A DNA stretch of 64,000 nucleotides from Blastomyces gilchristii SLH14081 (taxonomy: Eukaryota; Ascomycota; Eurotiomycetes; Onygenales; Ajellomycetaceae). The stretch spans positions 1,884,278 to 1,948,277 of the forward strand of contig NW_003101679.1 of the NCBI RefSeq assembly GCF_000003855.2. Reading direction: 5' to 3'. Below, in pieces: positions 1 through 64,000 of this stretch (within the stretch, counting starts at the first letter, position 1; each line of letters begins with the position of its first letter). Below the pieces are notes generated by a model. The model saw nothing but the letters and a program-made list of their open reading frames with translations, was not told the DNA's origin and did not search any database. The translations under genes and the position numbers were made by a program.

Positions 1-59
1 TACGGCAGTGGAGCAGCAATGTGCTAGCCCGGCCGGCAATCAAATAATTATGCTTCACT

Positions 60-2688
60 ATGACGTTTCAACCTGACAATCAACACCGGCATCCTGGCGC
101 CCCAGCTTCACCCGCTGCCATGGGAGCGGGCGATGTGCTGGGGGCCTCCGTGAAAGAGGTTGAGAATGATGCTGAATTCGCCCGCTGGTATAGCTCCATT
201 GAGAATGACCTGCTGGAGGCCAGCTACGAAGAATATCAGTATAGAAAACCAGCCTTCCCTATTTTCCTGTTTTGTGATGACGACAGAGTTAATAATTATT
301 CTCTTGGACAGATCATGTCTTGATGAACTGCAAACTGCCAAATCGCATCTCGATTCTCTTTTAACCGATACTACCTCTACGCTGGATATCCTATCCAGTC
401 TCTCTGAATGCTTCCAGTCCGTGGAGGCCCAAACGGCCGCCTTCCAGCAGCAATGCGAGGGCCTATTGTCGGCACAGATGCGCAGTTCGAAATTGGTGGA
501 AGATATCCATGAGAATATACAGTACTATGACTTTTTGGACCCCGTTTCGCGGAGACTCAATGCGCCGGGAGCAGGAAATTCCGTGCGAACAAAGGATTTC
601 TCAGACATGTTGAAGAGGCTGGATGAGTGCTTGGATTATATGCAGACTCATGTGGGTGTCTGTCCAATTTCTTCTTCGTTTTACGATGGTACTAATCCTA
701 GAAGCCCGAACAAAAAGAATCAGATACATATAGGTCTCGCTACCGTCTTCTTTTAACCCGTGCCCTCACGTTAATTCGTGGTCATTTCGTGTCCACCCTG
801 CGGGAGATATCTTCAGGGGTTGCAAAAAGAATCGCCGACCGACAGCTCAACGACACAACTATGTCGGCTCTTCTTTATGCAAAATTTCGTGTCGGTGCGG
901 CGGACTTAAAGGCAATCGGATTAGAAATACAAAAGCGAGCAGTCCCGCCAGTTGACCCTGAACAAGGAGCTGAAGCTGAATACCAAAGTTTACTTAACGA
1001 GCTCCATACTAGCTTTTCAGCTACGAGGGGCAAGCTTGTTATACCTGTATTACGGAAGAGGTTGAACGATATTTCCCAGGCCCCCAGCAGCTCAAAGGAC
1101 CTAGTCGCATTTGCTCGGGCCAGCATCAGCTATATTCGTGGCATTTGTCTCGATGAGTTTGAGCTATGGGGACAATGGTTTCATGGTCAGCAAGGCCTTT
1201 ACGATTTCCTGGAGGCTGTCTGCGAGCCCCTCTACGATCATTTGAGACCGAGGATTATTCGTGAAACCAAACTTATCAAATTGTGCCAGCTCTGCTCACT
1301 CCTGCAAACGCGTTATTTGTCCGATCCCGAGGATGAGGGAGAGTTCGCTGACCCGACTCAACTTGACTTTTCCGTCTTAATTCAACCTGCGCTGGAGGAC
1401 GCGCAAACCCGACTCGTCTTTCGTGCGCAGGCAATATTGCGAGATGAGATTGAGAAATATAAACCACGCGCCGAAGATCTTGATTACCCTGCTCGCAATC
1501 GAAACCTTCTATTACCGGGGTCAGAGAATAACAAGTCTCACGCAGTATCACACAGGAGATCATCGTCTATTGAACCGACCACCCCACTCCCGAAGATGCC
1601 AATGGTCGTCGACGAGGATACCGATTCACCCCAAGAAAAGTATCCGCGATGGGACTTTGATTCGGGAGCCGTATTTGAAGGATGGTACCCAACTTTGCGG
1701 ACGGCGGTCTGGCTGCTTAGTCGCATCTATCGACTAGTGAACGTACGTTGAACAATTCAAATAAACCGTTTCCCCTACGCTGTACCTTGCATCCTGACCA
1801 AGTTATTTATCCCAGTCAACCGTTTTTGACGACCTAGCACATCAAATCGTTCACCAAACCACCCTCTCCCTCCATGCAGCAAGCACTCAAATTTCTACAA
1901 AAACTTCTCCTACAGACGCCCAGTTATTCCTTATTAAACATCTCCTCCTACTCAAACAACAAATTGTCGCCTTTGACATCGAATTCGTCAGCCCCGACAT
2001 CTCTATCGACTTCTCCAGCGTGACGAACACGTTCTGGGAACTCCGGGAACGTGGCGGACTCTTCAACCCACGAAACCTCATGCGGCTACTTGGCGGCGGC
2101 CTACTTCCCCGTGTCGTAGAAAACATGCTCGACGCAAAAGTGGAACTAGACGGCAGATTGCGCACAGTAATTAACGACTTCACTAATTCCTTCAAGTCGA
2201 AAATGACCCAACCTCTGGCCTCTTTGGCGAAATCTACAAACCGAAGCGAATCGTATAGTAACGCCCTACGTCTTACGTGCAAAGCGATCGAGAAAGAAGT
2301 TCCAAACCTGCGACAAATTCTCGGTGAATATCTTGATGACACGAGGACGAAAGAAACGCTTGTTGGCGCAGTGCAAGACTCTGTCATTCAGGCCTACGAG
2401 GACTTCTTCGATGGCTATACATTGACGCTTGAAGGAGGGAAACAGGGAGTCCATCACAGTAAACTTTCATCCATGGAGAAGGGTCGAATGGCTCAGGAAG
2501 ACGGTGTGTGGGATGTGGATACATTTGCGGGGTGGAGTGAGGCTGTTTTCCGCGTTGGTGTTGCTGGGCTCGACTCCTCAGAGGTCGCAGCCGCGGAGCT
2601 GAGTGTGGAGGATGGTGATGTGAGGCGGGGCAGTGATGATGTGTCGCCCAGCGAACGACAAAGGGCCAGCAGGAATGGAAGTTTATGA
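60..2688 (+). CDS. COG3: Conserved oligomeric Golgi complex subunit 3 (COG3/Sec34), 5' end uncertain
   Basis: COG3 is a lobe A subunit of the COG tethering complex, which captures recycling vesicles at the Golgi. Proposed exons are 60-238, 312-651, 705-1742 and 1816-2688; all three introns have GT..AG ends and restore one reading frame of about 809 residues. Fungal COG3 landmarks in order are the Sec34-like N-terminal part (SLSECFQSVEAQTAAF, then YYDFLDPVSRRLNAPGAG), the invariant stretch RIADRQLNDTTMSALLYAKF, ICLDEFELWGQWFHGQQGLY, and TNTFWELRERGGLFNPRNL in the last exon. The 705 acceptor was chosen over 701 because it gives TH-PEQKESDTYRSRY, as expected for the family. The ATG at 60 follows an in-frame TAA at 45-47. 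Relatives usually have a longer N-terminus, so an upstream exon probably lies left of the window. The gene converges on BCK1. Confidence 0.9.
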
Positions 2689-3323
2689 TAACTCATTATT
2701 GTCGCCACTCTGTGGTATATCGATGATAAGAAATTCTACATGCCCGCTTCCTGCTTACCATTGGAAAATGGGTTTAATATACCTAGTGGTCTAACTATTT
2801 GCATATCATTCAGTATTAGCTTTCACTTCTTGTGGGATTATATATATTTAGTAGATGAAAGCCTAACCTTCCGTAAAGTAAATATGTTACTTAAGATTAG
2901 TACGTCTGATAATATATATTGTGGTTCCGAATAATCTCCCTATCGCGAAACGCTACCATAGACTAGCCACAAGAACAGTTCGTTGTTTTCAGCCAAAAAT
3001 AACACCAGTATCCAAGAGCTCCAGGCGTCAGATACCATATATAACCCTTCCCCAAGAATTAACCGAACACACCATCATCCATGTCCTTCAATTCAAAGCC
3101 AAAAAGTAAAGTCAAAAATATAGTAGGAGAAAAGAACATAGAGGACATAACAAAAACTCAACGAACAAATGGAGGCGAAGATGAGCAGAAGTAAATATCA
3201 CATTGTCAGAACAGCCTGCAGAGAGTGAATAATAATTACGAGAATAACCGAAACATAGCTTACTGAATATATATAGGTATATATATATGTTTGTGTTTGT
3301 AAAATATGTGAACGGTTAGTTGT
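2689..3323. other. Convergent intergenic region COG3/BCK1
   Basis: The 3' flanks of COG3 (+) and BCK1 (-) meet here. I see AT-rich sequence with short TA runs (for example 3267-3288) and no supportable gene or RNA. The short ORFs here do not resemble anything I know. Confidence 0.5.
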
Positions 3324-3527
3324 CTAGAGAACATGTCGAATCTTCGCATGCAGCTCGGTATCCAGGAAGTTGTAATGCGGGTCAGCCTTGCAGAAAGGAT
3401 GTTGGAAGAGCAAAGTTTCCCGCAGTCGGGCGTTCGAAAGTGTCACTAATAAAAAATTTAATAAAGTGAAGTGGCCATCATCAGTGTCCGTACTCGCTTG
3501 AAATGGGAGGGCGTCCGGCGAAAGGGG

Positions 3528-3573
<46 letters not shown>

Positions 3574-6500
3574 AATCTTTACAAGAGAAAGGAGGCAAAA
3601 GGCAAAAGGAGACTTACATAGTGAAGCAATCATACATGAAAGCAAGTGCTTCCGGTGTGATTTCCATAGACACATCGTCAGGGATTGGAGGGGCCTGGTT
3701 CAAACTTCCAAGCTTGAAAATAGCTCCGATCGCCTCTTCTTTACTCCAAGGCCGCCGGCCCGCGAACATCTCCAGGACGACACAGCCAAGCGACCAAATG
3801 TCCACCTTTGCACTATAGCCTTGACCTTGTGATTGTACAACTTCTGGCGCCATCCAGAATACCGAGCCTTGCATCGAATTAGTAACGTCATTCCCATAAA
3901 TATTGTCTGTTTTCTTTGATATGCCGAAGTCGGAAATTTTGCAGGTGCCGTCGAGGTCGAGAAGGATATTGTCGGCTTTAAGGTCTCGATGAAGAATGCC
4001 TTGGTCATGAAGGTATGCCAGCCCGCTCAAGACCTGGCGCGTGAGAGACTTGACGACACTTTCTTCGAACTTGCCGTGCTTGCGAAGACAACTCCCGATA
4101 GATCCACCCGGGATATATTCGAGATAGATGGAAATCGACAACTCGCCGCGCTCGCATCCAAGATACTGAACAATATTAGGGTGTTCGAGATGCTGCATAG
4201 TATCTATTTCTTGATTGAGTGCAGAAACCATCTCTTTCATTTTATCTTTGTCATAACCGGCAGCTTTTTGGCTCACTTCAACTTGTTTTACTGCCAAGAT
4301 ATCTCCGTTATCTGCATTGATACCAAGATAGACCCTACCATACGTTCCTTTGCCGATAAGTTGACCTCGAATGATACGGAAAGTGGCTTGTCTCTGAGGC
4401 AGCTTATTTTGAGATCCCGAGTGGGGTGGGAGCGGAACTGGATGCTCGCTCAGTCGACTTCCAGGTTTGACCTGCAGAATCTTCGCGCCAAACATCTTGG
4501 TACTCTTGCGTCGAAGAAGTGCGCCTGATTTAGCATTGGAAGCAGTTATGCTTTGGTTTCTATGAATTTGGTGGGCACCCTTTGCAACTTCACGAATCGA
4601 TTTCATGCGGGTTAGTCCACCACCTTGGGATCGAGTAATATTCCGTTGTGCAACGCTATTAATTGTGCTCTTTGCCTTCAAGGTGGACTCATCTGAACCC
4701 AGGGTGTCTGTGCTATCCTGAGCCATTATAGAATCAAGGGTGCTGTGCGTAGCTGTGCTTCGCAACGCCTGATTGTCAGGCTCTGAGCCGATGGTAGGTC
4801 CAGGGCGAGTCGGCGACATCGGCGGTGACATCACGCTGCCTTCCACATACGGTTCATCAAGATCGACATCGGGGAAGTAGTCATCTAAATGTTCTATCAT
4901 ACCCTCCACAGGAGGCCTACTTGCCCAGATGTCATCTCGGACAAATGATTCGCGACGGTTGAACCAAGAGGCCTCTGGTGAATCTGACGAGCCATTCTCA
5001 GGGTTGAACCCTTCATTCTCCACACCTTGTTCGTTGACTGTGCTTCGAGTGGACGGCGTATTGGATGTTTCTCCAGGACTCGGAGATTTGAAGCTTACAG
5101 ACATCCCTTTGGTTCCTCGCGAACCGGTATTGACAGTGAGAGCAGGTTTTGTAGACCGACCTTGGCTACCTCCGCGGTTGTTCGTCGGTGCTTTAACTGT
5201 CTTTGACTGCGCCCCGCCCTTCGCACTAGCTAATGGTATCGCAAATAGACCCTCATCCGAATCCTCATCCGAATCATCTTCAGGCGCTTGGGCTTTCGCG
5301 AAAGACACTTCGGTTTCCTGGAAATCGAAATCCGGACCAATTGACTTCCTCTTCTCTGCCGAATGAGTGTTGACTTTCGCCGGACTAACGGAAGAAGAAC
5401 CATCAAGGCCTGTGGCAGGTAGAGGCTTCTTCATGTCTTCAGGATGTTTCGTACGCCCTTCCGCATCATACTGAGGCACTGTAAAAGTGGTATTGCCCTT
5501 TCCACGGCTGAAAAAGGGTACTTTGGGGGAAGATGAAGGAGTGGTTCGGCGCCCATCACCACTGTTGAAATCGACAGACTGCATTGAACGACCCTTTCCG
5601 GAAACAGGCTCAGATGCAGAGAGTGGGGAGCGGCCAGAGGCGGCAGCTTGGCTGGCGAAAGGTTTCCCAATAGCACTAGAGACTTTTCCAATTCCGGCCA
5701 AGGCTGCTCCAAGCCCATCACTTAATCCAGGCGAGGCTGTACTGGCAGTTGATGTCCACGGTTTTTCTCCACGTTCTTCAGATATCTGTTCAGCAGAGCT
5801 GCGCTTCGCACGATCAGTGCTATCATGACCTCTGATAGGGCGGTCGCCAGGTTTTCTGCTCAAAGAATTGACCTTAGAAAGCGTGCTCGACTCCGACGGT
5901 GCCGATGGGGGTTTTCGTAATGGAACTAGGTTATCTGTTTTTTTATCTTCATATGGAGAAAGTCGAGGGGAATCAAAATCTATTACACCATCACGCCTTA
6001 TAGACACCTTAGGCGAATCTTTATACTGCTGATTTTCTTGTCTTGATTGTAGATAAATTTTCTGCTTTCGTTCGGCTTCTCGTCGGTATTCTTCATGCGC
6101 TGATAATATTGATGCTTCTCTACCTTCCATATCTATCTCGCTAGCCTGGCCTTTATCACCAAATGAAGGTCGAGATTGAGATTGGAACTGGTCATAAGGG
6201 AAGGATTTGGTAGTATTAAGCTTCATCCCCGGCTGGGATCTATGAGAGGGCGATGTAGCTCCCATATAGTGCCGAGCCTCATCGTCCGCCATATTCCGAG
6301 ATAAACGGGTGCGCTCAGCCAAAGAAAGACCCAAACCAGTTGGCTGGGTCACCGGTGCAGACGCCGCAGATAAATTAGCGAGGTGAACGAAAAATTTCAA
6401 AGTGCCTTGGGCATCTGATTTTGTCCTGCGATTCACGACCAACATCGTATCACTAAGCGGCTCCTCGTGGGTGATTTGACCAGGTTCCGTAAGATAGATC

Positions 6501-8479
6501 AAAGCACTTCCAGGGTCTTTGATCCCTAGGCTATTACAAATGGTAGCTCGTAGTGTGTCCGCAGCATCCACATCCGTTAGATCTATCAATCGGTAATTCC
6601 ATCCATCAGGAGTAGCCAAGGCGAATCGTCTCTGGGGCATGTTGTTTGTGGCTTTTCGAGGCCGTGATTGGACCTTATCATAATCAGAAACGGAAGAACA
6701 CGGTCGTTCACTCAAGGACATATCGCTGCCATTGAACCCTGGTTTCATAAACACAGAAGTTGGCGGTGGGTTACGTGTGCCCACTGGACTCGTAGGCGAA
6801 TCTGCATATATTTCCTCTGGAGATGGATGCATCGAATCGGTGCCCTTCTTCCATTTCAATTTATGAAAAAATCCTTTGCCGTGTTCCTTAGGCAATGATT
6901 CACCCAGTCCTTGGCGTGTTCCTTGTTCTTGTGGTGATGGTCCTTGCCCATTTTTCTTGGGATCATTTTGTCTACAAGCTCCTTGGCCACCAAGGAAGCC
7001 TTGGGATGAGAAACCTCGGCTCATCATGGAGTCAGAACTATGGCGCTTATCACATCTTCCATTGGCTTCTCCGGAGAATGGGACATATTCTTGGTGCGCC
7101 ATCGTGACAAAATGTTGTGCAGGACTTCCGCTCTGAGGATTATCTTCTGAAGTCAGCGGTATGCCATTGTCGCTTGACGCAGAGGGGCTATGCCCTCGCC
7201 GCCCATCCAGCATTCCAAAAACGCTTCGAGAAAAGTCCGAACGAGAGTCCTGAATCGGTAATTCAGGACGTTGGCCAGAGTACTGTTTTTGAGCCGAATT
7301 GGGTGTTGCTCTAGCTGCATATTGCTGACCTGGGCTGCTTTCAGCGGTTCCAGAACTGTAGCTTGGGAATGAATCCCGTCCTAAATTAGGCGAATTTTCT
7401 AACCCATCGTCCGTGGATGCACTGGGTAGCATTTGACTGTCATAGTATCTAGTACCCAGGCTCGCAGATTCCGAACTTCCTTGATCAGCAATTTTCTTAA
7501 TTAAATTCCGCATCCTCTTTCCCTCCTCTCGTTCCCTTGTCTTATCCCACCCAGTGCCGCTCTTTATGCATTCCTTGGCAAGCTGAGGATATACCACTTT
7601 GTGCATCTTACTTAGGTGGCTTCTACCATCTGAACGATTGCCCAGTTCCACGAAACTAGCGCCGTACAGGTCTAACGCCCGAAAGGTCTCCTGCCAATCG
7701 TTGGAAAATCCATTTTGTGCAAGCCACAGTAGTACACGATCGAGAGGCCATCTTTCATCGGCTTCCTGGACCGTCATGCCGCCGACTGAATATTCATTTT
7801 TTGTCTGGCCAGAATTGTCGCGTTGCGGGTTATGTAAAGTGGCGGTTGGTGGCCCTGGAGAAAGGGGATCCTGGTGGTCGCGCAACGGAAGGTTTAATTG
7901 ATGTGACCGATTCCCTGCAGTACTCTGTAGAGTTCCATCATGATATGTTGGATTAGAAACGTGCCTTGCGCTTTCCGTCTCAATAGGATATCCGTATTGC
8001 TCTGGACGCCCATACGCCTCTTGTGGATCGTGGGTGAAGAGCGGAGGAATCCCAACGCCAGGGCCAAACGATTCGCCCCCTGGAATATACGTCGCGGATG
8101 TGAGAGGGTGTGTCTCACTACCTATTGATCGAGAAGGAATGGATAAAGGGGCCGGCTGATGGCGAGAACGTGTAGCACTGTACGCTAAATAGGGGTTTTG
8201 AGATTGGTTGGAAGAAAGTAAAGGGGGAGGGGGCGGGGGAAATTGTTGAGCCATTGCTTGATGCCTCGCCCATCCTTGTTGCCATCCCGGCTGTACTGTA
8301 TAGGTTGTACCTGGTGGGGGACCGGGAGGAGGTGGAGGGACAAGACCGTGTCCTGAGTGGGGCATGCGAGGGGGGGGTGGAGGGAATGGCATCATATGCG
8401 TCGCTGCACTAGACTGTGAGATGTGAGGCGGCGGCGCTGGTATGTACTGTTGCCGTTGACCATCCATGATGCGGCCCAC
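3324..8479 (-). CDS. BCK1: MAP kinase kinase kinase Bck1 of the cell-wall-integrity pathway, with apparent frameshift near the C-terminus
   Basis: Bck1 is activated by Pkc1 and phosphorylates the MAPKK above Slt2/MpkA. Two exons: 8479-3618 and 3445-3324, with a 172-bp intron 3617-3446. The N-terminus is proline-rich. A SAM-like segment lies at about residues 238-300 (LDRVLLWLAQNGFSNDW), a ubiquitin/RA-like segment at about 615-700, then a long serine-rich linker. The kinase domain starts near residue 1367: glycine loop GKGTYGRVYLG, LAVKQV lysine, HRDLKADN catalytic loop, DFG and MAPE. The last exon should read DTFERPTAETLL-type subdomain XI. In this sequence DTFERPTA and ETLLFQHPFCK lie in different frames, separated by one extra base in the CCC run 3419-3421. 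The end KADPHYNFLDTELHAKIRHVL-stop is otherwise as expected, so a sequencing error or a recent lesion is likely. A second in-frame Met lies 4 codons downstream of the start. Confidence 0.93.
3528..3572. repeat. 45-bp poly(A) tract inside the BCK1 intron
   Basis: An uninterrupted run of 45 A on the plus strand, preceded by GGGG. On the coding (minus) strand it is a T45 run inside the only BCK1 intron, between the branch region and the donor. Its exact length is likely to be unreliable or variable. Confidence 0.95.
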
Positions 8480-11400
8480 AATGCCTTCTCTGACTTAATT
8501 GATTATGTCCTAAAAGGTTCGACGCGACGGAGTCATGATTGGCAACAGTAGGAAACTTTGTTGGTATCTCATGCATTAAATGGTCCGAGAGTTGCGGTGT
8601 GTTATATGAGCGAAGATGAAGCCAATTTTTAGGGGTTTTCTCTAGGGAAGGCGAGGGGAAGCGCCGACAGGTTGTCGAATGTTGCGCGGATCCGCGCAGG
8701 CCGGGCGTTGAAATGGTTAACGAGTGACTTTCCTAGTCTCGATCGCTTAAAATGAATGAAGAATGTCGGCAGCACAGGCCAATACAATTTCTCTTAACGA
8801 AAAAATGAGGAAGTTGGGAAAATGTATCGAATGGTGGGGAAAGACTGATCGTGATGTTCCAGAGGGGCAAGCTATCAAGATGCAAAACGGCTACACAAAA
8901 ATTAGCAAAATATCCCCAGTATGGTAATGGTATATAGGCAAAATATTAACAACCACGAGAGCTCAACGTGAACACATACATTTCCCCAGAGAAGCAAAGC
9001 CGGAGCTGAAACAGCGGGGATGCGATCGTCGACGACGTAAGCGCGGGAACCTCGAGGGCTAATTGCGGCACTGAAAGGGCAAGAAGAGATATCACAGAAT
9101 TAAAGCAAGAACAACACTATGGCCACCTCAGGGAATTAATCGTCCTAATGGTCCTGGTAATTCTGAGTGATGAAGCGTGGGCATCGCAGGTGGTTGTCTC
9201 ATCTGCCTCCTTATGCTCTGCCTCAAATGCGGTTCCGACCAGTCCACGTGATGCCAACAACAAAGCAGCAGCGTACGCAGTAAACCATCCGTCGGCGGTT
9301 GCGATCTTGCGCTGTCGACACCCACCAACCGACAACCGCGCTTTTAATTCCGTAGCGCCATCCCAATAGCGAGAAAGACGATCGCAAGAGTCTTCCTTGG
9401 TCATCATGTCTTTTTTGTGTTGTTATGGTGGAAACGTCGCACCGGCTTGAGACAGACCAGACACACTTGGATTTCCCACTACAGCTACGCAGTACGTTTA
9501 GGCGCCCGAGACAGACTGAGCCCGACAGGGTTTCAGTGAGGTTTTGTTCGATACTTCAACATGACTCCTTGGGGAACGCTCGCAATGTGGTGTCTGGGCG
9601 TCCCTGTAGGCATCGGGGTAAGCATTTAACAGTAAAGCCATGAACCCGTCTTTATGCCTGCTGACCATCTTCCTGTCCCTGTGGGCCCCCATGGTTGTGG
9701 TGCAAGACGACGACTACACAGCTGTCATTGAAAAGTTTGTGAACGCGGGATTCGCTCGAAGTGTTTCAAATCGCACCCCCTCCTCCTGACATTATAGAGG
9801 AGCATCCAGACCCACAACAGATGTTGAAGGGAATAAACACCAACTACAAATGCTTGGATCAGTCTTGTGCAGTATTTGATTATCCACAATGGTGATCCAG
9901 TGGAAAAAGGCTTGCAGGTGTATCTATTTCCAAATTCATTTGCACACCATGCTCTAGAAGAAAGACATTTCCTGCCCTTCAAACAACACATGATATACTG
10001 ATATACAGTGATAACAGAGCAATTTGATGTCTACAACAATTTACACTACCTGTTGGTGCAGGCACTGGCTGAAAGCTTTGTTAGGGCCGCGATTGATGAA
10101 GAGAGGGATGCTGGTTTTTCTGTGTGGGGCGAGACACTGAGGTGCTGCGTATCCCTGATGAGGATATGTAGAGGTTCGAGAATGATGATCTCGATCATTG
10201 TTCGGATAAGTAGGTAGTGGAATGGTACAGTACCAACTTTGGATCCATGAGGCCAATTTTGGCCCCATTGAACGGCGCATTTCAAAGCGCCTCGGCTCCG
10301 GCAAAGAGCTGCCAATGGATATTATGCGGGGAAATGTTGTTTCATGGTGATTTTCATTCGGCTATAACTACATTTTTATTCTTGCCAGAAAATATTTCAG
10401 CAAAGCGATTCATATCAATTGCAAGACGTATACGGAGTAGTAAGGCTACCTAACACCCCCAGAGTCCGGTCATAACCACATACCCCATTGGCGTTCCCAG
10501 GTAACAGGTTGCAGTAACATCCGTAGCACACCGTAGCGTCCCAGAAGACCACCACAGATGGCAAGCTCCATATGAACTTGACAACTGGCTGAAGGAGGGT
10601 TTTGGAAACTTCTACCTTCGTGAAACTCTATCGCTCGGTCAATAACTGGGTTTAAGAGAATGGCAGAAAAGCGTTCTAGTTTTGGAAAATAGTGCTGCAT
10701 TTGATCTTTCAAAGCCTTTAGAGCCTGAGCCAAAGCTGGCCTCTTTTCATTTCGCAACTCTTGGCTCTGATTCAAGTCGAGCTCTGGTCTCCCCGGCACA
10801 GCCAAGGGGATCATATTCATGAGATCACGAATATCGGTTGCTTCTATAGCACCACCTTAGTGCTCATACTAGGACAGAATCTTTTCACGCAGGATGGGCT
10901 AAAGAGTTTGACCCCTCGACCGCTGATACTGGACGTCTTCCATGTAGCGACCCGAATGCTGTACTGGGACGTTGCGGCCAGATTTGGGAGTCAAATACTT
11001 CGAGCTTCTCCAACTGGACGACGTACCTTCTGGTCGGTGCAGTTTGTATGCAGGAATGGTGTGCCCGAGTTGGTTCGGGAAGCATGTGAGGAGCTGAGTT
11101 GTAAGAACAGTCAGAGGTGGTCATAGGGTGGTTAACAGAATGACAAGTTCATTCCTTCAACTCGGGTCTGCAGTCACCAGACAGGTGGCAGCAACCCCAT
11201 GATGGCATAGTCGATATTTAATGAATCAAGCTTCTGCGCCAGCGCAGAAACAACTGTTTTCAGGTCTTCGAGACTGAGCGGCGGCATTGTATTTCAGGTA
11301 TCCCCAGACTTTGTCTGTAAGCACATTCCGAGGAGCTAACCAAGATGCATTATCAATTACTAGGCCGAGTTAGGTAGTTATGGAGTTTGCTTCAATTGAA

Positions 11401-11960
11401 CAGTATGTCCTGCTTTCCACCTCGCACGGGAGAAGGTGAAATCTCAAGGAAGTGAACCTCTATTTATTATTATTATTATTATTATTCTACAGAGTATTTT
11501 TCCTGACGATGGGAAAGAGCGAAGGCCTCAGCGGACATAATCCTCGCCCCTGTTGGCCGCGCTTACTGTGTAGAGCAAGCCTCGCTCCGTTGTCCGTGCA
11601 TTTGCGATGCTGGCGTTTAGCCCAACCAAGCTGTTGGTCAACACCCAGTGGTAATGTGAGTCTGGGTGATGGAAATGACCGGAACCGCCGCATGGTTACT
11701 GGTAACTGTGGCATGGATGCGCCATGTGTTCGAGATTATAATTAGTTCCACACAATGCTAATTAAGTTTTTGGCGGCTTTTCTGGTTAAGCTTTGCGATG
11801 CACCGTGCGGCGTAGTTGCGGTTGTGGGATTCGACCCGATGTGACAATTAAAATTCTCCTGGGATATTGTCAGAGGGACGGTAGTAGTCGGAAAGAAGGG
11901 AGTGGTATTTTTAACAGCGGCTGCTTTGGGGGGCCGGGGGAAGGAGCCAAAATGTCAAAT
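8480..11960. other. Long region without a supportable gene (BCK1 upstream flank and possible gene relics)
   Basis: The first kilobase is the BCK1 5' flank. From about 9.1 to 11.2 kb there are several medium ORFs on both strands (for example minus 9117-9407 and 10470-10820, plus 10761-11126). None shows a domain I recognise and none joins to another by convincing splice sites. Base composition is normal, so this is not part of the AT-rich transposon class. A TTA microsatellite lies at about 11461-11486. The region could hold decayed genes, non-coding RNA or only regulatory sequence. Confidence 0.4.
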
Positions 11961-11968
11961 GCCAAAAT

Positions 11969-12080
11969 GCCAAGAAGCCAAGAGAGGCGGGGATTCTTGA
12001 GGACGAAGAATTGCCGCTGGGGCGTTGGCTTGGCTAGACTTGGCTGTCGGGGTATCCTTGGCTCGCTTGGTTTTCTTGGC
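11969..12080. promoter_or_regulatory. Cluster of six PacC/Rim101 consensus sites upstream of pacC
   Basis: The PacC core 5'-GCCARG occurs as GCCAAG at 11969-11974 and 11977-11982, and in inverse form (CTTGGC) at 12029-12034, 12039-12044, 12057-12062 and 12075-12080. This is six sites in 112 bp, about 1.3 kb before the pacC start. Further single sites lie at 12530-12535, 12585-12590 and 13346-13351 (just before the ATG). PacC is known to bind GCCARG, and pacC is known to be pH-regulated in Aspergillus. That this cluster mediates autoregulation is inference. Confidence 0.6.
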
Positions 12081-12540
12081 GTCCGCTTAACCCTGGGGCA
12101 GATGGCGTATTAATTTATGCTTCGTATTATTGATTTTACCTTACACGCCCTTTCCTCGCTTCCCCACCTTTTTGGCTTGTTTTGCGATGTAATTTTTGAT
12201 CAATCTGTGTCACTTGAATGGCTAGCACGTGTTATTTGCTGCGTAATTCCTAATTTGGAGGTTCGCGAGGGTAACAATAGGGCTGGTTATTCTGGAGTGA
12301 TTCATGCAGCTCGCAACCTGGCGCTCAATACAGAACCGCAGGCGCATGTTAGGAGCCAAGCGATTCCGACCATCATCCTGCCTGGCATCCGAATAATAAT
12401 ACATGAAAATGCGACGTAACACAGTGTATGAGAGCCCAAGAAAAACAAGGTTTGTGTGGCTGTGGCACTTGTATTTTGGCGGGCTGTTGAACATCCCGTA
12501 ATACGAACGTAATACACCCTTGTCTAGGTGCCAAGTCTTG

Positions 12541-12765
12541 CCCTGTCCAAGCCTTCCCTTAACCCCCCTCCTCTTCCCTCTCTTCTTGGCCGGGACGTCC
12601 CTGTCCGCCCACCATTTCTTGGTGTCTGCGGCTTTTTCTGTTTCACTCCCTTCTCATTTGATTTCCTTCCTCTTTCCTCTTATTCTTATTATTACCCTCC
12701 CATTCCCAAGGCCCAACTCCCCAATTCTTAGACTCTTTGTCCTCCCTTCCTTTTTGCTGTAGAAC
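12541..12765 (+). promoter_or_regulatory. Pyrimidine-rich tract in the pacC 5' region
   Basis: A CT-rich stretch (runs of CCCTTCC/TCTTTCC type) about 0.6-0.8 kb upstream of the pacC ATG. Such tracts often lie just before transcription starts in filamentous fungi. This suggests a long pacC leader, but no start site can be proved from sequence. Confidence 0.4.
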
Positions 12766-13355
12766 TGAATAACGGCTGCCTAAGTTTCGCTGAACAGGCC
12801 ACCTTTTACTGCGACAGCATTATTAAGACAAGGTGACTGAGCTCTTTTGGGATCGAGCTTGTGATACTTGCTCCCTCTCGCAGCGTCGATATACCAAGCC
12901 GTCGATATTCAGTCGTATTTTCTTTCTTTGGTCATACAGAGTGACGGCGGAACTCCATTCTGAGTGGCACGAGAGGGGAAAATAGCTTCAACGAGGAGAA
13001 GAATAACTCTGTTGTCAATATCATTTCGCACGTGTAGGCTACTACCTCTGTTTTTAAACTTCGTCGAGCCCATTTATTACTTTGTTGCCCCCGCCTCGAG
13101 TCCGATTTTCTGTTGCAAAGCCTTTCTTTTTATTACTATTTTACTCGCGCCCTTGCGCGACAAACATCAACCCACCACTTCTTCCTTTGTAACATCCCTC
13201 TGCTTCATCCCTCTTCTTCATCCGCCTTGTATTTGATAATTTCTCTCAACGCCTTTTGCGTTTTGATATTTCAGTCCTGGGCATCAGTTCGCGTTTTGTT
13301 GTTCCCATTTTCCGCTCCCAAGACTTGCTTTGACAAGAAAAATTTCTTGGCAGTC

Positions 13356-15940
13356 ATGTCCTCCCGTGAAAACCAAGACTCTTCCGCCCCGATGGCCCAA
13401 CAACAACAGCAGCAGCAGCAGCAGCCACAACAACCACAGCCGTCCCCTCAACAGCAACCTCAACAACCACCACAGCGTCAGCAGCATCAGCAACAACAAC
13501 AACCCCCGCAGCAGCAGCAGCAAGGTCCGCCTCAGCAACAACAGCCGCCTCCAGGACAGGCTCAGCACTCGCCTGCCCAGGCCTCCCATCCCCCGCTAAA
13601 CTCGCCCTCGGCGGTGCAGCAAGCTGCTGCCGCCGCAGCGGCGGCTTCCGTTGTTACCCCAGTATCACTTTCACAGAATTTGAGTAGTGGCCCAACGCAA
13701 GGTGCTGCTGAGAACTTAGTATGCCAATGGCATGGTTGCCAAGACAGGCTTCCCACAGCTGAAGCCCTCTATGTGAGTGCTGTCTCTTGGTGTCTCGGCA
13801 CAGTAATCCACGTGATATCCAAGCAGGCCCCTTATATACTTGCTTGGATTATTCTGGCGCCAGCCTGCGCTTATGGATTTTGATAACATGACATTTGCTT
13901 GCCTTAGGTGTTGTGTTGTGGGTAAGAGAACCCTTCTACTATGCTAACGTATCGCATAAAACTTAGGAACACGTCTGTGAACGTCATGTTGGCCGCAAGA
14001 GTACCAATAACTTGAATCTAACCTGTGGATGGGCTAATTGCCGGACGACTACCGTCAAACGCGACCATATTACCTCGCACATTCGAGTTCATGTTCCCCT
14101 GAAACCTCACAAGTGTGATTTCTGCGGCAAGGCTTTCAAGCGTCCACAGGATTTGAAAAAACATGTAAAGACCCACGCGGACGATTCTGTCCTAGTAAGA
14201 TCCCCAGAACCCGGCCCTGGAGCAAGACCACCAAATGGAATGTTTGGTGTCGGTGTTGGCGCAGACGGAAAATGTAAGTTAGCTTCCTCCACCTTTTCAC
14301 CGTATTTAAATTTGCAACCGTATCTTTTGCTTTATCGTGCTAATATGACTTTGGCGACAGCCCATTATTTCGAGGGGTCATTAGGACCTGTCCCCGGACA
14401 AGCGTATCCGCACGGAGCTGCACAATATTATCCAAATCCCCACCCACAACACCCTTCCAATCAGTCGTATGGAAACGTTTACTATGCTGTTGGCAGCGAT
14501 GCGTCGCATCAGGCCTCCTATGAATCGAAGAAACGAGGATACGATGCTTTGAATGAGTTCTTCGGTGACTTGAAACGCCGTCAGTTCGACCCCAGCTCCT
14601 ACGCCGCGGTTGGGCAGCGGCTATTAAACTTGCATGGCCTGCCCCTTCCACTGGTTAACGGCGGTGCTGTTCCTGAGTACCAGCCGATGCCAGCCATGGT
14701 TAATGTCGGCGGCCATGGTGGCGGCTACCAGCCCGGCCCAATGCCAGCCCAGTCGTACCATTTGCCTCCAATGGGGAACCTTCGCACCAAGGCTGACTTG
14801 ATGAACATTGACCAGTTCCTGGAACAGATGCAGTCGACCGTTTACGAGAGTGATGATCACGTTGCCGCTGCTGGAGTCGCACAGCCAGGTGCCCATTACA
14901 TCCACGGCGGGATGAGCTACCGGAATACCGGCTCACCCCCATCTGCCACACATATCCCATCTAGCCACGCGACGGCTGCAACATCTGCTCCTATGATGAT
15001 ATCCTCGACTGCCACCCGTTCCTCACATAGTAGCACACCCGCTCTTACCCCTCCGTCCAGTGCCCAGTCCTATACTTCTGGCCGTTCTCCTATTTCCGTT
15101 TCCTCGACGCATCATACTGTTCCCCCTTCCCACCATCCTCAATCAAGCGCCGCGATGTATCCAACACTTCCAGCCACGACAGCCCAGGAAAACTCCACCA
15201 CGGCTTATCCAAGTATTTCAAGTGCAGCGCCGCCGTCGACTCTCAGCAGCGTATTTGAAAACGATGACCGTCGCCGATATACAGGTGGCATGCTCCAACG
15301 ATCCCAACCGCACTGTGTATCTGAGTCTTCCCAAATGTACCTCTCCCCATCTTCTAATACCGCACCTGCTAAATTTTCTACAAATGTCATCGACCCAGCA
15401 CTTCAACCAACAACGAAAACTGGGACACCGTCAGATCACGACTCTAGCTCCGAACGTGGTAGCCAAAAGCGCGAAAGCACGTCTAGCACGTCTCCGGACG
15501 CCGACGAAGCTTCCCGAACTGTAGCTGCCGCCGCTACGGTTGCAAACGCTACGACCGGCAGTGAAACGCAGGGCCACTCGGTAGAGCAGTGGGTAGCCAA
15601 CGTGCGTCTCCTAGAGAAACTACGGCTGTATATATATGAACGACTTAGTCGTGGTGAGTATGAGGATGATCCTACTGGTTCTAGTAATGTCACTACGAAT
15701 GAGATCGACAATATTAGGGACAGTCATGATGTTAGTGAGAGGATGGAAGGGATTGAGCTTGGAGGGAGGGCATCGTCTTCGCCATCTGCGTCTATCGACT
15801 CAGATAGGGATATGGGAAGACATAGGGCTGAACGGCGACAGGAGCGGCAACGGCAAGGGAGCACAGAGCCCAGTAGGGAGAAGGCGGAAAATGGGGGGAA
15901 TCTGTATCCGGTTCTGAAGGTGGACTTTGAGGAGTCTTGA
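13356..15940 (+). CDS. pacC: Alkaline-pH-responsive zinc-finger transcription factor PacC/Rim101
   Basis: PacC is made as an inactive full-length protein and is cleaved at alkaline pH to a short activator that binds GCCARG. Exons 13356-13772, 13967-14273 and 14361-15940 encode about 767 residues; both introns have GT..AG ends. The N-terminus has a glutamine/proline tract (about residues 15-70) and an alanine run. Three C2H2 fingers span about residues 123-210: the first begins CQWHGC and crosses intron 1 ([15 protein letters not shown]), the second is [19 protein letters not shown], the third [18 protein letters not shown] basic, conserved [18 protein letters not shown] segment follows near residue 300. 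Near residue 650 the conserved C-terminal [21 protein letters not shown] block is present, as expected for the region that keeps PacC closed. The gene sits 1 kb from the transposon mass but has normal composition. Confidence 0.96.
13398..13563 (+). repeat. CAA/CAG tract coding for polyglutamine-proline in PacC
   Basis: An almost pure CAR/CCN codon run encodes Q-rich sequence with P breaks directly N-terminal to the zinc fingers. Mixed CAA and CAG codons suggest an older tract rather than a fresh expansion. Confidence 0.9.
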
Positions 15941-16937
15941 TTTTCAAGAGTCTTAAATTAGTTGTTTTTCTTGTTTTCTTCCCAGATTTTCCTTCGTTGT
16001 TTTTCCTTACTTTATTCTTTTATAAATCGATTCCACCCTGTTCATTACGCTTCCTCTCTCTCTCACCCTTTCTTACATTATCCTTCTTTTCTATTATGAT
16101 GTTCAACGATTCCTTCGAGCGGGCTGTCTGGGGCGAGTTTCATGTCTTTTCACGATTTTTCTTTTTTTTTTCCCCTTTTATTTTTTTTATTTTATTTTTT
16201 TTATTTTTCCTTCCCATCTTTATTTATCTAACTATAGTTACTTCTTTCTTATTTTCATCAAATGTATACTCACCGAGTCACTCCAATTGCTTTAAGTTTT
16301 TCTCGACCTTGAATCTTCTCCTCAGCATGCTCCTATTAACTTTCTCTTTTTTCCTCTCCTCTCAATTCTGAACCACTACTCTTCACATTCACAGGCTCTT
16401 CACCTATTGATTTCGGTAGTTTGTTTTTCATCTCTTAATCTATTTGTTTTTGTTTTTTTATATGTTTTTTTAAAGCGACCCACTTTGTGTTTGTTTTCGG
16501 TTCGGGAACTTTTACGATTCTCGGCTCTCCCTTTCCAGTTTTATATTATATACATGTAACCCTCTTTATAGTTCGACGGGGAAGGTTGATCTGTTAGAAG
16601 ATCTTCGTTTTTAATAATGACGCGGAGATTAAGTCAGCGAAGTCTGCCAGGGCCTCTCCATTCAATAAGTTCGAAGTATACAAGTTACAATTTTGTTAGC
16701 TTTTTTTTTGTTTATTTTATTTTATTTTTGTTTTTGTGGGGGGGCTTTTTAAGGGGCTTTCTTGTTTGTTTGCGGAGCGAAGCGAAGCAATATGTTAGGT
16801 GCTCTCAAAACCTGATTAGAATAGAAGGTGCGATCTTGCAGGCCCATTCTGTGATATGATTGGTTGAAAAAATGCACACACCCCATGTGACCACCTGTAC
16901 GGAGTACTCCGTACTCCGTTAGAGGAAGCTGCAACTG
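15941..16937. other. pacC 3' flank, T-rich, ending at the transposon boundary
   Basis: T-rich sequence with several poly(T) runs (16160-16210, 16701-16735) fits a 3' UTR and terminator region. A perfect 14-bp palindrome (ACGGAGTACTCCGT) lies at 16899-16912, with a second TACTCCGT-like copy directly after it. No gene is seen. Confidence 0.5.
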
Positions 16938-16939
16938 TA

Positions 16940-16980
16940 ACGTGACTCACCACTCAACGAACTCATCCACCCAACGAACT
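16940..16980 (+). repeat. Left terminal inverted repeat of the pogo-type element
   Basis: 41 bp, matching the reverse complement of 49594-49634 at 38 positions; the three differences are transitions. The TA target duplication precedes it at 16938-16939. Confidence 0.9.
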
Positions 16981-17029
16981 GCTATTTTTTCCATGAATCT
17001 CTGCAACTCTTCAACTTCAATCACCCACC

Positions 17030-17520
17030 ATGCCACCCAATGAAGCGATTATGGAGCAAGCAATCACTCAATTGAATCAACAATTGATTCCTAAATATGC
17101 TGCAGTTGCAAAGGAATTCAGAATCAATTATGTTATCTTAATACAGTGATTCAAAGATCAACAGATCTTCAGAACAGAGACAATATCAACTTACTATCAG
17201 AATCTCACAAATACTGAAGAACAATGTCTTCTATTTCATATTAATCAGTTATTCAATCATAGCTTCTCTGTGACATCTCAAATACTGTGCAATTTTGTAT
17301 TTGAGATTATCAAGATATAAGTAGAAATCAACTGAGTGTCTTACTTTTATAAGTGATATAAAACAAAGATTAAGAGCATCTATCTTTATACTCTGAATCA
17401 AAAGAGAAAATCTCTCTATATATTATAGAAAAATCAACTTTTCTGAGTAAAATACTCTGTAACATGATCTCATATAATATCATATACATCTTATCAAATT
17501 TATTCATGAATATGTAGTAA
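17030..17520 (+). pseudogene. pogo/Fot1 transposase, N-terminal fragment
   Basis: The ATG at 17030 opens MPPNEAIMEQAITQLNQQLI, then PKYAAVAKEFRINYV, a typical helix-turn-helix start of fungal pogo-type transposases. A second DNA-binding segment of CENP-B type follows in the same frame (NTEEQCLLFHINQLF, then about YKTKIKSIYL). Stops at former Trp, Gln or Arg codons break it. The catalytic part with the first two acidic residues is not found here and was probably displaced or lost at the later insertions. Confidence 0.75.
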
Positions 17521-17771
17521 TATTTGTCTTCACTTTATATCTCTATCTTCATCTTATTACTCACTTTTATTATCTCTATTAATCTCTATCATCTCTATCA
17601 CTTCTATTACTTCTATTATCTCTATTACTTCTATTATCTCTATCATCTTTATTATCACTATCTCTATCACTTTATAGCTCTCTCTATTACTTTCACTTCA
17701 TATCTCTACTCTATTCTTATCTTATTACTTTCTTATCATCTCTATTATCTCTATTATCTCTACACTTCTTT
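17521..17771 (+). repeat. TATCTC/TATTAC microsatellite-like tract
   Basis: About 250 bp of imperfect TCTAT(C/T)A-type repeats, almost free of G. It lies between the transposase fragment and the first LINE-like sequence. Confidence 0.8.
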
Positions 17772-17775
17772 CACC

Positions 17776-17848
17776 AAATTCAATTGAGTTCAGACAAAGC
17801 AGGAGAAATGCCTCTGTTCTAGTATATATAAAAACACTTGAACAGTCA
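17776..17848 (+). mobile_element. Isolated fragment of LINE ORF1
   Basis: About 73 bp match 20428-20507 in the full LINE (both contain TTCAGACAAAGCAG and CTCTGTTCTAGTATATA), with only a few differences. It stops where the CpG-rich island begins. Confidence 0.75.
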
Positions 17849-18430
17849 AGAACCCGCCGATAGATCCATCGAAAAGCCCTCGATCATACGAGCATTCTGA
17901 CCCCATCGCCGACCGCATACCCTGTGTGGTGGTGGAGTTATCCAGCCAAATGTGAACCGGATGTTGTTCGAAACTCCTGTGTGGGATTATCCCCCGTTCT
18001 CCCCTACCACACCACAACCCCGGGCCAGAGTGCCATACAAATTGTAAGGTGAAGTGACCTAGCCATATGCACCAATCTTCTCGATTTTGGAAGATCCCCG
18101 ACCTGTAGTTGTGGAGATATCCGAGGAGCGACCTCCGCGAAAACCCTGTCCATCTTTGATGTTCCAAAACACCAACGCCAAGTCTCACCCTCGTACCGCC
18201 CTTCCCAATCTGGCCCATCCCCGGCAGAAAAATACAAAAAGATACCTCAGCGATAATATCAAGCACATAATCAACAGACTCTTCTGAAGTGCAACCTCCA
18301 TGGTCTGTCGCCAGTGTATCTAGACTTCAACACCAAGTCTCACCCTTGTACTACCCCTCTCAATCTGGCCCATCCCCGGCAGAATGATACAAAAAGATAC
18401 CTCAGCAACAGCATTCAATACATAATCAGT
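17849..18430. other. CpG-rich island inside the AT-rich block, with a 96-bp direct repeat
   Basis: This 0.58-kb stretch has ordinary base composition and many CpG sites, unlike everything around it. A 96-bp unit at 18178-18273 is repeated at 18333-18428; the second unit has lost CpG/CpC sites by transitions. Open frames on both strands show no domain I know. It may be a fragment of a host gene or of an unfamiliar element. Confidence 0.6.
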
Positions 18431-18829
18431 GAACAATGAGTCAACAGCACATCAACAACTATAAAATCAGTATATCTCAAGATCTGACTGAGCCTTTGAT
18501 CCCTGTACAGTGAGATATATTAAATCTAGTTTTAATATCTCAATATTCACTAGATTCTGCAAGGAATTGAGAACAGTAACACTAGATTTCTATTGAATTT
18601 GAGAATTAACTCTATATTAATATAATCATTGACAAAGTCTTCTATTTTGAGATATAAATAATCAGTTCCTCTACATCTCACTGATAATATTTATATTATT
18701 ATATAGAAACAGACTTATATTCTCTATAATATCAAGACTCTGAAGAGAGAAAGTCTTGATAAAGAGTATATAGTAGTACATATCTTAGCAGTTTCTATCT
18801 CATTCTTCTACAGCAGTTAATGCAAAAAA
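18431..18829. other. Unassigned AT-rich sequence
   Basis: No domain or repeat match could be seen. It may belong to the LINE 5' region or to the lost middle of the pogo element. Confidence 0.4.
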
Positions 18830-19486
18830 AAAAAGATCTTAGAAATAGTTTTTTACTTCTCTTGAAAAAGTAAGATGTTTTTCTCTGGGTTTTATACAAT
18901 ATTCTTTCAAAGAATTAAAAACAGAGTTATTTTCTGTCATAATTTCATATTCTTTTAAGTAAGAATTACTTTTTCAGTGACTGAAGAGCTTTTATTAATA
19001 CTTAATTCTTTTTTACACTCTTTATTAACTGATTTGAGTTGTACACTTGTTGTGTGAGAAGAATTGAATGATTTAGAATAAAATTGAATATTTTTAATCA
19101 ATTTCTCTGCAAAAAATTGATTTATTTTTTGTCATTTTTTCTCTCAAAAACTGTCATATTATCTGATTTATTATCAATTGATATCATACTTTTTTCTCAC
19201 TGTATCTCAAGAAAGAGATTGTAAAGATTTCATTGATTTATCTTAAAAATCAATTTTAGTTTATTAGATTCTCTTTAAAAATCTAATCTAGTTACTGAAC
19301 TAGTGTGAAAAAAAATCAGATATTTTATACATAAAAGTCTTTATTCTTCTTTTGAAACAGTCTGACTACTTCTCAATTGAAAACAGACTTAGAAATCTCT
19401 TAATTGAACAGTCTGACTACTTTTCAAGAGTCATAATATCTATCTCAATTGAAACAGTCTAATCAACTTTTCATTGAGTGAGAACA

Positions 19487-21085
19487 ATGAGTTTAAAAAT
19501 ACACTCAGTTGATGTGAAAAAAGATGCTTTCTCAAATGCTATTTCTGAGATTGAAATTCTGAAGAGAAGAAAAAAAGAAGAAATAGAGAAATAACAAGTT
19601 CTTGAAATACAAAAACTTGAAAAAGCAAGTAAGATTCTTGAAAAGCAGTGTCTAAGTGAGATGAATGAAGAAGTTCTGTTAATTCTTCATGCTCAGACTA
19701 GACAACTACAGGAGATGATCAAGTTCAAACTTGGAATTTCAAACACAGTTTAAAAAACATTGAAAATTCCTAGTACAATCACTGACTCTTCATTTTACTC
19801 TTCTTCTTTTTCTACTTCTTCTTCTTCTTTAAATCAGAAGAAAACATATGCTCAAGCAGCTGAATCTGCTGTCTCTAAATCTGCTATCTCAAAACCTGCT
19901 CAAAATTCTGAGAAAACTGAGAAGAATGCTGCTCATACTTCTATTCATAGAAAAGTGAAGAAAAAAATACAAAAAGAGGAAAACTTTCAAATCTTCAGAA
20001 ATAGAAGACTTATTCTCAAAGTCTCAAATCAGAATATCTTGCAAAGAAACAAGCTAAACTCAAATCTTATTTTCAGAATCAGAAATGAAATTAATCAGCA
20101 GTTCTTTTCTTAGTTAATAACTGATATTGAAGTTCAAAAATCAGTTATAGCTTCAATTGAGTCATTCTTCTGTGAAAACTTCATCATTCTGACTACAATG
20201 TCTGAATTCAGTGCAGAATTCCTTATTCAGAATGAGAATCTCTGAAAATCAGCAGTATAATCTTTATTAAACACAATAATTCTATCTGAGAGAGATGAAA
20301 AGTGAGACAAATTCATTCTTTATAATATTTCAGTTGAAATTTTTGACTGTGAAGAAGAAATACTACTTTTTAAAAATGAATTAGAAGAATACAACTCTAT
20401 TCAACTGAGAAAAGAGTCTGTATAACTAAATTCAATTAAGTTCAGACAAAGCAGAAGAAATGTCTCTGTTCTAGTATATACAAAGACATATGAACAGTCA
20501 AAGATCTCTGAAGTAAGAGTAACAGATTTGAAAATGAGAGTTCATGAATACAAAGACTCAAGAATAAATCTCAAAGCTCAAACACAGTGTTCAAACTGTC
20601 AAAGATATGAATACTTTATAATCTCTTATTTTAGAGACTCAAAAAATGCATTCTATGTCAGAGATCACAAAACTAGTGAGCATAAATATGAAATATGCTT
20701 AGAAAGAGATGAAATATATTAATATATTCTGCTTAAATGCTCTAATTGCAAAGAAAAATATGTATCTAGCTTAAAAGAATGTATATTTACTTCAAGAACT
20801 CAAAAGAACTGAAGAAAAGATAAAGCTCAAAGTAAATCTACAACTGAAGAGAATAGTCAAGTCAGTAAACTCACATCTATAAGCTTAAAAAGAAGAAACT
20901 CTTAACTATCTAAATCTTCAAACTTCAATTCTTCAGCTAAATATAAACAGAATTTGAACTCTTAAACTTTTATTAAGATTAGAGAATTGAGAAATGACTC
21001 TGATAATAAACTAGATATAATACAAGCAGTTGAGATTTCTACTTTTCAGAATAGTTATAATCTACTATCTGATAATAGTGATTAG
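19487..21085 (+). pseudogene. LINE ORF1 (nucleic-acid-binding protein with CCHC knuckles)
   Basis: The ATG at 19487 starts MSLKIHSVDVKKDAFSNAI. The middle has a Ser-rich part with KKTYAQAAESA, as in Tad-like ORF1 proteins, then a basic region (RRLILKVSNQN). Zinc-knuckle remains lie at about 20583-20705 (CSNCQRYEYF, with later Cys/His such as VRDHKTSEHKYEIC). Several in-frame stops replace Arg, Trp or Gln codons. Confidence 0.75.
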
Positions 21086-21129
21086 ATTCTACTCTACTCT
21101 CTTTTAGTATAAATATACAACAAAAACAA

Positions 21130-24100
21130 TAAAAAAAGTTTAAAAACTCTTTAAAAATCATATTTATTCAAAATAATATGAATAGAAACTCAAATTGTAT
21201 TTATTCTTGTCTTCAAATTGTATTTGAATAAAAAGTTGATTTTATACTGCTTCAGAAGCCGAATTTTGATACTGAGTAAAAATATGTTATTTCTTATTCA
21301 AGCTACTACTGCTTTCTATCTCAAAAGTCTGAGATAAAGTCAAGAGTAGTGATCTATGGAAGAAAAAGATAAAGATATCAATTTAATCTAAGATTTGATA
21401 TCATGTCTGACTCTGATATTCTGATGAGTGATATTATAGATAAAGAGAATGAGTTTAATACTATACAGCTTATAAATATCTATAATGAAAAGTCATTGAA
21501 GAAAAATAACAATATCTGAATAATTAATAGAGAATTTCTGAACATAACTTCATTAAGAAACTCTATAATTGTAGAAGATTTTAATGCACATTATCTCTGA
21601 TAAAATTCAGAATGTAAAAGAGCAGTAAGAGCTGACAATCTAATTGAATAAATCTTTAAGAATTCAATAGATTTAGTTAACAAGTCTGATCAATAAACAT
21701 TCTTTAGAAATAATATGAAACAGAAATCTATTATAGATCTAATCTTCATATCATAAAATCTAATGAAAAAAAGACTTGTAAACTGATTTATTGATTCAAA
21801 TGAGACATCAGAATCAGGTCATGAGATTATTCAATTTAATATTGAACTGAGTGAAGAATAAATGAGTGAAAATCCTCTTCTCTCTAATCAGTTTAACTTT
21901 GAAAAAGCTGATTGAAAGGCAGTTGAAGAAAGTATAAAACTGTTAAAATCTGAAAGACAGAGTGAGTTATATGAAAATCCTGGTCAAGATATCTCAAATG
22001 AAATACTTGAGAATAGAGTGAAGCTCATTCCATCTATTATTCTAATAAATGTTAAAGATAATATTTCAAAGAGAAAGTCTTCTGAGTATTCAAAATCTTG
22101 ATGAAATGAAAATATCACATCTAAAAGAAAATAATTAGCTATAACTAGAAGAGATTGAAAGAATAATGTAATATCTGATAAAGAGTTCAAAGCTGTCAGA
22201 AATGAATATTTTTCAGATATTAAAAGAGCTAAAACAGACTGCTGAAATAACTTTCTTAAAGAAGTATAAGAAAAGAAAGTTTTTAAAGCTTTTAACTATA
22301 CTAAAATAAGAAGTGTAGCAAAACTTTCAGTCATAGAATATAAGTTTCAGAATGAATTATATATAGCAAACTCTTTTAAGAAAAAATATCAAGCTTTTAT
22401 AAGAACTCTCTTTCAAAACTCATCAGATTCAGATTTAGAGAAAGAGAATATATCACTTCTCAACTATATTAATGAAAATGACTGAGAATGGCCTGATCTT
22501 ACACAAGATGAATTAGAGTCAGCTATCTTCTCAAGTTCAGTTAAAACTGCTGCAGGGCCTGATTTAATTAATCACTTGATTATTCAAAATACATACTTCT
22601 ACTTAAAAAATGAATATTTTGAGCTCTTTTTTAATCTCTTTAAAAATGAATATCATTCTGAAGGCTGGAGAGAAGTCACTAAAATGATTCTTGTAAAACC
22701 TAATAGAATAACTTCAATTTCTAAGTCATATAGAGTAATATCTCTATTGAACTGTCTAGAAAAGGTTTTAGAAAAGATAATAGCTACTAGACTATCTTTT
22801 ATAAGCTTTATTAGTAATTCTCTTTTATTCAGTGAATAAATGAAAGATAGAAAACAATGTTCTGTAATTAATACTGTTCTCTCAGTTATTTATAATATTC
22901 AAATAGCAAAGTATGAAGATCTGGTCTCAACTGCAGTTTTTATTGATATAAAAGAAGCATTTAATCATGTTTCAAAGTCAAAGTTAATTCAGACTTTGAA
23001 GATGTTAAAACTGTCACTTTCTCTAATAAAATGAGTTAACTGTTTTATATCTAAAAGAATCATACAACTTTTCTTTGATAAAATGAAATAAGACAAGACT
23101 GAGATAAAAATAGAAGTACTGTAAGAATCTTCAGTCTCACTCATTTTATTTGCAATATATACTGCATATCTATTCAAAAATAGAAATATAAGAATAGTGT
23201 AATCTTCAAGTTATATGAATGATATTGATCTAGTCTACAGCTTAAAAACTATCAAAGAGAATTTGAAAGTGATTGAAAAAGCTGTAAAGAAAATCTTTGT
23301 TAGAGCAGATATCAATCAAATTCAATTTAATATGAATAAAACTGAGTTAATTCATTTCTTTTCTAGATTCAATGAGAAAGAATTATCTCTAACTCTTTTA
23401 AATAGAGAGATTAAACTCAGTGTAAATGTCAAATAATTAGAAGTATGATTAAACTCTAAGTTGAATTTTAAATATTATATTTAACAAAGAACTGTCAAGA
23501 CAGAAAGACTATTGAATAACATAATCAGACTATTAAATACAGAGAGAGGTCTATTCTTCCAGGCTATGAAACAGTTATATATAGCCTGTATTATCTCAGT
23601 AGCTGATTATGAAGTTCAAGTTTAATGAAATAATCAGGAGAATTTCACTGAACTCTTTCAAAGTGTGTAAAACAGAGTATTGAGAAGAATTCTTAGAGCA
23701 TTTAAATCATCTTCTATTAAAGCAATGAAAATTGAAGCTTCAATTCTTTCTTCTGCTATTAGATTTGAAAAGGTCTGTATGAACTATGCTCTGAGAGTTA
23801 TAAAGATAAGCTTAAATCATATAATCAGAGAAAGAGTCTCTTCTTCATTTTCATTAATTAACTCTGAAAATGAACTGGATTGAAATAGATTTCTTGATTG
23901 AAATGAAAATAATTCTTCAAAGAAAATGTCTTCTCAACTGTACAGACTATACTCACTGATTAAAAATCAATTTTCTTCTTTAAATGTTGAAAAAGTTAAT
24001 TATAAGAAGATATCTCTCTGAAGAGAAAAGCTTGAATCTCTTATAGACTTACAAATAAGTGAACTATCTAAGAAGAAGAAATATAAACAGCATTTGAAGA

Positions 24101-25065
24101 GAATTTCTACAATTAATATAGAAGACTCTATTCTGATTTATTCAGATGACTTCAAAAATGAGAATTTGAATAGATTAGACACAGACATTGCTTATACTGA
24201 AAATAATATCAATTTTATCTCAGATTTCTAAAATTTAGACTGTGAATCTGAAGTCTTTGATGCTGAACTATTTATAATGGTGAAAGCTTTCAAACTCATT
24301 GAAATAAAATCTCATAAAAGAGGAAATAGTTTGAAAGAGACATAGATATTCTCTGATAGTTAAGCTGCTTTAAAAAGACTTAGAAATAGTCAGATTTATA
24401 ATGATCAAATGAATCTTGAACTGATCTTAAACTCTGTTTTGAAAATTCAAAAGAGAAGAATATTAAAGCTGATAATTTATCTACACTGAGTTTCTGCTCA
24501 TATGAATATTCATGACAATGAATTGGCTGATTCAGCTGTAAAAAAGAGTTCAGAATTAAGCAGATCTATTCAAAAAATTGTGTCCTGATCTTTTATAAAG
24601 AGAAAAATAAAAGAATCTTGTTTAGACAAGTGAAATGAAAGCTGGCAGAATCAAAAGAAGAGTATATATTATTCAAGATTTAAAACAAAACCCAAGTGAA
24701 AATCTTGTTTAATTAAATGTAAAAAGAAAATATTCTCATCTATAATACAGCTGAAACTAGAACATGGCTATTTCAAATCTTATATACAAAGATTTGATGA
24801 TAGATTTGATTCAATAGAATGCTCATTCTGCAATGTAAATGAGAATCCTGAGCATATTATAATACACTGTGCATTATACAATAGTCTCAGAGTCAGATTG
24901 AAAGAGAAGTATAATCTAAATCAATTAAATATAAGATTCTTATTCTCAACTGAGACAGAAATTAAATACTTAATAGACTTTCTATCAGAAACTCAAGCAG
25001 CTATAAGAAAATAGCTAAATTCAGAAATATCTGAATATGAAGAGAAGGAAATTAATCAGATATAG
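21130..25065 (+). pseudogene. LINE ORF2 (APE endonuclease, reverse transcriptase, RNase H)
   Basis: Endonuclease remains include VEDFNAHYL (about 21570) and IIDLIFIS (about 21733). The reverse transcriptase shows KMILVKPNR, SYRVISLLNCLEKVLEKI, STAVFIDIKEAFNHVS and a degraded YxDD box read as YMND at about 23214. RNase H follows with EVFDAELF and IFSDS-AALKRLRNS at 24250-24390, then AHMNIHDNELADSAVK. A C-terminal Cys/His motif CSFCNVNENPEHIIIHC lies at about 24820. This domain order fits the Tad1/I group. The frame ends at the stop 25063-25065. Confidence 0.85.
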
Positions 25066-25355
25066 TCTGTTAAAACAGCTATATACTATCTTTTAATAAT
25101 TTGTTTTGTTACAGTCTCTCTTTACTTTATCTTTTTCTTTCAATTCCTTTCTATCTATCTATTTAATGTGTCTATCTTTAAGACTGTGTTCTCTTTTCTT
25201 TTGTCATGATATTGTTAAATGGTTTCAAAGTATCAGAAGATGTTAAAATACTGTAATTTGTAAACAGTTTTTATATTCTGAGCTGGAATTTTCTGATTTT
25301 GCATATCTGAAATTGGTGAATGTATAATAGTTAACTTTACAGATATAGGAAAAAC

Positions 25356-25410
25356 CCTGAGAACTAAAAGTTCTCAGGTAGATGTCATAGTCTCAGACTG
25401 CATACATCTA
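25356..25410 (+). other. Double hairpin in the LINE 3' UTR
   Basis: Hairpin 1 (25356-25378) is a perfect 10-bp stem CCTGAGAACT/AGTTCTCAGG with loop AAA. Directly after it, hairpin 2 (25379-25410) has an outer 7-bp stem TAGATGT/ACATCTA, an unequal internal loop CAT/GCAT, a 4-bp inner stem AGTC/GACT and a 3-nt loop. Nine bases separate it from the (AAT)n tail. The block recurs on the minus strand at 27675-27729, 40443-40497, 62123-62177 and 62931-62985. Confidence 0.85.
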
Positions 25411-27214
25411 TAATTGAAGAATAATAATAATAATAATAATAATCACTACATATCTGCACTGTGCTAAGCAGCTGAAAAAAGAAGAGATCTTATACATCTG
25501 CTTCTTCTCTCACTTCTATTATTTTCATTGTACCTGCAACAACAACTTCTATCTCTCTGTAAGTATTACTTTATAGAAAGATATTATGTCAGCTCTGATA
25601 AGAAGCTTAGATGCTTAAGTAGTACAGAGTAAGAGTCTCAGAGCTTCAAGTACTAATGAATTCTATTAAGACTGAGAAGGTCTCTCTTACTCATCTCTAA
25701 AAGAAGATAAAAGTGTGAGTCTCTGAGATGAAAAAATATCTCAGAATGACTGATCTTAAGAAGAGATTAGTCAGTACTGTTATTGAAAGTACTGCAGAGA
25801 TAAATCACTAATTAAAGAGAATCTCATTTCAATTGAAGCAGATAACTGAGATACTTTGTAAATTAATAAGTTAATACTTTATATATTTCACATACTCTTC
25901 TACAGCACTGCAGTACTAACTTCTCAGCAGATAAAGATGCTAATACTGAAGACTTCAATGATAAAGAATGAGTTTGATGAGAGTGTAATTATTAATAAGT
26001 AGACTCTGAGATTCTCTCTTTTTACTTTTTCTGCAGACTGTAGCTCTATTAGAATAACAGCAGCTCATGAATTGAAAATATTAGTCTTTGTATTGACTTC
26101 AAATATCTCTTTTCTCTAACTGCTTCAGGAATTTTACACTTGTATAGTCTTATTAAACTTCTAAAAACCTCTTTAAAAGAAAATAGAAGAAGAGTACTAC
26201 AGAGTTTATAAGACACTAACTCATTATCATGAGATTATCTCTAAAAAAATCCTTTGAGAAAAAATAAGAAGTCTTAAGCAGTATTTCTTACTTAACATCT
26301 CTGATATGTAACAGAGTAATCTCTACTAGCTGTCTTATAGCTTGCAATCTCTTTCTCAGCATTTTTCAAATGCTCAAGCAGTTCTCATGAATTCTCCGAC
26401 AATGAATAATCTTCTTATTTAACAAGATATTAAAGCTTACTGTAATATATTCACTTATTTAATATTTTCTTCACAAGACATTTGATATCACTCTCAATCT
26501 CAATATTATTCAGTCAAGGCAGCTCTGCCTCAGAGTATTACTTATAGAGCTTTAAATAGAAAATGTGAAAAACAGAATAAATTGATTTTAATTTTGAGAG
26601 TAACTTTAACTCATATATCTGTTTACTTATCACTCTTATTACTGAGAAAGATTCTAGTCACTACTTACTGAGCTTCTTACACAGTCTTATTATCTTGATA
26701 TTCTTTGCTGAAAGAAGTACTTGATTCTCTATCAAGAACTTTATTAAAATATGTTTTTAATTATAGTATTCTATCTGCTACTTCTGAACATAGTGAATAC
26801 TTTTCATCATCTTCTTATAAATTTTATTCAAAAGTTTCAATCTCACTTTTACTTCTGATACTTCTGATACTCTGTTCTCTGTATCTGTTTGATATTCTGA
26901 CTGTCTATTCTTCTCTTTGAAATGTCATTCACAATGTCACTGAGTAATGAAGAATTATATTCAAAATAAGTATAGAAAGAAGATATCTTTAAGATTGCAT
27001 TCTTCACATTGTTATATGTGAATTCAGTGATCAGAAGATGTGTGAGTCAATCATTCTGATAATATAAATAGAACACTTAAAGATGCTATTCTAATATCTG
27101 ATTTTAATATTCAGTCTGATTATCTATCTGCAGATGAAATGCAGTGCTGAGAAGATATCTTATTATAAGATGATAGTAAAAAGCTGATCAGTATTTGCTG
27201 ATGAAGAGAGATTC

Positions 27215-27412
27215 TCAATCTGTTATTAATAATTTCAGAGCACTGTGATTATAAATGATGATATTTAAAAACAGATCAGTCAATTCAGAGACTTTAATCT
27301 TTTTATAAGTAGAAATATATTTTCTCATCTTTATAAAATAGTTGATAATAACTAAAATTAAGTCATATTCTTTAACTCTTGTCAAATTTGACAGATCAAC
27401 TATGAAATTCAT
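27215..27412 (-). pseudogene. Gypsy C integrase core fragment
   Basis: The reading NFIVDLSNLTRVKEYDLILV, then INYFIKMRKYIS and LKLLITD, follows the core of a retroviral-type integrase around its first two acidic residues. The lesser conservation reflects point mutation. Confidence 0.75.
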
Positions 27413-27648
27413 TAATAGATTCTATTATAAGCTCTTTGAAACAGACAGTGATGTTAACTCACTGTATTACTTATACTGTAAGATCTTTATTCTTTAATAG
27501 ATATTGCAAGTCTTAACATACTCTTTGACATCTGCTTGAAGCTTGTCTTAAACATATTTATATTTTAGAAGCTTCTTAGTCTTCTCTAATTCAAAGTGTT
27601 CTATATAAGAATTATTATAATGAATTCTCAATAACTTCTGACATATCA

Positions 27649-28723
27649 TTATTATTATTATTATTCTTCAATTATAGATGTATACAGTCAGAGACTATGA
27701 CATCTACCTAAGAACTTTTAGTTCTCAGAGTTTTTTCTATATCTGTAAAGTTAACTATTATACATTCATCAATTTCAGATATATAAAATCAGAAAATTCC
27801 AGCTCAGAATATAAAAACTGTTTACAAATTGCAGTGTTTTAACATCTTCTGATACTTTGAAATCATTTGATAATATCATGACAAAGGAAAAGAGAAAGAG
27901 AACACAGTCTTAAAGATAGACACATTAAATAAATAGATAGAAAGAAATTGAAAGAAAAAGATAAAGTAAAGAGAGCTACAGAACAAGATCTCTGCAGTTT
28001 ATATCTTAAGCTATATACATATTTTAACACTTTATATAACTGACTGCTATCTCTGTCCTCTCAGACCTGCTTCAGAGATTATCATTCTCTCTAAAGAATC
28101 ATCACTCAGCTAGCTTCTATAACTAGCTTACTTATAAGTGAGATTCTCACTAAGAATAACATCAGAGCTACTCAATTCTAGTTAAGTCTCTAATCTTTCA
28201 GCTGTCAATCTCAGCATTTCAGCCTATCAATTGGCTGTCACAGTCTTACTTATACTAATCACCTATTAAGAGTATCTAGGCCTCATCTCATCTAGGTCCT
28301 TGCTAGGCTCAGAGTGTCCTAATTAAATAGTTTTTAAATCTCATTCCCCGGAAGTGGGTGTCTAGAGTGAGAGGGATGAGACCTGGCCAGTTAAGCTTGA
28401 TGATGATTCACTATCCTGTGAGCACTCTAGACTCTAATCACTCTAGTACTGATCTAACTTGAAGTGTCTGAGAGGCTGTTAACTCTAAGATCAGTGAGAA
28501 TTAGTGCCTGGGAATTCTCAGGATGAATATCTTAAGCTTGATAATGATTTACTATAGTGCATCTGAGGGCCCCTGGTACTGTTTTATGACTTAACAGTGG
28601 AAGCTGTGATTAAGATGGCTCTCACAGGGTTCGAACCTGCCCCCTCTTAGCATTCATTCCCCGGGGGGAAGGCCGCTAATTGGGGCTCCATGGTAGCGTA
28701 GTTAACCACTACGTCACCGGGCC
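27649..28723 (-). mobile_element. Composite retroposon: tRNA-like head, unique body, LINE 3' end
   Basis: This is one insertion, because it is bounded by an exact 15-bp duplication ACTTCTGACATATCA at 27634-27648 and 28724-28738. On the minus strand the first ~110 nt (28723-28612) are tRNA-like. A ~640-nt body not seen elsewhere in the window follows, and the last ~330 nt (27975-27649) match the 3' UTR of the LINE including both hairpins and the tail. The body repeats a TTAAGCTTGATRATGATT-type segment at about 28396 and 28533. It interrupts Gypsy C between RT and IN. Confidence 0.8.
28612..28723 (-). promoter_or_regulatory. tRNA-like Pol III promoter region of the composite retroposon
   Basis: The minus strand starts GGCCCGGTGACGTAGTGG, with an A-box-like TGACGTAGTGG (28716-28706), and carries a perfect B box GGTTCGAACCC (28637-28627). 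The spacing of about 70 nt fits a tRNA-derived promoter with an enlarged middle. It is CpG-rich against an AT-rich background. Confidence 0.7.
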
Positions 28724-30259
28724 ACTTCTGACATATCACTCTGCTATGAGGAACAAAGACTGAATCATTCAGCAGTAGAAGTTCACATTCTTCTAGTTAT
28801 CAGTGACTTAGTTTCTTAGCAGTATTATCTCACTCAGAGCCTGTCTCTTTCAAGTTTAAACTGAATTCTTTCTTCATTAACTTCTGAATTCAAGCTGCAG
28901 TAGAGATGTCTCTCTTCTGTAACTTATTAATTGAATTTTAAAAATAGTCAGATTAAAAGATTGTAGATTATTTCATTCTTTATCAATTCAATAATAGTAA
29001 GATATGACATGAGAAGCTCATGATCTTCAGTATCAGTTCTCTACAGAGATCTGAGTTTTCTTTCATCTTCTATACTGAGTTACATAGCTGTCTTATCAGC
29101 ACTGTTTCTAAGCTTCAGAGAACTTTAACTCTCTACAGTCAGCTTCTTCTATAGTAATAACAGAGATTCTTTCATAGAATTCTTCTCTGCATCAACAATA
29201 TTATAATCAGACTGTCTAGACAGTGTATTAGTGAGATTAAGTGAATCTGAATAATATCAGATATAGAAATTATACTCTGAAAGCAGCTTCACTTATCTAG
29301 CTTAATGTTCTATTAAGCTCTTTATTATCAAGAAGTAATACAGATTTATATAATTAGTGAGAACTTACACTGAGTACTTACTACTCTGAAGATAATATTG
29401 CCAGATCTTAAAGAATTTGACAATTACTAACATCTCTTGATTATAGATATTATATCTTCTCTATATAAGTGATAACTTCTTAAAGAAGAAGATTACTGAT
29501 CTTCATTTACAGTGTTTTATAGACTGTAAAAAAGTCTTCTTTCACAGACATTTTATTATCTGTATTCTCAGAGATTATTATTCTCTGATTCTTTCAATGT
29601 TGAAAGATCTCTGATATTAACTGTGAAAAGATTTCACAGACTTCATTCTCAGATATATCAGTCTCACACTGACTGAGTAAGTTGAGATTAAAGTGATTCA
29701 GTATTGTGATATCTGTAAAAGCTTGTTTCAATTCTGTAAATATCTACACAGTGTCTTGAGTGAGAGTAAATAGTCTTATTTTCCTGTTTTTTACACTTCT
29801 CTTTAACAGATCTGTAAGAGAGATAGTAATCTGTGAATATATATAGATAAATTATCTGTGAAAATTTACAAATTCTAGAAATATCTACATCTTGTGATAC
29901 ATTTGTGGTGCTGATCAGTTCTCAATAACAGAGACTCAGCTTCTATTCATTGAGATGTTATTAATCTTAATAATATAATCTAAGAAATCAATCTTCTGCA
30001 TGTAGAACAAGCATTTTTCAGTATTTATATAGAGTTAATACTGTCTTAAGTGACTTAACACTTCTTAAACATGAGTATCATGTTCTTTCTCTATTTTCAA
30101 GAAGATTAGAATGTTGTCTAAGTATACTATACAGAAGATGTCAACAAGGTCTCACAGTGTCTCATTTATATAGGTCTGAAAGATGACTGAAGTATTACAA
30201 AGATTAAAAGATAAAACAAGATATTTAAAATTACTGTACTTGATATGAAAAGCTGTTTT

Positions 30260-30466
30260 TTAAATATCATCTTTATTAACTCTAATTCTATGATAGATAT
30301 TCTGTATATTAATCTTTGAGAACATCTTTGCTTCAGATAATTGATTAATTATCTTATTAATTAATGATAATGAATAGTAATTCTTAACTGTCATCTTATT
30401 AAAATCTCTGTAGTCTATGCATAGATGTAGCCTACTGTTCTTCTTAGATACAAAGAGTATAGACAT
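30260..30466 (-). pseudogene. Gypsy C reverse transcriptase fragment
   Basis: This stretch stays open for 68 codons: ILFVSKKNSRLHLCIDYRD, then FNKMTVKNYYSLSLINKII and FSKINIQNIYHRIRV. These are the first conserved blocks of Ty3/Gypsy reverse transcriptase. Stops flank it on both sides. Confidence 0.85.
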
Positions 30467-32352
30467 CTCTGTCAGACTCTTTAATAAGTATACTCAGTTC
30501 TTTGATTATGCTTTCTCAAGATATTTATACAGAATATTCAATTTCTTTATAGATAAGTTGTAAAGAGATCTGTACAGCACTGTTGCACTGTCTTCAAGAT
30601 AAATCTTATATTATATCTTGATATCAGAAAACTTCACTGCTTCTTTTTCTAAAATGACATTCTTATAATCTATAAAGAGATGTTGTATATATTTATCTTC
30701 AATAATAAATACTACTGCTAATCTTATAGTGAGAATGATAACTTCTTCATCTATTCTTAAGTCTCAGTCATCTGTTATACAGTATATTGACTCTATCTTT
30801 TTCTTAAGATTCTTCTGATGAAACTCTTCAGATTTCTCTATTACTGTCTCTTTATCAGTGAGATGATATCATCACATCTAAGTGACTCAGTTAATGAGAG
30901 AATTGTTTTCTCTTAACTACAGAAGATCTAGAATGACATTCTTATCTATAATATTAACTATGTGAAGAAGCAGACTACTCTTCTTAAAGATTTCTTCTAA
31001 GTCTGTGATTATACACTTCACTTGAATTATGCTAAAATGATAACATTTAATTTTATCAGTAAATTTCATATAGTCTGATGAGTCTATCTTCTTTTAATTC
31101 TTTATCAAAGAAAAGGAATAGAATATGAAGTTAGTATTTATCTCAGAGTCAAGTAGACATCTTACTAGTATCTTCTTATTCAGAGTACTTATTGTGATTA
31201 TAATATAAACTCAGAGATATGAGAATTATTAATTCTTTATTTCTTTCTCTTCTTTATCTTTCATGAATACATTTATCAGAAGAGAAGTTAATATTGAGAA
31301 GATATCTTCTTAGTTTCTTCTCTTCTTTCACTTCTTATAATTACTAGTATAGTGATTATCAGCTCTGCAGTTAAAACAGAGATCTTTATCAAATCTTTTT
31401 TAATATTTCTTTACAATGAGTGAAGAATCAGAATACTTGAAATTCTTCTTTACTTTCTTCACACTAGAGCTATCACAGCATTATTTAGATTCTGTTATTA
31501 ATTACTTAAAAAGAGTCTTATTAACCTTTTTCTCAGAGAATTAATTATTTAAATAGATCTGAGAGATTAAGTTAACAAGCTCAGTATGATTGATTAATGA
31601 ACTCTGATACTGTGATATCATTGTCTGCATCTTGTGAGTCAGTTTCATGAGATAAAGCTGTGTTTTTAATTGATTCAAATCATCAGTCAATTTCTCTCAA
31701 TATTCTTCAAATTTTATATTGAAATCAGAAGAATTCTCATTATCTTATTAATATAATAAGTTAAACTACTGTGCTGCTGTGAAGTCATAGTTACAGTGAT
31801 CTTTAATTTAATTCAGTAGAAAGTTCTTAAATTCTTCTCAAGTTATTACAGTATCAGTATACTCAAGCTCTCTCTTCTTAATAACTCAAGTAGTCACAGA
31901 GATACCTTCAAGAAGGTTGACAGTGTATATTACTTATATCTCATAAGTATTAAACTAACTGAGATTAAGGTGGAATTTTCATTTAAGAATATAGATAAAG
32001 TTGTGAAATTCAGATAATATATCTCTCTTATATCTCAGAGAATTTCTGATCTTAATCTCTCTATCTTTATAATAGATGTAGATGTGTAGAGGCTACAGTG
32101 ATAATAGAGCAGTTGAAGAACTTATATCAATGTATACAGTGAATTCAGAAATCTTGAATTTCTGCTAAGATAGAGATATACATACTCTAGAGAATAATAT
32201 GAAGTTTTTCTCAGAGAGTGAGATTAAGTCAGTCTCAGTATAAGTGTATGAAGCTATATCAGTCTGTTAGAGCTTGATTAATTCAAACTTATAATCAGAT
32301 TAAGCAATTCAAATTGTAATATAATAGAACTGAAGTGATGACTAATTAGCAG

Positions 32353-33364
32353 TGTTATACAGAGATAGTTGTTTAAGAAGCTGTATAAGTGAGCTTGACT
32401 ATCTTGCTTGAATAGTGAGCTTGTAGACTACAGAGTTATTATTAGACTGACCGTGTGACCGTGTCTGAGACCAGGACCAGATTTTTTGATAGTCTCATTA
32501 CCAATTCAACTGATCTCATTACACAGTTTTAACATTAGATAGTAGTTTCATACTGTCTCAGTGAGACTTACTGTCTACTCTTATCACATTTTTCAAATGG
32601 GACCATAATTTCTACTTCTCAATTTAAATTATTTTTATTGCTTTAAATGACTTTAAATCTCATTTGAGTGTTATCAAAAAGTGTTACTTTTTAAAAAATT
32701 AAAAATAGTCTAAAAAAAACCTTAAAATGTCTAAAAATAGTAACTTTATGCTAAGAATGGGACTAAATAGAATCAAATGAGACCACTTTCTCATTTTTTT
32801 CAAGTCATGGTTCCATTTTAAGATCTGATATATAGTCACTTTACATGTTTTTTTAATGACTAGTCCCAGCGGGATTCACACCAAGAAATGTATGAGACCA
32901 GACTAAATGGAATTAAACATGAAATTCATGGTCCCGGCGGCCAGTCTAGTTATTATGAGAATATCACAGATATAATACTTAGTATACTAAGAAGATTGTA
33001 TAAGAAATACAGTAACTCTTATATATATTTCAGTAGCAGAAAAATGAATTACTGACTTCTTTAATAAGAAGTCAGCATATAGCTATTCTATATAGATAAT
33101 GAGCAGATACTCTTCTCTTGTTTCATGAGAGAGAATAGCTGAAGTAATACTTCAGCAGTATCTCACTGTCAAGAAAGAGTATTCTGCTGACCTTGTATAG
33201 AAGTGAGGTTTTTATATTCATTAATTAGATCTTTCTATAATATATCTGAATGATGTCATAGAGTGATTGAAAACTAGTTTGAACAGAATGAAATCATTCC
33301 CATGAAAGTGATGAGCCGTGTGAAACCGCAATGAGGCCTTGACACGGCCAGGAGTATGACATCA
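32353..33364 (-). repeat. Probable 5' LTR of Gypsy C, split by a MITE
   Basis: On the minus strand it would begin TGATGTCATACTCC at 33364, keep a CpG-containing first 70 bases, contain a TATATATAAGAG box, and end near TATAACA at 32353. Without the MITE and its duplication it is about 0.5 kb. The start is supported by the change into pogo transposase coding immediately to the right; the end is tentative. Confidence 0.5.
32443..32948 (+). mobile_element. hAT-like MITE, 506 bp
   Basis: Ends TAGACTGACCG and, in reverse complement, TAGACTGGCCG form an 11-bp inverted repeat with one mismatch. An exact 8-bp target duplication GTTATTAT flanks it at 32435-32442 and 32949-32956; 8 bp is typical of hAT elements. 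It has no coding capacity. It keeps a few CpG sites near the ends and is AT-rich in the middle. Confidence 0.85.
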
Positions 33365-34204
33365 CTCTACACATCATTTACAGTTACTAGATGTTGAAAT
33401 ATTTAACTCACTTGCAAAGATATATTCAGATTAACTAGATTTCTATACATATTCTGACTATGACTTTATTTAGATTATAAAGTGAGATTTTTAATGATTA
33501 TTTTATACTGTATGAGAAATCTCTACAACTGTAGAAAATATTAAATCTGTTTTTATAATCACTGATATACATTCTATAGATTCTATCTGCATTGTTAAAA
33601 AGATTCAATTATGTTCACTTAGACTCTTAGAACTGCTTCAGCAGTATATATCTACATCTATACAACCTTTGTAAGATCTGATAAAGCAGACAAATTAACA
33701 TCACTGCTGACTTTCAGCTGATATTAAAAAAATTCTTCATACTGAGAAGAATATTACTCTGAACAGAGAGATTCTCTTAATAGAGAATAGAAATCTTCAG
33801 ACTGCTCTAAATAATGAGAGAAAATGATGTAAACAGAGTAAATATATGAGATTGCTTAATTCATCAAATCTCTTACTTACTCAATTCTTTTCTCTTATTA
33901 AGATGCAGACTGTGAGAGAGTAAGCAGATGCTAATAAAGCTGTAAAAATCAATAACCAGATATATAAGAAGAATATGAAGCTTTAACAAGTGATTCTTCA
34001 TGAGTAAAAGTAGATAGAGCTTATGAAGTAAAAGAAACAATGTAAGAAGTAATGATTAGAAGCTGCTTAATATTATAAGAAGATTAAAGCTGCAGCTGCA
34101 GCTAAATATCTTATAGAGAAGTAATAGTGAGATGAATAAAAGCTTCAACTGTAAAAAGAGAAGAAAGAATATGCTGCTAAATATCATGAAGCATAGTTAG
34201 TAAA
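33365..34204 (+). pseudogene. pogo/Fot1 transposase, C-terminal fragment
   Basis: The frame opens HHLQLLDVEIFNSLAKIYSD, the segment around the third catalytic acidic residue (Asp codon 33392-33394). It continues through a region like AFxxTGIxP and a basic Lys/Ala-rich tail (KIKAAAAAKYLIEK). It is cut at GTAAA by Gypsy A and continues at 49225. Many codons are stops by transition. Confidence 0.7.
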
Positions 34205-34569
34205 TGTGGCGGGCTGCGCCCGATCAATCATATAGACTATTCCGTTACACTCCACAGATTCCAACCGCTCCATTCTCGAACGCGTACGCTCCGATTCTCA
34301 GCCATTCTCAATTGCTGATCCTCAGCTGCCACGAACGCGTACGCTCCGATTCTCGGTCATTCTCAATCACCGATTCTCAGCCACCATGAACGCGTATAGA
34401 TTCTTCCACTCTGAAGCTCCACTGTGTACATCACTACATACACATATAAATATTCACTTTGATTGCTGATTCTTGCACTTTCTCTTTCTTTTTCTTCTCT
34501 AACATTTTTCTCCTTGTTATATAAGATCTATCAATATTATACTGATCTATTCAGTGTAGGCTTCTTACA
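34205..34569 (+). repeat. 5' LTR of Gypsy A
   Basis: 365 bp, TGTGGCGGG...TTACA. It contains 19 CpG sites, most in the first 200 bp, including an internal duplication of GAACGCGTACGCTCCGATTC. A TTATATAAGA box lies near its end. Confidence 0.92.
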
Positions 34570-36833
34570 CTAGAAAAATGTTCATCATCTTCTTATTAGA
34601 AATGATTATTCATGTATCATCTTCTCATTAGAAATGATTATTCATTAAGAGATATTCAAATATGTAACAATATATAAGAAAGAGAAACACAGTTAAGCAG
34701 ACACTGAGTTCTTAGATAGAAGCTTACTCATCAGTCACTCTGACTCTGTAATAAGATCTTATAAAGAGAATATCAGTGAAAGATCTGAGAGTTCTGACAT
34801 TTAGATATATGAGATATTCATATAATTACATATTCAACAATTGATATAACTATGTCTAATAATAATATAAAATTCTTGAACATGAGTATAGATATGATGT
34901 CACAGTGACTTTAAGCAATATTGAAATTATAACAATAATAAATAGCTGATATGTATATAACTTAATAACATCAATATAAAGAGATTCAATGATTATTATA
35001 ACAAGAAACTCATGCAATTTCAACATCTACAGAATCAAATACAAAAGCACTGAAAGAATGCTTAGATACTCTTATATATTTCAATACTTCTGATCTCACT
35101 CTCTACTCATCATGAAGAATGAAAATGCTTGTAAAACTGAGTGTAGATGAAGATACTATCAGTTCATTAATTAATCAAGATTGATATATCAATGAATGAT
35201 TGAAGAATTATATAAAACAGAAGTTTCATTCATGAATAAAAGCATGTGAATCAGTGTTATAAATATCTGATAATATTATCAAATATCTTGATGTTCTGTT
35301 CTGAGACACTGCCATGCAACAGAAAGTGTTAGATTGATTACAGAATACTTAACAGAGAAACACTTCTCTTACAACATTCATTTCTGACTTCAATATTAAG
35401 ATTCTAGAAGCAGGTGATTAATCTTGAAAAAATTAAATGAAGATTAGTATGCTCAAGAAGACATTAACTTTCAAACTCTTACAGACTCTTGTAAGTGTAG
35501 ATGAAGACCAGACTTATAAAGGTTTCTACACACAGCTCTGAACATTGAATAACTGTCTTATCAAGCTCAAGAGTATACAGAACAGTAGCAGAAGACATTA
35601 CATCTCAGTCACTTATACACTCATACTGAAAAACAGTAATGATGCAAATGTTATGAACTGAATAGATTCAAATGTCTATGCATAAGCAAGAGTTTTCACT
35701 ATTCAAACAGGCTTCTGAGTTTCCAAGATCACTTCTGAGAAAGTCACTGATTGACATTAATATAAAGTATACATCAACTGTAAGTGATTAGAATACATCA
35801 CTTTCAACTGTTAATCAACCTATGTGTCTCCACACTCAAGAGAAAGACTGGTATCTTCTCAATCAAGAGAAAGATCAGTGTCTTCTCATTTAAAGAATGA
35901 ATCAGCATCTGTCTGTGTCAATCACATTGCAGTGAAGAAAGATTCAGAAGATAACTATAAGAATACTCTGATGAAACAGGGAAAAGATTAGCTTCTATTC
36001 AAATTTATAAACAGAAGCTTGAAGAGGTCAGATGGCAATGATTTGAAGAGAAAATAACAATAAATGTGATTCTTGTATCTACTGTAGTTAATAATATATA
36101 TAATATGAAAGCTATGATAGACAGCAGTCTATATCACTATGCAATGATAAAATCTTCAGTCATAAGATATTATAGTCTTCAGTGTATTCTCTTATCAAAA
36201 CCCTGACTTCTCACAGAATTTGATGATTCAAAAGATATTTGTACTCATTACATAGTGAAACTAAACATAGATGTGAGAGAATATCAATGTGAAGATATCT
36301 ATACATATGAAGTTGATAATCTCAATTATAATCTTATGTTAGAACTTGTCTGACTATCTGAACAAGGTATTTTATTGAATGCTTGAAACAGAAGCTTGAT
36401 ATTCTCTAATAATAATGGAATTTATGAAGATAATATTCATAAGACTATGAATCTTACACAGATCTCTGCCAACACTTATAAAATACTTTAAAAAAGAAGT
36501 CATTATCAAAATCATTGATAAGATCACTGATAGCAGAACTACATATTAATCTATTTCATCAGTCTAGCTAATATTAAAAAGGCTCTAGAAAAGTTATTCT
36601 GTGTTACAATAACAGATTCTTATATAAAACTTTCTCAATAATATCATGAATATCTAGATGTCTTCTGATAAGAAAATAATGTTATAAATCTATCTCTCTT
36701 ATAAGGTTCAGAAGTGAATCACAGTATCAAATTGAAAAAGATAAATGATAAGAACTCTGAATTATCATGAGACTCTCTTTATAATATATTCTGAGATGAA
36801 CTTCTTCTTCTTTGAAAGACACTCAATGATCTG

Positions 36834-37200
36834 TTGAATAAAGAATTCATACATATTAGCAACTCTTCTGTCACAGCCTCTATTCTCTTTACAAAGAAAT
36901 CAGGTGAAGAACTTCAGTTCTGTGTGAAGTATCAAGAATTGAACAGATTAATAAAGAAGAACTGTTATTCTTTATCTCTTATTAATGAAACTCTAGCTTG
37001 TATCAGACAAGCTCAATAATTCACAAAGTTAGATATCATTACTGTGTTTCATAAAATTCATATTACTGAAGAAGATGAGTGACTTACAGCATTCTGAACA
37101 TGATATAATCTCTTTGAATGAGTAGTCACACTCTTTGAACTGGCTAATACTCAGTATAGTTCAGAAGTATATTAACTGAGTACTCTGAGACTTTCTTGAT
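36834..37200 (+). pseudogene. Gypsy A reverse transcriptase fragment
   Basis: The frame reads KEFIHISNSSVTASILFTKK, then CVKYQELNRLIKKN, SLSLINETLACIRQAQ and KLDIITVFHKIHITEEDE. It matches chromovirus-type Gypsy polymerases, with Trp, Gln and Arg codons turned to stops. Confidence 0.85.
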
Positions 37201-38851
37201 AAATTCATATCTGCATATCTCAATGACATTCTCATCTTCACTAATGAATTCAGAAAAGAACATCAGGAATATGTGTGAAAGATATTACAATAACTACAGA
37301 AAGCAGAACTGTCAATAGACATAGACAAGTGTGATTTTGAGATTAAAAGTACAAAATATCTAGACTTTATCATAGAAGCTGGTAAGAGAATTTGAATGAA
37401 TTCAGAGAAGATCTCCGCTATTCTTGAATGAAAGACTCTGCACACTGTGAAAGATGTACAAAACTTCATCAGATTTGCTAACTTCTATCAGCAATTTATA
37501 TGAAACTTCTCAGATATTATAAAATCACTTACAGAACTCACTAAGAAAGACTCAGTATTTGAATAATCAGTAGACACTGAAGCTATATTTACACAGATGA
37601 AGAAGATGTTTATTAATATCTCTCTACTGATAACATTCAATTCTGATTATAAGACAGTTGTTAAAGCTGATTTCTCTATGTTATAGAAGAAGCTATATTA
37701 CAATATAATAATAAAGATATCTTACAATTATATGTCTTCATGTCTAAGAAACTGAGTTCTGTCAAATACAACTATGAGATCTATGATAAGGAACTTCTTG
37801 TGATTGTATACTATCTAAAAGAATGAGACTCTGAACTTCAAAACATCTCTGAATTTAAGATAATCACAGATCATAAGAATCTCAAGTACTTCATAACTAT
37901 CTGTAAACTCACTGAATGATAGATACAATGATCTGAGTTCTTAAGCTGCTTTCATTTTATAATACACTACTGTTCTAGCAGTCAGAACTCAATGACAGAT
38001 GCTCTCTCATAATAAGAGCAAGATATATTATCTGATGTAACAGATACTCACTGAATGAACTGAGAGCATCAGCTCTTGAATTCAAAGATATTAGTTAATC
38101 AAGATGAAACAGCTTATAACACTATATATACTTCTTCAATTAGAACATTCTCTCTCTGAACTATCACTGATATCAACACTGACATCAACACTGATATCTT
38201 GACTTCTTTCAAACCTACACTGAATGAATTATAACATGTAACAGCTCAAACTAATGAACTTCTTCAAACACTTACTAAAGCAGTACATCAAGAAGCACTC
38301 TGATTTTTCTCAGAACTACATATAAGAACTGACATCTCAGAATGCTCAATCAATGACAATAACACTCTGCAGTTTTATAAACAATGTTGAGTTCTCTACT
38401 TCAAATTCTTACATACTCAGATAATGCAAGAGATATATGATTTGTATATAACTGATCACTCAGATTATAAATAATTGTACTGAATAATCTCTCAAGAGTT
38501 CTACTGATCTGAGATATTAAACAGTATCAGACATTTTATTTGAAACTATAATCATTATTCTTTCATTATCTTATGAAAGAACTGTAGAAAAAGCCTACTG
38601 AAATCACTTAATATCTCTGATAGAATCTGATAAGATATAGTAACTGACTTCACTGTTGATCTCTCTGAGAGTAAGAATTATAGAAACATTCTGATCATTA
38701 TGAACTGATTGAGTAAGAATATAATATTGAAATTTTATAATAAGATGAATACTGAACAAGTCACTGAAGCTTTTCTATAGAGTCTGTTCTATCAGATATA
38801 TGAATTACTGAGATTCATAGTATTAAATTAAGATTATCAATTTATGAGCAC

Positions 38852-39109
38852 TGTGGCGGGCTGCGCCCGATCAATCATATAAACTATTCCGTTACACTTC
38901 ACAGATTTCAACCGCTCCATTCTCGAACGTGTACGCTCCGATTCTCGGCCATTCTTGATCACTGATCCTCGGCCATCACATACGCGTATAAATATCCACT
39001 TCAATCACTGATTCTCACACTTTCTCTTTCCTTTCCTTCTCTAATGTTTTTCTCTTTGTTATATAAGACCTATATATTATACTGATCTATTTAGTGTAGG
39101 CCTCTTACA
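38852..39109 (+). repeat. 5' LTR of Gypsy B
   Basis: 258 bp, TGTGGCGGG...CTTACA, with 13 CpG sites kept. Confidence 0.92.
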
Positions 39110-40409
39110 TAAGAAAAACATTCATCATCTTCTTATTAGAAATAATTATTCACACATTGTCTTCTCATTAGAAATGATTATTCATTGAGAGATATCTGAA
39201 TGCATAACAACATGTAAGAAATAGAGAAACAGTCAAACAGTTGAGCAGACACTGAGTTCTCAGATAGAAGCTTACTCATCAGTTGCTCTGACTCTGTAAC
39301 AAGATCTTATGAAGAGAGTAAGATCTTATAAGAGAATATCAGTGAAAGACTCAAGAGTTCTGACACTCAGATGTATAAGAATATAATTACACTTCTTCAG
39401 ATTTCACAGATATCATACATCTGATAAAATGATATAATCATGTCTAATGATAATATGGAAGAACCCTCGAGCGCGAGCATAGAGATAATACTACAGTGGC
39501 TTCAAGCAATGTTGAAATTATAACAGCAACAGATAGTAGACATGCATATGACTCAACAACTTCAATACAAAGAGATTCAACAATTAACTCATATGATTTC
39601 AACACCTACAGAATTAAATACAAAAGCACTGAAAGAATACTTAGATGCTTCTATATATTTCAATACTTTTAATCTCACTCTCTACTCATCATGAAGAATG
39701 AAAATGCTTGTGAAACTGAGTGTAGATGAAGATATCATCAGTTTATTAATCAATCAAAGTTAGTATATCAATGAATGATTGAAGGATTGTATGAAGCAGA
39801 AGTTTCATTCATGAATGAAAGCATGTGAATCAGTGTTGCAAACACCTGATAATATCATCAAATATCTTGATATTCTGTTTCAAGACACTGCCATGCAATA
39901 GAAAGTATTAGATTGATTACAGAGTATCTGACAGAGAAATACTTCTCTTACAACATTCATCTCTGACTTCAACACTAAAATTCTAGAAGTAGATGATCAA
40001 TCTTGAGAGAATCAAATGAAGATTAGTATGCTCAAGAAGACATTAACTTTCAAACTCTTACAGACTCTTATAAGTGTAGATGAAGATCAGACTTATGAAG
40101 ACTTCTGCACACAGCTTCAGACATTGAATGACTGTCTTATCAAGCTCAAGAGTATACAGAACAGTGATAGAAGATGTTACATCTCAGTGACTTATACATC
40201 TGTGCTGAAGAATAACAATGATGCAGATGCTATGAATTGAGTAGACTTAAATATCTATACATAAGCAAGAGTCTCTGCTGTTTAAACAGACTTCTGAGTT
40301 TCTGAGATCACTTCTGAAGAAGTCACTGATTGACATTAATAAGAAGTATGTATTAACTGTAACTGATCAGAGCACATTGCTTTCAACTGCTGATTGACCT
40401 ATGTACCTT

Positions 40410-43400
40410 ATTATTATTATTATTATTATTATTCTTCAATTATAGATGTATGCAGTCAGAGACTATGACATCTACCTGAGAACTTTTAGTTCTCAGGGTT
40501 TTTCCTATATCTGTAAAGTTAACTATTATACATTCATCACTTTCAGATATGCAAAATCAGAAAATTCCAGCCCAGAATACAAAAACTGTTTACAAATTGC
40601 AGTGTTTTAACATCTTCTGATACTTTGAAATCATTTGACAATATCATGACAAAGGAAAAGAGAACACAGTCTTAAAGATAGGCACATTAAATAGATAGAT
40701 AGAAAAGAATTGAAAGAAAAAGATAAAGTAAAACAAAGACTGTAACAAAACAAATTATTAAAAGATAGTATATAGCTGTTTTAACAGACTATATCTGATC
40801 AATTTTCTCCTCTTTATATTCAGATATTTCTGAATTCAGTCATTTTCTTATAGCTGCTTGAGTTTCTGATAGAAAGTCTATTAAGTATTTAATTCCTGTC
40901 TCAGTTGAGAATAAGAATCTCATATTTAATTGATTTAGATCATACTTCTCTTTCAATCTGGCTCTGAGACTATTGTATAATGCACAGTGCATTACAATAT
41001 ACTCAGGATTCTCATTTGCATTGCAGAATAAGCATTCTATTGAGTCAAATCTATCATCAAATCTTTGTATATAAGATTTGAAATAGTCATGTCCTAGTTT
41101 CAGCTGTATTATAGATGAGAATATTTTCTTTTTACATTTAATTGAACAAGATTTCCACTTGGGTTTTATTTCAAATCTTGAATAATGTATACTCTTCTTT
41201 TGTTTCTGCCAGCTTTCATTTCACTTATCTAAACAAGATTCTTTTATTTTTCTCTTTATAAAAGACCAGGACATAATTTTTTGAATAGATCTGCTTAATT
41301 CTACACTCTTTTTTACAGCTGAATCAGCCAATTCATTGCCATGAATATTCATATGAGCAGGAACTCATTGCAGATGAATTATCAGCTTTGATGTTCTTCT
41401 CTTTTGAATTTTCAAAACAGAGTTTAAGATCAGTTCAAGATTCATTTGATCATTATGAATCTGACTATTTCTAAGTCTTTTTAAAGCAGCTTGACTATCA
41501 GAGAATATCCATGTCTCTTTCAAACTATTTTCTCTTTTATAAGATTTTATTTCAATGAGTTTGAAAGCTTTCACTATTGCAAATAGTTCAGCATCAAAGA
41601 CTTCACATTCACAGCCTAGATTTCAGAAATCTGAGATAAAATTGATATTATCTTCAGTATAAGCAATGCCTGCATCTAATCTATTCAAATTCTCATTTTT
41701 TGAGTCATCTGAATAAATCAGAATAGAGTCTTTTATATTGATTGTAGAAATTCTCTTCAAATGCTGTTCATATTCTTTCTCTTTAGATAGTTCACTTATT
41801 TGCAAGTCTATAAGAGATTCAAGCTTTTCTCTCCAGAGAGATAACTTCTCATGATCAACTTTGTCAATATTTAAAGAAGAAAATTGATTTTTAATCAGAG
41901 AGCATAGTCTGTACAGTTGAGAAGGCATTTTCTTTGAAGAATTATTTTCATTCCAATCAAGAAATCTATTTCAATCCAGTTCATTTCCAGAGTTAATTGA
42001 TGAAAATGAAGAAGAGACTCTTTCTCTGATTATATAATTTGAGCTCATCTTTATAACTCTCAGAGCATAGTTCATACAGGCCTTTTCAAATCTAATAGCA
42101 GGAGGAGGAATTGAAGCTTCAATTTTCATTGCTTTAATAGGAGATGATTTGCATGCTCTCAGAATTCTTCTCAAGACTCTGTTTTGCAGACTTTGAAAGA
42201 GTTCAGTGAAATTCCCTTGATTATTTCATCAAACTTGAACTTCATAATTAGCTACTGATGTAATACAGGCTATATATAACTGTCTCATAGCCTGGAAGAA
42301 TAGACCTCTCTCTGTATTTGATAGTCTGATTATGTTGTTCAATAGTCTTTCTGCCTTGACAGTTCTTTGTTGAAGATGATATTTAAAATTCAACTTAGAG
42401 TTTAATCATACTTCTAATCATTTGACATTTACACTGGGTTTAATCTCTCTATTTAAAAGAGTTAGAGATAGTTCTTTCTCATTGAATCTAGGAAAGAAAT
42501 GAATTAACTCAGTTTTATTCATATCAAATTGAATTTAATTGATATCTGCTCTAACAAAGATTTTCTTTGCAGCTTCTTCAATCACTTTCAAATTCTCTTT
42601 GATAGTTTTTAAGCTGTAGACTAGACCAATATCATTCATATAACTTGGAGATTGCACTATTCTCATATTTCTATTTTTGAATAGATATGCAGTGTATATT
42701 GCAAATAAAATGAATGAGATTGAAGATTCTTACAGTACTTCTATTTTTATCTCAGTCTTGTCTTGTTTCATTTCATCAAAGAAAAGTTGTATAATTCTTT
42801 TAGACATAAAACAGTTAACTCATTTTATTAGAGAAAGTGGCAGTTTTAACATCTTCAATGTCTGAATTAACTTTGACTTTGAAACATGATCAAATGCTTC
42901 TTTTATATCAATAAAAACTGCAGTTGAGACCAGATCTTCATGCTTTGCTATTTGAATATCATGAACAACTGAGAGAACAGTGTTAATTGCAGAACACTGT
43001 TTTCTATCTCTCATTTATTCACTGAATAAAAGAGAATTACTGACAGAGCATATAAAAGATAGTCAAGTAGCTATTATCTTTTCTAAAACCTTTTCTAGAC
43101 AGTTCAATAGAGATATTACTCTATATAACTTGAGAATTGAAGTTTTTCTATTAGGTTTTGCAAGAATCACTCCAGTGGCTTCTCTCCAGCATTCAGAATG
43201 ATATCCATTTTTCAAGAGATTGAAAAAGAGCTCAAAATATTCATTCTTTAAGTAGGAGTATGTATTTTAAATAATCAAGTGATTAATTGAATCAGGCCCT
43301 GCAGCAGTCTTAACTGAACTTGAGAAGATAGATGACTCTAATTCATCTTGAGTAAGATCAGGCCATTCCCAGTCATTTTCATCAACATAGTTGAGAAGTG

Positions 43401-43897
43401 ACATATTCTCTTCCTCTGAATCTGAATCTGATGAGTTTTGAAAGAGAGTTCTCATAAAAGCTTGACATTTTTCCTCAAAAGAGTTTGCTGTATATGATTC
43501 ATTCTGAAACTCATATTCTAAGGTTGGAAGTTTTGCTACACTTCTTGTTTTAGTATAGTTAAAAGCTTTAAAAACTTCCTTTCCTTGTGCTTCTTCAAGA
43601 AATTTATTCCAGCAGTCTGTTTTAGCTTTTTTAATATCTGAAAAATATTCATTTCTGACAGCTTTGAACTCTTTATCAGAAATTACATCATTCTTCCAAT
43701 CTCTTCTAGCAGTAGTCAATTGTTTCCTTTTAGATGTGATATTCTCATTCCATCAAGGTTTTGAATACTCAGAAGACTTTCTCTTTGAAATATTGTCTTT
43801 AACACTTGCTAGAATAATAGATGTAATGAGCTTCACTCTATTCTCAAGCATTTCATTTGAGATATCTTGACCAGAATTTCAATATAGCTCACTCTGC
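40410..43897 (-). mobile_element. 5'-truncated LINE copy 2, inside Gypsy B gag
   Basis: 3,488 bp flanked by an exact 14-bp duplication GACCTATGTACCTT at 40396-40409 and 43898-43911. It corresponds to 21957-25443 of copy 1 in nearly the same length. It starts with the (TTA)n tail at 40410, and its 5' end lies within the ORF2 endonuclease-RT linker. Some codons are better preserved than in copy 1: IFSDSQAALKRLR keeps its Gln codon (copy 1 has a stop), and longer open stretches remain at 43267-43719 and 41623-41928. Confidence 0.92.
40789..43897 (-). pseudogene. LINE copy 2, partial ORF2 (RT and RNase H)
   Basis: On the minus strand: a linker with TTARRDWKNDVISDKEFKAV (about 43719), RT with STAVFIDIKEAFDHVS (about 42940), RNase H with EVFDAELF and SDSQAALKRLRNSQ (about 41600-41460), and the stop at 40791-40789. 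The reading frame is broken several times. Confidence 0.85.
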
Positions 43898-46800
43898 GAC
43901 CTATGTACCTTCTTAATCAAGAGAAAGATCAGTGTCTTCTTGTTTAAAAGATGAATCAGTGTCTGTCTGTGTCAATCACATTGCAGTGAAGAAAGATTTG
44001 AAAGATAACTATAAGAATACTCTAATGAAACAGGAAAAAGATTAGCTTCTATTCAAATTCACAAACAGAAGCTTGAAGAGATTGAATAACAATAATTTGA
44101 AAAGGAAATGATAATCAATATAATTCTTGTATCTACTGTGATTGATAACATGTATAATATGAAAGCCATGATAGACAGTGATCTATATCACTATACAATG
44201 ATAAAATCTTCAGTTGTAAGATATTATAATCTTCAGTGTATCTTCTTATCAAAACCCTGACTTCTCACAGAATTTAATGACTTAAAAGATGTTTATATCT
44301 GTTACATGATGAAACTAAATATAGATGTGAGAGAACATCAATATGAAGATGTCTATGCATATGAAGTTGATAATCTCAATTATAATCTTATGTTGAGATT
44401 GTCTGACTATCTGAATAAGGCATCTTATTGAATGCTTGAAACAGAAGCTTGATATTCTCTAACAATGATAGAATTCATAAAGATAATATTCACAAGACTA
44501 TGAATCTTACACAGATCTCTGTCAATGCTTATAAAATACTCTGAAAAAGAAGTCATTATCAAAATCACTGACAGAGTCACTGATAAGATCACTGATAGCA
44601 GAATTATATATCAATCTATTTCATCAGTCTGATCAATATTAAGAAGACTCTAGAAAAGTTATTCTGTGTTACAATAACAGATTCTTGTACAAAACTTTCT
44701 CAATAATATCATGATTATCTAGATGTCTTTCAACATGATAATATTATAAATATATCTTCTTTACAAGACTCAGGAGTGAATCACAGTATCAAGTTAGAAA
44801 AGAAGAATGATAAGAACTCTGAGTCACTGTGAGACTCTCTTTATAATATGTCTTAAGATGAACTTCTTCTTCTTCAGAAGACTCTCAATAATCTGTTAGA
44901 TAAGAAATTTATATATATTAGCAACTCTTTCACTGCAGCTTCTATTCTCTTTGTAAAGAAGTCAGATAAAGAACTCTGATTCTGTGTGAACTACTGAGAT
45001 CTGAACAGATTGACAAAGAAAGATCAATATTTCTTATCTCTCATCAATGAAACTCTAGCACAGATTGAGTAAGCTCAATGATTTACAAAGCTAGATGTTA
45101 TCACTGTGTTTCATAAGATTTGTATCACTGAAGAAGATGAATAACTTACAGCATTCTGAACATATTATGATCTCTTTGAATAAATAGTCACACTCTTTGA
45201 ACTGGCTAACACTCTTAGTACATTTCAGAAGTATATCAACTAAGTACTCTGAGATTTTCTTGATAAGTTTGTATCTACTTATCTAGATAATATTCTCATC
45301 TTCACTGATGAATTCAGAAAAGAATATCAAGAGTATGTATGAAAAGTATTACAATGACTACAAGAAGCAGAACTATTAATTGATATTAACAAGTATAATT
45401 TCAAAGTTAAGAGCACTAAATACTTAGATTTCATCATAGAAGCTGGTAAGAAAATTCAAATGAATTCTGAGAAGATCTCTGTCATTCTTGAATGAGAAGC
45501 TTCACATACTATGAAAGATATATGAAGCTTCATTGAATTTGTTAACTTCTATCAGTGATTTATATGAAACTTCTCAGATATTGCAAGATCACTTACAGAT
45601 CTCACTAAGAAACACTCAGTATTTCAATAATCAGTAGATACTGAAGCTGTATTTACACAGATAAAGAAGATATTCATTAATATCTCTCTGCTGATAACAT
45701 TCAATTCTGATTATAAGATAGTTATTGAGGCTGATTTCTCTGACTATATAATAGAAGAAGTAATATTGTAATATGATAATAAAGATGTTCTATAATTATA
45801 TATCTTCATATCTAAGAAACTGATTTCTGCTGAATGCAATTATAAGATCTATGATAAGAAACTTCTTGTAATTATATACTGTTTAGAAGAATGAAACTCT
45901 GAACTCTGAAGTATCTCTGAATTTAAGATAATTACAGATTATAAAAATCTCAAATACTTTATAACTATCTGTAAACTCACTGAATGATAGATATGATAAT
46001 CTGAGTTCTTAAGTTACTTTCATTTTATAATACACTATCATTCTGGCAGTCAGAACTCAATGACAGATGCTCTCTTATAATGAGAGTAAGATATATCATC
46101 TGATATAACAGATACTCACTGAATGAACTGAGAGCATCAGCTCTTGAACTCAAAGATACTAGTTAATCAAGATGAAACAGCTTATGACACTATATATACT
46201 TCTCTGATTAGAACTATACATGCTTCTTCAGTTAGAACTGTTACTGATATCTCAACTTCTTCTGAATCTACATTAGATGAGCTATAATATATAACAGCTT
46301 AAATGAATGAACTTCTCTGAGCACTCACTGAAGAAGTATAATAAGAAGCACTCTGATTTCTCTCAGAACTATATATAAGAACTGACATCTTAGAATATTC
46401 AATCAATAATAATAACACTCTATAATTTTATAAATGACACTGAGTCTCTCACTCTGAATTCTTATACATCTGAATAATGCAAGAGATGCATGATTCATAT
46501 ATAACTGATTATTCAGACTATGAACAACTGTATAGAATGATCTTCTGAGAGTTCTATTAATCTAAGATATTAAACAGTATCAGATACTTTGTCTGAAACT
46601 GCAATTACTATTATTTCATTATCTTATGAAAGAACTGTAGAAAAGATTTACTGAAATCACTTGATATCTCTGATAGAATCTGATGAGATGTAGTAATTAA
46701 CTTCACTATTAATCTATCTAAGAGTAAAAGTTGTAGAAATATTCTGATTATCATTGATTAACTAAGTAAGAATGTAATATTGAACTCTTATAATAAGATA

Positions 46801-47751
46801 AATACTGAATAAGTCACTGAAGTCTTCTTACAGAGTTCATTCTATTGAATGCATGAGTTACTAAGATTAATAGTATTGAATTAAGACTGCTAATTTATAA
46901 GTACTCTCTGAATAAGAATCTATCAAGTTCTCAAGATTATATATTATCTGTTAACTGTCTATCACTCTGAGACTGATAATGCATCAGAATAGATAATTCA
47001 GACTGTAAAGAATTATCTTTATAAGTTCTGTAATTATTTATAAGATAATTGATATAATCTTCTTCTACATACAGAGATCACTATTAACAGTTGAGATGCT
47101 GTTTCAACAGATATAAGTCTGTTCTTTCTTATATATAAATATCATATAAAAGTATTAAATCTTCTAGAGATTACACAGTTCACACTGAATCTCTGTAGTC
47201 TGATTCAAATTATTAATAATATAGTAATAAAGCTCTGAGATATCTATAACTGAGCAGAGGTCTTTATAATAACTATGAAACAAGATTAAGAAGATTAAAT
47301 CAATATTTAATAAGATTCTGCAGAGTAGTATAAGATAGAAGATCTTGTATAATTGAATCTCAAGAATATATAAATCACACATTCATCTTGTACATTAAAT
47401 TACTGTCATATCAGATATAAAGTAATAGAAGTTCTAGATAGTCACAACTACTGTCTTAATACATCATCAGAAATTCATAATATCTTTTATACAAGCTTAC
47501 TCTGCTATATTATTACTGATCTGTTCTCTTCTCAACTGACTTCTGACTGACAGCTGCCAGGCATCATAGAAGAAGATAATGAGCTTGAGTGAGAGATTGA
47601 GAATATTCTTGATAAGAGATTCTACAGCTGTAACTGACAATATTTTATGAAATGAGTCAGCTATAATCAACTGATCTGAACTCTGAGTTCTGTGTTATCT
47701 GAAACAGTAGTTCTTGACTGATAAAAACTGCTTCTGAAAGAGAGAGACTAA

Positions 47752-48009
47752 TGTAACAGGCTGTGCCTGATCAATTATATAGACTATTTCATTACACTTC
47801 ACAGATTTCAACTGCTTCATTCTTGAATACATATACTTCAATTCTCAGCCATTCTTGATCACCGATCCTCGGCCACTACATACATGTATAAATATTCACT
47901 TTGATCACTGATTCTCGCACTTTCTCTTTTCTTTCCTTCTCTAATGTTTTTCTCTTTATTATATAAGATCTATATATTATACTGATCTATTCAGTGTAGA
48001 CCTTTTACA
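47752..48009 (+). repeat. 3' LTR of Gypsy B
   Basis: 258 bp with three CpG sites left. All differences from the 5' LTR that I checked over the first ~95 bp are transitions. Confidence 0.92.
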
Positions 48010-48859
48010 AGCACTTTTTGAATAAGAATCTATCAAGTTCTCAAGATTATATACTATCTATTAACTGTCTGTCATCTCAAGACTGATGATGCATCAGAAT
48101 AGATAATTCAGACTAAAAAATTATCTTTATAAGTTCTATAATTACTTATAAGATGATTGATATAATCTGCTTCTACATACAGAGATCACTATCAATAAAT
48201 AAGATACTATTTCAACAGATATAAGCCTGTTCTTTCTTACACACAGTTATTATATGAAAGTGTTAAATCTCTTAAAGATTACACAGTTCATACTAAACTT
48301 CTACAGTCTGATTCAGATCACTGATAATATAGTAATAAAGCTCTGAGATGTTCACAACTGAGCAGAGATCTTCATAACAACTATGAAATAAGATTAAGAG
48401 AATTAAATCAATATTCACTGAGATCTCACTAAACAATATAAGATAGAAGACTTAGTGTGATTGAATCTTAAGAATATACAGATCATATATTCATCTTATA
48501 CACTGAATTATCATTATATCAAGTATAAAGTAATAGAAGTTCTAAGTAGTCATAACTATTATCTTAACACATTATCAGAGATTTATAATATCTTTCACAT
48601 AAGCTTACTTTATTACACTGTCACTGATCTGTTCTCTTCTCAACTGACTTCTGACTAACAGTTATCAGATATTATAGAAGAAGATAATGAGCTTGAGTAA
48701 GAGATTAAGAATATTCTCAATAAGAGACTCTACAGCTGTAGCTGATAATATCTTATAAAATGAATTAGCTATAATTAACTGATCTGAACTCTGAGTTCTG
48801 TGTTATTCAAAACAGCAGTTCTTAATCAATGAGAACTGCTTCTGAAAGAGAGAGACTAA

Positions 48860-49224
48860 TGTAGCAGACTATATCTGATCAATTATATAGACTATTCTGT
48901 TACACTTCACAGATTTCAAGTGCTTCATTCTTAAATATATACACTCTGATTCTCAGTCATTCTCAATTGCTGATTCTCAGCTGCTATAAATGCATATGCT
49001 CTGATTCTCAGTCATTCTTAATTATCAATTCTCAGCTATTATAAACACATATAGATTCTTTCACTCTGACGCTTCACTGCATACATTATTACATATACAT
49101 ATAAATATTCACTTCAATCACTGATTCTCACACTTTCTCTTTCTCTTCCTTCTCTAATGTTTTTCTCTTTGTTATATAAGACCTATCAATATCACATCAA
49201 TCTATTCAGCGTAGGCCTCTTACA
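48860..49224 (+). repeat. 3' LTR of Gypsy A
   Basis: Same length as the 5' LTR, but only two CpG sites remain (in GACGCTTC and AGCGTAGG). The visible differences from the 5' LTR are overwhelmingly transitions. Confidence 0.92.
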
Positions 49225-49593
49225 GTAAAGTATATATTCACAGAGATCTCAAAGAGATCTATAAGAAGATTAACAGTGAGCTTAAAACACTGTAGAAACT
49301 CTATACAATCTTCTGAAAGTAGTAATAAGTATCACACACAGATCTCTCTGATGAAATCAAAAGATATTTCTTCTCTGACATCTTCTACACTGCAATCTGA
49401 TTCAATTATTTTAAAATCACAAGTTTCATGTTCTGAGTGAATTATTAGGCCAAGCAATCATTCTCTGAATTAATCATATATATTTATATGGTGTATTCTG
49501 CATATAGTTTTAATCTTTAATAAATAATATTAATATCTTATTGTATTGTTGTGCTATGGTTGAAAATTAACAGCTCTATAGAGTGCTTTTTGG
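49225..49593 (+). pseudogene. pogo transposase 3' tail and 3' UTR
   Basis: Continuation of 33365-34204 after the second GTAAA. A short coding-like part (KYIHRDLKEIYKKINSELK) is followed by AT-rich sequence up to the right inverted repeat. Confidence 0.6.
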
Positions 49594-49634
49594 AGTTTGT
49601 TGGATGGATGAGTTCGTTGGGTGGTGAGTCACGT
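49594..49634 (-). repeat. Right terminal inverted repeat of the pogo-type element
   Basis: Partner of the left repeat, followed by the TA duplication at 49635-49636. Composition changes from AT-rich to normal within a few bases of this end. Confidence 0.9.
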
Positions 49635-49636
49635 TA

Positions 49637-51340
49637 CTGATACTACCAGTCTTTTGGCGCCGCCGCCCTAGCCAGTTAGCCGTATTGAAACCGCGACAGT
49701 AACTATAACTAACTTGGCATGTCTGACTCGCCGCCTTGCCTGACCTGGCAGTTTCTTGAGGTCGCGGGCGCGCGGGGAGCGGGAGGTGCTTGGGGGCGGA
49801 ATTCGCGTGCAAAGGCCTGGCAGAAAAGGAACTGAGGAGAGTATACTACTCCGCACAGAGTACTCTGTACGCCATTCGTTGTTGACCCAGCAGAAAGAAT
49901 TATGGCAGGATAGTATAGCCCTATGCTAAAAGCTATAGAGAATAGTATGTACATGTATGTACATTCGGATTTTTTGCCCTTCCCAGCATCGCTTCGATCG
50001 GTGTATTAACTATTAGATATTTATATAATTTTCAAATCCAAATACAAATCCAAGCACCATGCACACTTTTCAATCCTCGACTCGTGGCGTTGACGTAGGC
50101 TGCTACTATCACGCATCCCCCAGCGCTATCCATTACTTGCATGCCAAAGATCTCCGGGATGGGCTGCTACTAGACAGCCCTGTCATTATTATTTGCCGTC
50201 TTCCATTCACCCCGGTAGGGTCACCAAGATTGCCTGATTGGGACCGGCAGCGCAAACATGAAGTAGAAACTACATGTTATTACTCTAAATTGGGAGATTC
50301 TCCTCTGTGGAGGGGGGGGAGAAGAAGCATAACTTTAAGAAGAAAGAGGAACGAAAAATAAAAGCAAGAAAAATGTGGGGCGTAGGAAAAAGAAAGTAAA
50401 AACATTATTTCGAGCGCAATCGATAACTAGTTAGCTAACGTAGCCGCCGCAGCACACAGATAAACCTCCCCCGGGTGTGGTTTGTGGGTAGTGGGAGTGT
50501 AACTCCGTAGGCGTATTTTATTTACTAATAATGCGCAGCCAAAGCCGGCGCGTCATTCTCGCGGCAAACGTCCCTCCCTCCATAACTAACTACATACCAT
50601 ACACCAACCAACCAACCAACCACCACCATCACCACCAACGACGACCACGACCTCACCTAAACAAATCCCGCCTTCACGTCAACCCGGCCGTATCCCAAAA
50701 AGATACAATTGACTCCCACCCACCACAAGTCGCAGAGGCCACTTGTGCATACTATTTTTTGCGAAGTTTTTATTTACCACCCTGGAACCAAGGTTCCGCC
50801 TGGAGAATTTGCTTCGGGTCGCGGAAAAAACTTAAGGCTCCGATTTTTTTTTTTCTTTTTTTGGTTTCGCCTTACCCTGAAACTCTCTGCCAGAGCGCAA
50901 ACTGGTGGCAACAAAAAACAAACTTCCCGGATTTCAAAGAGCGCAGAAGGGGAAAAAAAACAACAATTTTTTTATTAATGTATATCATCTTGTTGCATTT
51001 CCTTCCTTCTATCCTCTTTCAAATTTATTTGCCTTCCCCGGTAAACCGTTAGCAACCCAACGCGAAAAGAAGAACTCCCCTCAGTATATCGACAACAAGA
51101 ACATCAACAAATCATCCTCGGACTTGTCGCGAAACACATACCCGAATTTGTCAAAACCCGCTTTCGAATTCCCCCGTTTCACTAACCGTTTTCGGTCTCG
51201 AAACTGATAAAGCTCCAGTCGCTGATAACGCGGCGCGCGCACATTCATTGACTGCGCAGTGTATACCTCCTCTTAGCGACATCAACTAGACTGAAAGGGG
51301 GCAAACAGCCCTCTTGATATCCAACTGCTGAGAACGAAAT
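49637..51340. other. Upstream region of the forkhead gene
   Basis: Normal base composition resumes. The region has short open frames only, a CCAACCAACC repeat near 50605-50625, poly(T) and poly(A) runs near 50845 and 50955, and another TACTCTGTACG-type partial palindrome at about 49860-49872. It probably includes the promoter and a long 5' UTR with upstream ORFs. Confidence 0.5.
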
Positions 51341-53876
51341 ATGCCATCATCAACTAACCGCCGAACCCGGCGCAAAGACGTTGGATTGCAAGAGACTCCG
51401 GAAACAGATCAAGTGGATTCCTCTCCCACTCGTCGTACTACTAAGAAGCGCAAGGTATTATCTTCCTTGTTCTGAGCGTGGCTCGGGTTTTGTTTCATTA
51501 TTCTCTGTCGCTGGTAGTTTATTTATATACGGACTATTATCGCTGATTCGGACTCTTTTGTGACTATGTTTAGATTGACCACTCCCGTTCGCTTCCCTTG
51601 CCGTTAGAGAAGACTCCGGAGCCCGTTTCTGCTGATGAAGCGGATGACTCCGGTACAGAAAATGATCTTGTAACCACCAAGGACCTGGTGGATTCCGTGA
51701 TAGCCTGCCTTGATGTCTCGGATGACCCCGTGGTTGTCATGGATGAGTACTCGAATATCAAAAATGAACGTGAAAACCCAGAGAGCGTGAAGGCCTATGC
51801 TAAGATTGCGGGTCGTGACTGGACTTACTACATGCAAGGTGTACATATCAACATCGGTCGCCCTCCAGACCGGGATCAGAGGGTCGATGCCCAGTCAAGC
51901 CCCGTCGCCGTTGCAGCCCAGGCGATGCCGGAAGTACATATCGATCTGGGCCCCAGCAAATTTGTCTCCAGATTACATGCGGAGATTTTGTACAGAAGTC
52001 AGGATCCTATTGGCTGGCATATTCGCGTCAACGGGCGCAATGGTATTCGATTGAATACCCAGATAATAAAGCGAGGAGGGATCTCAAAGATTACTTCTGG
52101 TGATGTTATCGAGATTGCAGGCACGCAGATGATGTTTGTAACCCCGGACGGTCGGGCTGTCATCCATCCTTTCTTCGTGGATAAGTGCCAGCGCTTGGCT
52201 GGTGGCGATGACGCTGCTAGCTGGGACGAGTCGCAGCATGCACACCCAGCGCTTTCCCGCAACAGGACCGGCCGGACGGTGCCTCATATCGACCAAAAGC
52301 ATCATGACATTCCAAGTGCCGGAAATGGTCCCGAGCCAGCGCCAGCGGTTAAGAAGGCTCCATTTTATCCCAAGAATCGGCAAGTTACCACGCCACCTCG
52401 TCAGCGATCTTCAAACACAGATGATGCACTCCCGGCCAAACCATCACCGTCCCCGCTCTACAATCGCGGTATGATGATAGAGAGCACAGAAGATATTGAT
52501 TATAGCGATGAATCGGCAAAGGATCTGAAGCCCCCCTACAGCTATGCTACGCTGATTTCACAGGCTATTTTCTCGACGGAAGAGGAGAAGTTAACTCTGA
52601 GCAAAATTTATGCGTATATTACTGAGAATTATGCTTTTTACCGCCATACAAAATCAGGATGGCAGGTTCGTTCAACCCCCTTTGTTCTCATAGTCAATAA
52701 AAGGGTAATATTTTTTTTTTTTTTTTTGAGTACCCTGTTACTAACAGTAGTTCATAGAACTCGATTCGCCATAATCTTTCTTTGAATAAAGCATTTCAAA
52801 AAGTGCCCCGCCGCACTGACGAGCCGGGCAAGGGCATGAAATGGCAAATTGTTCCCGAATTCCGACAGGAATACTTCAACAAACAAAACCGCAAGAGTAA
52901 CCAGTCATCTGCCCCCTCCTCACCCGTCACCAAGGAAGGTAAAGGTAGCTTCCGCCCCGCAAATGGCCAGAAGGGCTACGATAAGAGTCTCGAAAGCTCG
53001 TTCCGAACAAGCAATCCGTCACCACAAACGACTTCGCCCGGGTTTAACTCGTTCTCCGTTGCACCTGTGGAAGCTTATACCCCGGAACGCGGTCCCCGAG
53101 TCAGCCGTAGAGCCAATGGGCATAACAATGCAGACTACGGCGAACAACACTCCCCTCTACCCACCCGTCCACGGAGTAACAATCCCAACCGCACATACGG
53201 CCTGTCAGATAACATCAGCGGCTCACCGCCCGTCTTGTCATCTTCATTCTTCGACGACGCCACGTCCATGATCACGCCTGCTCCGCGTCGGCACCAACCC
53301 CTCCTCGCCCCCCCCAGCACAGCGCAGATCCCGTCGAAATTCATGCCGATGAGCTCACCAGCGCAGTTCTGGAAGTTCGCGGAGATAGGGAATACGCCGG
53401 GGCGAGTGGCTGATATGAGTCCGTTGAATGGCGGCGGCTATAACTTTAGAGCTGGCGGTGGCATGGGTGCGGGCGGTGCGGGAGGATCTGGTGATGGGCT
53501 GTCTGCCATCCCTAGCAGTAGCCCGCCGCCGCCAAATTTAGGAAGCCCGAGTAAACCGAGTAGTGGGCCTGGGTTGGGTCGGCCGCTTGATTCGAGAGTT
53601 GCGGGTGGTGCGTCGAATGGTGTTGTTGGTCTTGTGCCTCGACATAATTCTGGCGGTGACAATCCCGATGAGGATGAGGATGGAGATGAAATTGGGGAGT
53701 TTGATCTTGCTCGGTAAGGTTTTTTTCTTTTTCTCTCTTTTCCTTAATTTTCTTTGCTTTGTATTTTTTCAATAACTAACCCGGAATCTTTTTGGTGTAG
53801 GGGTTTCCAACCGATTGGCAGTTACCATCAGCAAATAAGCGCAACAAGAGCCAGCGCAAGCGCGTCGACTTCTTAG
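51341..53876 (+). CDS. FHA-forkhead transcription factor, Fkh1/Fkh2 type
   Basis: Exons 51341-51454, 51574-52665, 52758-53713 and 53801-53876 (three GT..AG introns) encode about 745 residues starting [15 protein letters not shown]. The FHA domain, about residues 117-228, has the glycine-arginine and SRLHAEI signature and NGRNG, and binds phosphothreonine. The forkhead domain, about residues 357-442, runs from [15 protein letters not shown] through [20 protein letters not shown] to [10 protein letters not shown]; intron 2 falls exactly between SGWQ and NSIRHN. The FHA plus forkhead order matches yeast Fkh1/Fkh2, regulators of mitotic gene clusters. The C-terminal half is Pro/Gly/Ser-rich. The small last exon ([11 protein letters not shown]...) is less certain; without it translation would stop at 53715-53717. 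Confidence 0.92.
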
Positions 53877-54733
53877 AAACCAGAAAGAAAAAATTCAGCT
53901 GGCTATTAGAAAGAGTACGTGTGGGCTTAGAAGGGGGAAAAATAAACAATAAAATACCAAAAATACAAAAGAAAAAACCGCTCATCATAAAGTGATCTGA
54001 TCGAGCAACAAGAAAAAAGAACAAGAGATATAAGAAAGACGATTTGCAAGGCTAGAAATCACAAAGAGAGCCATAAGAAAGATCAAAGATGCGAAAAGTT
54101 TTTCCTCCCGAGTTCCGCTTCAGCTCTTGTTTTTCTGCGTTCGCAGTCGAACGCCCGCCTCCCTCTCCCTCTCCCTCTCCCTCTCTCGCGGACGACCAGT
54201 CGAATATCACACGATCTCCCATGATCTCTTCCGTCACACCGTCCATCGCACCTTGCATATGCTCTGTTTACGTACGACCCTATCTGTTATTATTATTATT
54301 ATTGTTATTATTAACTTTTACTTTTTATATCTGTTCTGTTCCCTGTATCAATATCAACACAATGGCTGCATTTGTTTTAGTTCTTTTGGCCTTGTTTCTT
54401 CTTCTTTTTGTTTTCAATGTTTCCTATGACCTACGAGGGAGATTCGGGGTTTTTTTTTTTGGAGTGTTTTTTTCTACTTATTACTTACTTCGCCTTTTCA
54501 ATTTTTCCCATTCTTTTCTTTCCATTTTCGTCAGAGAGGTAAGCTCTTTTAACTCTCAAAAGAGCTTTAAAAGCATGCATGATTGGTCTCTATTGTCATA
54601 CTTTGTTTTAATTCTTATTTTTATTTTCAATTTATTTTTATTATTATTTATTTCCCTGATTTCTTTAACCTGCATGAGGCTTTCTGTGAGTGAAGTAATT
54701 GATTATTATTATTATTATCTCTCTCTCTCTTTA
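53877..54733 (+). other. Forkhead gene 3' flank
   Basis: Contains a CCCTCT repeat at about 54158-54187, a TTA microsatellite at about 54288-54315 and T-rich runs. No gene can be supported; the open frames here are low-complexity. Confidence 0.5.
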
Positions 54734-54805
54734 TTATAGAAAAATCAACTTTTTCATGTAAAAAATGCTGTAACATGATTTTATATATATTTTGTCAAAT
54801 TTGCT
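54734..54805 (+). repeat. Sequence shared with 17424-17505
   Basis: TATTATAGAAAAATCAACTT and a following TGTAACATGAT...TCAAATTT run occur both here and at 17424-17505 inside the pogo fragment. It marks the left edge of the second AT-rich block and may be a relic of the same transposon family. Confidence 0.5.
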
Positions 54806-54827
54806 TCTTCAAACACAGCTCTGCTCT

Positions 54828-55071
54828 GCTCTGGTAGCTAAATAATGTGGCTATCTAGTAGCACCTTGGCTTAAATCAATAGCGTGTAAGTTTAAAACTC
54901 ATAGAGAATACATTAAATCTGAAACTCAAGCATCTTAGATTTCTAATAAATAAGAAGATATACAAATTGCTATAATGAATCACTCTATGTTTCTGAGTTG
55001 AAAAGTTATTATTATGTGTATCTAGTTGTCACTTCTTTGTATTTTCTATATTTTAGATATCTTGATGTGGT
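54828..55071 (+). mobile_element. tRNA-derived SINE, mutated and 3'-truncated copy
   Basis: It aligns along its length with the SINE at 59147-59523 (for example TACATTAAATCTG, AATCACTCTATGTTTCTG, TTGTCACTTCTTTGTATTTT). Most CpG sites have changed to TpG or CpA. The B-box region is degraded (AGTTTAAAACTC). The last ~130 nt including the tail are missing. Confidence 0.8.
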
Positions 55072-55141
55072 TCGGAAGAATGTACGACCGCCGGATAATA
55101 ACGCGGCCGCTTCCGAACACGCTTACGAATGTAAAAGGGGC
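55072..55141. other. CpG-rich patch with a 9-bp inverted repeat
   Basis: This short patch lies between the broken SINE and the Copia LTR. GTTCGGAAG (55070-55078) and CTTCCGAAC are inverted copies about 30 bp apart, with CGGCCGC-type sequence between. Its origin is unknown. Confidence 0.4.
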
Positions 55142-55146
55142 CCTAG

Positions 55147-55246
55147 TGTTGGTGATTACTACACCTACCCTAGTCACGTGCCACCTCAACCTATTTAGTG
55201 TAACTCGCGTAGTTAGATTACAACACAATAACATTATTCTTCAAGA
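55147..55246 (+). repeat. 5' LTR of the Copia element
   Basis: TGTTGGTGATTAC...TTCAAGA, 100 bp. It shares most bases with 60607-60706; the differences are transitions. The end point rests on where the CCTAG duplication falls on the other side. Confidence 0.8.
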
Positions 55247-58200
55247 GATTATGAAGTTCTTATTAAGCTAATGAAAACTGCTGAAATAATATGTTAACTA
55301 TATCTTTATGTATCATTACACATGTCTAGATGTTTTTTATAAGTAATTGAACTCATGATTAATCTAAGATCTGAGAGAATGCCTGACTTAATAAAAGAAT
55401 ATATATCTTCAAGATGAAGAAATGAGAAGACATTAGAACAGCAGATACAAGATCACAGATCATTATCAATGTTAATAATAAACTGAAAAGTGACTGTCTC
55501 TGAGATATTTGAGCTGAATGAAATCATCACAGAGAAACAGTCTGATAAGTTTAATAATAAATATAAAGACTCAGTTGAAGATATCAGTAAGATATTAGAT
55601 AATATAGAGAGCTTAAGTGACTGAAATGATAATAGCTCTGTGAGTGAGAAGACTTATATAAGACTAGAAATTACAAGACTTCAGTATGAAGTTGAGTGAA
55701 TGAAGACAGATAGAAATAAAAATGAAGAGCTTAGTATAGATTTAATAAACTATCTTTAATAAAAGAGTAGAATATCTATATTAATAAAGATTCTTAATGA
55801 ATTCAGAGATTAAGTAAGATTTATAAAGAAGTCTATTATACTCACTGACTCTGTAAATTATTCTATATGAAAAGAAGAGATTCTGCTTGCAGTAAGATAA
55901 TCTGAAATAAATGATATTCTTAATAATAAGTAGATTAATTCTGATGAGAATATCAGTATAAATATACAATATTTTTAATTAAAATGAAATATCTGACTAT
56001 ATAACTATATATAATCTGTGATCATCTCACAGATCAAATCTCACTTTATTATATTTAAGAAGTCTCAACTATCTGCTTATTCTCTATAATCTGTTATAGA
56101 GAATAATTTCACTGAAAGATCTGCTATTTACAGAACTCATCTATTTCAAGAATTAATTAAGATAATATTAAAATTAAAGAGTTCTGATCATATATTTATT
56201 AAAGATTTAATTACAATCAGAACTGATTATATCTGATTGAGATATAATATCAAAGATTTCATGTTTTTTAATAAACTTCTTACAGAGATTAGTAAAGATT
56301 GATCATCTTTTATAAAGAATTAAATAGATGTAATAGAGAAGAATAAGAATACTAGAATACTTAAAGATGATTTTATAAAATTATGTTAAGATATTCTTCT
56401 ACAATTATCAGCTATTAATAAATCTCTCATCTCTGATGAAAAGATCTCTGTAAATAATACTCAAGATTTTAATAGAAAGAATAAAAAGAATAAGAAGAAG
56501 AAGAAGATCTCTGAGAATAAGAATAAAGATTTCATCAAGTCAGATAGAAAGAATAATAATACTATTAAAATATATTATCATTGTCAGAAGATTGATCATA
56601 TTCAAACAGATTACTAATTGAAATTTTCTGAAAAACACTCTACTAGTTATGATAAGAATAAGAATAAGAATGAAACAGATTCAGTGTCAGTTCATAATAT
56701 TATTAAGTAAGTATTTCATACAATAGAAACAGTCTATTCTACTGATTAAACTGGCAAAGATATCTGAGTTCTGAACTCTGAATTTGATACTCATGCTACA
56801 TCTTGCAAGAATCTCATATTAATAGTGCTGCAGAAGATTAATATTATATTGAAGATAGTTAACAGATTAACAGCTTCTGCAACAGCTATAGAGAAGATGA
56901 ATATATCAGTTAAAAAAGTGAATCTACTGCTACAGAACATCTGCTATGTTTCTAAGCTGAAGATAAATCTTATAAGTTTTGAGAAGCTTGTATGTCAGAG
57001 TTATATATATAAGTAACTGATCTATGAGAACACTGATTCAATCTTACTAACCTTATCTAACAAGATATTGAGTTTTACTGTCAAATTAAGTGATAAGAAT
57101 AACTATATTCTGAAAAAATAATCAATGACTAGAGACTTGATTCAATTTATAATATTAAATAATGAATTTGAATCTATGAAAATTCTACAGTCTGCAGAGA
57201 AAAAAGATTCTCTACTAGTATTACTTAATAAGAATATCAAGATTATTAAACATACAATGCTACAATGATATTAAAAGCTTGATCATCTCAATTCTGTAAA
57301 TATTACTAAATTAGCAGCAGATTCACAACTGAGAATGAGAATTAAGAGTGACAGAGCTTTGTTATTCTGTAAGACCTGTATACAGATAAAAATGATATAT
57401 TCAATATTCATATCAATGATAAGAACTGTTAAATCTATGATGAGATTCTTTATGAATCTTACAGATGATGACTGTACACTATATAATGAAATCAATCTCT
57501 CTACTCATGAAGAAGCTAATTATTGAATAAGTATTACAGATAATGTCACACACTATAGATGAATTATTCTTATAATATTAAAGAGTGAGATCACTGTACA
57601 TTTAATAATCTTTATTGACAGAATTGAGGTCACTACTCAATATTGAATTGAGACTTTACACTGAAATGACAGAGATGAATTTAAAAGTGATGAATTAAAG
57701 ATCTACTATCAGTGAAAAGAGATTATATATGAGATTACTACATCTGATACATCACAGTTCAACAGCTCTGCAGAACATGTCAATCATATTGTAGATAAAA
57801 AGACAAGAAGCTTACTATTCAATAGCAGACTTATAAGAGAACTTTGAAGTGAAGCTATTCAAGTTGTGATTATAATGATCAACACATTCTCAATATCAAC
57901 AAAGATTTACAGATGTCAAGAAGAGATCTCATTATTTTCTTTTAAAGTTTGAACAGATGTTCAACCTTCTGCTCATTGAATATGTAGATGAGAATATAAG
58001 ATGTATAAGAAGAATCTGAAGATTATCAATAAGCTCACAGATAGAACTGATAATAAGTAATAATAATTAGTTGAATATTAAGAACTGTATTAATATTGTA
58101 TCTGAGACTCTGCAATCTGAAAGCTTGAGATTGTAAGAAATATTGTTTTTAATGAAGAATTAATAATAGAAGAAGCACTGATAAATGTCATTAGAGAAGC

Positions 58201-59146
58201 AGTCAAACTGTCAGAGAAATTGAATATTCTTAATACTATGAAGAGATGATAATACTATCTTCTAAGAAGACTTACAAAGAATAAATCTGATGTTTTAAAG
58301 ATACTTACTGATGATGATATGAACAGTATGCTGGAACTGACATATCTACTAGATAATGAGACAGAACTTGTCAATGATGATATAAATAATTCTGTGAATG
58401 ATGAAGATTCTGTACTCAGTGTTCTTAATAATCATCTGATCACACTAGCAGAGGTCAAAAGAAGTCATGACTGAGAATATTGACATCAGACAATGAGAAA
58501 GGAAGTGGAAACTTTTGAACAGAAGAAGATATATATTATTGTTAAAAAGACTCTGAAAATGAACATTCTTACAGATAAATGAGTGTATGATTGAAAATTA
58601 AATAATAAGAATGAAATTATCTACTTTAGAGCTTGTTAAGTAATTAGAGAATTCCTACAATAACAAGATATTTATTATAATAAGTTATATACAGCAGTGA
58701 TATCTGAATCTACATTATGAAGCTTATTCACTATATCAATAGCAAGAGGTTGAAAAGTCAGATTAATTAACTATATATCTGCATTTTTGAATGAGGTATT
58801 GCCTCAGAATGAGATGATATTTATACAACTACTCACAGAGATCAAGCACAGTTATAATGAATTAGTAGGGCTTATACATCAGAGCTTATACAGAATGAAA
58901 CAGACAGTAAGAACATAATATTTTCTTATAACAGAACACTTGATAAATCTAGAATTCAAGATCTCATCATATAATAGTGAATTTCTTTATTATTCAATTC
59001 ATAAGTTATTCTTGACACTACATGTCAATGACTGTTGAATCACAGGGCCTGAAGAGAGTGAAATTGAGTGAATTTTGATGAAAATCAGAAAAAGATTTGA
59101 GACAAAAGAAGTTGAACAGAATAAATCTTATCTGAGAATGAAGATC

Positions 59147-59523
59147 GCCCCGGTGGCCGAATGATTAATGCGGCCACCCAGTAGCGCCTTGGCGTGGGAA
59201 ACCAAGGCGCGTGGGTTCGAAACCCGCAGAGGATACATTAAATCCGGAACTCAAGCACCTCAGGTTTCTAATAAATACAGAGGTGTACAAATCACTCCAA
59301 TGAATCACTCTATGTTCCTGGGCTGAGAAAGTTATTATTGCATGTATCTAATTGTCACTCCTTTGTATTTTCCTATGTTCTTGTTATCTTGGCGTGGTCT
59401 CAACACCTGTATTTCCTCCTGTATAATCAACACTTGACCTGTATTTAACATCACGCAAGGACTCATCATAAGCTCCGCTTGCATATGAGTATAATGAAAG
59501 AATAATAATAATAATAATAATAA
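59147..59523 (+). mobile_element. tRNA-derived SINE, well preserved
   Basis: 377 bp bounded by an exact 14-bp duplication TGAGAATGAAGATC at 59133-59146 and 59524-59537. The head resembles a class II (Ser/Leu-type) tRNA: A box TGGCCGAATGA (59154-59164), a long variable-arm-like stem CGCCTTGG/CCAAGGCG, and a perfect B box GGTTCGAAACC (59214-59224). A ~240-nt body follows, then a hairpin at 59461-59490 and an (AAT)n tail 59501-59523. It keeps many CpG sites although the surrounding Copia has lost them. Confidence 0.93.
59461..59490 (+). other. Hairpin at the SINE 3' end
   Basis: Outer stem ACTCAT/ATGAGT, internal loop CAT/GCAT, inner stem AAGC/GCTT, loop TCC. Ten bases then lead to the (AAT)n tail. 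It has the same architecture as LINE hairpin 2 at 25379-25410, with different paired bases. Confidence 0.8.
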
Positions 59524-60606
59524 TGAGAATGAAGATCAAACATCAGAGAAATGATAATCTAGTAGTTATACAGAGTCATTATATTGAGAAGATTCTTGAA
59601 GATTTCAGTATGAATAAAGTGAATTCTGCAGAGATCTCTATGATGACAGATATACAACTGAAATTTTCACCTGATGAGAATGATGAATTGAATAATAACT
59701 TTATAACTACAAGATATTGTCAAGAATTGAGATCATTGCAGTATTTAATCACAAGCAGCTGATCAGATCTGATATTCACAGTTAACTATCTCTTACATTT
59801 TAACTCACATTTATACAAAGTATGTTAAGCAGTATTGAAGCATGTTCTATGTTATGTCAAGAAGATGAAAAACCATGACATATTGTATAAGAAGAAGATA
59901 GAAGATGGCCTGAGTTCTGTGACATACTATAATTCAGACTGAGCAGGGGCAGATCTTCAATACAAATTGACTACTGACTATATTATATTGATTAACAGAT
60001 CACTGATCTCATAGCAGTTGCAGAGACAGATATCTATTATCAAATCAATTATAGAAGCTGAGTATATTGCAGCTAGTGAGATAGCTTGTGAGATAATCTG
60101 ATTGAATAATATATTATATAATACTAAATTGATGAATAATGAAAAAGTAAAAATATGCTCATATCTATGAGTTAATAATAAGAGAGTAATCAATCTAGTA
60201 AAGAAGAAATTCTTAATATGAAGATTGCATCATATCAAGATTAAATATCATATTCTTTACAATTTGATTGAAAAAGAGGAAATCATGATGAAACATATTG
60301 ATTCTATAGTGAACATAGCTGACAGACTCATCAAGTCACTGGCGAAGCCTGCATTTGAAGATTTTATTAAAAGAATTGATTTGAAAGAGATCAGAAAGAA
60401 ATGATTGAATGATAATAATAATACAGTGAATCAGTGAATTTTACATGTATTTCTTGATTTTTACAGTTATTACTGTACAGACATCTTTTCTAATAAGGAA
60501 ATGAAGATCTGATTAATGTAATTAAGTATTATTGCATTTTCAAAAGATTTGAGAATGAGAGAGGCCCCGGGTGGCAGCTTATAGACCACAGTGTAGCAAG
60601 AGAGAG

Positions 60607-60706
60607 TGTTGATGATTACTACATCTACTCTAGTCACATGTCACCTCAATCTATTTAGTGTAACTCGCGTAGTTAGATTACAACATAATAACGTTATTCT
60701 TCAAGA
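60607..60706 (+). repeat. 3' LTR of the Copia element
   Basis: 100 bp, preceded by a purine run (GCAAGAGAGAG) that fits a polypurine tract, and followed by CCTAG. Confidence 0.8.
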
Positions 60707-60711
60707 CCTAG

Positions 60712-61497
60712 CAGCCACTAATTTAGTATAATGTATATAAGAAGCCGGCGTACGCCTGTAATCATACACTGGCTCAAGAAACCTTTGAATGACATCTGAT
60801 AGCATGTCTAAAAACTAGTGAGAAGTACAGGCTTCTTCAGAATGTGATAATTCTGTCTATGAAGTGATTTGTAGTTATCATGTCAGTGTGATTCTAAGCA
60901 TCTTAAAAGATAGTATATAAAGAAGTAGTGAGTGAAAGAGCATCTGATTGATACTGCTTTACTTATTGAGAAAAAACTTCACACTCAGGTGAATATCATG
61001 TATATAAATGAATGAGATGTGAGAAAAGAGAATGAGAGTGATGAATCAGATTCAAAGAAGTTTACTCTTTACTCAGAGAAATAAAAGAGAGATAATTATC
61101 ACTGAAGTTATATAATAATAATAGAAATTATATAACAATATAATAATAGATATTATATAATTAATGAAAAATCACTGAAATAAATATCTTCTCTAATTAA
61201 TATAAACATTCTTCTCTGTTATCTGAACTGAAAGATATACAGAATCTCTTAGAAGATTTACTTAAAATAGTAAGAAAAGTAACTAAGATCACTGAACTGA
61301 AAGTGAAACTCTGTATATATATAAGCATTCTAAATGAGATTGAGGTCTTGTATACACAGTGACAGACTGAGATGAAAGTTAAACAATAATTGATATTTAT
61401 CACAGATTAAGTATTTACTATAAAAAGCTTCTCTGATGTAATTATCATTATTAATAAGAATAGAGAAAATTAGATTATAGATCTGTAGCAGAAGATT
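60712..61497. other. Unassigned AT-rich sequence, probable transposon remains
   Basis: The first 60 bp keep some CpG sites (AAGCCGGCGTACGCC near 60740). The plus strand then has a Lys/Leu/Ile-rich broken frame near 61220-61380 that could be a Gag or ORF1 remnant. I could not assign it. Confidence 0.35.
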
Positions 61498-62096
61498 TGT
61501 AAAAGACCTATACTGAATAGATCAGTATAATATTTATAGATCTTATATAACAAAGTAAAAAACATTAAAGAAGAAAAGAAAAGAGAAAGTGTGAGAATCA
61601 GCAATCAAAGTAAATATTTATACATATATGTAGTGGCATACACAGTGAAGCTTTGAGATGGGAGAATTTATACACATTCATAGCAGCTGAGAATCAGTGA
61701 TTAAGAATGACTGAGAATCAGAGCTTCTCACAGAATCTATAAAGCGTAATGAAGTAGTCTATATGATTGATCAGACACAGTCTGTTATATTAGTCTCTCT
61801 CTTGTCTAATCATGTGTAGTTCTCATCAGTCAAGAGCTGCAGTCTCAGATAGTGTGAAACTCAGAGTTCAGGTTGACTGATTATAACTGACTCATTTCAC
61901 AAGATATTATTAACTGCAGCTGCAAGGTCTCTCATTGAGAATATTCTTAATCTCTCACTCAAGTTCATTATCTTCTTCTATGATCTCTGACAGCTGTCAG
62001 TCAGAAGTCAGTGAAGAAGAGAACAGGTCAGTGAGGACAGAGCAGAGTAAACTCATATAAAAGATATCATGAATCTCTGATAGTGTGTCAAGACAG
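61498..62096 (-). mobile_element. Gypsy (A/B family) 3' end relic
   Basis: On the minus strand a 292-bp LTR variant (61789-61498) is preceded by the 3' end of the interior (62096-61790), including the chromodomain-coding region seen in A and B. It is cut on its right by LINE copy 3. Confidence 0.8.
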
Positions 62097-62906
62097 TTAT
62101 TATTATTATTATTCTTCAATTATAGATGTATGCAGTCAGAGACTATGACATCTACCTGGGAACCTTTAGTTCTCAGGGTTTTTCCTATATCTATAGAGTC
62201 AACTATTATACACTTATCAATTTCAGATATGCAAAATCAGAAAATTCCAGCTCAGAATACAAAAACTGTTTACAAATTGCAGTATTTCAACACCTATTAA
62301 TACTTTGAAACCATTTGAAAATATAATGACAAAGGAAAAGAGAACATAGTCTTAAAGATAGACATATTAAATAGATAGATAGAAAAGAACAGAAAGAAAC
62401 AAGTACAGTAAAGAGAGACTATGACAAAATAAAATTATTAAAAGATAGTGTATAGCTGTTTTAACAGACTATATCTAATCAATTTTCATCTCTTCATATT
62501 CAGATACTTCTGAGTTGAGCCATTTTCTTGTAGCTGCTTGAGTTTCTGATAGAAAGTCTATTAAGTATTTAAGTCCTGTCTCAGTTGAGAATAAGAACCT
62601 CATATTTAATTGATTTAAATCATACTTCTTCTTTAATCTGACTCTGAGACTATTGTATAATGCACAATGTATTATAATATGCTCAGGATTCTCATTTGTA
62701 TTGCAGAATGAGCACTCTGTTGAATCAAATCTATCATCAAATCTTTGTATATAGGATTTGAAATAACCATGTCCTAGTTTTAGCTGAATTATGAATGAGA
62801 ATATTTTCTTTTTGCATTTAATTGAACAAGATTTTCACTTTGATTTTATCTCAAATCTTGAATAATGTATGCTCTTCTTTTGTTTCTGCCAGCTTTCATT
62901 TCACTT
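62097..62906 (-). mobile_element. LINE copy 3, 3' end
   Basis: The (TTA)n tail at 62097, the double hairpin at 62123-62177, the 3' UTR and the ORF2 C-terminus. It runs into copy 4 at a TTCACTTAT motif, so copy 4 is probably inserted in it and the rest lies beyond the window. The hairpin-1 arms here keep GGG/CCC bases that other copies have lost. Confidence 0.85.
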
Positions 62907-64000
62907 ATTATTATTATTATTCTTCAATTATAGATGTATGCAGTCAGAGACTATGACATCTACCTGAGAACTTTTAGTTCTCAGGGTTTTTCCTATATCT
63001 GTAAAGTTAACTATTATACATTCATCAATTTCAGATATGCAAAATCAGAAAATTCCAGCCCAGAATACAAAAACTGTTTATAAATTGCAGTGTTTTAACA
63101 TCTTCTGATACTTTGAAATCATTTGACAATATCATGACAAAGGAAAAGAGAACACAGTCTTAAAGATAGACATATTAAATAGATAGACAGAAAGGAATTG
63201 AAAGGAAAAGATAAAGTAAAGAAAGACTGTAACAAAACAAATTATTAAAAGATAGTATATAGCTGTTTTAACAGACTATATCTGATTGATTTCCTCCTCT
63301 TCATATTCAGACATTTCTGAATTTAGCCATTTTCTTGTAGCTGCTTGAGTTTCTGATAGAAAGTCTATTAAGTATTTAATTCCTGTCTCAGTTGAGAATA
63401 AGAATCTCATATTTAATTGATTTAGATTGTACTTCTCTTTCAATCTGGCTCTGAGACTATTGAATAATGCACAGTGCATTATAATATACTCAGAATTCTC
63501 ATTTATATTGCAGAATGAGCATTCTATTGAGTCAAATCTATCATTAAATCTTTGTATATAAGATTTGAAATAGCCATGTCCTAGTTTCAGCTGTATTATA
63601 GATGAGAATATTTTCTTTTTACATTTAATTGAACAAGATTTTCACTTGAGTTTTGTTTCAAATCTTGAATAATGTATACTCTTCTTTTATTTCTGCCAGC
63701 TTTCATTTCACTTGTCTAAACAAGATTCTTTTATTTTTCTCTTTATAAAAGATCAGAACACAATTTTTTGAATAGATCTGCTTAATTCTGCATTCTTTTT
63801 TACAGCTGAATCAGCCAATTCATTGGCATGAATATTCATATAAGCAGAAACTCAGTGCAGATGAATTATCAGCTTTGATATTCTTCTCTTTTGAATTTTC
63901 AAAACAGAGTTTAAGATCAGTTCAAGATTCATTTGATCATTATAAATCTGACTATTTCTAAGTCTTTTTAAAGCAGCTTGACTATTAGATAATATTCATG
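62907..64000 (-). mobile_element. LINE copy 4, 3' part, running off the window
   Basis: The (TTA)n tail, the double hairpin (62931-62985), the 3' UTR and ORF2 from its stop (near 63276) up into the RNase H domain at the window edge. The C-terminal ORF2 part is open at 63276-63479. Confidence 0.88.

Follow-up and report, generated by a model that had tools for sequence, protein, structure and literature searches.

The LINE and the SINE of the window

The window analysed here is the whole stretch of 64,000 nucleotides at G000:C4:1884278-1948277, from an assembly of 74.8 Mb in 75 contigs. It contains a mutated LINE, further LINE tails and a SINE (Table 1). A pacC/RIM101 gene is located at 14012-15940, and its product shows 95% identity to the Blastomyces dermatitidis protein and 89% to that of B. 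silverae, which places the host in Blastomyces or its near kin, order Onygenales. The clade of the window LINE is presumably Tad1, an assignment that follows the literature on the genus. Blastomyces genomes are described as large, with AT-rich tracts that are rich in Gypsy elements and hold fewer Tad1-like sequences (PMC4595289).

Table 1. Features of the LINE and the SINE, with window coordinates
Feature	Position	Strand	Basis or remark
LINE, mutated, many stops	21301..25443	+	5' coordinate is the start of reading, not a mapped end
LINE reverse transcriptase match	22720-23379	+	RVT_1 at 41.8 bits, with X in place of stops
LINE hairpin 1	25356..25378	+	no counterpart in the SINE fold
LINE 3' hairpin 2, corresponding to the SINE hairpin	25379..25410	+	fold, alignment, covariance-model search
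LINE linker TAATTGAAG and (AAT)8	25411..25443	+	sequence
Further LINE tail with hairpin	27663..27706	-	structural score and covariance models
Further LINE tail with hairpin	40431..40474	-	structural score and covariance models
SINE 5' target-site duplication, 14 nt	59133..59146	+	second copy at 59524-59537
SINE: tRNA-like head, body, hairpin tail, (AAT)8	59147..59524	+	sequence; genome copies
A-box-like stretch of a type 2 pol III promoter, candidate	59154..59164	+	by eye
B-box-like stretch GGTTCGAAACC, candidate	59214..59224	+	by eye
SINE 3' hairpin	59461..59490	+	fold, alignment, covariance-model search
SINE linker ATAATGAAAG and (AAT)8	59491..59524	+	sequence
Further LINE tail with hairpin	62111..62154	-	structural score and covariance models
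Further LINE tail with hairpin	62919..62962	-	structural score and covariance models

The LINE is of the non-LTR type, with an RVT_1 domain and with 5'-short copies that carry (AAT)n ends. An RNase_H match (50.8 bits) was obtained in a better preserved sister copy (L062), and a Pfam search of the window copy gave no endonuclease score. Protein relatives of the LINE are present in Emmonsia crescens, at 53% over 43% of the query, and in Trichophyton equinum, at 40% over 96%, in both cases without 3' ends. A genome contig set gave no match to the LINE protein, which means little for a set described as bacterial/archaeal. The best 40 of 1829 LINE 3'-end candidates scored 96-100%; the window copy accounts for the 100%, and the totals are minimum figures. 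Target-site duplications were sought in 10 LINE copies and measured 11-17 nt in four, 7 nt in one and 8 nt in one; the remaining four comprise one copy with a 7-nt match off the junction and three copies without a duplication. A clear duplication is therefore lacking in 6 of the 10. The (AAT)n end has a mean of 6.6 units in 30 LINE copies.

The SINE carries two marks of its class, flanking target-site duplications and a 3' end made of simple repeats. The A-box and B-box stretches of its head were chosen by likeness to the consensus of the two boxes. No tRNA was called in the SINE by ARAGORN, nor by Rfam at E up to 10, and no Rfam family exceeded its cut-off anywhere in the window. A first look yielded 1146 SINE candidates genome-wide, of which the best 40 scored 96-100% to the window copy; the 100% match is the window copy itself. 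The scored copies are the closest ones, and the counts are to be read as minimum values. An exact 35-mer of the SINE occurs 389 times in the genome. Duplications of 13-16 nt flank 26 of 30 SINE copies; by the criterion used, L003, L008 and L029 have none and L004 has one of just 5 nt. The (AAT)n end was found in 29 of the 30 copies by a strict pattern (L028 fails), with a mean of 7.7 units in those 29. No match between the LINE and SINE bodies upstream of the tail rose above noise. The duplications and the common (AAT)n end fit target-primed reverse transcription of both elements by one kind of machinery, which need not be the same enzyme.

Fold and alignment of the 3' hairpin

The tail of the LINE reads TAGATGT-CAT-AGTC-TCA-GACT-GCAT-ACATCTA, TAATTGAAG and (AAT)8 (25379-25443), and that of the SINE reads ACTCAT-CAT-AAGC-TCC-GCTT-GCAT-ATGAGT, ATAATGAAAG and (AAT)8. 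An earlier note on this DNA had described a hairpin common to both, and the two hairpins indeed lie where it placed them and adopt one common fold. RNAfold gives each an outer stem, a 2x3 internal loop, a 5-bp inner stem and a 3-nt loop, with energies of -9.0 kcal/mol (z -2.50) for the LINE and -7.4 kcal/mol (z -2.79) for the SINE. With flanks (45 nt), the z-values are -2.04 and -1.63. The earlier note had given the internal loop as CAT on the 5' side and GCAT on the 3' side; these letters are the same in both hairpins, but the loop itself is CA / CAT by RNAfold, since each hairpin has a U.G wobble between the T of CAT and the G of GCAT. Its further claim, that all unpaired bases are identical, holds for the internal loop and fails at one of the three apical-loop bases and at two linker positions. 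The apical loop is TCA in the window LINE, TCT in the commonest LINE form and TCC in the SINE. The two linker differences of the window copies are reduced to one when the LINE is compared with the commonest collected SINE form, TATAATGGAAG. Both tails run through this short linker into the repeat, as the note had described, and the repeat is (AAT)8 in the window LINE and in the window SINE.

The two tails align over 44 ungapped columns, of which 28 are identical (9 of the 22 paired and 19 of the 22 unpaired). The differences are concentrated in the stems, with 13/22 paired columns differing against 3/22 unpaired ones (Fisher p 0.004). The paired bases nevertheless still pair, which bears out the earlier reading of the stems: six stem pairs have changed at both bases, and each family retains the pairing. 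Three of the six are transition pairs and three involve transversions. The outermost pair is T-A in the LINE and G.A in the SINE.

A structural score that counts pairs and unpaired identity reaches 39 for the SINE, compared with a maximum of 32 among 2000 dinucleotide shuffles of the SINE and 32 at the best place of the window outside LINE and SINE tails. By a plain ungapped sequence score the resemblance is modest, and 22 of 3000 shuffles are as good. A 3'-end module with a stem-loop is thus present in both elements, and the smallest shared module seen is hairpin 2 plus linker, because the SINE fold shows nothing like hairpin 1 of the LINE.

The 7 distinct LINE tails served to build a covariance model, which was searched against the window and 30 SINE loci. 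This LINE-only model finds the SINE tail in 29 of the 30 loci, with 25.7-36.9 bits and E-values of 2.5e-5 to 0.0067, and also matches an additional SINE within L015 and the window SINE copy (which is L001). Its best match outside LINE and SINE tails has 21.9 bits (E 0.045), which is below every SINE-tail score. The locus missed at default settings (L004) scores 31.8 bits with filters off. Under default filters, a structure-free model of the same LINE rows detects none of the SINE tails at E up to 10; with filters off in four of the 30 SINE loci, the tails reach 10.3, 6.2, 5.4 and 3.4 bits, and other matches reach up to 10.7. In the opposite direction, a model of the 7 SINE forms finds the LINE tail in all 36 LINE loci (one being the window copy) at 30.9-37.5 bits and recovers all 5 LINE tails of the window, with 16.7 bits for the best other match. 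The E-values of both models are rough. Since the structural models find each other's family and the sequence-only model does not, the resemblance of the tails is carried by structure more than by sequence. The searches in both directions, together with the paired changes, support the earlier view that the LINE and the SINE have a conserved RNA structure in common. The phrase "by shape, not by sequence", under which that view was put forward, is sound in its first half and too strong in its second, most letters of the loop, internal loop and linker being common to both tails.

Copies, covariation and rival sources of the SINE tail

The fixed letters of both hairpins were used as a pattern and occur at 1872 places genome-wide, with 0 for the reversed control. 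The collected copies of both families keep the hairpin, the lack of which in other SINEs the earlier note had named as a counter-case: 45 LINE and 35 SINE tails lie within 5 substitutions and fall into 7 distinct forms each. These counts comprise the collected loci plus the window, whose two copies recur in L001 and L031. No tail intermediate between LINE and SINE was seen among the collected tails or the listed motif places. The LINE form of hairpin 2, with 0 to 2 substitutions, is present in all 6 fetched 3' ends downstream of reverse transcriptase matches; these six were picked by length class and few stops among 150 listed of 3909 candidates.

Across the 14 distinct tail forms, 94.0% of the cells are paired, and 6 of the 12 pairs differ at both partners yet remain paired. 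When the partners are slid by 1-3 columns, pairing falls to 20.8-48.2%. The number of double-change pairs is not unusual under column shuffles (145/500), and the pair types are fewer than in the shuffles, all 500 of which have as many or more. Pair types are few because the rows form just two clusters. The covariation is therefore one contrast between two lineages and not a series of many independent events.

One LINE subfamily (L064, G000:C16:1203400-1206000) has a diverged 3' UTR, with 138 of 168 aligned bases identical, and a hairpin 2 plus linker that is identical at 44/44 positions despite this divergence. This points either to conservation of the LINE stems by sequence as well or to a recent renewal of the tail. 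The letters of its hairpin 1 are CCCGAGACC/GGTCTCAGG, as against CCTGAGAAC/GTTCTCAGG in the other LINE; at about 1136-1159 of the locus this hairpin has C-G in place of an A-T pair and one mismatch. The locus also contains 100 N inside the LINE 3' region, an upstream UTR unlike that of the other subfamilies and, downstream of the LINE, one SINE and a second LINE tail.

Eleven variant copies (5 LINE and 6 SINE), picked by patterns that exclude both known forms, were fetched. At least one newly broken pair occurs in 10 of the 11, and Watson-Crick repair in none (0/11). In L077 the changed place is occupied by a T.G pair, and a single T.G is found among the broken pairs of L076. Such decay of mutated single copies is expected. 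Four LINE copies (L068, L069, L070 and L071) have the same outer-stem break, T-A to T.C, despite differing hairpin 1 flanks; they may represent a small subfamily copied with the broken pair or a recurrent change. A tail that had lost one outer pair was perhaps still copied.

Mutation of C to T is prominent in these repeats. In a comparison of 31 rows (LINE copies L031-L060 and the window copy, which enters twice, as itself and as L031) with L061, 62% of the LINE differences are C>T or G>A. By context, C>T was counted 24 times on 2 CpG sites, 359 times on 36 CpC sites and then 615 times on 198 CpA sites, so that the rate per site is highest at CpG and CpC. Classical RIP prefers CpA. The classical CpA RIP indices of the LINE, 0.84 and 1.54, are not raised by the usual thresholds, although C>T dominates. 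In two places, the LINE-type C1:2663247-2663281 and the SINE-type C1:2738375-2738409, one stem pair is changed on both arms, from G-C or C-G to A-T or T-A. Host mutation can therefore mimic compensatory change, and the three transition pairs are weaker evidence than the three transversion pairs.

Patterns keeping the fixed letters of the hairpin were used genome-wide and revealed no non-SINE carrier of the SINE hairpin and no third hairpin family, within a search that would miss a LINE also sharing bases upstream of the hairpin. A different LINE family matching the SINE tail by plain sequence, the counter-case named in the earlier note, was likewise not found genome-wide with the patterns used. 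The 7 and 5 matches of two patterns that exclude the known forms proved to be point variants of the LINE or the SINE. The eleven variant copies described above are all 7 of the first and four of the second; the fifth of the second, C26:341608, is a mutated SINE. Another pattern gave one SINE-like place with an inserted base. Further patterns gave scattered singletons, with matches against the reversed control of 7 vs 5, 10 vs 1, 8 vs 2 and 0 vs 0; one of the 7 matches (of 7 vs 5) is a SINE variant. Two near-identical places, C2:284984 and C2:5144439, match TCATAYN7RTGCATA, are included in both the 10 and the 8 matches, and lie outside the LINE and SINE families; by eye they misfit the stem. 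The tail pattern has no match in bacterial, archaeal and viral contig sets, which says little given those taxa.

The SINE might instead owe the sequence of its tail to a different LINE lineage that had its own version of the hairpin and is now extinct here or survives in a related species, in which case the present LINE would be only a cousin of that partner. The collected forms are uniform in both families without intermediates, LINE subfamilies retain their own hairpin sequence, and the partners listed by Ohshima share 3'-end sequence (PMC3747384), all of which agrees with such a source. Against it, the SINE hairpin was not found outside SINEs, although by patterns that would miss LINEs alike further upstream, and the LINE form is seen at every one of the six fetched LINE 3' ends. 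The best 40 of 1146 SINE candidates match the window copy at 96-98%, and clear duplications flank 26 of 30, from which it follows that a partner was active rather late. On this evidence, a source in another LINE is rather unlikely. Convergence, by which unrelated tails were fitted to one reverse transcriptase and acquired the hairpin without common descent, would explain why 13 of the 22 stem columns differ, but it is very improbable in view of the ungapped register, the identical internal loop and the near-identical linker over 44 columns. A chance likeness of two AT-rich hairpins, with the paired differences as by-products of C-to-T mutation on both arms, can draw on the two single copies in which a stem pair changed on either arm at once, the prevalence of C>T/G>A and the modest plain sequence score, but is hardly credible given three pairs changed by transversion, a structural score reached by none of 2000 shuffles and models that find each family from the other.

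Proposed recognition of the hairpin and known LINE/SINE pairs

The hairpin is well supported as a shared RNA structure, and the mechanism behind it is proposed on that ground. The two elements are probably a LINE of the stringent type and a SINE that parasitizes it, the tail being recognised by the hairpin on both RNAs; recognition by the reverse transcriptase of the LINE is most likely. The LINE protein would recognise the 3' end of its own RNA through this shape, consisting of an outer and an inner stem, an asymmetric internal loop (CA on one side, CAU on the other) between a U-A and a U.G pair, and a 3-nt UCN loop. The hairpin would be followed by UAUAAUNNAAG and by AAU repeats, which would serve to prime target-primed reverse transcription, and the SINE, bearing the same module, would be copied in trans. 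We infer a common origin of both tails, after which paired changes would have set the stem letters of the two lineages apart, with the geometry and most loop letters retained. Paired drift of the stems and the constancy of most loop letters suggest that the protein reads the shape of the stems but the sequence of the internal loop and linker. The broken pairs of the variant copies slightly lower the weight of hairpin recognition by this LINE and slightly raise that of a tail taken from another one.

It is also possible, though put forward tentatively, that one LINE protein accepts two tails that are alike only in geometry, internal loop (CA/CAU, U.G), most of the apical loop and the linker. 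The key would then be the internal loop plus shape, unlike the apical loop of L2 elements, and the stems would drift under host C-to-T mutation while most pairs hold. The pair represents a natural stem-swap experiment, in which two abundant families have one hairpin with over half of its paired letters changed, and it points to the bases that a fungal LINE protein likely reads. A minimal tail is suggested as well, since the SINE folds without hairpin 1 of the LINE. The copies also carry a warning that, in repeats under C-to-T mutation, joint change on the two arms of a hairpin does not require selection.

Several systems of this kind have been described. In monocots, L1s and the SINEs of maize and sorghum have about 50 nt of 3' end in common, which forms a hairpin with compensatory stem mutations and a conserved 5'-UCU-3' loop and flank (Ohshima, PMC3747384). 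The Blastomyces pair is similar in its shared 3' hairpin, compensatory stem changes and conserved letters. As far as the available part of that paper goes, the monocot pairs belong to the L1 clade of plants and have about 50 nt of apparently related sequence, whereas the present LINE is fungal, has RNase H, and its conserved core with the SINE is the internal loop and the 3' linker, with an (AAT)n end. Among fungi, Mg-SINE/MgL and SINE2-1_BG/Tad1-24_BG have been listed (PMC3747384), and the 3' end of AfuSINE2-1a from Aspergillus fumigatus resembles the LINE I-1_AF by sequence (PMC5063351). These pairs consist of a SINE of the tRNA-derived type, as the Blastomyces SINE may be too, with a 3' end resembling that of a fungal LINE. 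The likeness of AfuSINE2-1a to I-1_AF is one of sequence, without structural covariation described in the available part of that report, and the other two pairs are compared by their table entry alone. For human L1 and Alu, recognition of 3' stem-loops has been argued at the level of structure and not of sequence, with fungal Tad1 pairs cited (PMC5135761). In the available part of that work, the likeness is a loose structural one, in a poly-A dependent L1 and without register-exact covariation, unlike the Blastomyces pair. The earlier note knew of no such description for an onygenalean LINE and SINE; among the titles listed by searches of open PubMed Central papers none covers an onygenalean tail pair, but the kind of phenomenon is already known. 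The pair is a further case of known LINE/SINE tail sharing, with the internal loop rather than the apical loop constant.

The 3' stem-loop is also a feature of UnaL2 and the ZfL2 elements, in which the LINE protein recognises it, stem exchange is tolerated and the loop is specific. The SINE partner of UnaL2 is named UnaSINE1. In the zebrafish elements ZfL2-1 and ZfL2-2, a swapped stem with the cognate loop retrotransposes, at about half the rate for ZfL2-1 (Hayashi et al., PMC4176376). Disruption of the stem or a change of the loop abolishes or strongly lowers retrotransposition of zebrafish L2 LINEs (PMC4176376). According to the available part of this literature, UnaL2 and ZfL2 belong to the L2 clade and the apical loop is recognised, whereas in the Blastomyces pair the third base of the apical loop varies and the internal loop is constant.
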